From: Polymorphobacter multimanifer
Lineage (GTDB): Bacteria; Pseudomonadota; Alphaproteobacteria; Sphingomonadales; Sphingomonadaceae
Assembly (NCBI RefSeq): GCF_014205635.1
Contig: NZ_JACIIV010000001.1
Location: 62,001-126,000, forward strand
Direction of reading: 5' to 3'
Length of the DNA stretch: 64,000 nt
The notes under the pieces are model-generated. The model was given only the letters and a program-made list of their open reading frames with translations. It ran no database searches and was not told where the DNA came from. Position 1 is the first letter of the stretch. Every line of letters begins with the position of its first letter. The translations under genes were made by a program, and so were the position numbers. Below are positions 1 to 64,000 of the stretch, piece by piece.

Positions 1-65
1 TCGGGCCGGTCGGCAGCATGGAGGGGCGTTGCGGCCAGAAGGCCGGCGATGACGAGCGCGCGCAT
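1..65 (-). CDS. Start of a secreted protein, cut by the window edge
   Basis: Only the first 21 codons lie in the window. They read MRALVIAGLLAATPLHA followed by ADRP, a typical short Sec signal peptide: one Arg, a hydrophobic stretch, and an Ala-X-Ala type cleavage site (LHA). The gene starts 11 bases beyond the stop of the isovaleryl-CoA dehydrogenase gene on the same strand, so the two may be cotranscribed. The mature protein lies outside the window and its function cannot be judged. Confidence 0.55.
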   Translation of the reverse strand, partial: MRALVIAGLLAATPLHAADRP

Positions 66-76
66 GGGCAACCTTT

Positions 77-1243
77 TCAATTGGTTTCGTCGAAAAGCTC
101 ACGGCCGACGAGAAAGCGGCGGATCTCCGAGGTGCCGGCACCGATCTCGTAGAGCTTGGCATCGCGGAGCAGCCGGCCGGTGGGATAGTCGTTGATATAG
201 CCGTTGCCGCCGAGGCACTGGATGGCTTCGAGCGCCATCCAGGTCGCCTTTTCGGCGGCGTAAAGGATGCAGCCTGCGGCATCCTTGCGGGTGGTTTCGC
301 CGCGGTCGCACGCTTCGGCCACGGCGTAGGTGTAGGCGCGCGCGGTGGATTGGGCGACATACATGTCGGCGAGCTTGCCCTGCATAAGCTGGAAGGTGCC
401 GATGGCCTGGCCGAACTGCTGGCGATCATGGACATAGGGAAGCACGACATCGAGGCAGGCGGCCATGATGCCGAGCGGGCCGCCAGCGAGGACGACACGC
501 TCGTAATCGAGTCCGGACATCAGCACCTTGACGCCATTGCCGAGGCCGCCGAGCACATTCTCGGCCGGAACTTCGCAATCTTCGAAGACCAGCTCGCAGG
601 TTTCCGAGCCGCGCATGCCGAGCTTGTCGAGCTTTTGCGCGGTGCTGAAGCCCTTCATGCCGCGCTCGACGAGGAAAGCGGTGATGCCACGCGAGCCGGC
701 GGCCGGATCGGTCTTGCCATAGACGACCAGCGTGTTCGCGGCCGGGCCATTGGTGATCCAGAACTTGCTGCCGTTGAGCAAGTAAGCGTCGTTACCCTTT
801 GCTTCGGCACGCAATTTCATCGAGACGACATCCGAGCCCGAGCCCGGCTCGGACATGGCGAGACTGCCCACATGCTCGCCACTGATGAGCTTGGGAAGGT
901 AGCGCGCCTTCTGGTCGGCGGTGCCCCAACGCGCGATCTGGTTGATGCAGAGGTTGGAGTGGGCGCCCCAGGAGAGGCCGACCGAGGCCGAGGCGCGGCT
1001 GATCTCCTCGATGGCAATAACATGTGCCAGATAGCCGAGCCCGGCGCCGCCATCAGCCTCCGGCACGGTGATGCCGTGCAGGCCAAGATCACCGATCTTC
1101 TTCCAGAGATCGACGGGAAAGCTGTTGCTGGCGTCGATCTCGCCGGCGCGTGGCGCGATTTCGGCTGCTGCAAAGGCGCGGACGCTCTCACGGAGCATGT
1201 CGAGGGTTTCGCCATGGGCGAAGCGGAGGGGGGAGAAGTTCAT
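77..1243 (-). CDS. ivd: Isovaleryl-CoA dehydrogenase
   Basis: This flavoprotein oxidises isovaleryl-CoA to 3-methylcrotonyl-CoA, the first committed step of leucine degradation after the keto-acid dehydrogenase, passing electrons to ETF. It has 388 residues, the usual family length. The acyl-CoA dehydrogenase N-terminal, middle (MSEPGSGSD near 130-138) and C-terminal domains follow in order. The catalytic glutamate sits at E248 in [14 protein letters not shown], the position specific to isovaleryl-CoA dehydrogenases, rather than near the C-terminus as in medium-chain enzymes. The C-terminal [10 protein letters not shown] and [18 protein letters not shown] are strongly conserved. The reading frame stays open far upstream, but MNFSPL matches family starts. 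The other leucine genes lie downstream on the same strand order beyond an XRE regulator pair. Confidence 0.96.
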
Positions 1244-1290
1244 GCGCTCGTGATAGCGACGGCTTTTGTCGGAGGAAAGCTCTTGCGTAT

Positions 1291-1304
1291 AAGCAACGTT
1301 GCTT
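1291..1304. promoter_or_regulatory. Palindrome between ivd and the XRE gene
   Basis: AAGCAACGTTGCTT is a perfect 14-bp palindrome, 18 bases before the XRE regulator start and 48 bases before the divergent ivd start. A second weaker dyad (GTTG, 8 bases, CAAC) overlaps it to the right. The position suits an operator bound by the adjacent XRE protein, controlling itself and possibly ivd. This is inference. Confidence 0.5.
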
Positions 1305-1321
1305 TTAAACAACGAATCGCG

Positions 1322-1573
1322 ATGAGTGAGAACATTTCCGATCATCTTCACAACAGGTTGTCGCTGTTTCGAGCCGAACGCGGATTGTCGCGGCGCGAAC
1401 TTGCCGAGCTTGTCAGCGTCAATCCGCAGACGATCGGGTTTCTCGAGCGTGGGCAATATGGGCCGAGCCTCGAGCTGGCGTTCAAATTGGCCGCGGTGTT
1501 CGAGGTGCCGGTGGAAATGCTGTTTTCGTTGAAGCCCTTCGCGCCGCTGGCTGAGCAGCTTGGTGGGACCTAA
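1322..1573 (+). CDS. XRE-family transcriptional regulator
   Basis: A compact 83-residue Cro/CI-type DNA-binding protein. Residues about 10-65 form the helix-turn-helix domain: [32 protein letters not shown], then [22 protein letters not shown]. The recognition helix is around [12 protein letters not shown]. No sensor domain is present. A gene for a four-helix membrane protein follows after 14 bases, an arrangement in which the membrane protein may modulate the regulator. The gene is divergent from ivd, with a perfect palindrome between them. Autoregulation is likely but inferred; control of leucine catabolism is possible only because of position. Confidence 0.9.
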
Positions 1574-1587
1574 CCGGGAGACAAGGC

Positions 1588-2049
1588 ATGACACAGACGG
1601 GAACGATCAGCATGTCGGCGCGGACAGCGCGGCGGCTTTCCGTCCTGGTGCTGGGGGCGCTGACCGCCAGCTATCTGATCGATTTGACCAATCCCGCGCT
1701 GCCGAGGGCGATCGACATCACGCTGGGGATCGTCAAGATCATGTCGCTGCTCGGGGCGATCCTGCTGTTTCTGGGCAGCCATGGCCAACAGGCGCAGGCG
1801 AGCGATGCCATGCTCGATGAACGGCAACGCGCCGAGCGCGACCGCGCATTCGTGCTGACCCACCAGATCATGGTCGGCGTGCTGCTGGCGTCGATGGTCT
1901 ACCTGGAGATCGGCGGCAAGATCGGGATGTGGCTGCCGGAGGTGCCCGATATCGTGGAGATCCTCACGGTGTTCGTGCTGGTGTCGATGGCGCTGCCCGG
2001 CATGATCCTGGCGTTCCGCGACCGGTCCGAAGAGCTTGGCAGCGACTGA
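1588..2049 (+). CDS. Four-helix membrane protein paired with the XRE regulator
   Basis: 153 residues with four predicted membrane segments at about 15-33, 46-64, 87-108 and 122-144. A charged loop ([12 protein letters not shown], about 76-87) lies between helices 2 and 3. I do not recognise a named family. A good ribosome-binding site (GGGAGACAAGGC) precedes the ATG, 14 bases after the regulator stop, so the two genes form an operon. Small integral membrane proteins paired with short XRE regulators are common, and the second module at 45.0-46.6 kb in this window has the same logic. Function unknown. The gene ends 2 bases from the convergent mccA stop. Confidence 0.8.
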
Positions 2050-2051
2050 GA

Positions 2052-4000
<1,949 letters not shown>

Positions 4001-4004
<4 letters not shown>

Positions 4005-4453
4005 TTCGGGCAACCGTTCGGCTCGGCGGTCCAGGTGAGGCTGGTGAGCTTCCAGGCGCCGTCGACCTTGGCGAGGCCGAAGCTGTCGATGCCGCAATGG
4101 AGGCGCTTGCCGCCGACATCGATCGTGTAGGGGGACCAGACATGCGCGAGATCGCGCTGGATCAGCACGGTAGGGTTCTGGATGCGCTCGTCGACAGGGG
4201 GCCGGCCGGGGGTGCGGAAGGATTCCGCCATCTGCGCGCGGCTCATGGTGCGGGTGCGCAGGCTGTCGTCGGCCTTGTTGTAGTTCTGCGCGACGCTGAT
4301 CGCTTCCGGGACCATGACCTGCTCGATGAGGGCGGCGTCACCTGTGTTGACGGCGCGCAGGGCGGCTTCGACCACGGCGAGGACATCGTCGCGCTGGGCC
4401 GCGGCGGCCGGGGTGGCGAGGAGGAGGAGGGCGGCGGCGAGCGGCTTGAGCAT
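4001..4453 (-). CDS. Secreted NTF2/SnoaL-like protein inside the leucine operon
   Basis: 150 residues. A clear signal peptide (MLKPLAAALLLLATPAAAAQ) precedes a single compact domain resembling NTF2/SnoaL-like folds: an N-terminal helical part (VLAVVEAALRAVNTGDAALIEQVM), then strands ending in GKRLHCGIDSFGLAKVDGAWKLTSLTWT, the usual C-terminal hairpin of such domains. It lies between liuC and mccA, and its stop overlaps the mccA start (ATGA). The export signal is odd, since the surrounding enzymes are cytoplasmic. No catalytic residues can be assigned, and the role in leucine use is unknown. Confidence 0.85.
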
Positions 4454-4478
4454 GGGCAGGGGCCTTTGGTGGGGGCTG

Positions 4479-5267
4479 TCAGTCGAGGCGGTTCCAGTCC
4501 GGCGCACGCTTCTCGAGGAAGGCGCGCAGGCCTTCGCGGCCTTCGGGACTGGTGCGGCGGGCAGCAATGCGGGTGGCGGTTTCGGTGCGGAGGGTGTCGG
4601 TGATCCGCTCGCCGCTGATGGTGGCGACGAGCGCCTTCGCATCGGCGACAGCGCCGGGAGCAGCGGCCTGCAAGTGGCTGAGCCAGACGGTTATTTGTGC
4701 CTGGGCAGCGTCGCGGTCGATCGCGGTTTCGTGGGAGAGGCCGATGCGCTGCGCCATTTCGGGGCCGAAGGGCTCGGCGGTGAGGAAGAGGCGGCGGGCG
4801 TGGGAGGCGCCGATCTTGGCGATGACGAAGGGAGAGATGGTGGCGGGGGTGAGGCCAAGGCGGACTTCGGAGAGGCGGAAGGTCGTGCCTTCCTCGGCGA
4901 CGACCATGTCCGCGCACGCCACCAGCCCGACCCCGCCGCCGGAAACGGCGCCGTGAACGCGGGCGATGACCGGCTTGGGGCAGGCGTTGATGGTTGCCAG
5001 CATGTCTGAGAGCTTAAGCGCATCCTGCTGATTTTGCTCAGGCGTGAAGTCGGCGGCGCGGCGCATCCAGTTGACATCGGCGCCGGCGCAGAAGGATTTG
5101 CCTTCGCCGCTGAGGACAATGGCGCGCACCGCGGGGTCGGTGCCGAGGGTGCGGAAGGTGTCTTCAAGGGTGGCGATCAGCGCTTCGTCGAAGGCGTTGT
5201 GGCGCTCGGGTCGGGCGAGGGTGACGTGCGCAATGCCGGCAGCGTCTATATGCGTGGTCAAGCCCAT
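4479..5267 (-). CDS. liuC: Methylglutaconyl-CoA hydratase (enoyl-CoA hydratase family)
   Basis: A crotonase-fold enzyme of 262 residues. The oxyanion-hole segments are SFCAGADVNWM (about 58-68) and VHGAVSGGGVGLVACAD (about 104-120). A glutamate at E134 in RLSEVRLGLTPATIS is typical of methylglutaconyl-CoA hydratases. Its place between the MCC carboxyltransferase and biotin subunits makes hydration of 3-methylglutaconyl-CoA to HMG-CoA the likely reaction; sequence alone would only say enoyl-CoA hydratase/isomerase. The stop of mccB lies 4 bases upstream of this start. The frame stays open upstream, but the MGLTTHID start fits the family length. Confidence 0.9.
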   Translation of the reverse strand: MGLTTHIDAAGIAHVTLARPERHNAFDEALIATLEDTFRTLGTDPAVRAIVLSGEGKSFCAGADVNWMRRAADFTPEQNQQDALKLSDMLATINACPKPVIARVHGAVSGGGVGLVACADMVVAEEGTTFRLSEVRLGLTPATISPFVIAKIGASHARRLFLTAEPFGPEMAQRIGLSHETAIDRDAAQAQITVWLSHLQAAAPGAVADAKALVATISGERITDTLRTETATRIAARRTSPEGREGLRAFLEKRAPDWNRLD

Positions 5268-5271
5268 GGAA

Positions 5272-6846
<1,575 letters not shown>

Positions 6847-6877
6847 GGCGTTGCTATGGCGCTTTGCGGGGCGTTGC

Positions 6878-7228
6878 TCAAGCGGTGGGTGAGGTGGATT
6901 CGCCGTCTTTCGCTTTTGGGGGAAGCCAGGCGTCTCCCCATATGCGCAGCGCTGCCATGGTGGGGGCGAGGGCCTCGCCAGCCTGGGTGAGGCGGTAGGT
7001 GGCGCGGGGAGCTTGCGGCGGCAGGCGCTCCATCAGCCCGGCTTCGACGAGCCAGCCGAGGCGCGAGGTGAGGGCGGCGCGGGAGATGCCGAGACGATCC
7101 ACAAAGCCCTCGAAGCGATCGACGCCGAGAAAGGCCTCGCGAAGGATGAGCAGCACCCAGCGATCTCCCAGCAGCCGTGAGGCGCGGCCGATGGGGCAGG
7201 GGGAGCGCGAGGGGACATAGGCCTTCAT
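6878..7228 (-). CDS. HxlR-family transcriptional regulator
   Basis: 116 residues with a winged helix of the HxlR type. The N-terminal [32 protein letters not shown] carries the family cysteine (C11), a frequent site of redox or electrophile sensing. [25 protein letters not shown] is the recognition helix and wing, followed by [10 protein letters not shown]. It is divergent from the thioesterase gene, with a short dyad in the 76-base gap, and lies 31 bases upstream of mccB on the same strand. It may control the thioesterase, itself, and possibly the leucine operon; the target assignment is inferred from position. Confidence 0.92.
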
Positions 7229-7272
7229 TGGCTGAAGATACGCGCTTGGCAGGGCGTTGCGAAGAGGCCATA

Positions 7273-7289
7273 AGTCTGTATTCCAGACT
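7273..7289. promoter_or_regulatory. Candidate HxlR operator
   Basis: AGTCTG, 5 bases, CAGACT: a perfect 6-bp inverted repeat with an AT-rich centre, in the short gap between the divergent HxlR and thioesterase starts. HxlR proteins bind as dimers to short dyads, so this is the natural operator candidate. It lies 15 bases before the thioesterase ATG. Confidence 0.45.
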
Positions 7290-7304
7290 GAATGGAGGCG
7301 AGTG

Positions 7305-7733
7305 ATGGCGGTGTTTGCGACTGAGGCCGAGGCGTTGGGCTATATGAAGACCGTGGCGGTGGCGAAATCTGGGTTTTCGAGCTGGGCCGGGGTGGAGCCG
7401 CTCAAGGTGTGGGAGGGCGAGGCGGAGCTGGTTGTGACGGTGCGGCCGGAGATGACGCAGCACCATGGCTATGCGCATGGTGCGATCGTGGGGCTGATGG
7501 CGGACAATGCCTGCGCCTGGGCAGCGGCGAGCCTGGCGGGGGATGTCGTGACGGGGAGCTACACGATCCATTTCGTGGCGCCGGCGAAGGGCACGAGGCT
7601 TCGCGCGCGGGGGCTGGTGGTGAAGCCCGGCCGGCGGCAGGTGGTGGTGCGCGCCGAGGTCTGGAGCGAGGCGGAGGGGGTGAAGCCGGTGCTGTGCGCG
7701 GTGGCGACGGCGGCCATCGTGCCGGTGGGGTAG
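7305..7733 (+). CDS. PaaI-type hotdog thioesterase
   Basis: 142 residues of one hotdog domain. The signature is QHHGYAHGAIVGLMADNACAWAA (about residues 50-72), with the HG..H/D arrangement and the long central helix, then a strand series ending in TIHFVAPAKGTRLRARGLVVKPGRRQVVVRAEVW. Proteins of this type hydrolyse acyl- or aroyl-CoA thioesters. The start ATG is preceded by GGAGG at a good distance. The adjacent CoA-ester catabolic operon suggests a role in releasing CoA from blocked intermediates, but the substrate cannot be read from sequence. Confidence 0.88.
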   Translation: MAVFATEAEALGYMKTVAVAKSGFSSWAGVEPLKVWEGEAELVVTVRPEMTQHHGYAHGAIVGLMADNACAWAAASLAGDVVTGSYTIHFVAPAKGTRLRARGLVVKPGRRQVVVRAEVWSEAEGVKPVLCAVATAAIVPVG

Positions 7734-7776
7734 TTGCGTTTGGCGCGGTGCTGGGCTATGCGCCCGCCTTCGCTCA

Positions 7777-7794
7777 GGCCGGTTGGTACCGGCC
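7777..7794 (+). promoter_or_regulatory. Stem-loop in the rpmE leader
   Basis: GGCCGGT, TGGT loop, ACCGGCC: a perfect 7-bp stem, 23 bases before the rpmE ATG. It could be a terminator remnant of the upstream thioesterase gene (no T tract follows) or a structure used for L31 autoregulation, which is known for rpmE leaders in other phyla. No specific motif class is recognised. Confidence 0.35.
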
Positions 7795-7817
7795 GCATAT
7801 GAGAAGGCAGATTTGCA

Positions 7818-8054
7818 ATGAAGTCCGGCATTCACCCGACCACTCACATGATCACCGTCCGCATGACCGACGGCCATGAGTATCAGACGCGCACGACCTG
7901 GGGGAAGGAAGGCGATCTGATGACGCTGGAGATCGACCCCACCTCGCATCCGGCCTGGGTTGGCGGTGCGGGCAAGATGCTCGATGCCGGTGGCCAGGTG
8001 GCGCGCTTCAACAAGCGCTTCTCGGGCTTTGGTCTGGCTGCGAATAACAAGTGA
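7818..8054 (+). CDS. rpmE: 50S ribosomal protein bL31
   Basis: 78 residues, the alphaproteobacterial form of bL31: [31 protein letters not shown]-type N-terminus, then [33 protein letters not shown]. It lacks the CxxC/C zinc-binding cysteines of the C+ form, so it is the zinc-independent type in sequence. The protein sits at the central protuberance and contacts the 5S rRNA region and both subunits. AGAAGG upstream serves as the ribosome-binding site. The stop codon is built into the foot of a large hairpin. Confidence 0.96.
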
Positions 8055-8090
8055 GCCGGCGCGCGTTTAGCGCAAGCTAAACGCCGGCTC
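8053..8090 (+). terminator. Hairpin overlapping the rpmE stop
   Basis: GAGCCGG (8053-8059) pairs with CCGGCTC (8084-8090), and CGTTTAGC (8064-8071) with GCTAAACG (8076-8083) around a GCAA loop; four bases bulge on the left arm. There is no T tract. It may end the rpmE mRNA or protect its 3' end. The sequence is closely related to the hairpin at 9792-9840. Confidence 0.5.
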
Positions 8091-8113
8091 GGCGCACGAT
8101 CGGCCAGCGGGGC

Positions 8114-8196
8114 GGCGGTCACTTAGACCGCCGATCCCGTCTGACCCCGGCCTGCGCCGGGGCAGGCGTCAGCCGCGGCTTTGCCGCGACTTTTTT
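8114..8196 (+). terminator. Cluster of three hairpins ending in a T tract
   Basis: Three consecutive stems: GGCGGTC/GACCGCC (8114-8132, loop ACTTA), CCCCGGC/GCCGGGG (8145-8162, loop CTGC) and CGCGGC/GCCGCG (8174-8188, loop TTT) followed by AC and six T. The last is a good intrinsic terminator for the plus strand. The middle stem is a GC-rich palindrome of a kind often dispersed in such genomes. The whole could be a terminator cassette or a small structured RNA. Confidence 0.6.
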
Positions 8197-8269
8197 CGTG
8201 CGCCCACCAAGGCGCCCTCCCGCCAAAAATGCACGTTGTGCCCAAAACCTTCGCTGCTAACGTTCCGCC

Positions 8270-8914
8270 GTGCAGCCCGATCCGCCCGAAGACACCGCCG
8301 CAAAGGCCCCACCGGTCGATGCCGCGCTCCTGCTGCGGGTGGCACGCTGGCTGCCGTTCGCGATGGCGGGGCAGTTGTTGATCGGCGTGCCGGCGGTGTT
8401 GATCTCGCTGGTGGTTGCCTATGGGACCTATATTCAGGCCGGCGCCACCGAGCGCATCCAGCAGGCAGCGACCTGGCCTTTCGTGGCCTTCAGCAGCAGC
8501 AACTATTCGGACACCGGCGAGCGCCGCATCGCCTTTGCCTTCACCAACAACGGCCTGGGGCCGGCGTTGCTGGGGCCGGTCGAGGTGCGATACGATCGCC
8601 GCATCGTTCGATCGCCGCAGGAGCTGCTTGCGGCGTGCTGTGGCTTTGACAACAACCGCTCGGCGCAGCTTCGCACCAGGCCGATTGCCAATGTGGCGCT
8701 GCGGCCGGGGCAGGCGGTAGAGTTTCTGAGCTTGCCCGATGTTCCGGCCAATGTGCCGATGGTCGATGAGCTCGATGCAGTTCGGCCCCGCATCCATGTC
8801 CGTGCCTGCTACTGCTCCATCTTCAGCGAGTGCTGGACGGTTGCGGGTGAGCAGGCCAAGCCCATGGCTGTTGCGGCCTGCCCGACGAACTGGCTGAGCT
8901 ATAGCGAGCGATAA
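8270..8914 (+). CDS. Uncharacterised membrane-anchored protein
   Basis: 214 residues from a GTG start. A short acidic and Pro-rich N-terminus precedes one hydrophobic segment at about 30-56 (WLPFAMAGQLLIGVPAVLISLVVAYGTYI). A soluble C-terminal part follows with an alternating strand pattern (RIAFAFTNNGLGPALLGPVEVRYDRR) and six cysteines, including CC at 122-123 and CYC near 184-186. I recognise no family. The part after the helix resembles uncharacterised proteins in which one helix is followed by an extracytoplasmic beta domain, and the clustered cysteines would fit disulfides there. It has no obvious operon partner, and the start codon is uncertain. Confidence 0.6.
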   Translation: MQPDPPEDTAAKAPPVDAALLLRVARWLPFAMAGQLLIGVPAVLISLVVAYGTYIQAGATERIQQAATWPFVAFSSSNYSDTGERRIAFAFTNNGLGPALLGPVEVRYDRRIVRSPQELLAACCGFDNNRSAQLRTRPIANVALRPGQAVEFLSLPDVPANVPMVDELDAVRPRIHVRACYCSIFSECWTVAGEQAKPMAVAACPTNWLSYSER

Positions 8915-9128
8915 TGGCGGCCGGTCTCTGATGGCCGCTGGCGCAGCAAGTCCGGCATTGGAGAGGCACGGCGAGGCTGCGGCTATTGGTCTCTATCCGG
9001 CCTGGTGGGAGGGCTCACCCCAGACCGTGGCTAGCTGATCTTCGTATTTTGAGATAGTTGCGGGCGCATCGGACCCGTTGCTGCGTCCGCATCCTCCCCG
9101 CCTTCGGGCCATTGCCAAGGAACTGCCT

Positions 9129-9719
9129 ATGAAAATCATCCACCTCACGCTCGCTTCGGTCGCTGCGCTCGCATTGGCCGCCTGCTCCGGCGAAAAGGCC
9201 GCCGAGACCACGACTGCGGATACCACGGTTGTTGTCGACGAAACCACAGCTGCTCCGGTCGATGCGGCCGCTGCCGGCAACATTGTCGTGGTGGCGCAGG
9301 GCAACCCCGATTTCTCGACGCTGGTGACCGCAGTGACGGCGGCTGAGCTGGGTGAGACGCTTTCGGGCCCTGGTCCGTTCACGGTCTTCGCGCCGACCAA
9401 TGCTGCCTTTGCCAAGCTGCCTGCCGGCACAGTGGAAAAGCTGACCACGACCGACAAGGAAACGCTGAAGGCGATCCTGACCTATCATGTCGTCCCGGGC
9501 TCGGTCGATGCGGCCACGCTGACCTCGGCCATCACGGCTGCGGGTGACGCGGGTTATGTGATCACGACGGTCAACGGTGCGACGCTGACGGCTAAGATCG
9601 TCGATGGCGGCGTGGTGCTGACCGATGCGGCCGGCAACACGTCCAAGGTCACGTCGACCGATGTGGCGGCGTCCAACGGTCTGATCCATGTGATCGATAC
9701 GGTGGTGATGCCGAAGTAA
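9129..9719 (+). CDS. Fasciclin-domain lipoprotein
   Basis: 196 residues. The N-terminus MKIIHLTLASVAALALAACS has a lipobox (LAAC), so the mature protein is lipid-anchored at Cys19. A Thr/Ala-rich linker (about 24-48) leads to one FAS1 domain: NPDFSTLVTAVTAAELGETLSGPGPFTVFAPTNAAFAKLP, then LTYHVVPGSVD and SNGLIHVIDTVVMP, the H1 and H2 conserved blocks. FAS1 domains mediate surface adhesion or matrix contacts. AAGGA lies 7-11 bases before the ATG. Two terminators in a row close the gene. Confidence 0.93.
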   Translation: MKIIHLTLASVAALALAACSGEKAAETTTADTTVVVDETTAAPVDAAAAGNIVVVAQGNPDFSTLVTAVTAAELGETLSGPGPFTVFAPTNAAFAKLPAGTVEKLTTTDKETLKAILTYHVVPGSVDAATLTSAITAAGDAGYVITTVNGATLTAKIVDGGVVLTDAAGNTSKVTSTDVAASNGLIHVIDTVVMPK

Positions 9720-9747
9720 GCTTTACGGGTCCAGTTTGGACCGGACG

Positions 9748-9788
9748 AAGGCGGGCGCCGCGGGAGCGGGGCTCGCCTTTTGTTTTTG
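9748..9788 (+). terminator. Intrinsic terminator of the fasciclin gene
   Basis: AAGGCGGGC (9748-9756) pairs with GCTCGCCTT (9771-9779, one G-U pair) and is followed by a TTTGTTTTT run. It sits 28 bases after the stop codon. Confidence 0.8.
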
Positions 9789-9791
9789 GGG

Positions 9792-9840
9792 CTGAGCCGG
9801 CACGGTTTCAGCAGCGCTGAACCCGGCTCAGATTTTTTTT
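9792..9840 (+). terminator. Second intrinsic terminator, repeat-family hairpin
   Basis: CTGAGCCGG (9792-9800) pairs with CCGGCTCAG (9823-9831). An inner stem joins GGTTTCAGC and GCTGAACCC with one mismatch, and eight T follow. It lies directly after another terminator. Both arms resemble the hairpin at 8053-8090, which suggests a dispersed element used as a terminator. Confidence 0.8.
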
Positions 9841-10301
9841 GCGTCTACACTTCTATGCTGCTTTTCGATCCTCCAAGCGCCTTAACAGTACCGAGGCCAC
9901 GGACAAGTGATCCAGGCGTCGGTCGATCGGGTCCGAGGGCGGCGACCCAGCCGGTGCTTGGTCCGCGGGAAAAGCCCGGGGCGACGGGGGGTGGTTCGGG
10001 TTTGGGGTGAGGCCGCGCAGGGGGCTTCGGGACCATGCCGGGATGACGGCAGGGGCCTGTCCACTGGCCAGGTTGCAGGGTTGCAGAGCCAGTTCACCGG
10101 GTGCAGCCGCAACCAATTTTTGCAACCCTGTGCATTCATGTTAACCTTTGATGATGCTTGGTGATTCGGCAACCAAGCTTTGAAGCACCTGCGTTAGTTT
10201 GAGCAAGTCAACGAGAACAAGATGGGGAAGTGACAACGGAGCTTCGCCAGCCGGCGCATCGCGACCGCTGCAACGGTCGTTCGTATTAGGGGGTATTGAT
10301 C
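9841..10301. other. Long intergenic region before the PEP-CTERM gene
   Basis: About 460 bases with no credible gene. It holds a repeat-like GC-rich half (9967-10090, related to 11059-11210) and, from about 10110, a less GC-rich leader with the run CAACCAATTTTTGCAACC and a purine-rich tract. A small hairpin CGACCG/CGGTCG (10262-10279) stands just before the ribosome-binding site TAGGGGG of the next gene. No clear sigma-70 promoter can be chosen by eye. Confidence 0.5.
9967..10090. repeat. Intergenic repeat, copy 1
   Basis: Shares three blocks with 11059-11210: AAGCCCGGGGCGACGG, the identical 17-mer GCAGGGGGCTTCGGGAC (10017-10033), and CTGGCCAG followed by a G-rich stretch ending GTTGCAG or GTGCAG (10064-10086). 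Block spacing is similar for the last two, so this looks like a duplicated or dispersed non-coding element rather than chance. Confidence 0.6.
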
Positions 10302-10952
10302 ATGATTGTCCGTAGTCTTGTTCCACTTGCTGCTTTCACACTGGCGTCGGCGCCCGCCGCCGCGGTTGTTTATTCCAATCCCACGCCAATCGAGATCCCG
10401 GATTTCGCTGAAGTCGAAAGCAACATCACCATCGCCGGCACCACCGGCACAATTACCGATCTTACGCTGAGTTTCTCCGGGCTGAGCCACACGTTTCCCG
10501 ACGATCTTGTCATGGGCCTGCTCAACACGGAGGCCGGCGTCGGCTTCGTCTTCTTGAGCAATGCCGGCGGCAGCACCGACATCAGCGGCGTCGACCTCAC
10601 GTTCAGCGACGCCGCGACGCAGCAACTGCCGCAATCCTTTTTTGGCCTCGGCCCGATCACCTCGGGTACCTATCTGCCGTCGAACTTCAGTGGATTCTTG
10701 TTCACTTCTTTCGACAATCTCACGTCGTTCAGCGGCTTCAACGGTCTCAGCGCCAACGGCACCTGGACGCTGCTGACTGCCGATACCTTTGCTGCCGATA
10801 TTGGCACCATCGCCGGCGGCTGGAGCCTCGACATCACCACCTCGGGCACCGATGTCATCCCGGAGCCCTCAAGCTGGGCGATGCTTATCGCTGGCTTCGG
10901 CCTCGTCGGCGCCGCATCCCGCCGTCGCCGCACCACCAGCGTCAACGCCTGA
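10302..10952 (+). CDS. PEP-CTERM sorted exoprotein with a proprotein-convertase-like P domain
   Basis: 216 residues. A signal peptide (MIVRSLVPLAAFTLASAPAAA) starts the protein. The body (about 25-180) alternates strands, with TGTITDLTLSFSGLSHTFPDDL and ANGTWTLLTADTFAADIGTIAGGWSL, resembling the P/HomoB jelly-roll domain. The C-terminus carries the PEP-CTERM sorting signal: IPEPSSWAMLIAGFGLVG, then an Arg-rich tail (RRRR). Such signals are processed by an exosortase, not encoded here, with secretion linked to exopolysaccharide. The ATG is preceded by AGGGGG. The GC content and dispersed repeats around it differ somewhat from neighbouring operons. Confidence 0.9.
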   Translation: MIVRSLVPLAAFTLASAPAAAVVYSNPTPIEIPDFAEVESNITIAGTTGTITDLTLSFSGLSHTFPDDLVMGLLNTEAGVGFVFLSNAGGSTDISGVDLTFSDAATQQLPQSFFGLGPITSGTYLPSNFSGFLFTSFDNLTSFSGFNGLSANGTWTLLTADTFAADIGTIAGGWSLDITTSGTDVIPEPSSWAMLIAGFGLVGAASRRRRTTSVNA

Positions 10953-10960
10953 TCCGTCGG

Positions 10961-10986
10961 CCCCTCCCGCCACCTTGGCGGGGGGG
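10961..10986 (+). terminator. GC hairpin after the PEP-CTERM gene
   Basis: CCCGCC pairs with GGCGGG around ACCTT, extended by C-rich and G-rich flanks, 9 bases after the stop codon. No T tract follows, so termination here would be weak or Rho-assisted. Confidence 0.45.
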
Positions 10987-11058
10987 CTCAGGCCCCCGGG
11001 GGTAGCCCCGGGCGAGCCCGGCGCCAGCCCGACGCGGCTGGGCGTTGGATTAGGCCGG

Positions 11059-11210
11059 GCAGGGGGCTTCGGGACGGTCCCGGGGGTAAGGGCTGGCGCT
11101 CTGGCCAGATTTCAGGGGTGCAGGGGACGAGTCCCTTGCCCGCCGGAGGCGTTGGTGGCCATGCTAAGCCAAGCCATTTCTTGGGCCCCGGGACAAGCCC
11201 GGGGCGACGG
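11059..11210. repeat. Intergenic repeat, copy 2, with a perfect palindrome
   Basis: Contains the 17-mer GCAGGGGGCTTCGGGAC (11059-11075), the CTGGCCAG block (11101-11123) and, at 11185-11205, GCCCCGGG, ACAAG, CCCGGGGC, a perfect 8-bp stem, followed by GACGG. The stretch 10953-11257 (305 bases) has no credible gene and consists largely of these elements. The minus-strand acyl-CoA synthetase gene ends just beyond, so part may act in its 3' end. Confidence 0.6.
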
Positions 11211-11257
11211 TGAAGGCCGGGCCTTTGGGGTGGGCCGGAGGGGAGAAGCGAGTCGCC

Positions 11258-12829
11258 TCACCCCACCAAAGCCCGCGCCCCCGCATAATCCGCCTTGCCG
11301 TTCGGCGCGCGCGGACACTTCGCCACCACGACGATCCGCTTGGGCACCTTGTAGCCCGCCAGATGCTGGCGGGCGTGGGCTTGCAGCTCGAACACGTCGG
11401 TGCCTTCGGGGGCTTCGACGACGGCGGTGACGGCCTGGCCCCATTGCGGATCGGGGACGCCGAAGACGAGGGCGTCGGTGACGTGGGCGTGGGTCTTGAG
11501 GGTTTCCTCGACTTCTTCGGGAAAGACCTTTTCGCCGGCGGTGTTGATGCACTGGCTGCCGCGGCCCATGAGGGTGAAGCTGCCATCGGGGTTCTTGACC
11601 GCGAAATCGCCGGGGATGGAGTAGCGGGTGCCGTTTATCACCGGGAAGGTGGCGGCGGATTTGGCTTCGTCCTTCCAATAGCCGCGCGGCAGCAGGCCGG
11701 CGCGGGCGAGGCGGCCCATTTCGCCGTCGGCGACGGGGTGTAGATTGTCGTCGAGGATCAGGCTGTTGGTGTCGGTGGGGGTGAAGACGGTCGCGGCTCC
11801 GGCGTTGGCGCTGGTTTGCACACTGCTGCCCATGCCCAGCGCCTCGGACGAGCTTAGGGCATCGACAAGGGCGGCGTTTGGCGCGTGGCGGAGGAGGCCG
11901 GCCTTGATTTCGGGCGACCACATGGTGCCCGAGGAGAGGATGCCGACGAGGCTGGCGATGCTGCCATGGCCGGCATCGAGGGCGGCGAGCAGGGGGCGGC
12001 CGAAGGCATCCCCCACCAGTGTGGCGAAGGTGCAGCTGTGCTCCGCGCAGGCGCGGGCGGCGGCGGCGCCATCAAGGCTGGTGCCGGGGAGGGTGACGAC
12101 GGTGCCGCCGGTGACGAGGGTGAAGATGCCGATGAGATAGCCGGTGCCGTGCATGAGCGGCGGCAGGATGAGGCTGCGGCGCGCTGCGAGGCCGGTGGCC
12201 ATGGTGGCGGCGTGGTCCGCCAGCGCGGCGGGCTGTCCGGTCTCGGGATCATTGAGCGCGCCGCCGAGCAGGGTGAAGAGATCGGCCTGGTCCCACATTA
12301 CCCCCTTGGGCATGCCGGTGGTGCCGCCGGTGTAGATGAAGAGCATGTCTTCGCCGCTATGGGCTTGCTCGGGCAGGGGGAGATCGGTTTCGACGAGGGT
12401 TTCGTAATCCTGCGCCCAGCTCGGGTTTTCGCCGCCGACCTGAACGTAGAGCTTGATGTGGGTGAGCCGGGGACGGATGCTTTCCACCAGCTCGGCGAAA
12501 TCCGCGTCGAAGACGAGGACGGTGCTTTCGGAATTGTCGAGGATGTAGAACAGCTCCTCAGCCGTGTAGCGGTAGTTGATGTTGACGTGGACGAGGCGGG
12601 CGCGGAAGCCGGCGACGGTGGTTTCGAGATAGGCCGGCGAGTTGCGCATCAGGTGGGCGAGGCGGTCGCCGGCCTGTGCGCCGTGTGCCAGCATGTGCGC
12701 GGCGAGGTTGGTGGTGCGGCGGTGGAACGCGCCCCAGCCGATGGTGCGGTCGCCATGGATGAGGGCGGGGCGCGCTGGATCGACCTGGCCGCTGCCAGCG
12801 GCGAAGATGGCACCGAAGCTGAAGCTCAT
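11258..12829 (-). CDS. Acyl-CoA synthetase (AMP-dependent ligase)
   Basis: A 523-residue member of the ANL superfamily that activates a carboxylic acid to its acyl-AMP and then its CoA thioester. Motifs appear in order: the P-loop-like TGGTTGMPKGVMW (about residues 173-185), SSSEALGMGSS, GYWKDEAKSA, the hinge block MGRGSQCINTAGEKVFPEEVEE, and the C-terminal catalytic lysine in PNGKADY. The overall pattern resembles synthetases for fatty or sterol-side-chain acids. AAGGAGAGAG precedes the ATG. It is the last gene of a minus-strand run but is separated from DUF4170 by 54 bases. The substrate is unknown. Confidence 0.92.
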   Translation of the reverse strand: MSFSFGAIFAAGSGQVDPARPALIHGDRTIGWGAFHRRTTNLAAHMLAHGAQAGDRLAHLMRNSPAYLETTVAGFRARLVHVNINYRYTAEELFYILDNSESTVLVFDADFAELVESIRPRLTHIKLYVQVGGENPSWAQDYETLVETDLPLPEQAHSGEDMLFIYTGGTTGMPKGVMWDQADLFTLLGGALNDPETGQPAALADHAATMATGLAARRSLILPPLMHGTGYLIGIFTLVTGGTVVTLPGTSLDGAAAARACAEHSCTFATLVGDAFGRPLLAALDAGHGSIASLVGILSSGTMWSPEIKAGLLRHAPNAALVDALSSSEALGMGSSVQTSANAGAATVFTPTDTNSLILDDNLHPVADGEMGRLARAGLLPRGYWKDEAKSAATFPVINGTRYSIPGDFAVKNPDGSFTLMGRGSQCINTAGEKVFPEEVEETLKTHAHVTDALVFGVPDPQWGQAVTAVVEAPEGTDVFELQAHARQHLAGYKVPKRIVVVAKCPRAPNGKADYAGARALVG

Positions 12830-12883
12830 GATCTCTCTCCTTGGCCGGAAACTAGGGCAGGGGAGAGGGGAGGCCAAGCCTCC

Positions 12884-13093
12884 CTATTTTGGTTCGAGAA
12901 GCCGGTGCAGGTGGACGACGACGTATTTCATCGTGGCGTCGTCGACGGTGCGCTGGGCTGCACTGCGCCAGGCCTGTTCGGCGAGGGCGTAGCTGGGGAA
13001 GATGCCGATGACATCGAGCTTGTCCGGCTCGATGAAATCGGTGGTCTGGGGATCGGCGACGCGGCCGCCGAAGACGAGGTGCAATTTGTCCAT
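12884..13093 (-). CDS. DUF4170 protein
   Basis: 69 residues matching the small alphaproteobacterial DUF4170 family: MDKLHLVFGGRVADP at the start, LDVIGIFPSYALAEQAWRSAAQRTVDDA in the middle and VVHLHRLLEP at the end. No transmembrane segment or catalytic motif is visible. The family has no established function. It lies between the gamma-carbonic anhydrase-like gene (33 bases upstream) and the acyl-CoA synthetase. Confidence 0.92.
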   Translation of the reverse strand: MDKLHLVFGGRVADPQTTDFIEPDKLDVIGIFPSYALAEQAWRSAAQRTVDDATMKYVVVHLHRLLEPK

Positions 13094-13126
13094 GGGCGCG
13101 TCTCTAGCCGGGCGAGAGGGGTTTTG

Positions 13127-13690
13127 TCAGCTGTATTCGGACGCGAGGCGGGCGGTGAGGGTCTGAAACCAGGCGTCGAATTCGGGGCCATCCCAGGCGC
13201 GGTGGTTGCCGCGGGCATATTCGGCGGCGTTGCGGATATAGAATTCGGCGTTGATGCGGTTGGGGAGGCGATTGTCCTGCGTGCGGATGATCCTTGCCGG
13301 GCTGCCGACGACGATGCTGTTCGGGGGCACGACCATTTTGTCTTTCACATAGGCGTGCTGGCCGATGATCGAGCCGGCGCCGATGTGGGCGCCGTTGTAG
13401 ATGGTGGCGTTGATGCCGATGAGGACATGATCCTCGATGGTGCAGCCGTGCAGCGTGGCGTGGTGGGTGATGGAGCAATAGGCACCGATCCGGACGGGTT
13501 TGCCCGGATCGGTGTGGACCATCACGAAATCCTGGATGTTGCTGCCCTCGCCGATTTCGACATGGGCGATTTCGGAGCGGATGACGGCGTTGCACCAGAT
13601 GGAGCTGCGCTCGCCCAAGCTGACATGGCCGTAGAGCTGGGCGGAGGGGTGCACATAGGCGCTCTCCGCCAGCTCGATACGGCTTGTCAT
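13127..13690 (-). CDS. Gamma-carbonic anhydrase family protein (hexapeptide repeat)
   Basis: 187 residues forming a left-handed beta-helix. Hexapeptide repeats run from about residue 14 to 135 (VHPSAQLYGHVSLGERSSIWCNAVIRSEIA, then IGEGSNIQDFVMVH, IGAYCSITHHATLHGCTIEDHVLIG). The histidines in VMVH and THHATLH correspond to the zinc ligands of this family, consistent with a trimeric metalloprotein. C-terminal helices follow. Family members act as carbonic anhydrases or have unproven activities. The gene starts 3 bases after the MlaC stop and is thus in the same operon. Confidence 0.9.
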   Translation of the reverse strand: MTSRIELAESAYVHPSAQLYGHVSLGERSSIWCNAVIRSEIAHVEIGEGSNIQDFVMVHTDPGKPVRIGAYCSITHHATLHGCTIEDHVLIGINATIYNGAHIGAGSIIGQHAYVKDKMVVPPNSIVVGSPARIIRTQDNRLPNRINAEFYIRNAAEYARGNHRAWDGPEFDAWFQTLTARLASEYS

Positions 13691-13693
13691 GCG

Positions 13694-14326
13694 TCAGGCG
13701 CGGTCTGCGGCCGAGCGCGCGTTGGCGGACTTGAGGAAGGCGATGAGCGAATCGAAGCCCTTGGCCTTGATCTGCTGGCTGAAGTCCGCCTCCTGGGTGA
13801 TCGAGAGGTTGATGTTGGAGACGGTGAGGTTGTTGACCTGGTAGCGGCCCTGCGGCGTCTTCTTGACCTGCCAGATGGCGTCGACGGGCTGGGCGCCGGG
13901 GCGCTGGACGCGGGTGTGAACCTCGGTGAAGGGGCCGCGCGGGTTGGCGCGCATCAGCTTGATGCTGGCATCCTGATAATCGTAGAGCCGGTCGGCATAG
14001 GCGTTGAGGATGAACTCGGGGAACGCCTGCTGATATGCCTGGAGCTGCGCCGGGGTGATTTCGGCGCGGTGCCTGCGGATGAGGCGATTGCCGATATCGG
14101 TGAGGGCGACATTGGTCTGCAACAGGGTGCGGAACTGGGTACGGCCTTCCGCCTTGCTGAGCGAGCTGTTGCGGAGCACGCCGAAGGCATCGGCGGCGAG
14201 CTTCTCGATGAAGGCGCTAGCGGCGGGGTCGGCGGCAGGGGCCGACTGGGCAGCGGCAGGGGCGGCTGCAAAGGCGAGGGGCAGTGTGCCGAGTGCGAGG
14301 GCACCGGCAATGATGAAGGAACGCAT
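13694..14326 (-). CDS. mlaC: MlaC-type phospholipid-binding periplasmic protein
   Basis: 210 residues: signal peptide to about residue 26 (AAAPAAAQ), then the MlaC/Ttg2D fold with SAFIEKLAADAFGVL, a segment LLQTNVALTDIGNRLIRRHRAEITPAQLQAYQQAFPEFILNAYADRLYDY, and the C-terminal VNNLTVSNINLSITQEADFSQQI that closes the family domain. MlaC shuttles phospholipids between the MlaA outer-membrane complex and the MlaFEDB inner-membrane transporter. MlaA is encoded at 47.3-48.2 kb. The start follows CGGAGAACAAG. The neighbouring MlaFED genes are absent, unlike the usual cluster. Confidence 0.88.
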   Translation of the reverse strand: MRSFIIAGALALGTLPLAFAAAPAAAQSAPAADPAASAFIEKLAADAFGVLRNSSLSKAEGRTQFRTLLQTNVALTDIGNRLIRRHRAEITPAQLQAYQQAFPEFILNAYADRLYDYQDASIKLMRANPRGPFTEVHTRVQRPGAQPVDAIWQVKKTPQGRYQVNNLTVSNINLSITQEADFSQQIKAKGFDSLIAFLKSANARSAADRA

Positions 14327-14385
14327 CTTGTTCTCCGTAGGGCTGATCATGCAGCCCTTGTGAAGCATCGGCTGTGAACCGGGGG

Positions 14386-14868
14386 TTACTTTGCCTTCGG
14401 GGTGACGGCGCTGAGCAGGGCGCCGGCGGCCAGGCCCAGGACGACGGAGAGCACCGGGTTGCCCGCGATGGCCTTCTCGATGCTGTCGAGCGAGATGGGG
14501 GTCGATGGCGAGGCGGGCTCCTGCGAGACGGCAGACTGGGGGATGTAGCTGCGGCTGTCATAGCTGTCGTCATAGTCGGTGTAATCGGCGCCATCGCCGA
14601 GATCGACCGTGGCGTTGGCCAGTGTGCTGCGGGTGAAGAGCGCAAGACCGAGTGCTGCGACAGCGGCGCCGATGGCAATGGGGTGTGCCGAGACCGTATC
14701 CTTGGTCTTGCTCAAGAGGCGCTGGCCCTGGATGCTCGCGGTGTCCAGCGCATCGGCCATCAGCGCTTCGGGATTGGCGCGGGTCTTGAGCTCGGCGATG
14801 GTGGAGCCGAGCTGCTGTTGCTTCATTTGAGCATCAGCGGCCAGTCGGGAGACGGATTCAGCGCTCAT
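14386..14868 (-). CDS. DUF3618-like membrane protein
   Basis: 160 residues. The N-terminal part is a helical, charged region (MSAESVSRLAADAQMKQQQLGSTIAELKTRANPE) as in DUF3618 proteins. A membrane segment follows at about 61-77 (AIGAAVAALGLALFTRS), then an acidic Tyr/Asp linker (DYTDYDDSYDSRSY) and a second hydrophobic segment near the end (VLSVVLGLAAGALLSAV). The 5' end overlaps the holin-like gene by 11 bases. The family is found in three-gene sets with holin-like proteins and is thought to concern the envelope, but the role is unproven. Confidence 0.8.
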   Translation of the reverse strand: MSAESVSRLAADAQMKQQQLGSTIAELKTRANPEALMADALDTASIQGQRLLSKTKDTVSAHPIAIGAAVAALGLALFTRSTLANATVDLGDGADYTDYDDSYDSRSYIPQSAVSQEPASPSTPISLDSIEKAIAGNPVLSVVLGLAAGALLSAVTPKAK

Positions 14869-15292
14869 GGTCGGTATCCCTGGCTTTCAGAAAGTTGATC
14901 GAGTCGGCATGCTGCTTAAGATTGGCAATTGCCCGGTGCGGTGCAAGGGGGGCACTGCGGATGCGCGACAGCCCGAGCATGATGAGGGCGCCGCCGATGA
15001 GCAGGGCGGCGGCAGCGGTGATGAGCGAGCTCCAGACCGGGCCGACCAGCGGTGCAAGCGCAGCCACGATCGCGCCGAGCACGGCAATGCCTGCGACGCC
15101 GGCCATGATTCCACCTGCAAGGATGATCGCCACCGCCAGCACGAGCTTGCCGACGTTCTGCCGCAGCTCGGCCGTGGCGAGCTGGACCTCGGCAGCAAGC
15201 AGCGCCTGCACTTCGGCTGGCACGCGGCGCACCAGCGCCAGCAACGGGTCGGTCGTGTCCGGCCGCTGCGGATCGGGTGATGTTTCCGTCAT
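14858..15292 (-). CDS. Holin-superfamily membrane protein (DUF1469-like)
   Basis: 144 residues. An amphipathic helix (LVRRVPAEVQALLAAEVQLATAELRQNV) leads to two membrane helices at about 50-75 and 82-107, then a short cytoplasmic tail. This is the pattern of the phage_holin_3_6/DUF1469 family of chromosomal proteins, named by similarity only. No phage genes surround it. It sits in the middle of a three-gene operon; its ATG overlaps the stop of the upstream gene (ATGA). Confidence 0.82.
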   Translation of the reverse strand: MTETSPDPQRPDTTDPLLALVRRVPAEVQALLAAEVQLATAELRQNVGKLVLAVAIILAGGIMAGVAGIAVLGAIVAALAPLVGPVWSSLITAAAALLIGGALIMLGLSRIRSAPLAPHRAIANLKQHADSINFLKARDTDHER

Positions 15293-15681
15293 TCCTTGCC
15301 CGATCGCACCATTCGCGCGAGAAGGAAGCCACCCGCGACTGCAACGCCGAGCGCTATGCCCGGCTGGCGGCGGATGAGCGCCTCGCCATCGGCGACCAGC
15401 TCGCTGACCGGCTTCTCCTCGAGGCCACGCTGGATGGAGCCGAGCAGGTCGGCGGCCTGTCGTGCGAGATCGCCCACGGGCGCACCCGCCATGCTGTCGA
15501 GATTCGCAGCCCAGTTGTGCGCGGAGACGACAAGGCCGTTCATCGACTTGGCGATCTCGACCTTGGCGTCTTCGGCGAAATCGTAAATCCGGTTTTCGGC
15601 ACCGGACAAGATGGTGCCGGATTGCGGCTTTTCAGACGTCACAGGCGTGCTCCTGGTTGGATCGAGGGGTTCGTTGTTCAT
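15289..15681 (-). CDS. Small membrane-associated protein, first gene of the DUF3618 set
   Basis: 130 residues with a long helical middle (ENRIYDFAEDAKVEIAKSMNGLVVSAHNWAANLDSMAG) and a single hydrophobic segment near the C-terminus (GIALGVAVAGGFLLARMVRSGKE). The shape is that of the small helical, tail-anchored DUF883/ElaB-like proteins, though I am unsure of the family. AGGAGATCAAC precedes the ATG. It shares a 139-base divergent promoter region with eno. Confidence 0.75.
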   Translation of the reverse strand: MNNEPLDPTRSTPVTSEKPQSGTILSGAENRIYDFAEDAKVEIAKSMNGLVVSAHNWAANLDSMAGAPVGDLARQAADLLGSIQRGLEEKPVSELVADGEALIRRQPGIALGVAVAGGFLLARMVRSGKE

Positions 15682-15757
15682 GTTGATCTCCTCGTTGTAA
15701 CGCCGAAAGGCGCTGCTGGTTGCGGGCCTGGTTGCCGGAGCGCGCTGCCCCCGGTAG

Positions 15758-18516
<2,759 letters not shown>

Positions 18517-18550
18517 AGTTTGTGGCGCCAGCACCTAGGGGTATCCGACA

Positions 18551-20977
<2,427 letters not shown>

Positions 20978-21011
20978 AGACCGCGCTCGCGAATTTTCGA
21001 AGGACGATGTG

Positions 21012-22140
21012 ATGCGTGCCGAGGCGGAAGCCCATGCCCTCCAGATCAAGCAGGCGCTCGACCTGCTGAGGAGGTTTCTTTGACTGGGATCGTGCGCTGC
21101 GGCGGCTCGATGAACTGAACGCGCGGGTCGAGGACCCCAAGCTTTGGGACAGCCCCAAGGCGGCACAGGCGGTGATGCTCGAGCGGCGGCGGCTCGATGA
21201 GGCGGTTTCGGCGACGCGGTCGATCGAGCGCGAGCTTTCGGAGACGTCCGAGCTGATCGAGATGGCCGAGGCCGAGGGCGACGAGGAGATGGCGGCCGAG
21301 GGCACCGCGGTGCTGAAGGTGCTTGCGGAGAAGGCCGAGCGCGACAAGGTGGCCGCCCTTCTGAGCGGCGAGGCCGACAACAACGACACCTATATCGAGA
21401 TCAACTCGGGTGCTGGCGGCACCGAGAGCCAGGACTGGGCGCAGATGCTGCAGCGCATGTACCAGCGCTGGGCGGAGGCGCGCGGCTACAAGGTGGAGCT
21501 GATCGACTTCAACGATGGCGAGCAGGCCGGAATCAAGAACGCCACGATGCTCATCAAGGGTGCGCAGGCCTATGGCTGGGCGAAGACCGAGAGCGGCGTG
21601 CACCGGCTGGTGCGGATCAGCCCCTATGACTCGGCGGCGCGGCGGCACACGAGCTTTGCCAGCGTGTGGGTGTATCCGCAGATCGACGACGACATCGAGA
21701 TCGATGTGAAGGAAAGCGATCTGAAGATCGACACCTACCGCGCGTCGGGGGCCGGCGGCCAGCACATCAACACGACCGATTCTGCCGTGCGGATAACCCA
21801 TGTGCCGACGGGCGTGATCGTGGCGTGCCAGAACGAGCGGTCGCAGCACAAGAACAAGGCGACCGCGATGAAGATGCTCAAGGCGCGGCTGTACGAGCGC
21901 GAGCTGGCGATCCGCGAAGCAGCGATTGCCGATGTGGAAGCGGGCAAGAGCGACATCGGCTGGGGCCACCAGATCCGCAGCTATGTGCTCCAGCCCTATC
22001 AGCTGGTGAAGGACCTGCGGACCGGGGTGACGTCGACGGCGCCCGGCGATGTGCTCGATGGCGAGCTCGATGCCTTCATGGCCGCGGCCCTTTCGCAGAA
22101 GGTGACCGGCGAGAAGGTCGACGTTTCGGACGTCGATTAA
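21012..22140 (+). CDS. prfB: Peptide chain release factor 2, made by programmed +1 frameshift
   Basis: RF2 ends translation at UAA and UGA. The first 23 codons (21012-21080) end at a CTT followed by an in-frame TGA (21081-21083). Skipping one base (21081) joins to the main frame at GAC (21082), giving DWDRALRRLDELNARVEDP, the conserved RF2 N-terminus. The total is 375 residues. The main body has the peptidyl-hydrolysis motif GGQ in ASGAGGQHINTTDS and the stop-recognition tripeptide as SPY in VRISPYDSAARRHTS. A Shine-Dalgarno-like AGGAGG lies just before the shift site. Without the shift only a 23-residue peptide would form, so RF2 senses its own level. The stop overlaps the convergent gene by 4 bases. 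Confidence 0.95.
21069..21084 (+). promoter_or_regulatory. prfB programmed frameshift signal
   Basis: AGGAGGTTTCTTTGAC: an internal Shine-Dalgarno-like AGGAGG, 3 bases, the slippery CTT codon, then the TGA stop and C. It is the established RF2 autoregulation signal, with AGGAGG in place of the AGGGGG found in enterobacteria. Confidence 0.93.
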
Positions 22141-22673
22141 CGCCGCCGGGGTGCCGGGGCTTCGGGCTGGACGGCGGCGATGGGGCGGGGGCTGATGCCG
22201 ACGCCGTAGAGCCGCCAGCGGCCGCCGACCCATTGGTAGCTGAGATCGAAGGCGATGGCGGTGGGGCGCAGGCCGAAGAAGCCCTGGAGGCGCAGCAGGC
22301 CGCCCGGCACGATGGCGGGGGCTGCCGTCCATGTGGGGCCGAGCAGCAAGGCGTTGGAGAGATCGGTGCCGCTGCTGCGCAGGCCGGCGAAGATCTGGGT
22401 GAGGCGCGCGGCATCGTTGGCGGCCTGGAAGGATGGGGCCGAGAGATCGCGCAGCACCGAATAATTGCCGGACTGGTTGGCGTGATCGACTGCGGCCAGC
22501 GTGGTCCAGATGAGTTTGGAGAGATCGAGCTCGCCGGGCACCGGCTGGGCCGAGGCGGGCGGGGGCGCTGCAGCCTGAGCCAGTGTTGCAGCGGGACTGA
22601 GCGCCAGCAGAACGGCAACTGCCGGGGCGATGAGCCCCGGCAGTGCGCGAAACGAACGTGAATTGCTTACCAT
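22137..22673 (-). CDS. Secreted protein encoded downstream of the adhesin
   Basis: 178 residues. A signal peptide (about 1-32, ending LAQA) precedes one domain with helices (WTTLAAVDHANQSGNYSVLRDLSAPSFQAAND) followed by strands to YQWVGGRWRLYGVGISP. The helix-strand order and the closing GGRWRLYGVGI hairpin suggest an NTF2-like fold, but this is a weak assignment. Its ATG overlaps the last 7 bases of the trimeric autotransporter gene, so the pair is cotranscribed and probably coupled. It might assist the adhesin in the periplasm. It ends in a 4-base convergent overlap with prfB. Confidence 0.75.
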   Translation of the reverse strand: MVSNSRSFRALPGLIAPAVAVLLALSPAATLAQAAAPPPASAQPVPGELDLSKLIWTTLAAVDHANQSGNYSVLRDLSAPSFQAANDAARLTQIFAGLRSSGTDLSNALLLGPTWTAAPAIVPGGLLRLQGFFGLRPTAIAFDLSYQWVGGRWRLYGVGISPRPIAAVQPEAPAPRRR

Positions 22674-24478
22674 GCGACCTGGAAACCTCCCCGCGCACCG
22701 ACTTCGCCGGTGTTGAGGCCGACACCGACGCCAGCCGAGAGCGAGGACATGTCCCCGATCCGGAAGCTGACGGCGGTCGTGGCGGCCGTGCGGTTCTGGT
22801 AATAGCCCACGCCGCCGGAAATGGCGATGTTGGCCCCCGTTGGCAGGCTGGGCGATTCCATGGCGAGCGCCATGGCGACGCCTTCATTGGCCTTGCGGAT
22901 ATCGGCACGGTTGATGTCGTTGAGGCTGAACAGCTGCCCGACCTGGCCATTGATTGTGTTGACCTGGCCGTTGAGCATGCCCACCGACGCCGCGGTGGCG
23001 AGGCTGGCGACGCTGGGGCCGGCCCCCAAGGTGCCCGAGCCATCGGCGGTGACGACATTGACCGAGCCCGACTGGGCGAGGGTGGAGGCGGCAAGATCGC
23101 CCACCGTCACCGAGCTGCCGGTGCCGCCGAGCTTGACCTGGTTGGCGCGGTTGGTGGTGGCGCCGAAGCCCACCGCCGTCGAGCCGTCGAACGCGGCATT
23201 TGCGTTCTTGCCCAGTGCGTTCGCATTGGCGCCGGCAGCGACGGCCTGATGGCCGACGGCGAGCGAAAGGCCGCCGGTGGCGCGCGCCTGCCAGCCAAAG
23301 GCCTGGGCACCGCGGCCCGAAGCGACCGATTCACCGCCGACCGCCGTGGCATGGAAGCCGCTGGCGAGGGCCTGGTCACCGATGGCGACCGAATCTTCGT
23401 CCGACGCGACGGCGAGGCTGCCGATGGCCACCGAGGTGCCAAGCGAGGCAGCGTTGGCCGAAGCGGTGGTGGCGCCGAAGCCGAGGGCAACCGAGGACAG
23501 CGCGGGGGCGTTGGCGTTCTTGCCGACGGCGGTGGCGTTGGTGCCGCCGGCGACAGCCTGGTGGCCGGCGGCGAGGGAAAGCCCGCCGGTGGCCTGCGCC
23601 TGCCAGCCAAAGGCCTGGGCACCGCGGCCCGAGGCGACCGATTCACCGCCCACTGCGGTCGCATGGAAGCCGCTGGCGGTGGCCTTGTCGCCGATGGCGA
23701 CGGCATCTTCGTCCGACGCGATGGCGAGATTGCCGACCGCGACCGACTCGCCGAGCGAGGCGGCATTGGTGGAGGTGGTGTTGGCGCCTTCACCCACGGC
23801 GACCGAGCGGACGGCGGAGGCGACGGCGAGATGGCCGAGGGCGGTGGCGCGCTCGCCGGTGGCTTCCGAGCGCCAGCCATAGGCGGTTGCGGCAGTGGCG
23901 GTGGCGAGCGCCTGGCCACCGACGGCGACGGTGGATGCGCCCGATGCGACGGTGGCACGGCCGGCGGCGCCATCACGGTTGCCACCGATGGCGATGGCAT
24001 CACCGCCGCTGGCGACGGCGAGGTTGCCGATGGCGACGGCATTGCTGCCCGAGGCGATGGCATCTTCAGCGCCGGCAAAGCTCTGGGCGCCCGAGGCGGT
24101 GGTCTGGTGGCCGACGGCGGTGGCCATGGCGCCGGTGGCGCGGGCCTGCCAGCCAAGGGCGGTGGCGCCGGGGGTGGAAGCGATGCTCTCCCCGCCAATG
24201 GCGACGGTGGAGGCGGCGGAAGCGGTCGCTGGGGCGACGCCGGCATCATCCGAGCCGAGGGCGACGGCATCGACGCCCGACGCAATCGCGCCATTGCCGA
24301 TGGCGGTGGCGCCGGCGGCCGCGGTGGTGGAATTGGTCCCGCATTCGGTGCTGTTGGTGCTGGCACCATCGACACAGGGGGCAGTGGGCCCGGCAACGGC
24401 CGGGGCGGCGAAGGCGAGGGCGGCGGCGCTGGCAGCGACCGCGAGCTGAACGCGGATCGGCAAGGTGGTGATCGTCAT
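22667..24478 (-). CDS. YadA-like trimeric autotransporter adhesin
   Basis: 603 residues. After a signal peptide (about 1-29), a long head (about 55-450) consists of 14-residue-type YadA head repeats with the recurring pattern AxAIGxxAxASGxxAxAxG (for example AVAIGNLAVASGGDAIAIGG). Residues 255-358 and the following unit are a 104-residue tandem duplication. A short stalk (about 490-515) leads to the YadA membrane anchor (about 515-603), which trimerises into a 12-strand barrel; the chain ends with Trp. Such proteins bind surfaces or form biofilm. The stalk is short relative to the head. CAGGGAG precedes the ATG. The antisense strand is also open because of the repeats. Confidence 0.92.
   Translation of the reverse strand: MTITTLPIRVQLAVAASAAALAFAAPAVAGPTAPCVDGASTNSTECGTNSTTAAAGATAIGNGAIASGVDAVALGSDDAGVAPATASAASTVAIGGESIASTPGATALGWQARATGAMATAVGHQTTASGAQSFAGAEDAIASGSNAVAIGNLAVASGGDAIAIGGNRDGAAGRATVASGASTVAVGGQALATATAATAYGWRSEATGERATALGHLAVASAVRSVAVGEGANTTSTNAASLGESVAVGNLAIASDEDAVAIGDKATASGFHATAVGGESVASGRGAQAFGWQAQATGGLSLAAGHQAVAGGTNATAVGKNANAPALSSVALGFGATTASANAASLGTSVAIGSLAVASDEDSVAIGDQALASGFHATAVGGESVASGRGAQAFGWQARATGGLSLAVGHQAVAAGANANALGKNANAAFDGSTAVGFGATTNRANQVKLGGTGSSVTVGDLAASTLAQSGSVNVVTADGSGTLGAGPSVASLATAASVGMLNGQVNTINGQVGQLFSLNDINRADIRKANEGVAMALAMESPSLPTGANIAISGGVGYYQNRTAATTAVSFRIGDMSSLSAGVGVGLNTGEVGARGGFQVAW
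23093..23716 (-). repeat. 312-bp tandem duplication in the adhesin head
   Basis: Two consecutive units of 312 bp (23405-23716 and 23093-23404; protein residues 255-358 and 359-462). They are near-identical for about the first 230 bp, for example the block coding GFHATAVGGESVASGRGAQA, and then diverge. A recent in-frame duplication that lengthened the adhesin head is the simplest reading. Confidence 0.85.
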
Positions 24479-24806
24479 GCTTGGATACTCCCTGATACTG
24501 TTCGGGAGGTGCTGCCGATCACTTGAACGGGGTGAAGCCGGCGCACCGGCAGAACCCTGGCCGTGCGACTGACATGCATCCCCCTGGCCTGCCAACTGGT
24601 TGATTCCAGTCTGCGGACAACTTCGAACTACGTTTTGCATCGCGCCCGGATGCGGCTGCAGCGTGCTTTATTTTTTCGTCTTCATGGATTTCCTGTCGAG
24701 AATCGGACAGTTGCGCTAACGGCCGTGGCACTTTTCCGGGGAAAGCGTGTTGACCTCGGGAGGCGTGAGTCGAATATTCGGGCGCGTGTCGCGAGGGAGG
24801 CCAGAG
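24479..24806. other. Divergent intergenic region, adhesin and sensor kinase
   Basis: 328 bases without a credible gene. The left 140 bases serve the adhesin on the minus strand; no clear promoter is chosen there. The right part includes an AT-richer tract with a T6 run (24669-24677 region) and a promoter-like element before the CheB/CheR kinase gene. Confidence 0.5.
24750..24778 (+). promoter_or_regulatory. Candidate sigma-70-type promoter of the sensor kinase gene
   Basis: TTGACC (24750-24755), 17 bases, AATATT (24773-24778). The start codon lies 28 bases downstream, with a GGGAGG ribosome-binding site at a suitable distance. Found by eye only. Confidence 0.4.
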
Positions 24807-27800
24807 ATGCCGCGAACCGGCAAAGCGACACATGTTCCCATTTGTGGCATCGGGGCGTCGGCGGGCGGCGTGAAGGCATTGCGGGAGCTGCTGCGCGCAT
24901 TGCCTGACGATCTTGGCCTCGCCTATGTGGTCATCCTGCATCTTTCTCCCGATCATCCGAGCCAGATGCGCGAGATATTGGCGGCAGCGACGCGCATGGC
25001 GGTTCATCAGGTGACCGACACGCCGGTGCTGAAGGCGAATTGCGTGTATGTGATCCCGCCCGATCGCGAACTGGTGATCGAGGGGAACAAGGTGCATGCG
25101 CGCGCCTTCAGCCAGCCACGCGGGCGCAGGGCGCCGATCGACATGCTGTTCCGGTCGATTGCCGAAGGACGGGGTGACGGGCTGGCGCTGGTGCTGACCG
25201 GGGCCGGCTCGGACGGCGCGGCCGGTGTGGCGGCGATCAAGGAAGGCGGCGGCGTGATTCTGGTGCAGGATCCGGAGGAAGCCGAATTCCCGTCGATGCC
25301 GCAAAGCGCCATTGCCACGGGGCTTGCCGATTTCATTGCACCCATCGAGCGATTGGCCGATCTGGTGGCCGATATTGCGAGAAGCAAGGACGCGGTGCGG
25401 TCGCTCGATGCGGCCGGCAATGCCAATGACCTGCGGCGGATCGTGGGAATCTTGCGGGCACGCACGGGGCATGATTTTTCGGGGTACAAGCGCGCCACCG
25501 TATCTCGGGGTGCTGCGGCGAATGCAGGTGCGGCAGGTGAGGACGCTGCCGGACTATGCGCGGCTTGTGCAGGAAGCCCCGGAGGAGGCCGGTGCGCTGC
25601 TGAGCGACATGCTGATTTCGGTGACGCAGTTCTTTCGTGATCCAGAAGCCTTCGAGACGCTTGCGCTTGAAGTGATCGCGCCGCTTTTCGATGATGTGTC
25701 GGAGGAGGGGATAAGGGCCTGGGTGGCGGGATGTGCGACGGGCGAGGAGGCCTACAGCATCGCCATGCTTTTTGCCGAGGAGGCGACGCGGCGCAAGGTG
25801 CGGGTGCCGATCCAGATTTTCGCGACCGATCTCGATGATGATGCGCTGGCGGTGGCGCGGCGCGGCTATTATCCGGGCACCATCGAAGTGGATGTGTCCG
25901 ACGAGCGGCTCCAGCGTTTTTTCGTGCAGGAAGGCGAGGGCTATCGCATTCGCAAGGAGATCCGCGACATGGTGCTGTTCGCCGCACACAGCGTGTTGCG
26001 TGATCCGCCCTTCTTGCGGCTGGACCTCATAAGCTGCCGCAATCTTCTGATTTATGTCGAGCGGCCGCTGCAGGAGAAGCTGTGCTCGCTGTTCTATTAT
26101 GGCTTGCGGCAGCAGCGGTATCTGTTTCTCGGTTCTGCGGAGACTGCGGATGCGGAGCAGCAGCTTTTCACGCCGATGCACAGGGAAGCACGGCTCTATC
26201 AATCACGCGCGCAAGCGCCGCGCACCCTGCCGATCATTGCCGACGGCGCCAGCGCCGGGCGGCAGGAACTGCGGGCAAGTGATGCAGCGCCCGGTCCGGC
26301 GGGGCGCGATGCCAGCCCCGTCGTGCTTCACGAGGCAGCGCTGGAACAGGCGGCCCCGCCGAGCGTGCTGGTCGATGATGCGCACCGCATCCTGCACCTG
26401 TCGCCCGGTGCGGGACGTTTTATCCTTCATTCCGGGGGGGTGTTCAGCGGCCGGCTTTCTTCAGTGGTGCTACCCGAACTGCGGCTCGACCTTGGCCATG
26501 CGATCGAGCGTGCCACCGTGCGCAAGCTGCCGACACTCACGATCGGCGTTTCGGCCAGAGTCGATGGCATGCTGCGCCGCATTGCGTTGAATGTCAGCCC
26601 GGTGCCCTCGGAGGAAGGCCCTGCGACCCATGCGCTGGTGCTGTTTCTGGACGGCGGGCCGGAGCAGGACGAGGGGGACGCGGGGGACGCGGATGAAGCC
26701 GGTGTCGGCTTCGGGCGAATGCGGTCCGAACTCAGAAGTGCGAAGGAAGCCCTGGCGGTCAGCCGCGCCGAGCACGAGTTGGCAATGCAGGAATTGCGCG
26801 CGGCGAATGAGGAGCTGCAATCGATCAACGAGGAGTATCGATCGACCGCGGAGGAACTCGAGACCTCCAAGGAAGAGCTCCAATCGATGAACGAAGAGCT
26901 GCACACGGTGAACGCCGAGCTGAAGAAGAAACTGCAGAGCATTTCGACCGCGCATGACGACCTGCGCAACCTGACAGCGGCTACCGAGATCGGCACGCTG
27001 TTTCTTGATCGACAGCTCGGCATCCGCATGTTCACGCCGCCGATTGCCGATCTGTTCAATGTGACCGACAGTGACATCGGACGGCCACTGACCGACTTCA
27101 CCAACCGGCTGCGCAATCGCGCGATCGATGCCGATGTGCGCCGGGTGCTGGATGACCTGACGCCGCTCGAGGCCGAGATCGAAAGCGTTGACGGCCGCTG
27201 GCTGATGATGCGGGTGCGCCCCTATCGCACGGTCGAGGACCGGATCGACGGGGCGGTGGTCACGTTCATCGACATCGGCAGCCTGCGGAATGCGCAGTCG
27301 CGCGAGCTTGAGAGCGAGGCCAAGTATCGGCTGCTTTTCGATGCCATCGACCAGGGGTTCTGCGTCATCGAGATGATGATGGACGATGCCGGCAAGGCGG
27401 TCGACTATCGGTTCCTTGCGGTCAACCGCGCCTTTGCCGAGCAGACCGGCATTGCCGATGCCGTGGGGCGGACGATGCGCGAGATTGCTCCGACGCATGA
27501 AGACCAGTGGTTCGAGAATTATGCGCGGGTTGCGGAGACGCAGGTTCCGGAACAGCTGGAGGGACCGGCGGCGGCGCTGGGCCGCTATTTCGAAGTTCAT
27601 GCCTTTCCGTTCGGCGAGCCAGGCGAGCGGCAGGTGGGGGTTCTTTTCCAGGAGATCACCGAGCGGCGCCGCGCCGAAACCGAGCGCCAGATGCTGACGC
27701 TCGAACTGAGCCATCGGGTGAAGAACACGCTGGCGGTGGTACAGGCGCTCGCCAGCCAGACCAGCCGCAACATGACATCGGTCGAGCAGTTTCGCACGAC

Positions 27801-28269
27801 GTTCATCGGCCGGCTGCATGCGCTGGCGCGGGCGCATGACCTGCTGCTGGCGACGCAGTGGAACTCGGCCGACATCAAGAAGCTCGTCGAGACGGCGCTC
27901 GATGTTTATGCGACGGCCGGGGCCGATGCGATTTCGATCAAGGGGCAGCAGGTCGATCTCACGCCGAAGCAGGGGTTGGGACTTTCGCTGATCTTGCACG
28001 AGCTTTCGACGAATGCCGCCAAATATGGGGCGCTCTCGACGCCGGAAGGGCGGCTTTCGGTGCGTTGGGAAGTGATGAAGACCGATCTGATGCACGAAAT
28101 CGTGTTCGTGTGGGAGGAGCGCGGTGGCCCTGTGGTGTCTCCGCCAGCATCGCGGGGGTTTGGCACAAGGCTTATCGAGCGCGCCAGCCGCTTTGAAATG
28201 GGGGGAGAGGCGGAACTGAAGTTCGAGCCGGAGGGTTGTACCATGAACCTCTGCTTTTCAGTTGGCTAG
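24807..28269 (+). pseudogene. CheB-CheR-PAS-HWE sensor kinase fusion, broken by a frameshift
   Basis: The coding sequence runs as one fusion but shifts frame within GGGG at 25507-25510. Before it comes a CheB methylesterase domain with the catalytic triad S18 (GIGASAGG), H45 (ILHLSPDH) and D137 (LTGAGSDG). After it come CheR methyltransferase (ISVTQFFRDPEAF, AGCATGEEAYSIAM, LISCRNLLIY), a coiled coil (about 26760-26950), two PAS domains and an HWE-type histidine kinase (LSHRVKNTLAVVQ, HELSTNAAKYGALS). The break falls in the CheR N-terminal helices: removing one G yields KRATVSRVLRRMQV, matching the family. Without it, translation ends at 25638-25640. Sequencing error or a real lesion cannot be told apart. 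A response regulator follows 8 bases later. Confidence 0.85.
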
Positions 28270-28277
28270 GACGTGTG

Positions 28278-28670
28278 ATGTCAGTTTATCCGGAGTTGCA
28301 CGGGTGCCGCGTGCTTGTCGTTGAGGATGAGCTGCTGGTCGCCATGGCAGTGGAGGACCTGCTTACGGAGGAAGGCTGCGACGTGCTGGCGACAGCATCG
28401 ACGGTGAGCGAGGCGCTGAAGCGCGTTGAAGCCGACGGGCCGGCGCTCGTGATCCTGGATCGCAACCTGCATGGCGAGCGGACATCGGAGGTGGCTGTGG
28501 AGCTGACGCGCCGGCAGATCCCATTTGTCGTGATGACGGGCTATGTGAGCGGAATCTCGGATGATCCCACGATGGTAGGGGCGCCGCTGATCGCCAAGCC
28601 GTGGAACGAGGCGGCGCTGCTTTCAGGGATGCGGCAGGCACTGGTCGAGGGGCGCTCGGCTGAACGCTGA
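28278..28670 (+). CDS. Single-domain response regulator
   Basis: 130 residues of one receiver domain. It has the acidic pair E16/D17 (VVEDELLV), the phosphoacceptor D61 (LVILDRNLHGE), a T at VVMTGY and the conserved lysine in IAKPWN. There is no output domain, as in CheY-like partners of HWE/HisKA2 kinases. The gene lies 8 bases after the kinase stop, so it is the cognate regulator, receiving phosphate from the kinase or acting as a sink. Its reading frame is intact even though the kinase is interrupted. Confidence 0.93.
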   Translation: MSVYPELHGCRVLVVEDELLVAMAVEDLLTEEGCDVLATASTVSEALKRVEADGPALVILDRNLHGERTSEVAVELTRRQIPFVVMTGYVSGISDDPTMVGAPLIAKPWNEAALLSGMRQALVEGRSAER

Positions 28671-28674
28671 AGGG

Positions 28675-29655
28675 TTACAGTTCGATCCCGCGTGCGGGTT
28701 CGACACGGTTGTTGCGGATGCGGCGCGAAAAGCCGGGATCCGGGTGAGGGCCGGCAGCGACGGGGCCGATATGGCTGCGCGCCACCAGCGTTTCCAGCGG
28801 CACGCTGCGGCTGACGAACTCGCGCTCGCGGAGATATGACGGCAGCTTGCCGGGGAGCAGGATGCGCCAATCGAGCGCGATGCGCCGATCGAGCCGGTGC
28901 GCCATCGCATAGATGACCGTGGTGCAGTTGGTGGTGAGCGTGTGGTACCAGCGCGGGTTGGCGGCGAGCGTGTTGGCCACGGCGACATATTCGCCCAGCA
29001 GCGCGCGGGTGGTGGCCTGCTGCATGTCCAGCCGGAAGAGTCGCACATCCTCCCCGCGCACGGTGGCGCGAACCTTGACGATGTCGCGCTCGTCGGCGGC
29101 GATGACCGCGAGTTCATACTGCTTGAAGAAGCCGGCATAGGGCGAGTAGCTCTCGCCGCGCTGCTTGCGGATCTCGATCGAGAAGGCGAGGGGCAGGGAA
29201 TCGGTGAAGTTGAAGCTGATGATGGCGTGGGCGACCGACTCGCCCGACCAGTGGCTGAGGAAAAGATCGGTGCTGGTGAGGGCGGCGAGATTGTAGCGGC
29301 GGGTCTCCCAGCGCTGGTCGAAATCGGTTTCCGAGCGCCAGACGAAGTTGCGGACGTTCTGGACGGTGAGGATGTCGCCATCGATCTGTGCGGTGGCGAT
29401 GTGCGCCATGTCGGGCTGCCAGTCGCGGTCGTGGCTCGGGCGCAGCGTGGCCCACCACAGGCCGATGCCGAGCCAGAGCGTGGCGATGAGCAGCAGGCCA
29501 CGACGATTGCCGGGGAGCCAGAGCCAGCGGGCCGCGATGATGGTGGCGATGAGGAACAGCGCCACGGCGGCGATGCGCAGCGGGGTGGGGGCGGGGAGGC
29601 GATACCAGAGCGCGCCGCTGGCCCAGAGGCTGGCGGGGAGCAGCAGCAGCGACAC
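28675..29655 (-). CDS. DUF4105 membrane protein
   Basis: 326 residues from a GTG start. Three hydrophobic segments near the N-terminus (about 1-15, 24-42 and 52-70) precede a periplasmic DUF4105 domain (Lnb N-terminal periplasmic type), with VQNVRNFVWRSETDFDQRWETRRYNL, SFNFTDSLPLAFSIEIRKQRGESYSPYAGFFKQYEL, and NPRWYHTLTTNCTTVIYAM around a conserved cysteine. Function of the family is unproven; some relatives are tied to lipoprotein modification. The start is uncertain, as the hydrophobic frame extends about 8 codons upstream toward the metC-like stop. Confidence 0.85.
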   Translation of the reverse strand: MSLLLLPASLWASGALWYRLPAPTPLRIAAVALFLIATIIAARWLWLPGNRRGLLLIATLWLGIGLWWATLRPSHDRDWQPDMAHIATAQIDGDILTVQNVRNFVWRSETDFDQRWETRRYNLAALTSTDLFLSHWSGESVAHAIISFNFTDSLPLAFSIEIRKQRGESYSPYAGFFKQYELAVIAADERDIVKVRATVRGEDVRLFRLDMQQATTRALLGEYVAVANTLAANPRWYHTLTTNCTTVIYAMAHRLDRRIALDWRILLPGKLPSYLREREFVSRSVPLETLVARSHIGPVAAGPHPDPGFSRRIRNNRVEPARGIEL

Positions 29656-29678
29656 CAGCCCGAGCAGGACGAAGCGCG

Positions 29679-30884
29679 TCAGGCGAATTGGGCCTGATAG
29701 CGGGTGAGGCCGGCTTCGAGATCGGCGATGAGATCGGCTGCGTCTTCGAGGCCGATGCTGAGGCGGACGAGGGGGCCTGGGAAGGCGGTGCGGGTGGAGC
29801 TGCGGCAGCCTGCGAGATCGACGGGGAGGGCGAGCGATTCATAGCCGCCCCAGGAGAAGCCCATGCCGAAGTGGTGGAGGCCATCGAGGAAGGTCGCGAG
29901 ATCGGCGCGGGTGCCGCGCTTCAGCACGAAGGCGAACAGGCCGGTGGCGCCGCTGAAATCGCGGGTGAAGAGGGCGTGATCGGGGTGCGAGGGCAGGGCC
30001 GGGTGGAGCACGCTGTGGACGGCGGGATGGGCTTCGAGCCAGCGGGCGACGGCGAGGGCGCTGGCTTCGTGGCGATCGAGGCGCAGGCCGAGCGTGCGGA
30101 GGCCGCGCAGTGCAAGCGCGGCATCATCGGGGGAGACGTTCATGCCGAGGCGGTAGTGGGCGCGGCAGAGGCGGGGCCACAGTGCTGCGGTGGCGGTTGC
30201 GGAGCCCATCATCACGTCCGAATGGCCGCCGACATATTTGGTGAGCGCCTGGATGCTGATGTCGACGCCCAGCGCCAGCGGCTGCAGCCGGAGCGGGGTC
30301 GCCCAGGTGTTGTCGAGGATGGTGGTGATGCCGCGCGCCTTTGCGGTGGCAGTGATAGCGGGCAAATCGTGCACCTCGAAGGTGAGCGAGCCGGGGCTTT
30401 CCAGCAGGATGGCGCGGGTTTCTGGCGTGAAGTCCGAGGTGATGTGGCAAGTGCGCGGGTCGAAATAGCGGGTGGTGATGCCGAGTGGCTTGAGCAGTTG
30501 GTCGGCAAAAAGTCGGGTGGGCTCATAGGCGCTGTCGGTGACGAGGAGTTCGTCGCCGGCCTTGAGGACGGCGAGGAGGGCGGTGCTGATGGCGGCGACG
30601 CCCGAGGGGTAGAGTTTTGTGCCGGCGGCGCCGGGCTCGAGCGAGGTGAGGGCGTCTTCGAGCGCCCAGATGCCTGGCGTGCCGCGGCGACCGTAATAAA
30701 GGCCTGAATCGGGGGCCCTGATGGCGGCATCGAGGGCAGCGAGGGTGGGGAAAAGGATGGTGGAGGCGCGCGCCACCGGCGGATTGACGAAGCGCGCGGT
30801 GGCGCGCGGTTCGCGGCCGGCGGTGGCGAGGCGGGTGCCGAGCCCGAGCGCCGACAGATCGGCCGGGGGCTGGCGGCGCGGCAT
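29679..30884 (-). CDS. metC: Cystathionine beta-lyase-like PLP enzyme
   Basis: 401 residues of the Cys/Met-metabolism PLP family. Landmarks are YYGRRGTPGIWALEDALTSLEPG, YPSGVAAISTALLAVLKAGDELLVTDSAYEPTR, the Asp in ILDNTWATP, and the PLP-binding lysine K216 in SIQALTKYVGGHSD. GMGFSWGGYESLALP near the C-terminus favours cystathionine beta-lyase over gamma-synthase. It converts cystathionine to homocysteine, pyruvate and ammonia. Its start shares one base with the stop of sseA, so both are cotranscribed. The distinction from other trans-sulfuration lyases is not certain by sequence alone. Confidence 0.88.
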   Translation of the reverse strand: MPRRQPPADLSALGLGTRLATAGREPRATARFVNPPVARASTILFPTLAALDAAIRAPDSGLYYGRRGTPGIWALEDALTSLEPGAAGTKLYPSGVAAISTALLAVLKAGDELLVTDSAYEPTRLFADQLLKPLGITTRYFDPRTCHITSDFTPETRAILLESPGSLTFEVHDLPAITATAKARGITTILDNTWATPLRLQPLALGVDISIQALTKYVGGHSDVMMGSATATAALWPRLCRAHYRLGMNVSPDDAALALRGLRTLGLRLDRHEASALAVARWLEAHPAVHSVLHPALPSHPDHALFTRDFSGATGLFAFVLKRGTRADLATFLDGLHHFGMGFSWGGYESLALPVDLAGCRSSTRTAFPGPLVRLSIGLEDAADLIADLEAGLTRYQAQFA

Positions 30885-31735
30885 CAGCCGCCGCTGGCCG
30901 AACCGGTGACCACCGGCGTGTTGGGCGAGGCGCCCCATTCGGACCAGCTGCCGTCGTAGATCGCCATGGCGGGGTGGCCGAGCATTGCTGCGGCGAAGGC
31001 AAGGGTGGCCGAGGTCACGCCCGAGCCGCAGGTGCCGACGATGGGTTTTTCAAGGTCGATTCCGGCTTCGTCGAAGGCGGCCTTGATCTCCGGCAGGGAC
31101 TTGTAGGTGCCTTCAGGCGTGAACAGCCGGTCGAAGGGGAGCGACTTCGAGCCGGGGATGTGGCCGCTGCGCAGATCGGCGCGGGGCTCGGGCTCGGTGC
31201 CGAGGAAGCGGCCCTCCGAGCGGGCATCGACGACCTGTTCGCCCTTGGTGCGGAGATTGTCGATCATCGCCTTCATGTCGCGCACCAGGCTCTTGTCGGC
31301 CCAGACGGTGAAGTGGCGGTGGCGGACGACTGGCTTGCCGCTTTCGGTGGCGCGGCCCTCGGCCTGCCACTTCTGAAAGCCGCCATCGAGGATGGCGACT
31401 TCGTGCGCGCCGAACAGGCTGAGCATCCACCAGACGCGGGCGGCGGAACGCAGCGGCGAATTGTCGTAGACGATGATGCGGCTGCCATCGCCGAGGCCGA
31501 GCGCCTGCATGCGGCTGGCGAATTTTTCGGCCGTGGGGAGCATGTGCGGCAGCGGGGAGCTGGTGTCGGACACTTCGTCGATATCGAAGAACACCGCACC
31601 CGGAATGTGTGCGGCTTCGAACTCGGCGCGGGCGTTGCGGCCATGCGGCGCCAGGAACATGCTCGCGTCGATGATGCGCAGATCGGTTTTGCCGAGCTCG
31701 GCTGCGAGCCAATCGGTGCTGACCAGAAGGTTCAT
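30884..31735 (-). CDS. sseA: 3-mercaptopyruvate sulfurtransferase
   Basis: 283 residues with two rhodanese domains. The first is non-catalytic and carries the substrate-contact [28 protein letters not shown] block. The second has the active-site cysteine C236 in [10 protein letters not shown], the CGSGVT loop typical of mercaptopyruvate rather than thiosulfate sulfurtransferases. It transfers sulfur from 3-mercaptopyruvate to thiol acceptors. It is divergent from queF and followed by a cystathionine lyase, forming a sulfur-amino-acid pair. A GTG two codons upstream is a possible alternative start. Confidence 0.94.
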
Positions 31736-31780
31736 TGTCACTACTCCCCGAGCTTACCGTCCGCGCGATGCTTTGGAGGG

Positions 31781-31811
31781 GTGACATAAGTGCGTCGTGT
31801 CGGCATGTCAC
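31781..31811. promoter_or_regulatory. Inverted repeat between sseA and queF
   Basis: GTGACAT (31781-31787) and ATGTCAC (31805-31811) form a perfect 7-bp dyad across 17 bases, 34 bases before the queF start. It may be an operator in the divergent promoter region or a leader hairpin. It does not resemble a preQ1 riboswitch. Confidence 0.35.
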
Positions 31812-31845
31812 CATGACAATTCCGCTGTACCCCAAGGATTTTTGC

Positions 31846-32295
31846 ATGACCGACACTTTGCATCTGGGAAAGGCATCGAGTCTGCCCGCTTCGCCCGACG
31901 CTGCGGTGCTCGATTTCCCGGTCAATCCGCGACCGGGGCTCGATTATCTGGTGCGTTTTGCAGTGCCCGAATTCACCTCGCTGTGCCCGGTAACGGGCGC
32001 GCCGGACTTTGCGCATCTGGTGATCGATTATGTGCCGGGCGAGCGGATCGTCGAATCCAAGTCGCTCAAGCTCTGGCTCGGATCGTTTCGCAACCATGCC
32101 GGCTTTCATGAGGATGTGACGGTGGGGATCGGTGCGCGGCTGGTGGCCGAGATGTCACCGAAGTGGCTGCGCATCGGCGGCTATTGGTATCCGCGCGGCG
32201 GCATTCCGATCGATGTGTTCTGGCAATCGGGGCCGGTGCCGGACGGGCTGTGGCTGCCCGACCAGGGTGTTTCGGGTTATCGGGGGAGGGGTTGA
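31846..32295 (+). CDS. queF: NADPH-dependent preQ0 reductase
   Basis: Reduces 7-cyano-7-deazaguanine (preQ0) to preQ1 in queuosine synthesis, with four electrons from two NADPH. It has 149 residues, the short YkvM-type unimodular form. Key residues are visible: catalytic C47 in [19 protein letters not shown] with D54, and the NADPH-binding block with [33 protein letters not shown] precedes the ATG; a longer in-frame start ([11 protein letters not shown]) lies 11 codons upstream but adds nothing conserved. The stop overlaps the next start by one base. QueC and QueE are at 36.5-37.8 kb in another operon. Confidence 0.96.
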
Positions 32296-34013
32296 TGCGG
32301 ACTTTTCTGGCAGCTCTGCTGCTCATGCCGGCGGCGGTGCAGGCGCAAGGTGCTGATGCGCAGCTGAAGGCGATCTATGAGGCGGAATGGGCGTGGCGCG
32401 GCGCCGAGTTCGGCCAGGTGCAGGATGGGCTGCGCAGCAAGCCGGGGCCGAAGTTTGCCGGGCAGACGCCGGCGGACTGGGACCGCCGCAAGGTACATTG
32501 GCAGGGCGTGCTGAAAGCGCTGGACGCGGTGCCGACCGAGGGGCTGTCTCGCGAGGAGCGGCTGAACAAGGCGGTGCTGAGCGAGCTCATTCGGGCGGAT
32601 GTGGCGAACATCGGCTGGCGGACCTATGAGGCGCCGCTCAACAGCGATTCGTTCTTCTGGGGGCGGGTGAAGCCATATTCGGCGCTCGATGGCGTGGAAG
32701 ATTACCGGCGCTATCTCGGGCGGCTCGGCGATGTGGGGCGGTTCTTCGACGAGAATATCGCCAACATGCGTGCCGGGATGAAGCGCGGCTATACGGTGCC
32801 GCGTGTATCGCTGACCGGACGCGACAAGACGATCGAGCCTTTTGTGGTGAGCGGGGCGGAAAACCCGCTGATGGAGCCGTTTGCGCGGATGCCGGATTCG
32901 ATTCCGGCCGAGGAACAGGCGAAGCTGCGCGCCGAGGCGCAGCGGCTCGTCGATGGCGTGGCGGCGCCTGCGTTTGCCAGGCTGCTGGGGTTCATGCGGA
33001 CCGAATATATGCCGGCGGCGCGGACGAGCATTGCGGCGAGTGCGCTGCCCGATGGGGCGGCGTTCTATGAGGATCAGATCAGGGAGTATACGACGCTCGA
33101 CCTGACCGCCGACGAGATCCATGCGATCGGGCTGACGGAGGTGGCGCGGATCGATGCCGACATGAAGGCGACGATTGCGCAGACGGGGTTCAAGGGGAGT
33201 TTCCCCGAGTTTCTGCAGTTCTTGCGCACCGATCCGCAATTCTATGCGCGAAGCCCACGCGAGTTGCTGGGCCATGCCGCCTATGCCGCGAAGCGAATGG
33301 ACGGCAAGCTGAAGGACGTGTTCACGACGCTGCCGCGGTTCCGGTTCACGATCGTGCCGGTGCCCGATGCGATTGCGCCGATCTATACGTCGGGGCGCGG
33401 TGGCCTCGCGGCGTGCCAGTTCAACACCTATGACCTGAAATCGCGGCCGCTCTACAATCTGACGGCGCTGGTGCTGCACGAGTGCGCGCCGGGGCACAGC
33501 CACCAGGCGGCGATGGCGCTGGAGGCACCCGACCGGCCGGCGTTCCGGCGCGAGAGCTATTTCTCGGGCTATGGCGAGGGCTGGGGGCTTTACACCGAGT
33601 GGCTGGGGACGAAGCTCGGCATGTACGAGACGCCGTATGAGGAATTCGGCCGCGAGACGTTCGAGATGTGGCGCGCGGTGCGGCTGGTGATCGACACCGG
33701 CATGCATTCCAAGGGCTGGAGCCGCGAACAGGCGATCGAGTATCTGGCGTCGCACACCGCACTTGCGCGGCTCGATGTGGAGAATGAGGTCGACCGCTAC
33801 ATCAGCTGGCCGGGGCAGGCGCTGGCCTACAAGCTGGGCGAGCTGCGCATCCGGGCGCTGCGGGCGGAAGCGGAAGCGGCATTGGGGTCGAAGTTCGACC
33901 AGCGGCCGTTCCATGATGCGCTGCTGAATATGGGGAGTGTGCCGCTGCCGGTGATGGAAAGCGAGATGCGGGCGTGGATTGCGGCGGAGAAGGGCAAGAC
34001 CAGCGTACAATAG
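32295..34013 (+). CDS. Secreted DUF885 metallopeptidase-like protein
   Basis: 572 residues. A signal peptide ([18 protein letters not shown]) is followed by a DUF885 domain over the whole chain. The zinc-binding helix HECAPGH (H395, E396, H401) is present in the family position, with the downstream glutamate likely in the YGEGWGLYTEWLG block, as in carboxypeptidase-like relatives. Such proteins are predicted periplasmic peptidases with no proven substrate. The ATG overlaps the queF stop by one base (TGATG), so the two are translationally coupled, although no functional link with queuosine is known. Confidence 0.88.
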   Translation: MRTFLAALLLMPAAVQAQGADAQLKAIYEAEWAWRGAEFGQVQDGLRSKPGPKFAGQTPADWDRRKVHWQGVLKALDAVPTEGLSREERLNKAVLSELIRADVANIGWRTYEAPLNSDSFFWGRVKPYSALDGVEDYRRYLGRLGDVGRFFDENIANMRAGMKRGYTVPRVSLTGRDKTIEPFVVSGAENPLMEPFARMPDSIPAEEQAKLRAEAQRLVDGVAAPAFARLLGFMRTEYMPAARTSIAASALPDGAAFYEDQIREYTTLDLTADEIHAIGLTEVARIDADMKATIAQTGFKGSFPEFLQFLRTDPQFYARSPRELLGHAAYAAKRMDGKLKDVFTTLPRFRFTIVPVPDAIAPIYTSGRGGLAACQFNTYDLKSRPLYNLTALVLHECAPGHSHQAAMALEAPDRPAFRRESYFSGYGEGWGLYTEWLGTKLGMYETPYEEFGRETFEMWRAVRLVIDTGMHSKGWSREQAIEYLASHTALARLDVENEVDRYISWPGQALAYKLGELRIRALRAEAEAALGSKFDQRPFHDALLNMGSVPLPVMESEMRAWIAAEKGKTSVQ

Positions 34014-34106
34014 TTCGCAGCATGGTGTCGCAGCTTGCGGCCGATCTTGTGTTTCGGTGACTTTCTGGCATCCTCGGCATCTGGATTTGATGCGGAGTTG
34101 CTTGTG

Positions 34107-35267
34107 ATGTTGATGAGGGTTTCTGCGGCCTTTGTTTCATTAACATTGTCGGCGCCAGTGCTGGCACAGACAGCGGACCAGTCAAGGCGGGATGAGCCGG
34201 TGATTGTCGTCACCGGCATCCCGATCGAAACGCTCAAGAGCGAGCATGATGGCTGTGTGGTGGCGAGGTGTGCCACGGTCGAGGACATCGGCAAGTCGCT
34301 GGCCTATGCCGAAGGGCTGTTCGTGGCGGGGGACTATCGCGATGCGCGGCGCGTGCTGGCCAAGGCGATCGGCCGCAACCGCGGGGCGGCGGCGCAGGAG
34401 CCGGTGCTGGTTTCGCAGCTCTACCGCGCATCCGGGCGGATTTCAGCGCATCTGGGCTATGGCGATCGCTACCGGATGGACACCCACCGCATCGTGCAAA
34501 CGCTGAAAGAAGGTGCGCAGCGCGACGAGGCCGAGCTGCTGCTGGCTGAGTTGGAAGTGGCGGAAATGAGCCTGAAGATGGGCAATCGGCAGCTCGCCGA
34601 GCGCACTCTGGCGATGGTGGAAGAGCGCGCCATGGCGGCCGACTTTCAGAACATCGCCGCAATTGCATCATTGCGGAAGGCGCTGGTGCCGTATCTGGGG
34701 TTCGGGCGGAAGGACTGGTCGGTGCGGCGGCTGAAGGCCTTGGCGCGACGGGAGGGCGATGAGTATACGGCCGGGGTGCGGGTGTCGGCCAAACTGCTGA
34801 TTGCGCAGCTTTCGGCGCGGAGTAATACGGCACCCGATGTGTCGCGGTTGCTCGATGACGAGACGAACTTGCCGCCCCGGCAGGTGCTGGTCTGGTCGCC
34901 GCCGTTTGTTGCAGGCAAGACGCCGATGGTGCGCAACGAGCTGGGCAGTGTCTCGGTGCCGCAAGTCAATAATGTCAACGATCGCTGGGCCGATGTCGGG
35001 TTCCGGGTGCTGCCCGATGGCAAGGTCGATGACGTGACGGTGCTTCGGCGCAATGGCCCAGGCGATTGGCTCGATCGATCGGTCGAGCAGGTCGAGGGGC
35101 GTGTGTATACGCCATTGCCGGCGACGGCAGCCGACGACGGCGTGGACGGCGATTACCGGGTCGAGCGGCACACGTTCATTGCCTTTTACGGGCCGGTGAA
35201 GGGATCAAGAATTGAAGCCCGCAACGGCCAGCCGCGCGTGGAAATCGTCGACCTGACGTTGCGCTAG
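34107..35267 (+). CDS. Secreted helical protein with a TonB-like C-terminal part
   Basis: 386 residues. A signal peptide (MLMRVSAAFVSLTLSAPVLAQ) leads to a helical middle of TPR-like paired helices (about 75-240: SLAYAEGLFVAGDYRDARRVLAKAIGR, TLKEGAQRDEAELLLAELEVAEMSLKMGNRQLAERTLAMVEER). The C-terminal part (about 295-386) has a TonB_C-like pattern: WADVGFRVLPDGKVDDVTVLRRNG and EGRVYTPLP. It may link outer-membrane or envelope structures, but no function is established. The start is chosen for the signal peptide. It ends in a 4-base convergent overlap. Confidence 0.7.
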   Translation: MLMRVSAAFVSLTLSAPVLAQTADQSRRDEPVIVVTGIPIETLKSEHDGCVVARCATVEDIGKSLAYAEGLFVAGDYRDARRVLAKAIGRNRGAAAQEPVLVSQLYRASGRISAHLGYGDRYRMDTHRIVQTLKEGAQRDEAELLLAELEVAEMSLKMGNRQLAERTLAMVEERAMAADFQNIAAIASLRKALVPYLGFGRKDWSVRRLKALARREGDEYTAGVRVSAKLLIAQLSARSNTAPDVSRLLDDETNLPPRQVLVWSPPFVAGKTPMVRNELGSVSVPQVNNVNDRWADVGFRVLPDGKVDDVTVLRRNGPGDWLDRSVEQVEGRVYTPLPATAADDGVDGDYRVERHTFIAFYGPVKGSRIEARNGQPRVEIVDLTLR

Positions 35268-36448
35268 GGCGCAGTGCGGCTCGCCGTGATGCGGACGTCG
35301 ATTTCGTCCGGCCGGGGGTTGATGAAATCGAGACGGGTGCGGCCATCGGCGGTGCGCGACACGGTGGCGGGGATGCTGCTGTTGGTGAGCGCCCAGCCCT
35401 GCGGCAGCACCACGGCGTTGGCGGCGCGGCCGAAGCTGCGGTGCCAATCGAGCTCGCCGGCGCTGAGCTTGTAGCGCGCGGTGTCGGTATAGGTTTCGGT
35501 GATGCGGATGCGGCGGGTTTCGCCAGCACCGACGGGCGTGAAGCGGAAGACGACGGCCTCGGTGGTCTCGGTCACGTCTTTCAGCTCGGGGGCGGTGGCT
35601 TTGAGGGCAGCGCCGCGCAGGATTTCGTGGGGGATGGGTGCACCGGTGTCGAGGTCCTGCGCCGAGGGGTCTGATACCGTGCTGCCGGTGCGGACGATGT
35701 TGACGTAGGTGGCGGTGCCGGGGCGGCTTTCGGTATAGTCGTGGGTGAGGTTGAAGCGGCCGGTTTCGGGGGCTTCGAGATAATAGACGATATTGCGTGT
35801 TTGCAGCGCGCGTTCGGGGAGTTTGCCGGCCTGGGGGGAGACGGCGAAGCGCGCCTTGCGGGCTTGCAGGCGGAGCGGGGCGGCCGCACCCGAGCTGTTC
35901 CAGAAGGAGATCATCACCCGGCCATCGGGCTGCTGGAGGATCTGGGCGGGGACGTTGGAGCCGATGAGCTCATAGCCCGGGGGCAGCACCACGGCGTTGC
36001 GCGCGATGCCGAGCGGGCGATCGAAGAACAGCGTGCCATCCTTTTCGTAATAGGAGGGGGCATCTTCATAGGTCTTGTCGATGAAGACGCGGGCACCTCC
36101 GCCGGGGGGGACCGGACGGGCGAGGCTGACTTCGATGTAGCGGCCATCGGGACGCGCGTTCAGGACGCCGCCGGCCTGGGCGGTGGCGCCATCGACTTCG
36201 CGAAAAGGCAGCGGCTTGCCGGTGGCGCGATCGGCAACGCGCTCGTCGGTGGCGGCACTGCCGGGGCGGATGGGGTTGTAATAGGCGGTCGCACCCGGCG
36301 TCGTGGCGGTGACATCGTAGAGGATGCGGAACTTGTGGGAGGCGGGGTCGAGCAGCTCGTAGCGGGTATAGCCATCGGCCTCGGTCTGGCGCGCGGGGGC
36401 GGCAAGTGCGGGGGTGGCGAGGGCGAGGCTGAGGAGCAGGATCTTCAT
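35264..36448 (-). CDS. Secreted protein with an internal duplication
   Basis: 394 residues with a signal peptide (MKILLLSLALATPALAA). The mature chain is two related halves of about 190 residues. Corresponding elements are AYYNPIRPGSAATDERVADRATGKPLPF and TYVNIVRTGSTVSDPSAQDLDTGAPIP, and RNAVVLPPGYELIGSNVPAQI (from 150) versus ANAVVLPQGWALTNSSIPATV (from 343), an offset of 193 residues. The strand-rich pattern suggests two beta-sandwich domains. No named family is recognised and no catalytic motif is seen. It ends convergently with the preceding gene and starts 43 bases downstream of queE. Confidence 0.72.
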   Translation of the reverse strand: MKILLLSLALATPALAAPARQTEADGYTRYELLDPASHKFRILYDVTATTPGATAYYNPIRPGSAATDERVADRATGKPLPFREVDGATAQAGGVLNARPDGRYIEVSLARPVPPGGGARVFIDKTYEDAPSYYEKDGTLFFDRPLGIARNAVVLPPGYELIGSNVPAQILQQPDGRVMISFWNSSGAAAPLRLQARKARFAVSPQAGKLPERALQTRNIVYYLEAPETGRFNLTHDYTESRPGTATYVNIVRTGSTVSDPSAQDLDTGAPIPHEILRGAALKATAPELKDVTETTEAVVFRFTPVGAGETRRIRITETYTDTARYKLSAGELDWHRSFGRAANAVVLPQGWALTNSSIPATVSRTADGRTRLDFINPRPDEIDVRITASRTAP

Positions 36449-36491
36449 GGCCGCTACCGTGGGCGCGGGCGGGCAGCTTGTCTGCAAGGAT

Positions 36492-37124
36492 TTATGGCAG
36501 GCCGGTGAGTTTGTGGGTTTGCAGGCTCAGCCGCCAGCGCGGGTTTTCGAGGCAGTAGCTGATGGCGGCCTGGGTGTTTTCGGCTTGGGCGGGGCCGTCC
36601 ATCGGTTGCAGGAAGAAATGCTCGAAGGCGAGGAGGTCGAAGCGATCGGGCATCGCCTTGGGCTGGGGGAAGACGAGCTTGAGCTCGTTGCCGGCGGTGA
36701 GGGCGAGCGGGGCATCGGCCTTGGGGCTGACGCAGATCCAGTCGATGCCTGGCGGTGCTGGCTGGGTGCCGTTGGTTTCGATGGCGATCTCGAAGCCGCG
36801 GGCGTGGAGCGCGTCGATCAGCGGTGCGTCGAGCTGGAGGAGCGGCTCGCCGCCGGTGCAGACGATGAGGCGGTGGGCGCGGGGGGTGCCCCACATCTGC
36901 GCGGCGGCATCGGCGAGGGTGACGGCATCGGCGAACTTGCCGCCCCCGGGGCCGTCGGTGCCGACGAAATCGGTGTCGCAGAAGGTGCAGACGGCGGTGG
37001 CGCGGTCGGCTTCGCGGCCGGTCCAGAGGTTGCAGCCGGCGAAGCGCAGGAAGACGGCGCGGCGGCCGGTCTGCGCGCCCTCGCCCTGCAGGGTAAGGAA
37101 CAGCTCCTTCACCGCGTAGGTCAT
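36492..37124 (-). CDS. queE: 7-carboxy-7-deazaguanine synthase
   Basis: A radical SAM enzyme that contracts carboxy-tetrahydropterin to 7-carboxy-7-deazaguanine (CDG) in queuosine synthesis. It has 210 residues. The 4Fe-4S site is C31-X14-C46-X2-C49, the longer spacing known for one QueE clade, in place of CxxxCxx[21 protein letters not shown] at the start and CTGGEPLLQ (GGEP, SAM binding) follow. The stop is separated by 43 bases from the next gene. Its ATG overlaps the queC stop (ATGA). Confidence 0.95.
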
Positions 37125-37786
37125 AGGGCGGGGTCGGCTATGCCGGCTTCGGTGAAGCCCTTGGCGCGGAGGCGGCAGCTGTCGCAGGCGCCGCAGGGGC
37201 GGCCCTGGGGTGTGGGATCGTAGCAGGACCAGGTGAGATCCAGCGGGGCGTTCACCTTGGCGGCGGCGTGGACGATGTCGGCCTTGCTCATATGGGCGAG
37301 CGGGGTGTGGACGGTGAACTTCTGGCCTTCGTCGCCGGCCTTGGTGGCGGTGTTGGCCATGGCTTCAAAGCTATGGATGAACTCCGGCCGGCAATCGGGA
37401 TAACCGCTGTAATCGAGCGCGTTGACGCCGATGACGAGATCGCGGGCATCGGCGGCTTCCGCCCAGCCGAGGGCTACCGAGAGGAAGATGGTGTTGCGCG
37501 CCGGGACATAGGTGACCGGGATGCCGGGCTCTACACCGCCCTTGGGCACATCGATGTCGGCGGTGAGGGCGCTGCCGCCGAAGCCGCGCAGATCGAGCGG
37601 CAGGGTGATGTGGCGCTCGACGCCGAGGGCTGCCGCGACGCGGGCGGCGTGTGCCAGCTCGATGCGGTGGCGCTGGTTGTAGTCGATGGTGAGCGCCAGC
37701 AGGCGATAACCCTTGGCTTTCATCATCGCGGCAGCGGTGGTCGAATCGAGGCCGCCCGAGAGGAGGACGACGGCGAGATCAGGCAT
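37121..37786 (-). CDS. queC: 7-cyano-7-deazaguanine synthase
   Basis: Converts CDG to preQ0 using ATP and ammonia. It has 221 residues: the PP-loop [12 protein letters not shown] at about 10-21, the [19 protein letters not shown] block, and a zinc-binding cluster at the C-terminus with four cysteines in [21 protein letters not shown]. It overlaps hslO upstream by 8 bases and queE downstream by 4 bases, within the operon argD-argF-hslO-queC-queE. Confidence 0.96.
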
Positions 37787-38669
37787 CGATGCGCCAGACT
37801 TTGGAGCAGAACTGGCAATCGACGCCGATCATGCCGTCTTCGCCGCGCATGTCGGCGCGCTCGGCTTCGGGGAAGCGGCCCAGCACTTCGGCGATGTGCG
37901 CCGGCGAGCAGCGGCAGCCGCGCGAGGGGGCGGCGCCGGGGAAGAGCCGCACTTCCTCCTCATGGAACAGCCGCCAGAGCAGGGCTTCCGGGGTGAGTTC
38001 GGGATCGGCGAGCTCAGCTTCCGTGATGCTGCTGGCCAGCGTGCGCATGTGCTGCCAGTCTTCGGGCTCGGGGGCGCCGTCATCCTCGGCGAAGCGGCGC
38101 GACTGGCCGTCCTCGCCGCGCGGCAGATATTGCAGCAGGATGCCGCCGGCGCTGTAGCCGGTTTCCGGCGTGCCGATGAGGCCGGTGCGGATGAGCGTAG
38201 GGATCTGCTCGGAGGCGCGGAAATATTGCTCGATCGCGGCGGCGATGCCGCTGCCTTCCAGCGGCACGATGCCCTGATAGCGCTCGTTGGTGTCGGTCTG
38301 GTCGAGGGTGACTGCCAGATGGCCTTCACCGAACATGGCTTCGAGCGGGCCGGCGGGGGTGGCGGGATCGCCCTTGAGGTATCCGCGCAGCGCGCCGGCG
38401 TTCCAATCGCAGACCAGCAGGTCGAGCGGGCCTTTCGCTTGTGCCTGCAGCGTGAGGCCGCCGATCGTGTCGCGCAGCGTTGCGCCGACGAGCGCGGTGG
38501 TGACGAGCGCTTCGGCCAGCGTCGCGGCGAGCGGGGGGGGATAGGCATGGGCGGCGAGGATGGCGGTGAGGCTGGTATCGAGCCGCACCAGCCGGCCGCG
38601 CACGTCGCGCGCCGGCACCGAAAAGCCGAGGTTGGCGTCATGCGCCGGGGCGAGGCCTTCGAGCACCAT
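37779..38669 (-). CDS. hslO: Redox-regulated chaperone Hsp33
   Basis: 296 residues. The N-terminal substrate-binding domain (about 1-230) includes [26 protein letters not shown] and [10 protein letters not shown]-type elements, and the C-terminal redox switch carries four cysteines: CRC (in SRGCRCSP) and CQFC (in [10 protein letters not shown]). In the reduced state they bind zinc; oxidation activates the holdase. The start is internal to a longer open frame and is chosen because the ATG shares one base with the argF stop. Family members are about 290 residues. Confidence 0.95.
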
Positions 38670-39601
38670 CAGGCGTCCAGCTTGCCGAAGCACCAGAGCA
38701 GGATGGCCTTTTGCACGTGGAGGCGGTTCTCGGCCTCTTCCCATACCAGGCTGGTGGGGCCGTCGATGACATCGGCTGTCACTTCCTCGCCACGGTGGGC
38801 GGGGAGGCAGTGGAGGAAGATGGCGCCCGGGGCTGCCTTGGCCATGAGCGCGGCATCGACCTGGAAGGGCTGCATCGCGGCGAGCTTCGACTTGCTGTCG
38901 GGCTGGCCCATGCTCACCCAGGTGTCGGTGACGACGACATCGGCATCCTCGACGGCAGCGGCGGCGGAGCGATAGAGGCCGATGCGGCCGCCGCGGGCGC
39001 AGGCGGTGGCGACGACGGCGGCATCGGGATCATAGCCGTGCGGCACGCCGACGCGGCAATCGAAACCGAGGACGCTGGCGGCCTCGATGAGCGAATTGGC
39101 CATGTTGTTGCCATCGCCGAGCCAGGCCCAGGTGCTGCCGGCAACCTTGCGGCCGGCATGCTCCTCGAAGGTGAGGATGTCGGCAAGGACCTGGCAGGGG
39201 TGGCTGATGTCGGTGAGGCCGTTGAGGACGGGAACGCTGGCGGCATTTGCGAGCGTTTCCAAGGTCGCGTGGCTGTTGGCGCGCAGCACTATGGCGTCGA
39301 CCATGCGGCTGAGAACGCGCGCGGTATCGTCGACCGGCTCGCCGCGGCCGAGCTGCATTTCGCCGGCGGACACGGTGATGGTGTCCCCGCCCAATTGCCG
39401 CATCGCCTGGGCGAAGCTGAAGCGGGTGCGGGTGCTCGGCTTTTCGAAGATCAGCGCCAGCGTGTGGCCGGCGAGCGGGGCATCGGCATCGTGCTTGCCG
39501 CGCGGCCAGCCGGCGCGGGCCGCTTTGCGGGCATGGGCTTCATCGAGAATGGCCCGGAGGCCCGCCGCCGTTGGGGTGGCGAGATCGAGAAAATGGCGCA
39601 T
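38669..39601 (-). CDS. argF: Ornithine carbamoyltransferase
   Basis: Converts ornithine and carbamoyl phosphate to citrulline in arginine synthesis. It has 310 residues. STRTRFSF (carbamoyl-phosphate binding), [11 protein letters not shown], the ornithine-binding DTWVSMGQ region and the [10 protein letters not shown] loop are all present. The start is MRHFLDLA; a longer upstream frame lacks similarity. It follows argD by 10 bases and overlaps hslO. Confidence 0.97.
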
Positions 39602-39611
39602 GTGCAGTCTT

Positions 39612-40799
39612 TCAGGCGGCGGCAGCGGGAACATAGGCCGCAGCGGCCGCCGACAGCTTGTCGACGGCTTCGCGGATGTGATGCTCCTCGATGATCAGCG
39701 GCGGCAGCAGCCGCACCACATTGTCCCCGGCGGCGACCGCAAGGATGCCATGGCTGCGGGCATGGGCGACAAAGGCGCGGCTGTCGGTCTTGAGCTTGAG
39801 GCCGAGCATCAGCCCCATGCCGCGCACGCTCTCGAAGATCGTGTCGTGATTGGGGATCATCTGCTCGAGGGCAGCGACGAAGCGCGTGCTGCTCTCGCGC
39901 ACCTGGGCAAGAAACGCCGGCTCGGTGACGATATCGAGCACAGCCTGACAGGCAGCCATGGCGAGGGGGTTGCCGCCATAGGTGCTGCCATGGGTGCCGA
40001 TGACCATGCCGGCGGCGGCATGTTCGGTGGCAAGACACGCGCCTACGGGGAAGCCGCCGCCGATGCCCTTGGCGATGGCCATGATGTCGGGGGTGATGCC
40101 ATATTGCTCGTGCGCGAAAAGGGTGCCGGTGCGGGCGACGCCGCACTGGACCTCGTCGAGGATGAGCAGGATGCCGTGCTCGTCGCAGAGCTTGCGCAGG
40201 CCGGTGAGGAACTCGGGCGTGGCGGGGCGGATGCCGCCTTCGCCCTGGATGGGCTCGACGAGGATGCCACCGATGCTGGAGTCGATGGCAGCGGCCACGG
40301 CGTCCAGATCGTTGAAGGGCAGCACATGGAACCAGTCGGGCAGGGGCTCGAAGCCTTTCCGCATCTTCTCCTGGTTGGTGGCGGAGATGGTCGCCAGCGT
40401 GCGGCCGTGGAAGGCGTTGGAGAAGGTGAGGATGCGGAACTTTTCCGGGTTGCCGTGGGCATAGTGGAAGCTGCGGCAGGTCTTGACCGCGCATTCGATC
40501 GCTTCGGCGCCCGAGTTGGTGAAGAACACCGTGTCGGCGAAGGTGAGGCCGACGAGGCGCTCGGCAAGGGCAGCCTGGGCGGGCACCTTGTAGAGGTTGG
40601 AGGTGTGCATCAGCGTCGCGGCCTGCTTCTGGATGGCGCCGACGAGATGCGGATGGCTGTGGCCGAGCAGGTTGACGGCGATGCCACTGGCGAAATCGAG
40701 CCACTCGCGGCCTTGGGCATCATAGAGATAACAGCCTTCACCGCGCACTGGCTCGACATCGCAGCGGCCATAGACGGGCATGAGGGCGGTGATGGTCAT
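39612..40799 (-). CDS. argD: Acetylornithine aminotransferase
   Basis: 395 residues of a class III aminotransferase. The PLP lysine is K244 in [31 protein letters not shown], the [11 protein letters not shown] segment and [18 protein letters not shown] are typical. It converts N-acetylglutamate semialdehyde to N-acetylornithine, and may also work in lysine synthesis. As the first gene of the operon argD-argF-hslO-queC-queE it likely carries the operon promoter; a hairpin stands in the leader. Confidence 0.95.
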
Positions 40800-40840
40800 C
40801 TGATCAGGCTCCGGACGGCGGGGCTCCACCCGCAATGCAA

Positions 40841-40866
40841 ACGGGCGGCCTGTGCTGACCGCCCGT
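40841..40866 (-). promoter_or_regulatory. Hairpin in the argD leader
   Basis: ACGGGCGG and CCGCCCGT form a perfect 8-bp stem with a 10-base loop, 42 bases upstream of the argD start on its strand. A GGAGCCC lies on each side. There is no T tract in either direction. It could be a leader attenuation structure of the arg operon; no known riboswitch class fits. Confidence 0.4.
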
Positions 40867-41005
40867 GGGCTCCTTATAGACTTGGCGACGGCAGGCTTCA
40901 ACCATGCGGGAAGAGCAGGGGAGGCATGTGCCTCTCGCAAATGCGGGTCGACAGCTTCCGGTGGCTGCGGCATCAGCGGGCCAGTGCAACGAAGGGGATG
41001 AAACC

Positions 41006-41383
41006 ATGTTCAGTCATGTGATGATCGGCGCCAACGACCTTGCGGCCACAAAGGCCTTTTACGATGCCGCGCTGGGGGCACTCGGGCTGCCGGCAGGACG
41101 CGAGGACGACAAGGGCCGGGTGTTCTGGATGACCAAGACCGGCGTGTTTGCCGTGTCCAGGCCGATCGACGGCAACCCGGCCTGTGCTGCCAATGGTGGT
41201 ACCATTGGCTTTGCGGCCGATTCGCCCGAAGCGTGCGATTCCTGGCATGCGGCGGGCCTCGCTGCCGGTGGCACCGCTTGCGAAGATCCGCCGGGCGTGC
41301 GCGCAGGTGCGATGGGGAAGCTGTATCTCGCCTATCTGCGTGATCCATCGGGGAACAAGATTTGCACAATGCATCGGATGTGA
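41006..41383 (+). CDS. VOC (glyoxalase) superfamily protein
   Basis: 125 residues of two beta-alpha-beta-beta-beta modules: MFSHVMIGANDLAATKAFYDAALGALGLPAGRE at the start and AYLRDPSGNKICTMH at the end. H4 and the E/H positions of typical metal sites are only partly present. Members include glyoxalases, dioxygenases and resistance proteins, so a substrate cannot be assigned. GGGG lies at a suitable distance before the ATG. The gene is separated by one base from selO, with which it forms an operon. Confidence 0.9.
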   Translation: MFSHVMIGANDLAATKAFYDAALGALGLPAGREDDKGRVFWMTKTGVFAVSRPIDGNPACAANGGTIGFAADSPEACDSWHAAGLAAGGTACEDPPGVRAGAMGKLYLAYLRDPSGNKICTMHRM

Positions 41384-41384
41384 T

Positions 41385-42767
41385 GTGAATTCGGGCTGGC
41401 GCCTGGAGAACAGCTATCGGCGGTTGCCGCCGGTGCTGTTCGAGGAGCGGGCGCCGGTTCCGGTGAAGGCACCGACACTGCTGTTGTGGAATGACGCGGT
41501 GGCGGCGCGGCTCGGGCTCGGCGAGGTGGCGGTCGATGTGCTGGCGGGCAATGCGCTGCCGCCGGGCTCCGAGCCGATTGCCCAGGCCTATGCCGGGCAT
41601 CAGTTCGGGCATCCCAACATGCTCGGCGATGGCCGGCAGGTGCTGCTCGGCGAGCAGATCGCGCCAGACGGGGTGCGCTTCGATATGGCGCTCAAGGGCT
41701 CGGGGCGGACACGCTATTCGCGGTCGGGCGACGGGCGCGCGGCCCTCGGGCCGATGCTGCGCGAATATGTGATCAGCGAGGCGATGCGCGCGCTTGGGGT
41801 TCCGACGACATTGAGCCTTGCGGTGGTGGGCACCGGTGAGGCGGTGCTGCGCGAGGATATCGGCCCGGGCGGCATTCTCGTGCGGGTCGCGGCGAGCCAT
41901 GTCCGGGTGGGGACGTTCCAGTTTGCAGCGGCGCAGGAGGACCCGGCGGTGCTTGTGGCATTGGCGGACCATATCATGGCGCGGCATTTCCCGGCGCTGG
42001 CTGCGGGCGATTATGTGGGGCTGGTGCGCGAGGTGGTGGCGCGGCAAGCCTGGTTGATTGCCGAATGGATGCGTGTGGGGTTCGTGCACGGGGTGATGAA
42101 CACCGACAATATGGCGCTGTCGGGCGAGACGATCGATTATGGGCCGTGCGCGTTCCTCGAGGCCTATGGACGCGATATCGTGTTCAGCTCGATCGACCAT
42201 GGCGGACGTTATGCCTTTGGCGCGCAGCCGAGCATCGCGCTGTGGAACCTGACGCGTTTCGCCGAGACGCTGCTGGCGCTGCCCGGCGTGGCAATCGACG
42301 ACCTGAAGGCGGTGCTGGAAGGCTTTCCGGCGGTGTTCGAAGGGCATTGGCTGGCGGCGATGCGCGGCAAGCTGGGGCTGACGGGGGCCGATGACGGCGA
42401 TGCGGCGCTTGTGGCCGAGGTGCTCGACTGGCTGGAGACATCGGCGCAGGACCACACCAACTTCTTTCGTGCCCTTGCCGACGGGCTGGCGGCAGATGCT
42501 GACGTCGATGCGCCCTGGGCGGCGCGGTGGCGAGCGCGGACCGGACCGGAGTCGGTGGATTTGATCCGGCGTACCGCACCGGCGGTCATTCCGCGCAATC
42601 ACCTCGTCGATGCAGCCCTGCGCGCCGGCGAGGGCGGCGACCTCGAACCGATGCGGGCCCTGCTGGACGCGCTTGCTTTGCCTTATGCGGAAAAGCCTGA
42701 AAATGCAGGTTTTCGGATGCCGGCGAGCCCCGAACAGGCGATCACCCGCACCTTTTGCGGGACATGA
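41385..42767 (+). CDS. selO: Protein adenylyltransferase SelO
   Basis: 460 residues of the SelO/YdiU pseudokinase family, which AMPylates protein Ser/Thr/Tyr residues and affects redox homeostasis. Conserved blocks: YAGHQFGHPNMLGDGRQVLLGEQ, FDMALKGSGRTRYSRSGDGRAALGPMLREY, SEAMRALGVPTT, and GFVHGVMNTDNMALSGETIDYGPCAF, the catalytic loop. The start is GTG, two bases after the VOC stop, and gives the normal family N-terminus (LENSYRRLPPVLF). The C-terminal FCGT has a cysteine at the place where eukaryotic SelO carries selenocysteine. Confidence 0.95.
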   Translation: MNSGWRLENSYRRLPPVLFEERAPVPVKAPTLLLWNDAVAARLGLGEVAVDVLAGNALPPGSEPIAQAYAGHQFGHPNMLGDGRQVLLGEQIAPDGVRFDMALKGSGRTRYSRSGDGRAALGPMLREYVISEAMRALGVPTTLSLAVVGTGEAVLREDIGPGGILVRVAASHVRVGTFQFAAAQEDPAVLVALADHIMARHFPALAAGDYVGLVREVVARQAWLIAEWMRVGFVHGVMNTDNMALSGETIDYGPCAFLEAYGRDIVFSSIDHGGRYAFGAQPSIALWNLTRFAETLLALPGVAIDDLKAVLEGFPAVFEGHWLAAMRGKLGLTGADDGDAALVAEVLDWLETSAQDHTNFFRALADGLAADADVDAPWAARWRARTGPESVDLIRRTAPAVIPRNHLVDAALRAGEGGDLEPMRALLDALALPYAEKPENAGFRMPASPEQAITRTFCGT

Positions 42768-42794
42768 CATCTCTGTGAAATTCGCCCCGCGGGG

Positions 42795-42823
42795 TTGACG
42801 TCTCCGGGGCTCAGGCACATATG
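42795..42823 (+). promoter_or_regulatory. groESL promoter
   Basis: TTGACG (42795-42800), 17 bases, CATATG (42818-42823): a near-consensus housekeeping promoter. The CIRCE operator begins 12 bases downstream, around the expected transcription start. A CCCCGCGGGG palindrome abuts the -35 box. Confidence 0.75.
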
Positions 42824-42834
42824 CAACCTCGTCG

Positions 42835-42861
42835 TTAGCACTCGCATCAGGTGAGTGCCAA
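42835..42861 (+). promoter_or_regulatory. CIRCE operator (HrcA site)
   Basis: TTAGCACTC, 9 bases, GAGTGCCAA. The left arm is a perfect match to the CIRCE consensus and the right arm differs at one base (GAGTGCTAA expected). HrcA binds here and represses groESL under non-stress conditions; the hrcA gene is not in the window. Confidence 0.93.
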
Positions 42862-42895
42862 CGCGCCCAATTTCACATGATCAGGGGTTTTATCC

Positions 42896-43183
42896 ATGAC
42901 ATTTCGTCCGCTCCATGACCGGGTGCTCGTGCGCCGCGTCGAAGCCGAAGAGAAGACTGCCGGCGGGATCATCATTCCCGATACGGCCAAGGAAAAGCCG
43001 CAGGAAGGCGAAGTGGTGTCGGTCGGCACCGGTGCGCGTGGTGACGATGGCACCGTGCATCCGCTCGAAGTGAAGGCCGGGGACAAGATCCTGTTCGGCA
43101 AATGGTCGGGCACCGAAGTCAAGGTCGGTGGCGAAGACCTCATCATCATGAAGGAAAGCGACATTCTGGGGATTCTTGGCTGA
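42896..43183 (+). CDS. groES: Co-chaperonin GroES
   Basis: 95 residues. [44 protein letters not shown]-type N-terminus includes the mobile loop (about 17-32), and the chain ends [14 protein letters not shown]. It forms the heptameric lid of the GroEL folding chamber. Expression is controlled by the CIRCE element 35 bases upstream and groEL follows by 73 bases. Confidence 0.97.
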
Positions 43184-43226
43184 CGCCAAGGGGCCCGGGG
43201 ATCCTGGGCCGAATAGCCTGAAATAG

Positions 43227-44909
<1,683 letters not shown>

Positions 44910-44940
44910 GTCCCCGCACTTTCGACCAGACGTTAAGGGA

Positions 44941-44970
44941 AGGGCCGCGGCGCAAGCTGCGGCCCTTTTT
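44941..44970 (+). terminator. Intrinsic terminator of groESL
   Basis: AGGGCCGCGGC (44941-44951) pairs with GCTGCGGCCCT (44956-44966, one G-U pair) around a GCAA loop, followed by TTTT. It lies 31 bases after the groEL stop. Confidence 0.88.
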
Positions 44971-44994
44971 CTGTGTTGGGGGGCTGGCCAGGCT

Positions 44995-45031
44995 TATTGT
45001 TTTTCGATACGCTTCATATCGATAAGCAATA
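44995..45031. promoter_or_regulatory. Long dyad before the DUF2975/XRE module
   Basis: TATTGTTTTTCGATA and TATCGATAAGCAATA pair at 13 of 15 positions across a 7-base spacer. The right arm overlaps the AAGGA ribosome-binding site of the first gene, an AT-rich island in GC-rich DNA. Its position fits an operator for the XRE protein encoded two genes downstream. Confidence 0.6.
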
Positions 45032-45042
45032 AGGATTCGGTG

Positions 45043-45555
45043 ATGCAGCTTCAGCGGGTGACGGAGGTGTTCCTGCGCTTGTTCGCACTGGCCAACCTTG
45101 CGGTGGGGGTGGCGCTGGTGGTCGGGCTGGTTGCGTCATTCCCGCTGGAAGGGCGGATGCTGGGGCGGCTGCTGGAGAAATACGGCGCTGCAGTGGACGG
45201 CGAGACGGTGGTCTGGGTCTTGCGGCTGCTGGCGCTGGTCGGGATGGTCGGCGTGCTGCTGCTGCACCGCTTCGTGCGGGCGCTGGGCGCGATGCTCGCC
45301 ACCGTGCGCGCCGGCGATCCGTTCGTGGATGCCAATGCCGATCGGCTGGTGCGGATGGGGTGGGCGCTGCTCGGGCTGCAGCTGCTGCAGCTGCTGTCGG
45401 GCGTGTTCTTCGTTTGGTTCGGGCGGCTGGGGGTGGAGACTTCCACCTGGACCCCCTCCTTCGGCGGCTGGCTGGGGGTTCTGCTGGCGTTCGTGCTGGC
45501 GCGGGTATTCCGGCACGGCGCGGCGATGCGCGACGACCTGGCGATGACGGTCTGA
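45043..45555 (+). CDS. DUF2975 membrane protein
   Basis: 170 residues with four membrane segments at about 12-33, 57-78, 104-127 and 141-155. The middle loop VRAGDPFVDANADRLVRMGWALLG is the hallmark of DUF2975 proteins. These are regularly encoded next to a small XRE (YozG-type) regulator, as here, and are suspected of controlling it, but no function is proven. AAGGA lies 7 bases before the ATG, inside a large dyad. Confidence 0.88.
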   Translation: MQLQRVTEVFLRLFALANLAVGVALVVGLVASFPLEGRMLGRLLEKYGAAVDGETVVWVLRLLALVGMVGVLLLHRFVRALGAMLATVRAGDPFVDANADRLVRMGWALLGLQLLQLLSGVFFVWFGRLGVETSTWTPSFGGWLGVLLAFVLARVFRHGAAMRDDLAMTV

Positions 45556-45559
45556 CGCG

Positions 45560-45790
45560 GTGCCACTGGTGATCCATCTCGATGCGCTGCTGCATGAGCG
45601 GCGGATGACGCTGACCGAGCTTGCAGGGGCGGTGGACCTGACGCTCGCCAATCTATCGATCCTGAAGACCGGCAAGGCGCGCGCGATCCGCTTTTCGACA
45701 CTGGAAGCGATCTGCGTGGCGCTCGACTGCCAGCCGGGGGACCTGATCCGCCATGTGGCCGATGATGGGGAGACGACCGATGCTGAATGA
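45560..45790 (+). CDS. Small XRE (YozG-type) regulator
   Basis: 76 residues, a minimal Cro-type helix-turn-helix: HLDALLHERRMTLTELAGAVDLTLANLSILKTGKARAIRFSTLEAICVALDCQPGDLI. Such regulators accompany DUF2975 proteins. It starts with GTG 4 bases after the DUF2975 stop and its end overlaps the next gene by 11 bases, so three genes form one operon. A second GTG three codons later could also serve. Autoregulation through the upstream dyad is likely. Confidence 0.88.
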   Translation: MPLVIHLDALLHERRMTLTELAGAVDLTLANLSILKTGKARAIRFSTLEAICVALDCQPGDLIRHVADDGETTDAE

Positions 45791-46556
45791 GATCCTTGAG
45801 GCTTATCGCCGTTCGGGGCGCTTCGTGCGCGCCTGCCCCTGGGTGGTGCTGGCTGCGGTGGCGGTGGAGCTTGCGCAGCACGCTGCCGAGATCAGCCTCG
45901 GCATCTATGACAGCAAGGCGCAGGCGCAGGCGATGGAGGGGGCGCCGCTCCGCATGGGAATCAGCCATGGCAAGGTGCTGGTGCTGGCGCTGCTCGGCTA
46001 TGCGGTGGCGCGCTTCCTGGCATTCGATGACGATGCGCGGGCGGCGGTGCGACTGGAGCCGGCCGCGATGCGGCTGTTCGGCTGGGTGCTGGCGTTCGGC
46101 GCATTGTGGACGGTCATCGGCCTCGATGGCCGACCGATGTTGATGGCGCTGGGGGTCGATGGGCGCACGGCCGGCATCGCGGTGGCGGTGGTGGCGGTGG
46201 TTGGGTTCGTGCTGCAAGTGATGCTGGCGCCGTGGAAGATTGCGGCACCGCTCGGCAATCCGGCGATCGGGTTCACCCGGTCGATCGCGCTGGCGTGGCG
46301 GCATTTGCCTTGGGGGCTTGGCTTTGTGCTGCTCGCGGTGCTGCCGGTGATGGCGTTGCATTATGCACTGTTTCTGGGCGCAATCGGCCATGGCCGTGCC
46401 GTGGCATGGGTGATGGCGACGCTCGATGCGCTGGTGGTGGGGTATCTCGGCGTGCTGCTGATTGCGGTGGAATATGTGTTTGCGCGGCGGGCGGCGGCGG
46501 CGAACGGGGAGTCGCTGTTGCCGGCCGCGGAGATGACGGTGGGGGTAGCGGCCTAG
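45780..46556 (+). CDS. Multi-helix membrane protein of the DUF2975 module
   Basis: 258 residues with about five or six membrane segments (near 20-38, 62-80, 101-122, 130-152, 181-205 and 215-240). I recognise no named family. The ATG lies within the XRE gene. The arrangement membrane protein - XRE - membrane protein suggests a small membrane-regulated circuit. Its stop overlaps the convergent lipoprotein gene by 4 bases. Confidence 0.78.
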   Translation: MLNEILEAYRRSGRFVRACPWVVLAAVAVELAQHAAEISLGIYDSKAQAQAMEGAPLRMGISHGKVLVLALLGYAVARFLAFDDDARAAVRLEPAAMRLFGWVLAFGALWTVIGLDGRPMLMALGVDGRTAGIAVAVVAVVGFVLQVMLAPWKIAAPLGNPAIGFTRSIALAWRHLPWGLGFVLLAVLPVMALHYALFLGAIGHGRAVAWVMATLDALVVGYLGVLLIAVEYVFARRAAAANGESLLPAAEMTVGVAA

Positions 46557-46699
46557 AGTCCCGCCTCGGCGCGGGCGGCGTCCACATCGGCGCTGGCCTT
46601 GGCGGTGAGGGCGGCTTCGTCGCCGGTGGCCGGAGCTTCGGGGGTGTCGGTGTTGCAGGCGGCCAAGGTGAGGGCCAGAAGGGTGATGATGGTGCGCAT
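46553..46699 (-). CDS. Small lipoprotein
   Basis: 48 residues: MRTIITLLALTLAACNTD has a lipobox (LAAC) with Cys15, followed by a short Thr/Pro/Ala/Asp chain ending KASADVDAARAEAGL. Such short lipoproteins are common and of unknown use. The reading frame is open far upstream, but only this start yields a signal sequence. It ends by a 4-base overlap with the convergent membrane protein gene. Confidence 0.6.
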   Translation of the reverse strand: MRTIITLLALTLAACNTDTPEAPATGDEAALTAKASADVDAARAEAGL

Positions 46700-46725
46700 G
46701 GGCGGCTGATAGCAGGGTGGGGGCG

Positions 46726-47463
46726 ATGGGGCTATATTCGGAAAAGCTGTTTCCATGGTTGCTCGACCGCGCACTTTCGCACCCGCGGATCGAGGCGCGG
46801 CGGGCGGCACTCGTGGGGCAGGCGGTGGGCGAAGTGCTCGAGATCGGCTTCGGATCGGGGGCGACCTTGCCGTTCTACGACCCCGCAAAGGTGCACCGGC
46901 TGACGGTGATCGAGCCGAGCGAGGGGATGAACCGGCGCGCGGCGGCGCGGCTGGCGAAGGCTGTGTTGCCGGTGCGCGCAGTGACCGGGGCAGGGGAGCG
47001 GCTGCCATTCGGCGACGCGGAATTCGATACGGTGGTGGTGTGCCTGACTTTGTGCTCGGTGCGCGACCCGGCGGCGGTGCTGCGCGAGGTGCGGCGGGTG
47101 CTGAAGCCGGGTGGCTGCTTCCTGTTTCTGGAGCATGTGCTTTCGGGCGAGCCGAAGCGGGCGCTCTGGCAGCGGCGGCTGACGCCGATCCAGAAACTGG
47201 TGGGGGTCGGGTGCCATCTCGACCGGGACACGGCGGCGCTGGTGCGCGCGGCGGGGTTCGAGGGGGTGGTGAGTGCGGCGGAGGAGGAGCGGGCGTTCGG
47301 AGCGCTGGCACCGCTGGCGCCGCTGGTGGCGGGATCGGTGCGTCAGGGCTTTTCGGGCGGCGGTGCCGGCGCGGCTTCGGCTTCCGGCACTGGCTCGGGT
47401 TCGGCGGCTTCGGCCTCCTCATATTCCTCGAGCTCTTCGGCGGTCGGCGGCGGGTTGCCATAG
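46726..47463 (+). CDS. Class I SAM-dependent methyltransferase
   Basis: 245 residues of a UbiE/COQ5-like methyltransferase: motif I LEIGFGSGATLPFY, VIEPSEGMNRRAA, the post-II GDAEFDTVVVCLTLCSV, and VLKPGGCFLFLEHVL. Substrate unknown. After about residue 206 the chain becomes a low-complexity Ser/Gly/Ala tail (GGGAGAASASGTGSGSAAS) which lies on the complement of the mlaA C-terminal coding region. The normal fold ends before this tail, so the extension may be a consequence of losing the original stop. Confidence 0.85.
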   Translation: MGLYSEKLFPWLLDRALSHPRIEARRAALVGQAVGEVLEIGFGSGATLPFYDPAKVHRLTVIEPSEGMNRRAAARLAKAVLPVRAVTGAGERLPFGDAEFDTVVVCLTLCSVRDPAAVLREVRRVLKPGGCFLFLEHVLSGEPKRALWQRRLTPIQKLVGVGCHLDRDTAALVRAAGFEGVVSAAEEERAFGALAPLAPLVAGSVRQGFSGGGAGAASASGTGSGSAASASSYSSSSSAVGGGLP

Positions 47464-48164
47464 TAGAGCTGCGCGCGGCGGCGCTGGAGGTAGGCGGATT
47501 TGATGAGGGTGTATTCGTCGAGACTGTCGGCGAGAACGGCATCGCCGCCGGCATCGATCAGCCGTGAGCGCAGCTCGACGACGCGGCCGGTGATCTGGCC
47601 GGCGCGCCAGTAGAGGCTGGGGCTGAGGGCGGCGTTGCGCGCGATGTCGGCGGGATCGAGGACGAAATCGACCGGGGTCATCAGGGCATCGCGAAGCGTG
47701 CCGGGGCCGAAGAAGGGCAGCATGACATAGGGGCCGGGCTTGACGCCCCACATGGCGAGGGTCTGCCCCCAATCGGTGTTCGACTGCGGGCGGCCGAGAT
47801 CGGTGGCGTTGTCCGCCAGCCCGCCGATGCCGAGCGTGGTGTTGATGATCAGCCGATCGAGACTGCGGAAAGCAAGCTTGACCTTGCCCTGCAGCAGATA
47901 ACCCATGAAATTCCGCGGCTCGGAGTAATTCTGGTAGACGTTGGTGACAGCTGTGCGCCCTGCTGGCGGAACTGCCGCGCGATAGACCTGGGTGACGGGC
48001 TTGACCGCATAGCGATCGAGCTTCTTGTTGAGGGCGTAGACGCGGCGATTGGTCGCCTCCCAGGGGTCTGCCTCGGCGCTTTCGAGGCTGAGGGACTGCG
48101 GGGTGGCACAGGCGGCAAGCGCCAAGGCGGGAGCAAGGGCGAAAAGCAGGGTCGAAACACGCAT
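47343..48164 (-). CDS. mlaA: MlaA/VacJ lipoprotein
   Basis: 273 residues. Signal peptide with lipobox LAAC at Cys19. The MlaA domain follows: DPWEATNRRVYALNKKLDRY, AVTNVYQNYSEPRNFMGYLLQGK, INTTLGIGGLADNATDLG, DWGQTLAMWGVKPGPYVMLPFFGPGTLRDAL. It forms the outer-membrane part of the Mla system, removing misplaced phospholipids and passing them to MlaC. The C-terminus (about 243-273) is an acidic Glu/Pro/Ala tail, coded opposite the end of the methyltransferase gene over 121 bases. Confidence 0.94.
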   Translation of the reverse strand: MRVSTLLFALAPALALAACATPQSLSLESAEADPWEATNRRVYALNKKLDRYAVKPVTQVYRAAVPPAGRTAVTNVYQNYSEPRNFMGYLLQGKVKLAFRSLDRLIINTTLGIGGLADNATDLGRPQSNTDWGQTLAMWGVKPGPYVMLPFFGPGTLRDALMTPVDFVLDPADIARNAALSPSLYWRAGQITGRVVELRSRLIDAGGDAVLADSLDEYTLIKSAYLQRRRAQLYYGNPPPTAEELEEYEEAEAAEPEPVPEAEAAPAPPPEKP

Positions 48165-48234
48165 CGACCTTGCGTTGCACAGCCAGCGCGCCGCGGCAAG
48201 CGCGCGGATGCGACGAAGCGCAGCATTGGCTCGC

Positions 48235-48262
48235 TTGACACATATAAAGATATCTTTATGTC
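48235..48262 (+). promoter_or_regulatory. sahR-met operon promoter
   Basis: TTGACA (48235-48240) is a consensus -35. With a 16-base spacer the -10 is TATGTC (48257-48262). Transcription would then begin at or within a few bases of the ATG at 48271, so the mRNA may be leaderless; no Shine-Dalgarno sequence precedes that ATG. Confidence 0.65.
48244..48259. promoter_or_regulatory. SahR-type palindromic operator
   Basis: ATAAAGATATCTTTAT is a perfect 16-bp palindrome lying between the -35 and -10 boxes of the operon promoter. The position would let a bound dimer block RNA polymerase. AT-rich dyads of this kind are known for SahR-type ArsR regulators of the methionine cycle. Confidence 0.8.
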
Positions 48263-48270
48263 ATCCGTGG

Positions 48271-49209
48271 ATGGAACGATTGCTCGATGTTTTCGGCGCG
48301 TTGGCGGACCCGAGCCGGGTGCGGCTGCTGCTGCTCGTGCGATCGATGGAGCTTTCGGTGGGCGAGCTTGCGCAGCTGATCGCGCAGAGCCAGCCGCGGG
48401 TCTCGCGGCATCTGCGCATCCTGGCCGAAGCCGGGCTGGTGGCGCGGCTGCGCGAGGGGGCCTGGGTGTTCGTGCGGCTGGGGGACCCGGCGATCACCGG
48501 CCCGGTGCTGGCGGCGATCGACGCACTGGGCGGCTTCGAAGGCGTGGCCGTGGAGGATCGGGCGCGGCTGGCAATGGTGCGCGCTGAACGCGCGGCGGCG
48601 GCCGACAGCTGGTTTGCGGCCCACGCCGCGGATTGGGACCGCGAGCGCTCGCTGTTCACGCAGGAGACCGAGGTGGAAGCGGCGATCGTCGCGGCGCTGG
48701 ACGGGCGGCCGCTTGGGGAGCTGGTCGATGTCGGCACCGGCACCGGCCGGATGATCGAGCTTCTGGGGCCGCGGGCATCGAGCGCGCTGGGCGTCGATCG
48801 CAACCCCGAGATGCTGCGGCTGGCGCGCGGGCGGATCGAGGCAGCCGGGTTGCCACAGGCGCAGGTGCGCTTCGGGGACATGTATGATCTGCCGCGCGAC
48901 GATGCGAGCGCCGATGTCGTGGTGCTGCACCAGGTGCTGCACTTTGCCGACGATCCTGCGGCGGTGGTTGGCGAGGCGGTGCGGGTGCTGCGCCCGGGCG
49001 GCCGGCTGCTGATCATCGACCTGGCGTCGCATGAGCGCGAGCAGCTGCGCGCCGAGCGCCGGCATCTGCGGCTCGGGTTTGCCGATGAGGCGGTGGTGGG
49101 GTGGATGGCGACGGCAGGGCTGGACGCGACCGTCGCGGCGCATCTGCCGCCGACCGAGGGACTGGCAGTGACGATCTGGCTCGGCGAAGCGCCGGGACCG
49201 ACGGCGTGA
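48271..49209 (+). CDS. sahR: ArsR regulator fused to a SAM-type methyltransferase domain (SahR-like)
   Basis: 312 residues. Residues about 1-90 form an ArsR winged helix (LLDVFGALADPSRVRLLLLVRSMELSVGELAQLIAQSQPRVSRHLRILAEAGLV). Residues about 140-290 form a class I methyltransferase-like domain (VDVGTGTGRMIELLG, GVDRNPEMLRLAR, FGDMYDLPRDDASADVVVLHQVLHF, LRPGGRLLIIDLASHE). The domain may bind S-adenosylhomocysteine as a signal rather than catalyse. Alphaproteobacterial regulators of this architecture precede metF/metH, as here. No metal-binding cysteines of classical ArsR proteins are seen. It heads the metF-metH operon, 13 bases before metF. Confidence 0.9.
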   Translation: MERLLDVFGALADPSRVRLLLLVRSMELSVGELAQLIAQSQPRVSRHLRILAEAGLVARLREGAWVFVRLGDPAITGPVLAAIDALGGFEGVAVEDRARLAMVRAERAAAADSWFAAHAADWDRERSLFTQETEVEAAIVAALDGRPLGELVDVGTGTGRMIELLGPRASSALGVDRNPEMLRLARGRIEAAGLPQAQVRFGDMYDLPRDDASADVVVLHQVLHFADDPAAVVGEAVRVLRPGGRLLIIDLASHEREQLRAERRHLRLGFADEAVVGWMATAGLDATVAAHLPPTEGLAVTIWLGEAPGPTA

Positions 49210-49222
49210 GGGAGAGAAGGCG

Positions 49223-50170
49223 ATGACGAGCAACCCCGTGAGCGAAGCCGAACGCGCCTGGAACCCGCCGCTGTTTGCCGATGTGCCCGGCGACATCGGC
49301 GTGAGCTTCGAGTTCTTCCCGCCCAAGACGCCGGCGATGGAAGCGACGCTTTGGGAAAGCTTCGAGACGCTGAAGCCGCTCGCACCCCGCTTTGTTTCGG
49401 TGACCTACGGCGCCGGTGGTTCGACGCGCGAGCGCACCCACAACACCGTGGCGCGGATTGCCGGGAGCGTGGTGCCGGCAGCGGCGCACCTGACCTGCGT
49501 CGATGCGAGTTGTGACGACATTGCCGAAGTGGCCGAGGCCTATTGGGAAGCCGGTGTGCGGCACATCGTGGCGCTGCGCGGCGATCCGCCCAAGGGACCG
49601 AATGGCGTGGCGCGGTTCGAGGCGCGGCCCAATGGCTATGCCAACGCTGCAGCGCTGGTGGCGGGGCTGAAGCGGCACCGGGACTTCGAAGTGTCGGTGG
49701 GTTGCTATCCCGAGGTCCATCCCGAGGCCAGCTGTGCCGCGGCGGACATGGATGCGCTGAAAGCCAAGATCGACGCCGGCGCCAGCCGCGGCATCAGCCA
49801 GTTCTTCTTCGAGCCCGAGACCTTCCTGCGCTTCCGCGACCGCGCGGCGGCGGCGGGGATCTCTGCCGAGATGGTGCCGGGCATCCTGCCGGTGACCAAT
49901 TTCGCCAATCTGAAGCGCATGGCCGGGCCGTGCGGCACGCAGGTGCCCGACTGGATGGCGCGGCTGTTCGAGGGGCTCGACGACAAGCCCGCCGCGCGGC
50001 AGTTGGTGGCGGCGACGGTAGCGGCGGAGTTGTGCCGGCGTCTCTATGCCGGCGGCGTGCGCCACTTCCACTTCTACACGCTCAATCGCGCCGAACTGGC
50101 CTATGCCATCTGCCACATGCTGGGCCTGCGCCCGCAATTGACCCCGACAGGCCTGGAGGCCGCCGCATGA
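49223..50170 (+). CDS. metF: 5,10-methylenetetrahydrofolate reductase
   Basis: Reduces methylene-THF to methyl-THF, the methyl donor for methionine synthase. It has 315 residues: SFEFFPPKTPAMEATLWE at the start, VTYGAGGSTRERTH, a TIM barrel with HIVALRGDPP, and FFFEPETFLRFRDR. FAD-binding residues lie in these blocks. GGGAGAGAAGGCG precedes the ATG. The stop overlaps the start of metH part 1 (ATGA). Confidence 0.96.
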   Translation: MTSNPVSEAERAWNPPLFADVPGDIGVSFEFFPPKTPAMEATLWESFETLKPLAPRFVSVTYGAGGSTRERTHNTVARIAGSVVPAAAHLTCVDASCDDIAEVAEAYWEAGVRHIVALRGDPPKGPNGVARFEARPNGYANAAALVAGLKRHRDFEVSVGCYPEVHPEASCAAADMDALKAKIDAGASRGISQFFFEPETFLRFRDRAAAAGISAEMVPGILPVTNFANLKRMAGPCGTQVPDWMARLFEGLDDKPAARQLVAATVAAELCRRLYAGGVRHFHFYTLNRAELAYAICHMLGLRPQLTPTGLEAAA

Positions 50171-51209
50171 CAATTGCCGATGATCTTCGCAGCGCTGCCG
50201 CCACGCGCATCCTCATCAAGGATGGCCCCTATGGCACCGCCATCCAGGGACTGGGGCTGGAGGAGGCCGATTATCTGGGCGGGCTCGAGTTGAACCGCGA
50301 CCAGAAGGGCAACAACGATATTCTCAACATCACCCGGGCCGAGGCCATCAGGGGTGTGGCGCAATCCTATGTCGATGCAGGGGCGGATATTCTCGCGACC
50401 AACACCTTCAACGCCAACCGTATCAGCCAGGCCGATTATGGTGCCGAGCATATGGTGCGCGAGATCAACCTCGCGGCGGCGGCGATCATCCGCGATGTGG
50501 TCGACCGGGCGAGCGCTGTCGATGGCCGCCAGCGGTTTGTGGCGGGGTCGCTTGGGCCGACGAACAAGACGCTGTCGCTTTCGCCCAAGGTCGAGGACCC
50601 GGGGTTTCGCGAGGTCGATTTCGATGGGGTGAAGAGCGTGTATCGCGAGCAGATCGACGCGCTTCTCGAAGGCGGGGTGGACTTCATTCTGATCGAGACG
50701 GTGTTCGACACATTGAATGCCAAGGCGGCGGCGTTTGCGGCGACCGAGGCTGGCGATGCGCTGGGCCGCGAAGTGCCGGTGATGCTGTCGATGACGTTGA
50801 CCGACCTTTCGGGGCGCAACCTCTCGGGCCAGACGGTCGAGGCTTTCTGGCATTCGATCCGCCATGTGAAGCCGGTGGCGGTGGGGCTGAACTGCTCGTT
50901 CGGCGCGACCGAGCTTCGCCCGCATGTGGTGGCGCTGGCCGGCGCTGCCGACACGCTGATCCAGGTTTATCCAAATGCCGGGCTGCCGAATGATCTCGGC
51001 GAATATGACGAGCTTCCCGAGACGACGGCGAAGCTGATCGACGGCTGGGCGCAGGAGGGGTTGATCAACATCGTCGGCGGGTGCTGCGGCACGACGCCGG
51101 CGCATATTGCCGCGATGGCGCGGGCAGTGGCGGGTCGGAGCCCACGCAATGTCCCCGAGAAGGGCGCGATGTTGCGGCTTTCCGGCCTTGAAGCAGCGAG
51201 TTTTGCAGC

Positions 51210-51213
<4 letters not shown>
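50167..51213 (+). CDS. metH: Methionine synthase, homocysteine-binding half
   Basis: 348 residues, a stand-alone homocysteine S-methyltransferase domain. Its zinc ligands are the cysteine in GLNCSFGA and the pair in [11 protein letters not shown]. The Gly-rich [14 protein letters not shown] and NTFNANRI blocks are typical. It corresponds to about the first 330 residues of the single-chain MetH; the folate, cobalamin and activation domains are encoded by the next gene, whose start overlaps this stop by 4 bases. Both must form a complex for activity. Confidence 0.94.
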
Positions 51214-53834
<2,621 letters not shown>

Positions 53835-53880
53835 ACGCCGCCACTGCAAGCAGTGTCCCAGCCAAGGGGTCTGGAGCCTG

Positions 53881-53918
53881 AGGCCCCGGCCGCCGGAGGC
53901 CTTTTCACTGGCGTTTTT
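53881..53918 (+). terminator. Terminator of the methionine operon
   Basis: AGGCCCCGG (53881-53889) pairs with CCGGAGGCCT (53893-53902) with one bulged base, followed by TTTT and, ten bases on, TTTTTT. It carries the CCGGAGGC motif seen in the repeat at 11.1 kb. A smaller CACTGC/GCAGTG hairpin precedes it at 53842-53855. Confidence 0.7.
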
Positions 53919-53980
53919 TCGCCCCAGCCGCTAGGTGGGACGGAACTGTTGCAACTGCAGAAACGGACTGAATAACCCCC

Positions 53981-56668
53981 ATGGAATCAGAGGTTTTGCC
54001 ACCCGGCGAGGGCCCGGATATTCAGCCGATCTCGATCGTGACTGAAATGCGCACCTCGTTCCTCGACTATGCGATGTCGGTGATCGTGGCGCGCGCACTT
54101 CCGGATGTGCGCGACGGACTGAAGCCGGTGCATCGGCGCATTCTGTGGGGCAGCTTCGAGAACGGCTTCGTGCAGGGCAAGCCGTATCGCAAGTCGGCGC
54201 GCATCGTCGGCGACGTGATGGGCAAATATCACCCGCACGGCGACAGCGCGATCTACGATGCCCTGGCGCGGATGACGCAGGACTGGTCGATGCGGCTGCC
54301 GCTCATCGACGGCCAGGGCAATTTCGGCTCGATGGACCCCGATGCGCCCGCGGCGATGCGCTACACCGAGGCGCGGCTGGCGAAGCCGGCGGAAGCGCTG
54401 CTGGCGGATATCGACAAGGACACGGTCGACTTCATCCCCAATTACGATGGCTCGGAGCGCGAACCGGCGGTGCTGCCGGCGCGGTTTCCGAACCTGCTCG
54501 TCAATGGTGCCGGCGGCATCGCGGTGGGCATGGCGACCAACATTCCGCCGCACAACCTCAACGAGGTTGTCGATGCCGTGGTGGCGTATCTCGACAATCC
54601 GGCGATCGATGTCGATGGGCTGATGGCGCATCTGCCGGCGCCCGATTTCCCGACCGGTGGGCTCATCCTCGGCACGCATGGCGTGCGGCAGGCGTATCTG
54701 ACCGGGCGCGGCGGGCTGATGATGCGTTCGCGGCATGTGATCGAGAGCGGGCGCGGCGACAAGCAGACGCTGGTGCTGACCGAAATCCCGTTCCAGCAGG
54801 GCAAGAATGCGCTGGTCGAGAAGATCGCCGAGGCGGTGAAGGACAAGCGGATCGAGGGCATTTCCGATCTGCGCGACGAGAGCAACCGCGAGGGCGTGCG
54901 CATCGTCATGGAATTGAAGCGCGATGCCAACCCCGAGGTGGTCTTGAACCAGCTCTGGCGGCACACGCCGGCGCAGCAGAGCTTCAGCCTCAACATGCTC
55001 GCCATCCGCGGCGGGCGGCCTGAGCTGATGGGGCTGGTCGAGATCATCAAGGCGTTCGTGAGCTTCCGCGAGGAGGTGATCACGCGGCGCTCGAAGCACG
55101 AGCTCGCCAAGGCGCGCGAGCGGGCGCATCTTTTGATCGGGCTGGTGATTGCGGTGAGCAACCTCGATGAGGTGGTGGCGATCATCCGTGGGTCGGCCAC
55201 GCCGGCGGCGGCGCGCGAGGCGCTGCTGGCGCGCGACTGGGATGCAACCGAGATCCGCAGCTATCTGGAGCTGGTGGAGGCCGATGCGCGTGCGGGCGAT
55301 GCCGAGACGATCCATCTTTCCGAAGCGCAGGTTCGCGCCATCCTCGAGCTGCGGCTGGCAAAGCTGACGGCACTTGGTCGTGAGGAGATCGGTGGCGAAT
55401 TGAAAGAGCTGGCGGCGGTCATTGCCGCTTTGCTCGAGATCCTCGGCGATCGGCTGAAGCTCTATGCGGTGATGCGCGAAGAGCTGCGGCAGGTAACCGA
55501 CCAGTTCCAGATGAAGCGTCGCTCCGAGATCACCGCCAGCGGCGATGATATCGACGACGAGGACCTGATCGACCGTGAGGACATGGTGGTGACGGTGACG
55601 ATGGATGGCTGGATCAAGCGCGTGCCGCTTTCCGACTATCGCGCCCAGAAGCGCGGCGGCAAGGGCCGCTCGGGCATGGCCACCAAGGCCGAGGATGCGA
55701 TCACGACGCTGTTCGTCACCTCGACCCACAATCCGGTGCTGTTCTTCTCGTCGGCGGGCAAGGTCTATCGGCAGAAGGTGTGGAAACTGCCGCAGGGCAG
55801 CCCGCAGGCGCGCGGCCGGCCGCTGGCCAATCTGCTGCCGCTCGCACCTGACGAGAAGATCACCAGCGTGCTGTCCCTGCCCGAGGATGAGGCGGAGTGG
55901 GGCCGGCTCCATGTGATGTTCGCGACCTGCCTCGGCAGCGTGCGGCGCAACGCGATGGATGCCTTCACCAATGTGCCCACCGCCGGCAAGCTGGCGATCC
56001 GCTTCGAGGATGGCGATGAAGACCGGCTCGTCGGCGTGGCGCTTTGCGACGAGGCCGAGGATGTTCTGCTGACCGCCAGGAGCGGCAAGGCGATCCGGTT
56101 CGCGGTGTCGGATGTGCGCGAGTTCGTGTCGCGCACCTCGACCGGCGTGCGCGGCATGACACTGGCGGCTGATGACGCGGTGATCTCGATGTCGATCCTG
56201 AAGGCCTTCGATGCGAGCCCGCAGGAGCGCGAGGATTATCTGAAGGCCGCCGCCTGGAAGCCCGAGCCCGGCGAGCGTGTGCTTTCGGAGACGCGGATGA
56301 AAGCCTTTGCCGAGGCTGAGGAGTTCATCCTCACGGTCACCGCCAATGGCTATGGCAAGCGGTCATCGGCGTTCGAGTATCGCCAGTCGGGGCGCGGCGG
56401 GCAGGGGATCCGGACGATCGGCGAGCATGCGCGCAACGGGGCGATCGTGGCGAGCTTCACCGCGAGCGACGACGACCAGCTGATGCTGGTGACCGACCAG
56501 GCGAAGCTGATCCGCGTGCGGGTGGGCGAGGTCGGCATCCGGGGCCGGTCGACGCTCGGCGTGACCCTGTTCGATGTTGCCGACAACGAGCATGTGGTGT
56601 CGGTGGCGCTGATCCCGGCTGATGACGCGCCGGAAGAAGACGCTTCGGTGGACGCCAGCGACAGCTGA
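53981..56668 (+). CDS. gyrA: DNA gyrase subunit A
   Basis: 895 residues. The N-terminal breakage-reunion domain has the quinolone-determining segment HPHGDSAIYD with S89 and D93, the wild-type residues, and the catalytic Y128 in AAMRYTE. The C-terminal beta-pinwheel has the GyrA box Q556-G562 (QKRGGKG), which identifies gyrase rather than topoisomerase IV. It introduces negative supercoils together with GyrB, not encoded here. An acidic C-terminal tail follows the last blade. No strong ribosome-binding site precedes the ATG. Confidence 0.96.
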   Translation: MESEVLPPGEGPDIQPISIVTEMRTSFLDYAMSVIVARALPDVRDGLKPVHRRILWGSFENGFVQGKPYRKSARIVGDVMGKYHPHGDSAIYDALARMTQDWSMRLPLIDGQGNFGSMDPDAPAAMRYTEARLAKPAEALLADIDKDTVDFIPNYDGSEREPAVLPARFPNLLVNGAGGIAVGMATNIPPHNLNEVVDAVVAYLDNPAIDVDGLMAHLPAPDFPTGGLILGTHGVRQAYLTGRGGLMMRSRHVIESGRGDKQTLVLTEIPFQQGKNALVEKIAEAVKDKRIEGISDLRDESNREGVRIVMELKRDANPEVVLNQLWRHTPAQQSFSLNMLAIRGGRPELMGLVEIIKAFVSFREEVITRRSKHELAKARERAHLLIGLVIAVSNLDEVVAIIRGSATPAAAREALLARDWDATEIRSYLELVEADARAGDAETIHLSEAQVRAILELRLAKLTALGREEIGGELKELAAVIAALLEILGDRLKLYAVMREELRQVTDQFQMKRRSEITASGDDIDDEDLIDREDMVVTVTMDGWIKRVPLSDYRAQKRGGKGRSGMATKAEDAITTLFVTSTHNPVLFFSSAGKVYRQKVWKLPQGSPQARGRPLANLLPLAPDEKITSVLSLPEDEAEWGRLHVMFATCLGSVRRNAMDAFTNVPTAGKLAIRFEDGDEDRLVGVALCDEAEDVLLTARSGKAIRFAVSDVREFVSRTSTGVRGMTLAADDAVISMSILKAFDASPQEREDYLKAAAWKPEPGERVLSETRMKAFAEAEEFILTVTANGYGKRSSAFEYRQSGRGGQGIRTIGEHARNGAIVASFTASDDDQLMLVTDQAKLIRVRVGEVGIRGRSTLGVTLFDVADNEHVVSVALIPADDAPEEDASVDASDS

Positions 56669-56759
56669 CGCAACATTGGACTTCGCAAAGCATCGTGGCC
56701 GGTGTAATGTCCTACTGCGCTGTGTGGATTATGCGCTGTTCGATCGGGGAGATTATGAA

Positions 56760-57080
56760 ATGCGCATTGGTGTGACGATTGCGGCTGCTGCCAGCCTGGC
56801 CCTGCTCACTGCTTGTGGTGAAAAGGCTGCGGAAGCACCGACGACCGAAGCCGAAGCTTCGATGGATGCCGCTGGCGATTCGATGGAAGCGGCTGGCGAC
56901 TCGATGGTCGATGCCGGTGAGGCCACCGCCGATTCGGCTGGTGACTCGATGGCTGCTGGTGCAGCCGATGCCGAAGCAGCAGCGGCTGAAGCCAAGGTGG
57001 ATGCCGCCAACGCTGTCGAAGGTGCTGCTGCCAATGTCGAGGATGCTGCTGCCGACGTGGAAGCTGCTGCCAAGAAGTAA
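56760..57080 (+). CDS. Alanine-rich lipoprotein with short repeats
   Basis: 106 residues. A signal peptide with a lipobox (LLTACGEK, Cys19) precedes a chain made almost wholly of Ala, Asp, Glu and Met, with a repeated heptad-like unit (DAAGDSMEAAGDSM, DSAGDSM) then AEAKVDAANAVEGAAANVEDAAADVEAAAKK. It should form an extended amphipathic helix. I know no function. GGGGAG precedes the ATG. The first half of the leader and the lipobox EKAAE resemble those of the fasciclin lipoprotein. A strong terminator follows. Confidence 0.8.
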   Translation: MRIGVTIAAAASLALLTACGEKAAEAPTTEAEASMDAAGDSMEAAGDSMVDAGEATADSAGDSMAAGAADAEAAAAEAKVDAANAVEGAAANVEDAAADVEAAAKK

Positions 57081-57124
57081 GGGCATTGCACGGCAGCCGC
57101 AGGGTTGCTGTCGCAGAGTTCGAG

Positions 57125-57160
57125 CCGGCCGGAGCCTTGTCGTTCCGGCCGGTTTTTTTT
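57125..57160. terminator. Strong intrinsic terminator
   Basis: CCGGCCGGA (57125-57133) pairs perfectly with TCCGGCCGG (57144-57152) around a 10-base loop, followed by eight T. It ends the lipoprotein transcript and stands 4 bases from the convergent yaaA stop. Confidence 0.92.
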
Positions 57161-57164
57161 GGTC

Positions 57165-57971
57165 TCAGCCCTTTGACGAAGGCGTGTCCGCTGCTGTGTT
57201 CGGTACTGGGCGCACGAATGTCCAGTGCGAAGGGGTCGAGTGCTCGGCCGCGAAACGATGCCCGAGGATGGCCTGATCCTTGAGTGCAGCGGGCGAGGTT
57301 GCCGCTGCATCGATGAGCGCCCGCGCCGCCGCACCTCGCGCGCGTTTGGCGATGAAGCTGTTGAAGCGCAGCTTGCCGGCCTTTTCGTCGCGGAAATCGA
57401 TGGTGAGCACCGGTGGCTTGAGGACGCGCTGATCGACGGCTTTCCAGTATTCGCCACTGGCGAGGTTGATGATGCAGGGCTCCGACTGGCTGGCGGCATC
57501 GTCGTTCAACGCCTTGGCGAGGCTCGATTTCCAGGTGTCGTAGAGGCTGGCGGCTTTGCCGAGGCCAAAGCTTGTGCCCATCTCGAGCCTGTAAGGCTGG
57601 ATGAGATCGAGAGGTCGCAGCACGCCATAAAGACCGGACAGGATACGCAGATGGTCCTGCGCCCATGCGATGCCGCGTTCATCGAGGCTGGCGGCATCGA
57701 GCCCGGTGTAGACGTCGCCGGCGAAGGTGAAGAGCGCGGGACGGGCGTTGTCGGGGGTGAACGGGGTGCTGAAGGCCCGGAAGCGCTCGGCGTTGAGCTC
57801 GGCAAGCGGCTTGGAAATGTGCATCATCTTCTGGAGGCGCGCGGGCTTGAGCTTTGCGGCCGCGCGCGCAAGCTTTTCGGCCTTGGGCAGGAATTGCGGT
57901 AGCGTCGGGTCAAGAGCCGGCAGCGGCGACACGAGACCGAGCGTTTTGGCAGGGGACAGGAGAATGAGCAT
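57165..57971 (-). CDS. yaaA: YaaA-family peroxide stress protein
   Basis: 268 residues: MLILLSPAKTL at the start, KLMKISKPLAELNAERF-like KMMHISKPLAELNAERFRAF, LFTFAGDVYTGLDA, LRILSGLYGVLRPLDLIQPYRLEMGT and NLASGEYWKAV. YaaA limits free intracellular iron during hydrogen peroxide stress in E. coli and binds DNA. Nothing nearby suggests oxidative-stress control. The start is chosen by family match over an upstream frame extension. Confidence 0.94.
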   Translation of the reverse strand: MLILLSPAKTLGLVSPLPALDPTLPQFLPKAEKLARAAAKLKPARLQKMMHISKPLAELNAERFRAFSTPFTPDNARPALFTFAGDVYTGLDAASLDERGIAWAQDHLRILSGLYGVLRPLDLIQPYRLEMGTSFGLGKAASLYDTWKSSLAKALNDDAASQSEPCIINLASGEYWKAVDQRVLKPPVLTIDFRDEKAGKLRFNSFIAKRARGAAARALIDAAATSPAALKDQAILGHRFAAEHSTPSHWTFVRPVPNTAADTPSSKG

Positions 57972-58136
57972 TGCTGGACTTCCGAAAGGCACGACGAGCG
58001 GTGTTACTCGCGATATCGACCGGTTCAAATACTGTTCACAGCATGCTCGATAACCAGATATTGGACAGGCTGGATGATGGCGGTATGACGCATCCGGTGG
58101 ACTGCCCCGAACGGGGGTGATTTTGGGAGGATGCTT

Positions 58137-59399
58137 ATGTCGTTTCGTCTGAACACAGGGGGCCTGGTTTCAAGGGCCGTGATGGCCATCGCTCTGGCCG
58201 GCACCTTTGCGGCGGTGCCTGCCGAAGCGCAGCGCACCCAGCGCCCGAAGAAGGAAGAGGCGCCCAAGGGTCCGACGGTGAAGCTCTCCAAGCCGGTGCA
58301 GGCGATTGCGGTCGAAGTGCAGAAGCTGCAGCAGGCGAACGATCACCAGGGCGCGCTTGCCAAGCTGGCCGAAGCTGATCCGCTGCCCAAGCAGGATGAC
58401 GATGCCAGCGTGATCGGCAAGCTGCGGCTGCAATCGGCAGTGGCGCTGCAGGACAACAAGATGATCGAGGATGTGCTGACCCAGCTCACCGACACCGGCA
58501 CGCTGCCGCAGGACGAGCAGATCCGCTATCTCGGCATCATCGCCGGGCTGGCGCTGCAGCGGCAGGATTATGTCAAGGCTGCCGGCTATTATGACAAGCA
58601 CAACGCGCTCAATCCGAACGACGCCTCGATGCTCGTCAATTCCGCCGAGACATACAATCGTGTTGGCGACCGCGCGAAGGCGATTGCCGCGCTCAAGAAC
58701 GCCATCAGCATCAAAAAGGCTGCCGGGGAGCCGGTGGAGGAAAGCTGGTACCGCCGCCGGGTGCAGATCGCCGTCGACAGCAAGAACGAGGGCGAGCAGC
58801 TCGGCGCGTTCCTGGATTGGGTGAAGGCCTTCCCGAGCCCGACCAACTGGCGCGATGCAGTGCTGCTGACGCGGGACAATTTCGGCAAGATCGATGACCA
58901 GACATTGCTCGATTTCGGCCGCTTCCAGGCGGCCAGCAAGTCGCTGGTGGGTGAGCGCGATTTTGTGGAATATGCCGATACCGCGCTCGGCCGCGGCTTC
59001 CCCGGGGAGGCCAAGGCAGCGGTGGACATGGGCATTGCCGCCAAGATGCTCGATCCGGGCAAGCCGTTGATCAAGGAGATCAAGGGCAATGCCGACTCCA
59101 AGGCCGCAGCTGACCGGGCATCGCTGCCGGGCCTCGAGCGCGAGAGCAAGGGCAACCCCAAGCTCGCGCTCGCCACCGCCGATGCCTATTACGGCTACGG
59201 CGAGTTCGCCAAAGCTGCCGAGCTCTACAAGATGGCCGCCGGCGCAAGCGGTGTGGACGTGCCGACAGTGAACCTGCGCCTCGGTGCAGCCCAGGCGATG
59301 GCGGGCGACAAGGCCGCAGCCGCCGAGACGCTGAAGGGCGTGACGGGCGGCGCGCGTGGTGCGCTGGCGCAATATTGGCTGGCGTTCATCGAAGCCTGA
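58137..59399 (+). CDS. Secreted tetratricopeptide-like protein
   Basis: 420 residues. A signal peptide (about 1-33, ending PAEAQ) is followed by helical pairs of TPR type across the chain: AIAVEVQKLQQANDHQGALAKLAEADP, IAGLALQRQDYVKAAGYYDKHNALNPNDASMLVNSAETYNRVGDRAKAIAALKNAISI, and LALATADAYYGYGEFAKAAELYKMAAG. It probably acts as a periplasmic scaffold, with unknown partners. GGGAGG lies directly before a first ATG at 58131; the second at 58137 has better spacing. A terminator follows. Confidence 0.85.
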   Translation: MSFRLNTGGLVSRAVMAIALAGTFAAVPAEAQRTQRPKKEEAPKGPTVKLSKPVQAIAVEVQKLQQANDHQGALAKLAEADPLPKQDDDASVIGKLRLQSAVALQDNKMIEDVLTQLTDTGTLPQDEQIRYLGIIAGLALQRQDYVKAAGYYDKHNALNPNDASMLVNSAETYNRVGDRAKAIAALKNAISIKKAAGEPVEESWYRRRVQIAVDSKNEGEQLGAFLDWVKAFPSPTNWRDAVLLTRDNFGKIDDQTLLDFGRFQAASKSLVGERDFVEYADTALGRGFPGEAKAAVDMGIAAKMLDPGKPLIKEIKGNADSKAAADRASLPGLERESKGNPKLALATADAYYGYGEFAKAAELYKMAAGASGVDVPTVNLRLGAAQAMAGDKAAAAETLKGVTGGARGALAQYWLAFIEA

Positions 59400-59420
59400 G
59401 CGGCTCGGCACTGAAGATCG

Positions 59421-59453
59421 GGCGCGGGGAGAAATCCTCGCGCCTTTTCTTTT
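59421..59453 (+). terminator. Intrinsic terminator before guaB
   Basis: GGCGCGGGGA pairs with TCCTCGCGCC (one G-U pair) around GAAA, followed by TTTTCTTTT. It closes the TPR gene and isolates guaB. Confidence 0.9.
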
Positions 59454-59498
59454 GGGCGCGGTCCGCCTAAGAGACGGCGACCGCAACCCCCTGCCTGA

Positions 59499-62149
<2,651 letters not shown>

Positions 62150-62179
62150 TCTCCGTGGCGGGGATTGGGAGACGCCTGA

Positions 62180-62671
62180 ATGTTCAAACCAGTTTTGCTT
62201 CTGACGGTCGCGTTGATGACCGCAACCGCAGCACCTGCCGCCCTTCGTGACGATATTCTCAAACCGCAGTCGGTGCGTATGGCCGAAATCGGCCGTGCGG
62301 CGCTTGCCAAGGGCGAAGCGCAGGCGGCGATCGATGCCTTCGAGGCGGCGATCGCGTCCGATCCCAAGAATGTCGGCGCCTATAACGGGATTGCCATGGG
62401 CTATGAACGGCTCGGCCTGCCCGGCAAGGCTGTGAAATTCTACCGCGAGGCGCTGGCGCTCAACCCTTCCGATCTGTCGGCGCTCGAAGGCCAGGGCAAG
62501 GCGCTGATCGCGCGCGGCGCCACGGCGAGGGCGCAGATCAATCTCGCGCGCATCAAGGCACTGTGCAAGACCGAATGCGAGCCGGCCAGCCGGCTGCAGG
62601 CGGCGCTGAGCAACGCGACCACAGTCGCTGCGGCCGCACCGGCTCCGGACAAGCCGCAAGCCAACAACTGA
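62180..62671 (+). CDS. Small secreted TPR protein
   Basis: 163 residues. A signal peptide (about 1-20, ATAAPAA) precedes two TPR units, ALAKGEAQAAIDAFEAAIASDPKNVGAYNGIAMGYERLGLPGKAVKFYREALALNPSDLSALEGQGKALIARG, and a Cys pair in ALCKTECEPA that could form a disulfide or bind metal. The end is Ala/Pro-rich. Function unknown; it follows the methyltransferase by 30 bases. Confidence 0.85.
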   Translation: MFKPVLLLTVALMTATAAPAALRDDILKPQSVRMAEIGRAALAKGEAQAAIDAFEAAIASDPKNVGAYNGIAMGYERLGLPGKAVKFYREALALNPSDLSALEGQGKALIARGATARAQINLARIKALCKTECEPASRLQAALSNATTVAAAAPAPDKPQANN

Positions 62672-62676
62672 GCTTG

Positions 62677-63498
62677 TCAGAGCAGCGCGGCGGCTGCGGC
62701 CCACGCGCTGACGGGGACCGTTTCGGCACGCGCCTCGGGCAATATCCCCTGCGCCTCGAGTGCTTCCAGCGCACCGGGCAGCCCGCGCAGGCTGGCGCGC
62801 AACATCTTGCGGCGTTGCCCGAATCCGGCGGCAGTGAGCGCCGACAGCTTTGCCGGTGTGGCGCTCGACATTGCGCTGGTCGGCACGAGATGGACGACTG
62901 CGGATTCGACTTTGGGAGCGGGAATGAAGGCGCGCGGTGGCACGGTGAAGGCGATCCTTGCCGTGGTGCGCCACTGGGCGAGCACCGACAGCCGGCCATA
63001 GGCGCTGCTGCCGGGGGCAGCGACGAGGCGCTGCGCCACTTCCTTCTGGAACATCAGGGTGAGGCTTGCCCACCAGGGCGGCCAGGCTTCGCTGCTGAGC
63101 CAGCCGGTGAGAAGGGCGGTGCCGATGTTGTAGGGCAGGTTGGCGACGATGTGCGCGCCCTCACCGGCGAGCGAGGCGGCATCGACGGTCATGGCATCGG
63201 CATCGACCACGCGCAGCCGGCCGCCGGCGGCTTCGGCGAGTTCGGCAAGTGCGGGAATGGCGCGATCGTCCCGCTCGACGGCCACGACATTGGCGCCGGC
63301 GCGGAGCAGCGCGCGAGTGAGGCCGCCGGGGCCGGGGCCGACCTCATAAACAGTGCGGCCTTCGAGCGGGCCGGGAACGCGGGCAATCCGATCGAGCAGA
63401 TTGCCGTCGAACAGGAAGTTCTGGCCGAGCGATTTCTTCGCATTGAGGCCGTGCCGCGCGATAACCTCGCGCAGCGGCGGCAGCGTGTCGAGGCTCAA
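62677..63498 (-). CDS. rsmA: 16S rRNA dimethyladenosine transferase
   Basis: Dimethylates two adjacent adenosines near the 3' end of 16S rRNA (KsgA). It has 273 residues: LGQNFLFDGNLLDRIAR, YEVGPGPGGLTRALL (SAM motif I), the catalytic NLPYNIGTALL and the FGQRRKMLRASLRG region at the end. The start is best read as TTG at 63498, which overlaps the pdxA stop (TTGA); no ATG or GTG fits. pdxA-rsmA is a common gene order. Confidence 0.93.
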   Translation of the reverse strand: MSLDTLPPLREVIARHGLNAKKSLGQNFLFDGNLLDRIARVPGPLEGRTVYEVGPGPGGLTRALLRAGANVVAVERDDRAIPALAELAEAAGGRLRVVDADAMTVDAASLAGEGAHIVANLPYNIGTALLTGWLSSEAWPPWWASLTLMFQKEVAQRLVAAPGSSAYGRLSVLAQWRTTARIAFTVPPRAFIPAPKVESAVVHLVPTSAMSSATPAKLSALTAAGFGQRRKMLRASLRGLPGALEALEAQGILPEARAETVPVSAWAAAAALL

Positions 63499-64000
63499 GC
63501 CGCGGCTGCCGCAGCGTTGGCGGCGAGCAGCCGGCGCGCGGCGCATTCGCCAGCGAGACGGATGGCGGCAATCATGGCGCCCGGGGTGGCCTGGCCAGTG
63601 CCGGCAATGGAGAATGCAGTGCCGTGATCGGGCGAGGTGCGGACGATCGGCAGGCCGAGCGTCGTGTTGACCCCATCGTCGAAGTGCAGCGTCTTGATCG
63701 GGATGAGCGCCTGGTCGTGATACATGCAAAGGGCTGCATCATAATGCTGGCGCGCGGCGGCGTGGAACATGGTGTCCGCCGCCAGCGGCCCGACGATGTT
63801 CATGCCCCCGGCCTGCAGCTCGGCGACGGCAGGAATGATGATCTCGGCTTCCTCGCGGCCGATGGTGGCGTTCTCCCCGGCATGGGGGTTGAGGCCGGCA
63901 ACGACGAGGCGCGGATGCTCGATGCCGAAATCGCGCTGGAGTGCGCGGCACAGCACGCGCGCACGGGTGATGATCAGCTCCTTGCAGATGAGGCGTGGCA
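63495..64000 (-). CDS. pdxA: 4-hydroxythreonine-4-phosphate dehydrogenase, 3' part
   Basis: The last 168 codons are present; the gene runs out of the window. PdxA oxidises 4-phosphohydroxy-L-threonine in vitamin B6 synthesis. The residues RLVVAGLNPHAGENATIGREE (metal/substrate contact histidine) and CMYHDQALIPIKTLHFDDGVNTTLGLP, then SPDHGTAFSIAGTG, match the family closely. The end AANAAAAAA is an alanine-rich extension. The stop overlaps the rsmA start. Confidence 0.94.
   Translation of the reverse strand, partial: PRLICKELIITRARVLCRALQRDFGIEHPRLVVAGLNPHAGENATIGREEAEIIIPAVAELQAGGMNIVGPLAADTMFHAAARQHYDAALCMYHDQALIPIKTLHFDDGVNTTLGLPIVRTSPDHGTAFSIAGTGQATPGAMIAAIRLAGECAARRLLAANAAAAAA

Follow-up and report, generated by a model that had tools for sequence, protein, structure and literature searches.

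The window, a stretch of 64,000 nucleotides from Polymorphobacter multimanifer, contains sahR, a gene for an ArsR-type protein with a methyltransferase-fold domain, at the head of a row of methionine genes. The features of the locus are as follows.

47343-48164, opposite strand (-): mlaA, the upstream neighbour of sahR
48235..48240, + strand: -35 box TTGACA of the sahR promoter, read directly
48244..48259, strandless: predicted SahR operator core, the perfect 16-bp palindrome ATAAAGATATCTTTAT, from sequence and family comparison
48257..48262, + strand: putative -10 box TATGTC at 16-bp spacing, overlapping the right end of the operator
48267..48271, + strand: predicted transcription start, giving a leader of 0-4 nt, from the position of the -10 box
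48271..49209, + strand: sahR, 312 aa, ArsR-type HTH (residues ~5-75) and class-I methyltransferase-fold domain (~145-260), from Pfam and NCBIfam
49210..49220, + strand: Shine-Dalgarno stretch GGGAGAGAAGG of metF, anti-SD duplex of -8.9 kcal/mol in the 20 nt upstream of the metF start
49223..50170, + strand: metF, methylenetetrahydrofolate reductase (Pfam MTHFR, 1.1e-86), 13 nt 3' of sahR
50167..51213, + strand: metH1, homocysteine-binding part of methionine synthase, 348 aa, an open frame with an ATGA overlap with metF
51210..53834, + strand: metH2, pterin-binding, B12-binding and activation domains of methionine synthase, with an ATGA overlap with metH1

The gene order sahR-metF-metH1-metH2 bears out the first-pass annotation, which had placed an ArsR-methyltransferase gene before metF and metH. 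MetH2 matches TIGR02082 with 1162.7 bits as well as the Pfam models Met_synt_B12, Pterin_bind and B12-binding; metH1, named from its position and general knowledge of MetH, is presumably the remaining part of the enzyme. Among 52 near loci, including three repeats of a species, 50 have metF on the same strand directly 3' of sahR, and a metH1 homologue follows sahR in all 19 near loci that offer at least 2 kb of downstream DNA. Two genes upstream of sahR, an ORF (46717-47463, +) resembles a small class-I methyltransferase and is itself a weak match in the SahR protein search (G000:C1:108747-109160, E 1.2e-11). At 44914-44975 (+) a sub-threshold Rfam match to the sRNA family BjrC68 (29 bits against a cut-off of 39, E 3.5e-4) lies directly 3' of ORF 43257-44909, whose product resembles GroEL.

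Examination of the sahR product for the architecture of SahR revealed an ArsR-type HTH at the N-terminus, linked to a domain of SAM-methyltransferase type (Pfam HTH_5, 1.8e-12; Methyltransf_11, 4.1e-23; NCBIfam HTH_metalloreg, 4e-22). In an alignment of 32 relatives the recognition region QSQPRVSRH is invariant apart from V44, which is nearly so. Likewise invariant are D153, G155, T156, G157, R160, D176 and D203, which we take to be the motifs of the SAM/SAH pocket. The predicted structure has a mean pLDDT of 91.9, and nearly all of its best 50 PDB matches by Foldseek are methyltransferases, several of them bound to SAH; their TM-scores by query length are 0.43-0.51, so that there is no full-length counterpart among these 50. 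A sequence search for structure chains (E <=1e-8) returned 11 chains, none covering both SahR domains. The 312 residues include no cysteine, and the thiolate metal-binding motif of ArsR/SmtB sensors is absent. By sequence, this is the orthologue of a known regulator, the ArsR/methyltransferase-fold protein SahR that represses the SAM cycle.

A perfect 16-bp palindrome had been described between the -35 and -10 boxes of this gene. The palindrome itself is present and, as described, it follows TTGACA and occupies most of the promoter spacer, but it does not stop short of the -10 box, since its end provides the first three bases of TATGTC. The distance from a -10 box to the transcription start is usually 4-8 nt, and this, counted from TATGTC, places the predicted start at 48267-48271. 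The start codon of sahR is the ATG at 48271, 8 nt downstream of the putative -10 box. Another ATG at 48258, contained in the TTTATG at the palindrome end, was rejected as the sahR start, being out of frame and opening a frame of 109 aa. An E. coli-type promoter scan called no promoter at sahR; sphingomonad -10 boxes differ from those of E. coli, and the empty scan is consistent with a -10 box that is weak by E. coli rules. In Novosphingobium more than 80% of sigma-70 promoters are reported to lack T at -7, the last T of the -10 box (PMC8407463), so that TATGTC or TATATC is acceptable in this position.

Within the 64-kb window ATAAAGATATCTTTAT occurs exactly once, and shuffled windows hold on average 0.01 matches to it with up to three mismatches (100 shuffles). 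Palindromicity as evidence by itself was rejected: the window contains one perfect 16-bp palindrome of any sequence as compared to 3.05 on average in 20 copies from a first-order Markov model. Hence weight is laid on comparison and not on symmetry.

For this comparison 149 genomes of the family were searched. A close SahR was found in 132 of them (134 loci, two genomes having two copies), and the other 17, which gave weaker SahR matches only (best E 1.7e-14 or worse), were left out. All 134 upstream regions were examined for an operator with at most four mismatches and an open start. Such an operator is present in 123 loci (123 genomes, 81 genera) and absent within four mismatches in 11 (L015, L016, L125, L147, L148, L149, L151, L153, L159, L172 and L194); metF is not adjacent in L015 and L016 either, and L172 and L194 have seemingly decayed operators at the usual place. 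Taking as start the first in-frame start codon that lies 3 nt or more beyond the -10 hexamer, the gap between the two measures 3-14 nt, most often 7-10, in 118 of the 123 operator-bearing loci (78 genera), with 112 ATG, four GTG and two TTG codons; the five exceptions have gaps of 25, 29, 47, 165 and 165 nt. Short gaps are obtained in 115 of the 123 loci if only ATG is admitted, and in 106 of 111 or 114 of 119 loci if the operator is restricted to two or three mismatches, respectively. The chosen start falls within one residue of Met1 of the P. multimanifer (host) SahR in 116 of the 123. In L145 and L146 the protein is longer by 15 and 27 residues and the gaps still measure 10 and 8 nt, which indicates that the start follows the promoter and not the conserved protein end.

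The promoter elements recur along with the spacing. A -35-like hexamer, of a set picked after inspection of the loci, lies 7-12 nt 5' of the palindrome in 116 of the 123 loci as compared to 4.2% in shuffled upstream sequence, and the -10 hexamer reads TATATG, TATATC or TATGTC in 104 of 118 loci of the family whose operator lies within 60 nt. Many relatives have a longer operator, a palindrome of 20-22 bp that extends across the -10 box. The core of a Shine-Dalgarno sequence (GGAG, GAGG or AGGA) is found in none of the 118 short gaps and once in the 17 nt before the 118 starts, and the anti-SD duplex in the 20 nt before the host sahR reaches -0.9 kcal/mol. Thus the absence of a Shine-Dalgarno sequence, noticed in the first-pass annotation, extends to the family, and the accompanying claim of a transcription start at or next to the ATG finds sequence support in the 8-nt distance at the host locus and in the short gap of 118 out of 123 loci.

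Some loci depart from this layout. The host is closely related to Sandarakinorhabdus: the operator surroundings of the same-genus genomes L006 and L007 are identical to those of S. limnophila (L039) and S. cyanobacteriorum (L053). S. limnophila and its near relatives (L006, L035, L037, L038, L039) no longer have TTGAC; the centre of their palindrome is ATTGCTTT, and 25 nt separate the usual -10 position from the start. The arrangement TTGCTT-N17-GTAAAG-N8-ATG in this group could be a shifted promoter, again ending 8 nt before the ATG. In each of two further genomes (G030 and G113, loci L144 and L142) the SahR match runs across one in-frame TGA, which is maybe just the gene end; their operators, TTAAAG...CTTTAA with four mismatches, belong to the most altered ones. 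In G030 the sites before metK and ahcY are weak too (11.7 and 5.3 bits), perhaps owing to a shifted operator.

As a contrast set served 56 operator-bearing loci among L056-L114, mostly of other alphaproteobacteria. The first-start rule (at least 3 nt after the -10 box), which is biased towards short gaps, yields gaps of 5-103 nt here, with 15 of 56 at 14 nt or less. If the start is instead set at the ATG closest to the conserved protein end, the gaps are 5-160 nt and eight of 56 are this short; these eight include three from Sphingomonadales or Sphingomonadaceae and a fourth, L101, whose protein is 67% identical to the host SahR. Short gaps occur outside the family as well, but they are not the rule there. 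A comparison within the operon was made with metF, which lies downstream in 104 of 110 long loci; the 83 loci with an ATG picked by rule were scored. A Shine-Dalgarno core precedes metF in 39 of these 83, and the median anti-SD energy is -5.7 kcal/mol as compared to +0.6 kcal/mol at the 118 sahR starts of the family.

Concerning further targets, the first-pass annotation had proposed a genome search for the same palindrome before metK and ahcY. Allowing three mismatches, ATAAAGATATCTTTAT is found in only two places of the 3.92-Mb genome, before sahR and, with two mismatches, before metK; for ahcY the expectation holds only in the form of a diverged site. This site was detected with a 20-bp matrix trained on 118 sahR sites of the family only, for which sites were called above 15 bits. 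The matrix assigns 41.9 bits to the host sahR operator (training median 40.8), 27.3 to that of metK and 19.4 to that of ahcY (L003), the last being weak and diverged and yet at the expected place. Besides these three, the only score above zero among 74,590 host-genome positions belongs to a register overlapping the sahR site. The host metK start, position 1581 of locus L002, is an ATG 61 nt past the comparable operator point and preceded by AGAGGTGGG; Shine-Dalgarno-like sequence stands before metK and metF of the host. Hence metK has a related operator, but with a leader.

For metK and ahcY 59 genomes each were searched, and the best-scoring 30 loci of each were scanned together with the host's own. 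Sites above 15 bits are present in 25 of 31 metK loci and 29 of 31 ahcY loci, the host included, as against none of 483 control windows. One of the six metK misses (L231) is an artefact of a contig end and does have a site, of 29.6 bits, three are in genomes in which the family search found no close SahR (G008, G014 and G026), and the remaining two are L236 and L240 (11.7 bits); the ahcY misses are L253 (5.3 bits) and L269 (13.4 bits). Against the reading of these sites as SahR operators count G025 and G017, which gave no close SahR in that search and yet have a metK (32.1 bits) or ahcY (20.4 bits) site. With the operon genes, the metK site and the weak ahcY site, the SahR core regulon of metF, metH, metK and ahcY is represented in the host.

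The position of the operator varies among these targets. Of 27 ahcY loci (one-strand scan of L249-L278 and L003), 22 have it directly 5' of a TTGN box and not in the spacer, a geometry unlike that of sahR. SahR may therefore block the ahcY promoter in a different manner from its own. At metK, the start lies only about 7-10 nt past the corresponding operator point in L225, L231, L234, L247 and L248, and metK may be leaderless too in the genera concerned.

Taken together, we consider it probable, at roughly 85%, that the sahR locus is the control region of a self-repressing, leaderless SahR operon. The earlier proposal of an autoregulated SahR is supported by the protein architecture, the recognition helix, the pocket motifs, the operon and the operators before metK and ahcY. 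We infer binding, repression, SAH as the effector, the start site and leaderless initiation from sequence. A SahR dimer would bind the palindrome, which makes up the spacer and reaches into the -10 box, would thereby keep RNA polymerase off the promoter and would repress sahR itself along with metF-metH1-metH2. Accumulating S-adenosylhomocysteine would occupy the methyltransferase-fold domain and SahR would leave the DNA, whereupon homocysteine remethylation would rise together with the expression of metK and ahcY through their related operators. Transcription would begin at the sahR ATG or no more than about 4 nt from it, and sahR would be translated from a leaderless message.

Autorepression might also be right with the main or a second promoter situated further upstream, the operator then being part of a leader devoid of a Shine-Dalgarno sequence. 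The -10 box of sahR is weak, five family loci have gaps of at least 25 nt, and in Zymomonas about half of the leaderless units are reported to have an upstream leadered start in addition (PMC7566282). An upstream promoter, however, would not constrain the spacing, so that two regularities argue against this arrangement, which we regard as unlikely: in 116 of 123 loci a -35-like box precedes the palindrome by 7-12 nt, and in 118 of 123 the start codon follows the -10 box at a distance of 3-14 nt. Less likely again is SAM instead of SAH as the effector, a suggestion made for SamR, a related regulator in Xanthomonadales. The pocket motifs are compatible with either ligand and Leyn 2014 left the effector of SamR open (PMC4239095), but the case made there for SAM is that metK is the sole SAM-cycle gene of the SamR regulon (PMC4239095), whereas in the family studied here the operator precedes ahcY, the SAH-removing gene, in 29 of 31 loci.

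General models name the protein an ArsR/SmtB metalloregulator, and arsenite methyltransferase models match it below their cut-offs; a sensor of metal or arsenic is nevertheless very improbable for a protein that lacks cysteine, is encoded ahead of metF-metH and has an operator common to metK and ahcY. Control by a SAM or SAH riboswitch, with the palindrome incidental, has a precedent in methionine genes of other Proteobacteria (PMC4239095). No such riboswitch is among the matches with E <=1 in 44900-56700, nor does any reach the gathering score in the host sahR, metK and ahcY loci, and we give this explanation hardly any weight. The self-repressing SahR operon with a leaderless first gene is the reading that we retain.

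The SahR regulon was reportedly described by Novichkov and co-workers in 2014. In Leyn 2014, SahR regulons are reported for seven of seven Sphingomonadales genomes, with sahR, ahcY, metH, metF and metK as core targets and a 20-bp palindromic operator (PMC4239095), and SAH as effector is cited in the literature as demonstrated for a Desulfovibrio SahR. The locus described here shares the ArsR-type repressor with a methyltransferase-like domain, the palindromic operator, here with a perfect 16-bp core, and the targets. The term "leaderless" is absent from the main text of that report (PMC4239095), whereas our survey concerns the operator-promoter-start spacing across the family. Another alphaproteobacterial SahR, that of the rhizobial Ensifer aridi, has predicted sites before sahR, ahcY, metH, metK and bhmT, and the sahR promoter is reported to be up in a sahR mutant, which supports autoregulation (PMC8877191). 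In the literature searched, a conserved leaderless layout of sahR was not found, and where SahR and "leaderless" co-occur among the matches listed, Sahr is an author name. Regulation of the SAM cycle in response to SAH is established knowledge; what the sequence comparison would add is a leaderless layout conserved in the family.

A close parallel in layout is the acuR-acuI-dddL operon of Rhodobacter sphaeroides, whose message starts exactly at the AUG according to 5' RACE (PMC3017554). There, too, the repressor gene comes first, an inverted-repeat operator lies over the promoter and the downstream genes have Shine-Dalgarno sites (PMC3017554), as here metF has one and sahR none. The acuR operon differs in its TetR-family repressor, its co-inducer acrylate and its role in DMSP catabolism (PMC3017554), and its start site is proven whereas that of sahR is predicted, from a spacing that fits a leader of 0-4 nt. 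Regulators from leaderless messages are also cited for lambda cI and Tn1721 tetR (as cited in PMC3017554); these are phage and transposon genes of other repressor families with other effectors. Leaderless messages are not rare in alphaproteobacteria: in Zymomonas they account for 119 of 2,675 TSS-gene pairs, counting leaders of up to 5 nt (PMC7566282), and Caulobacter is reported to have 375 of them (PMC4117421). Transcription start-site data exist for Novosphingobium as well, among them GEO GSE150944 for N. aromaticivorans (PMC7471390). The acuR repressor is reportedly translated at a lower level than the downstream genes (PMC3017554). In Caulobacter leaderless messages are translated as efficiently as leadered ones (PMC4117421), which speaks against assuming that sahR is necessarily poorly translated.

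Recognition of leaderless messages proceeds through initiator fMet-tRNA and IF2 (PMC3017554), and it is conceivable, though in our view a long shot, that the leaderless start itself acts as a second sensor via the supply of initiator fMet-tRNA. As metF has a Shine-Dalgarno sequence and sahR has none, a shortage of methionine or fMet-tRNA would then lower the synthesis of SahR more than that of MetF and MetH, and repression would be relieved before SAH changes. Selection for such a sensor, if true, could explain why the start codon tracks the promoter despite changes in the length of the N-terminus. Independent of a second sensor, promoter, operator and start codon are contained in less than 40 bp, and the short spacing conserved in 78 genera makes this a testable architecture. 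It provides a natural case for the question why autorepressors are often leaderless, and the conserved spacing helps the annotation of start codons in sphingomonads.
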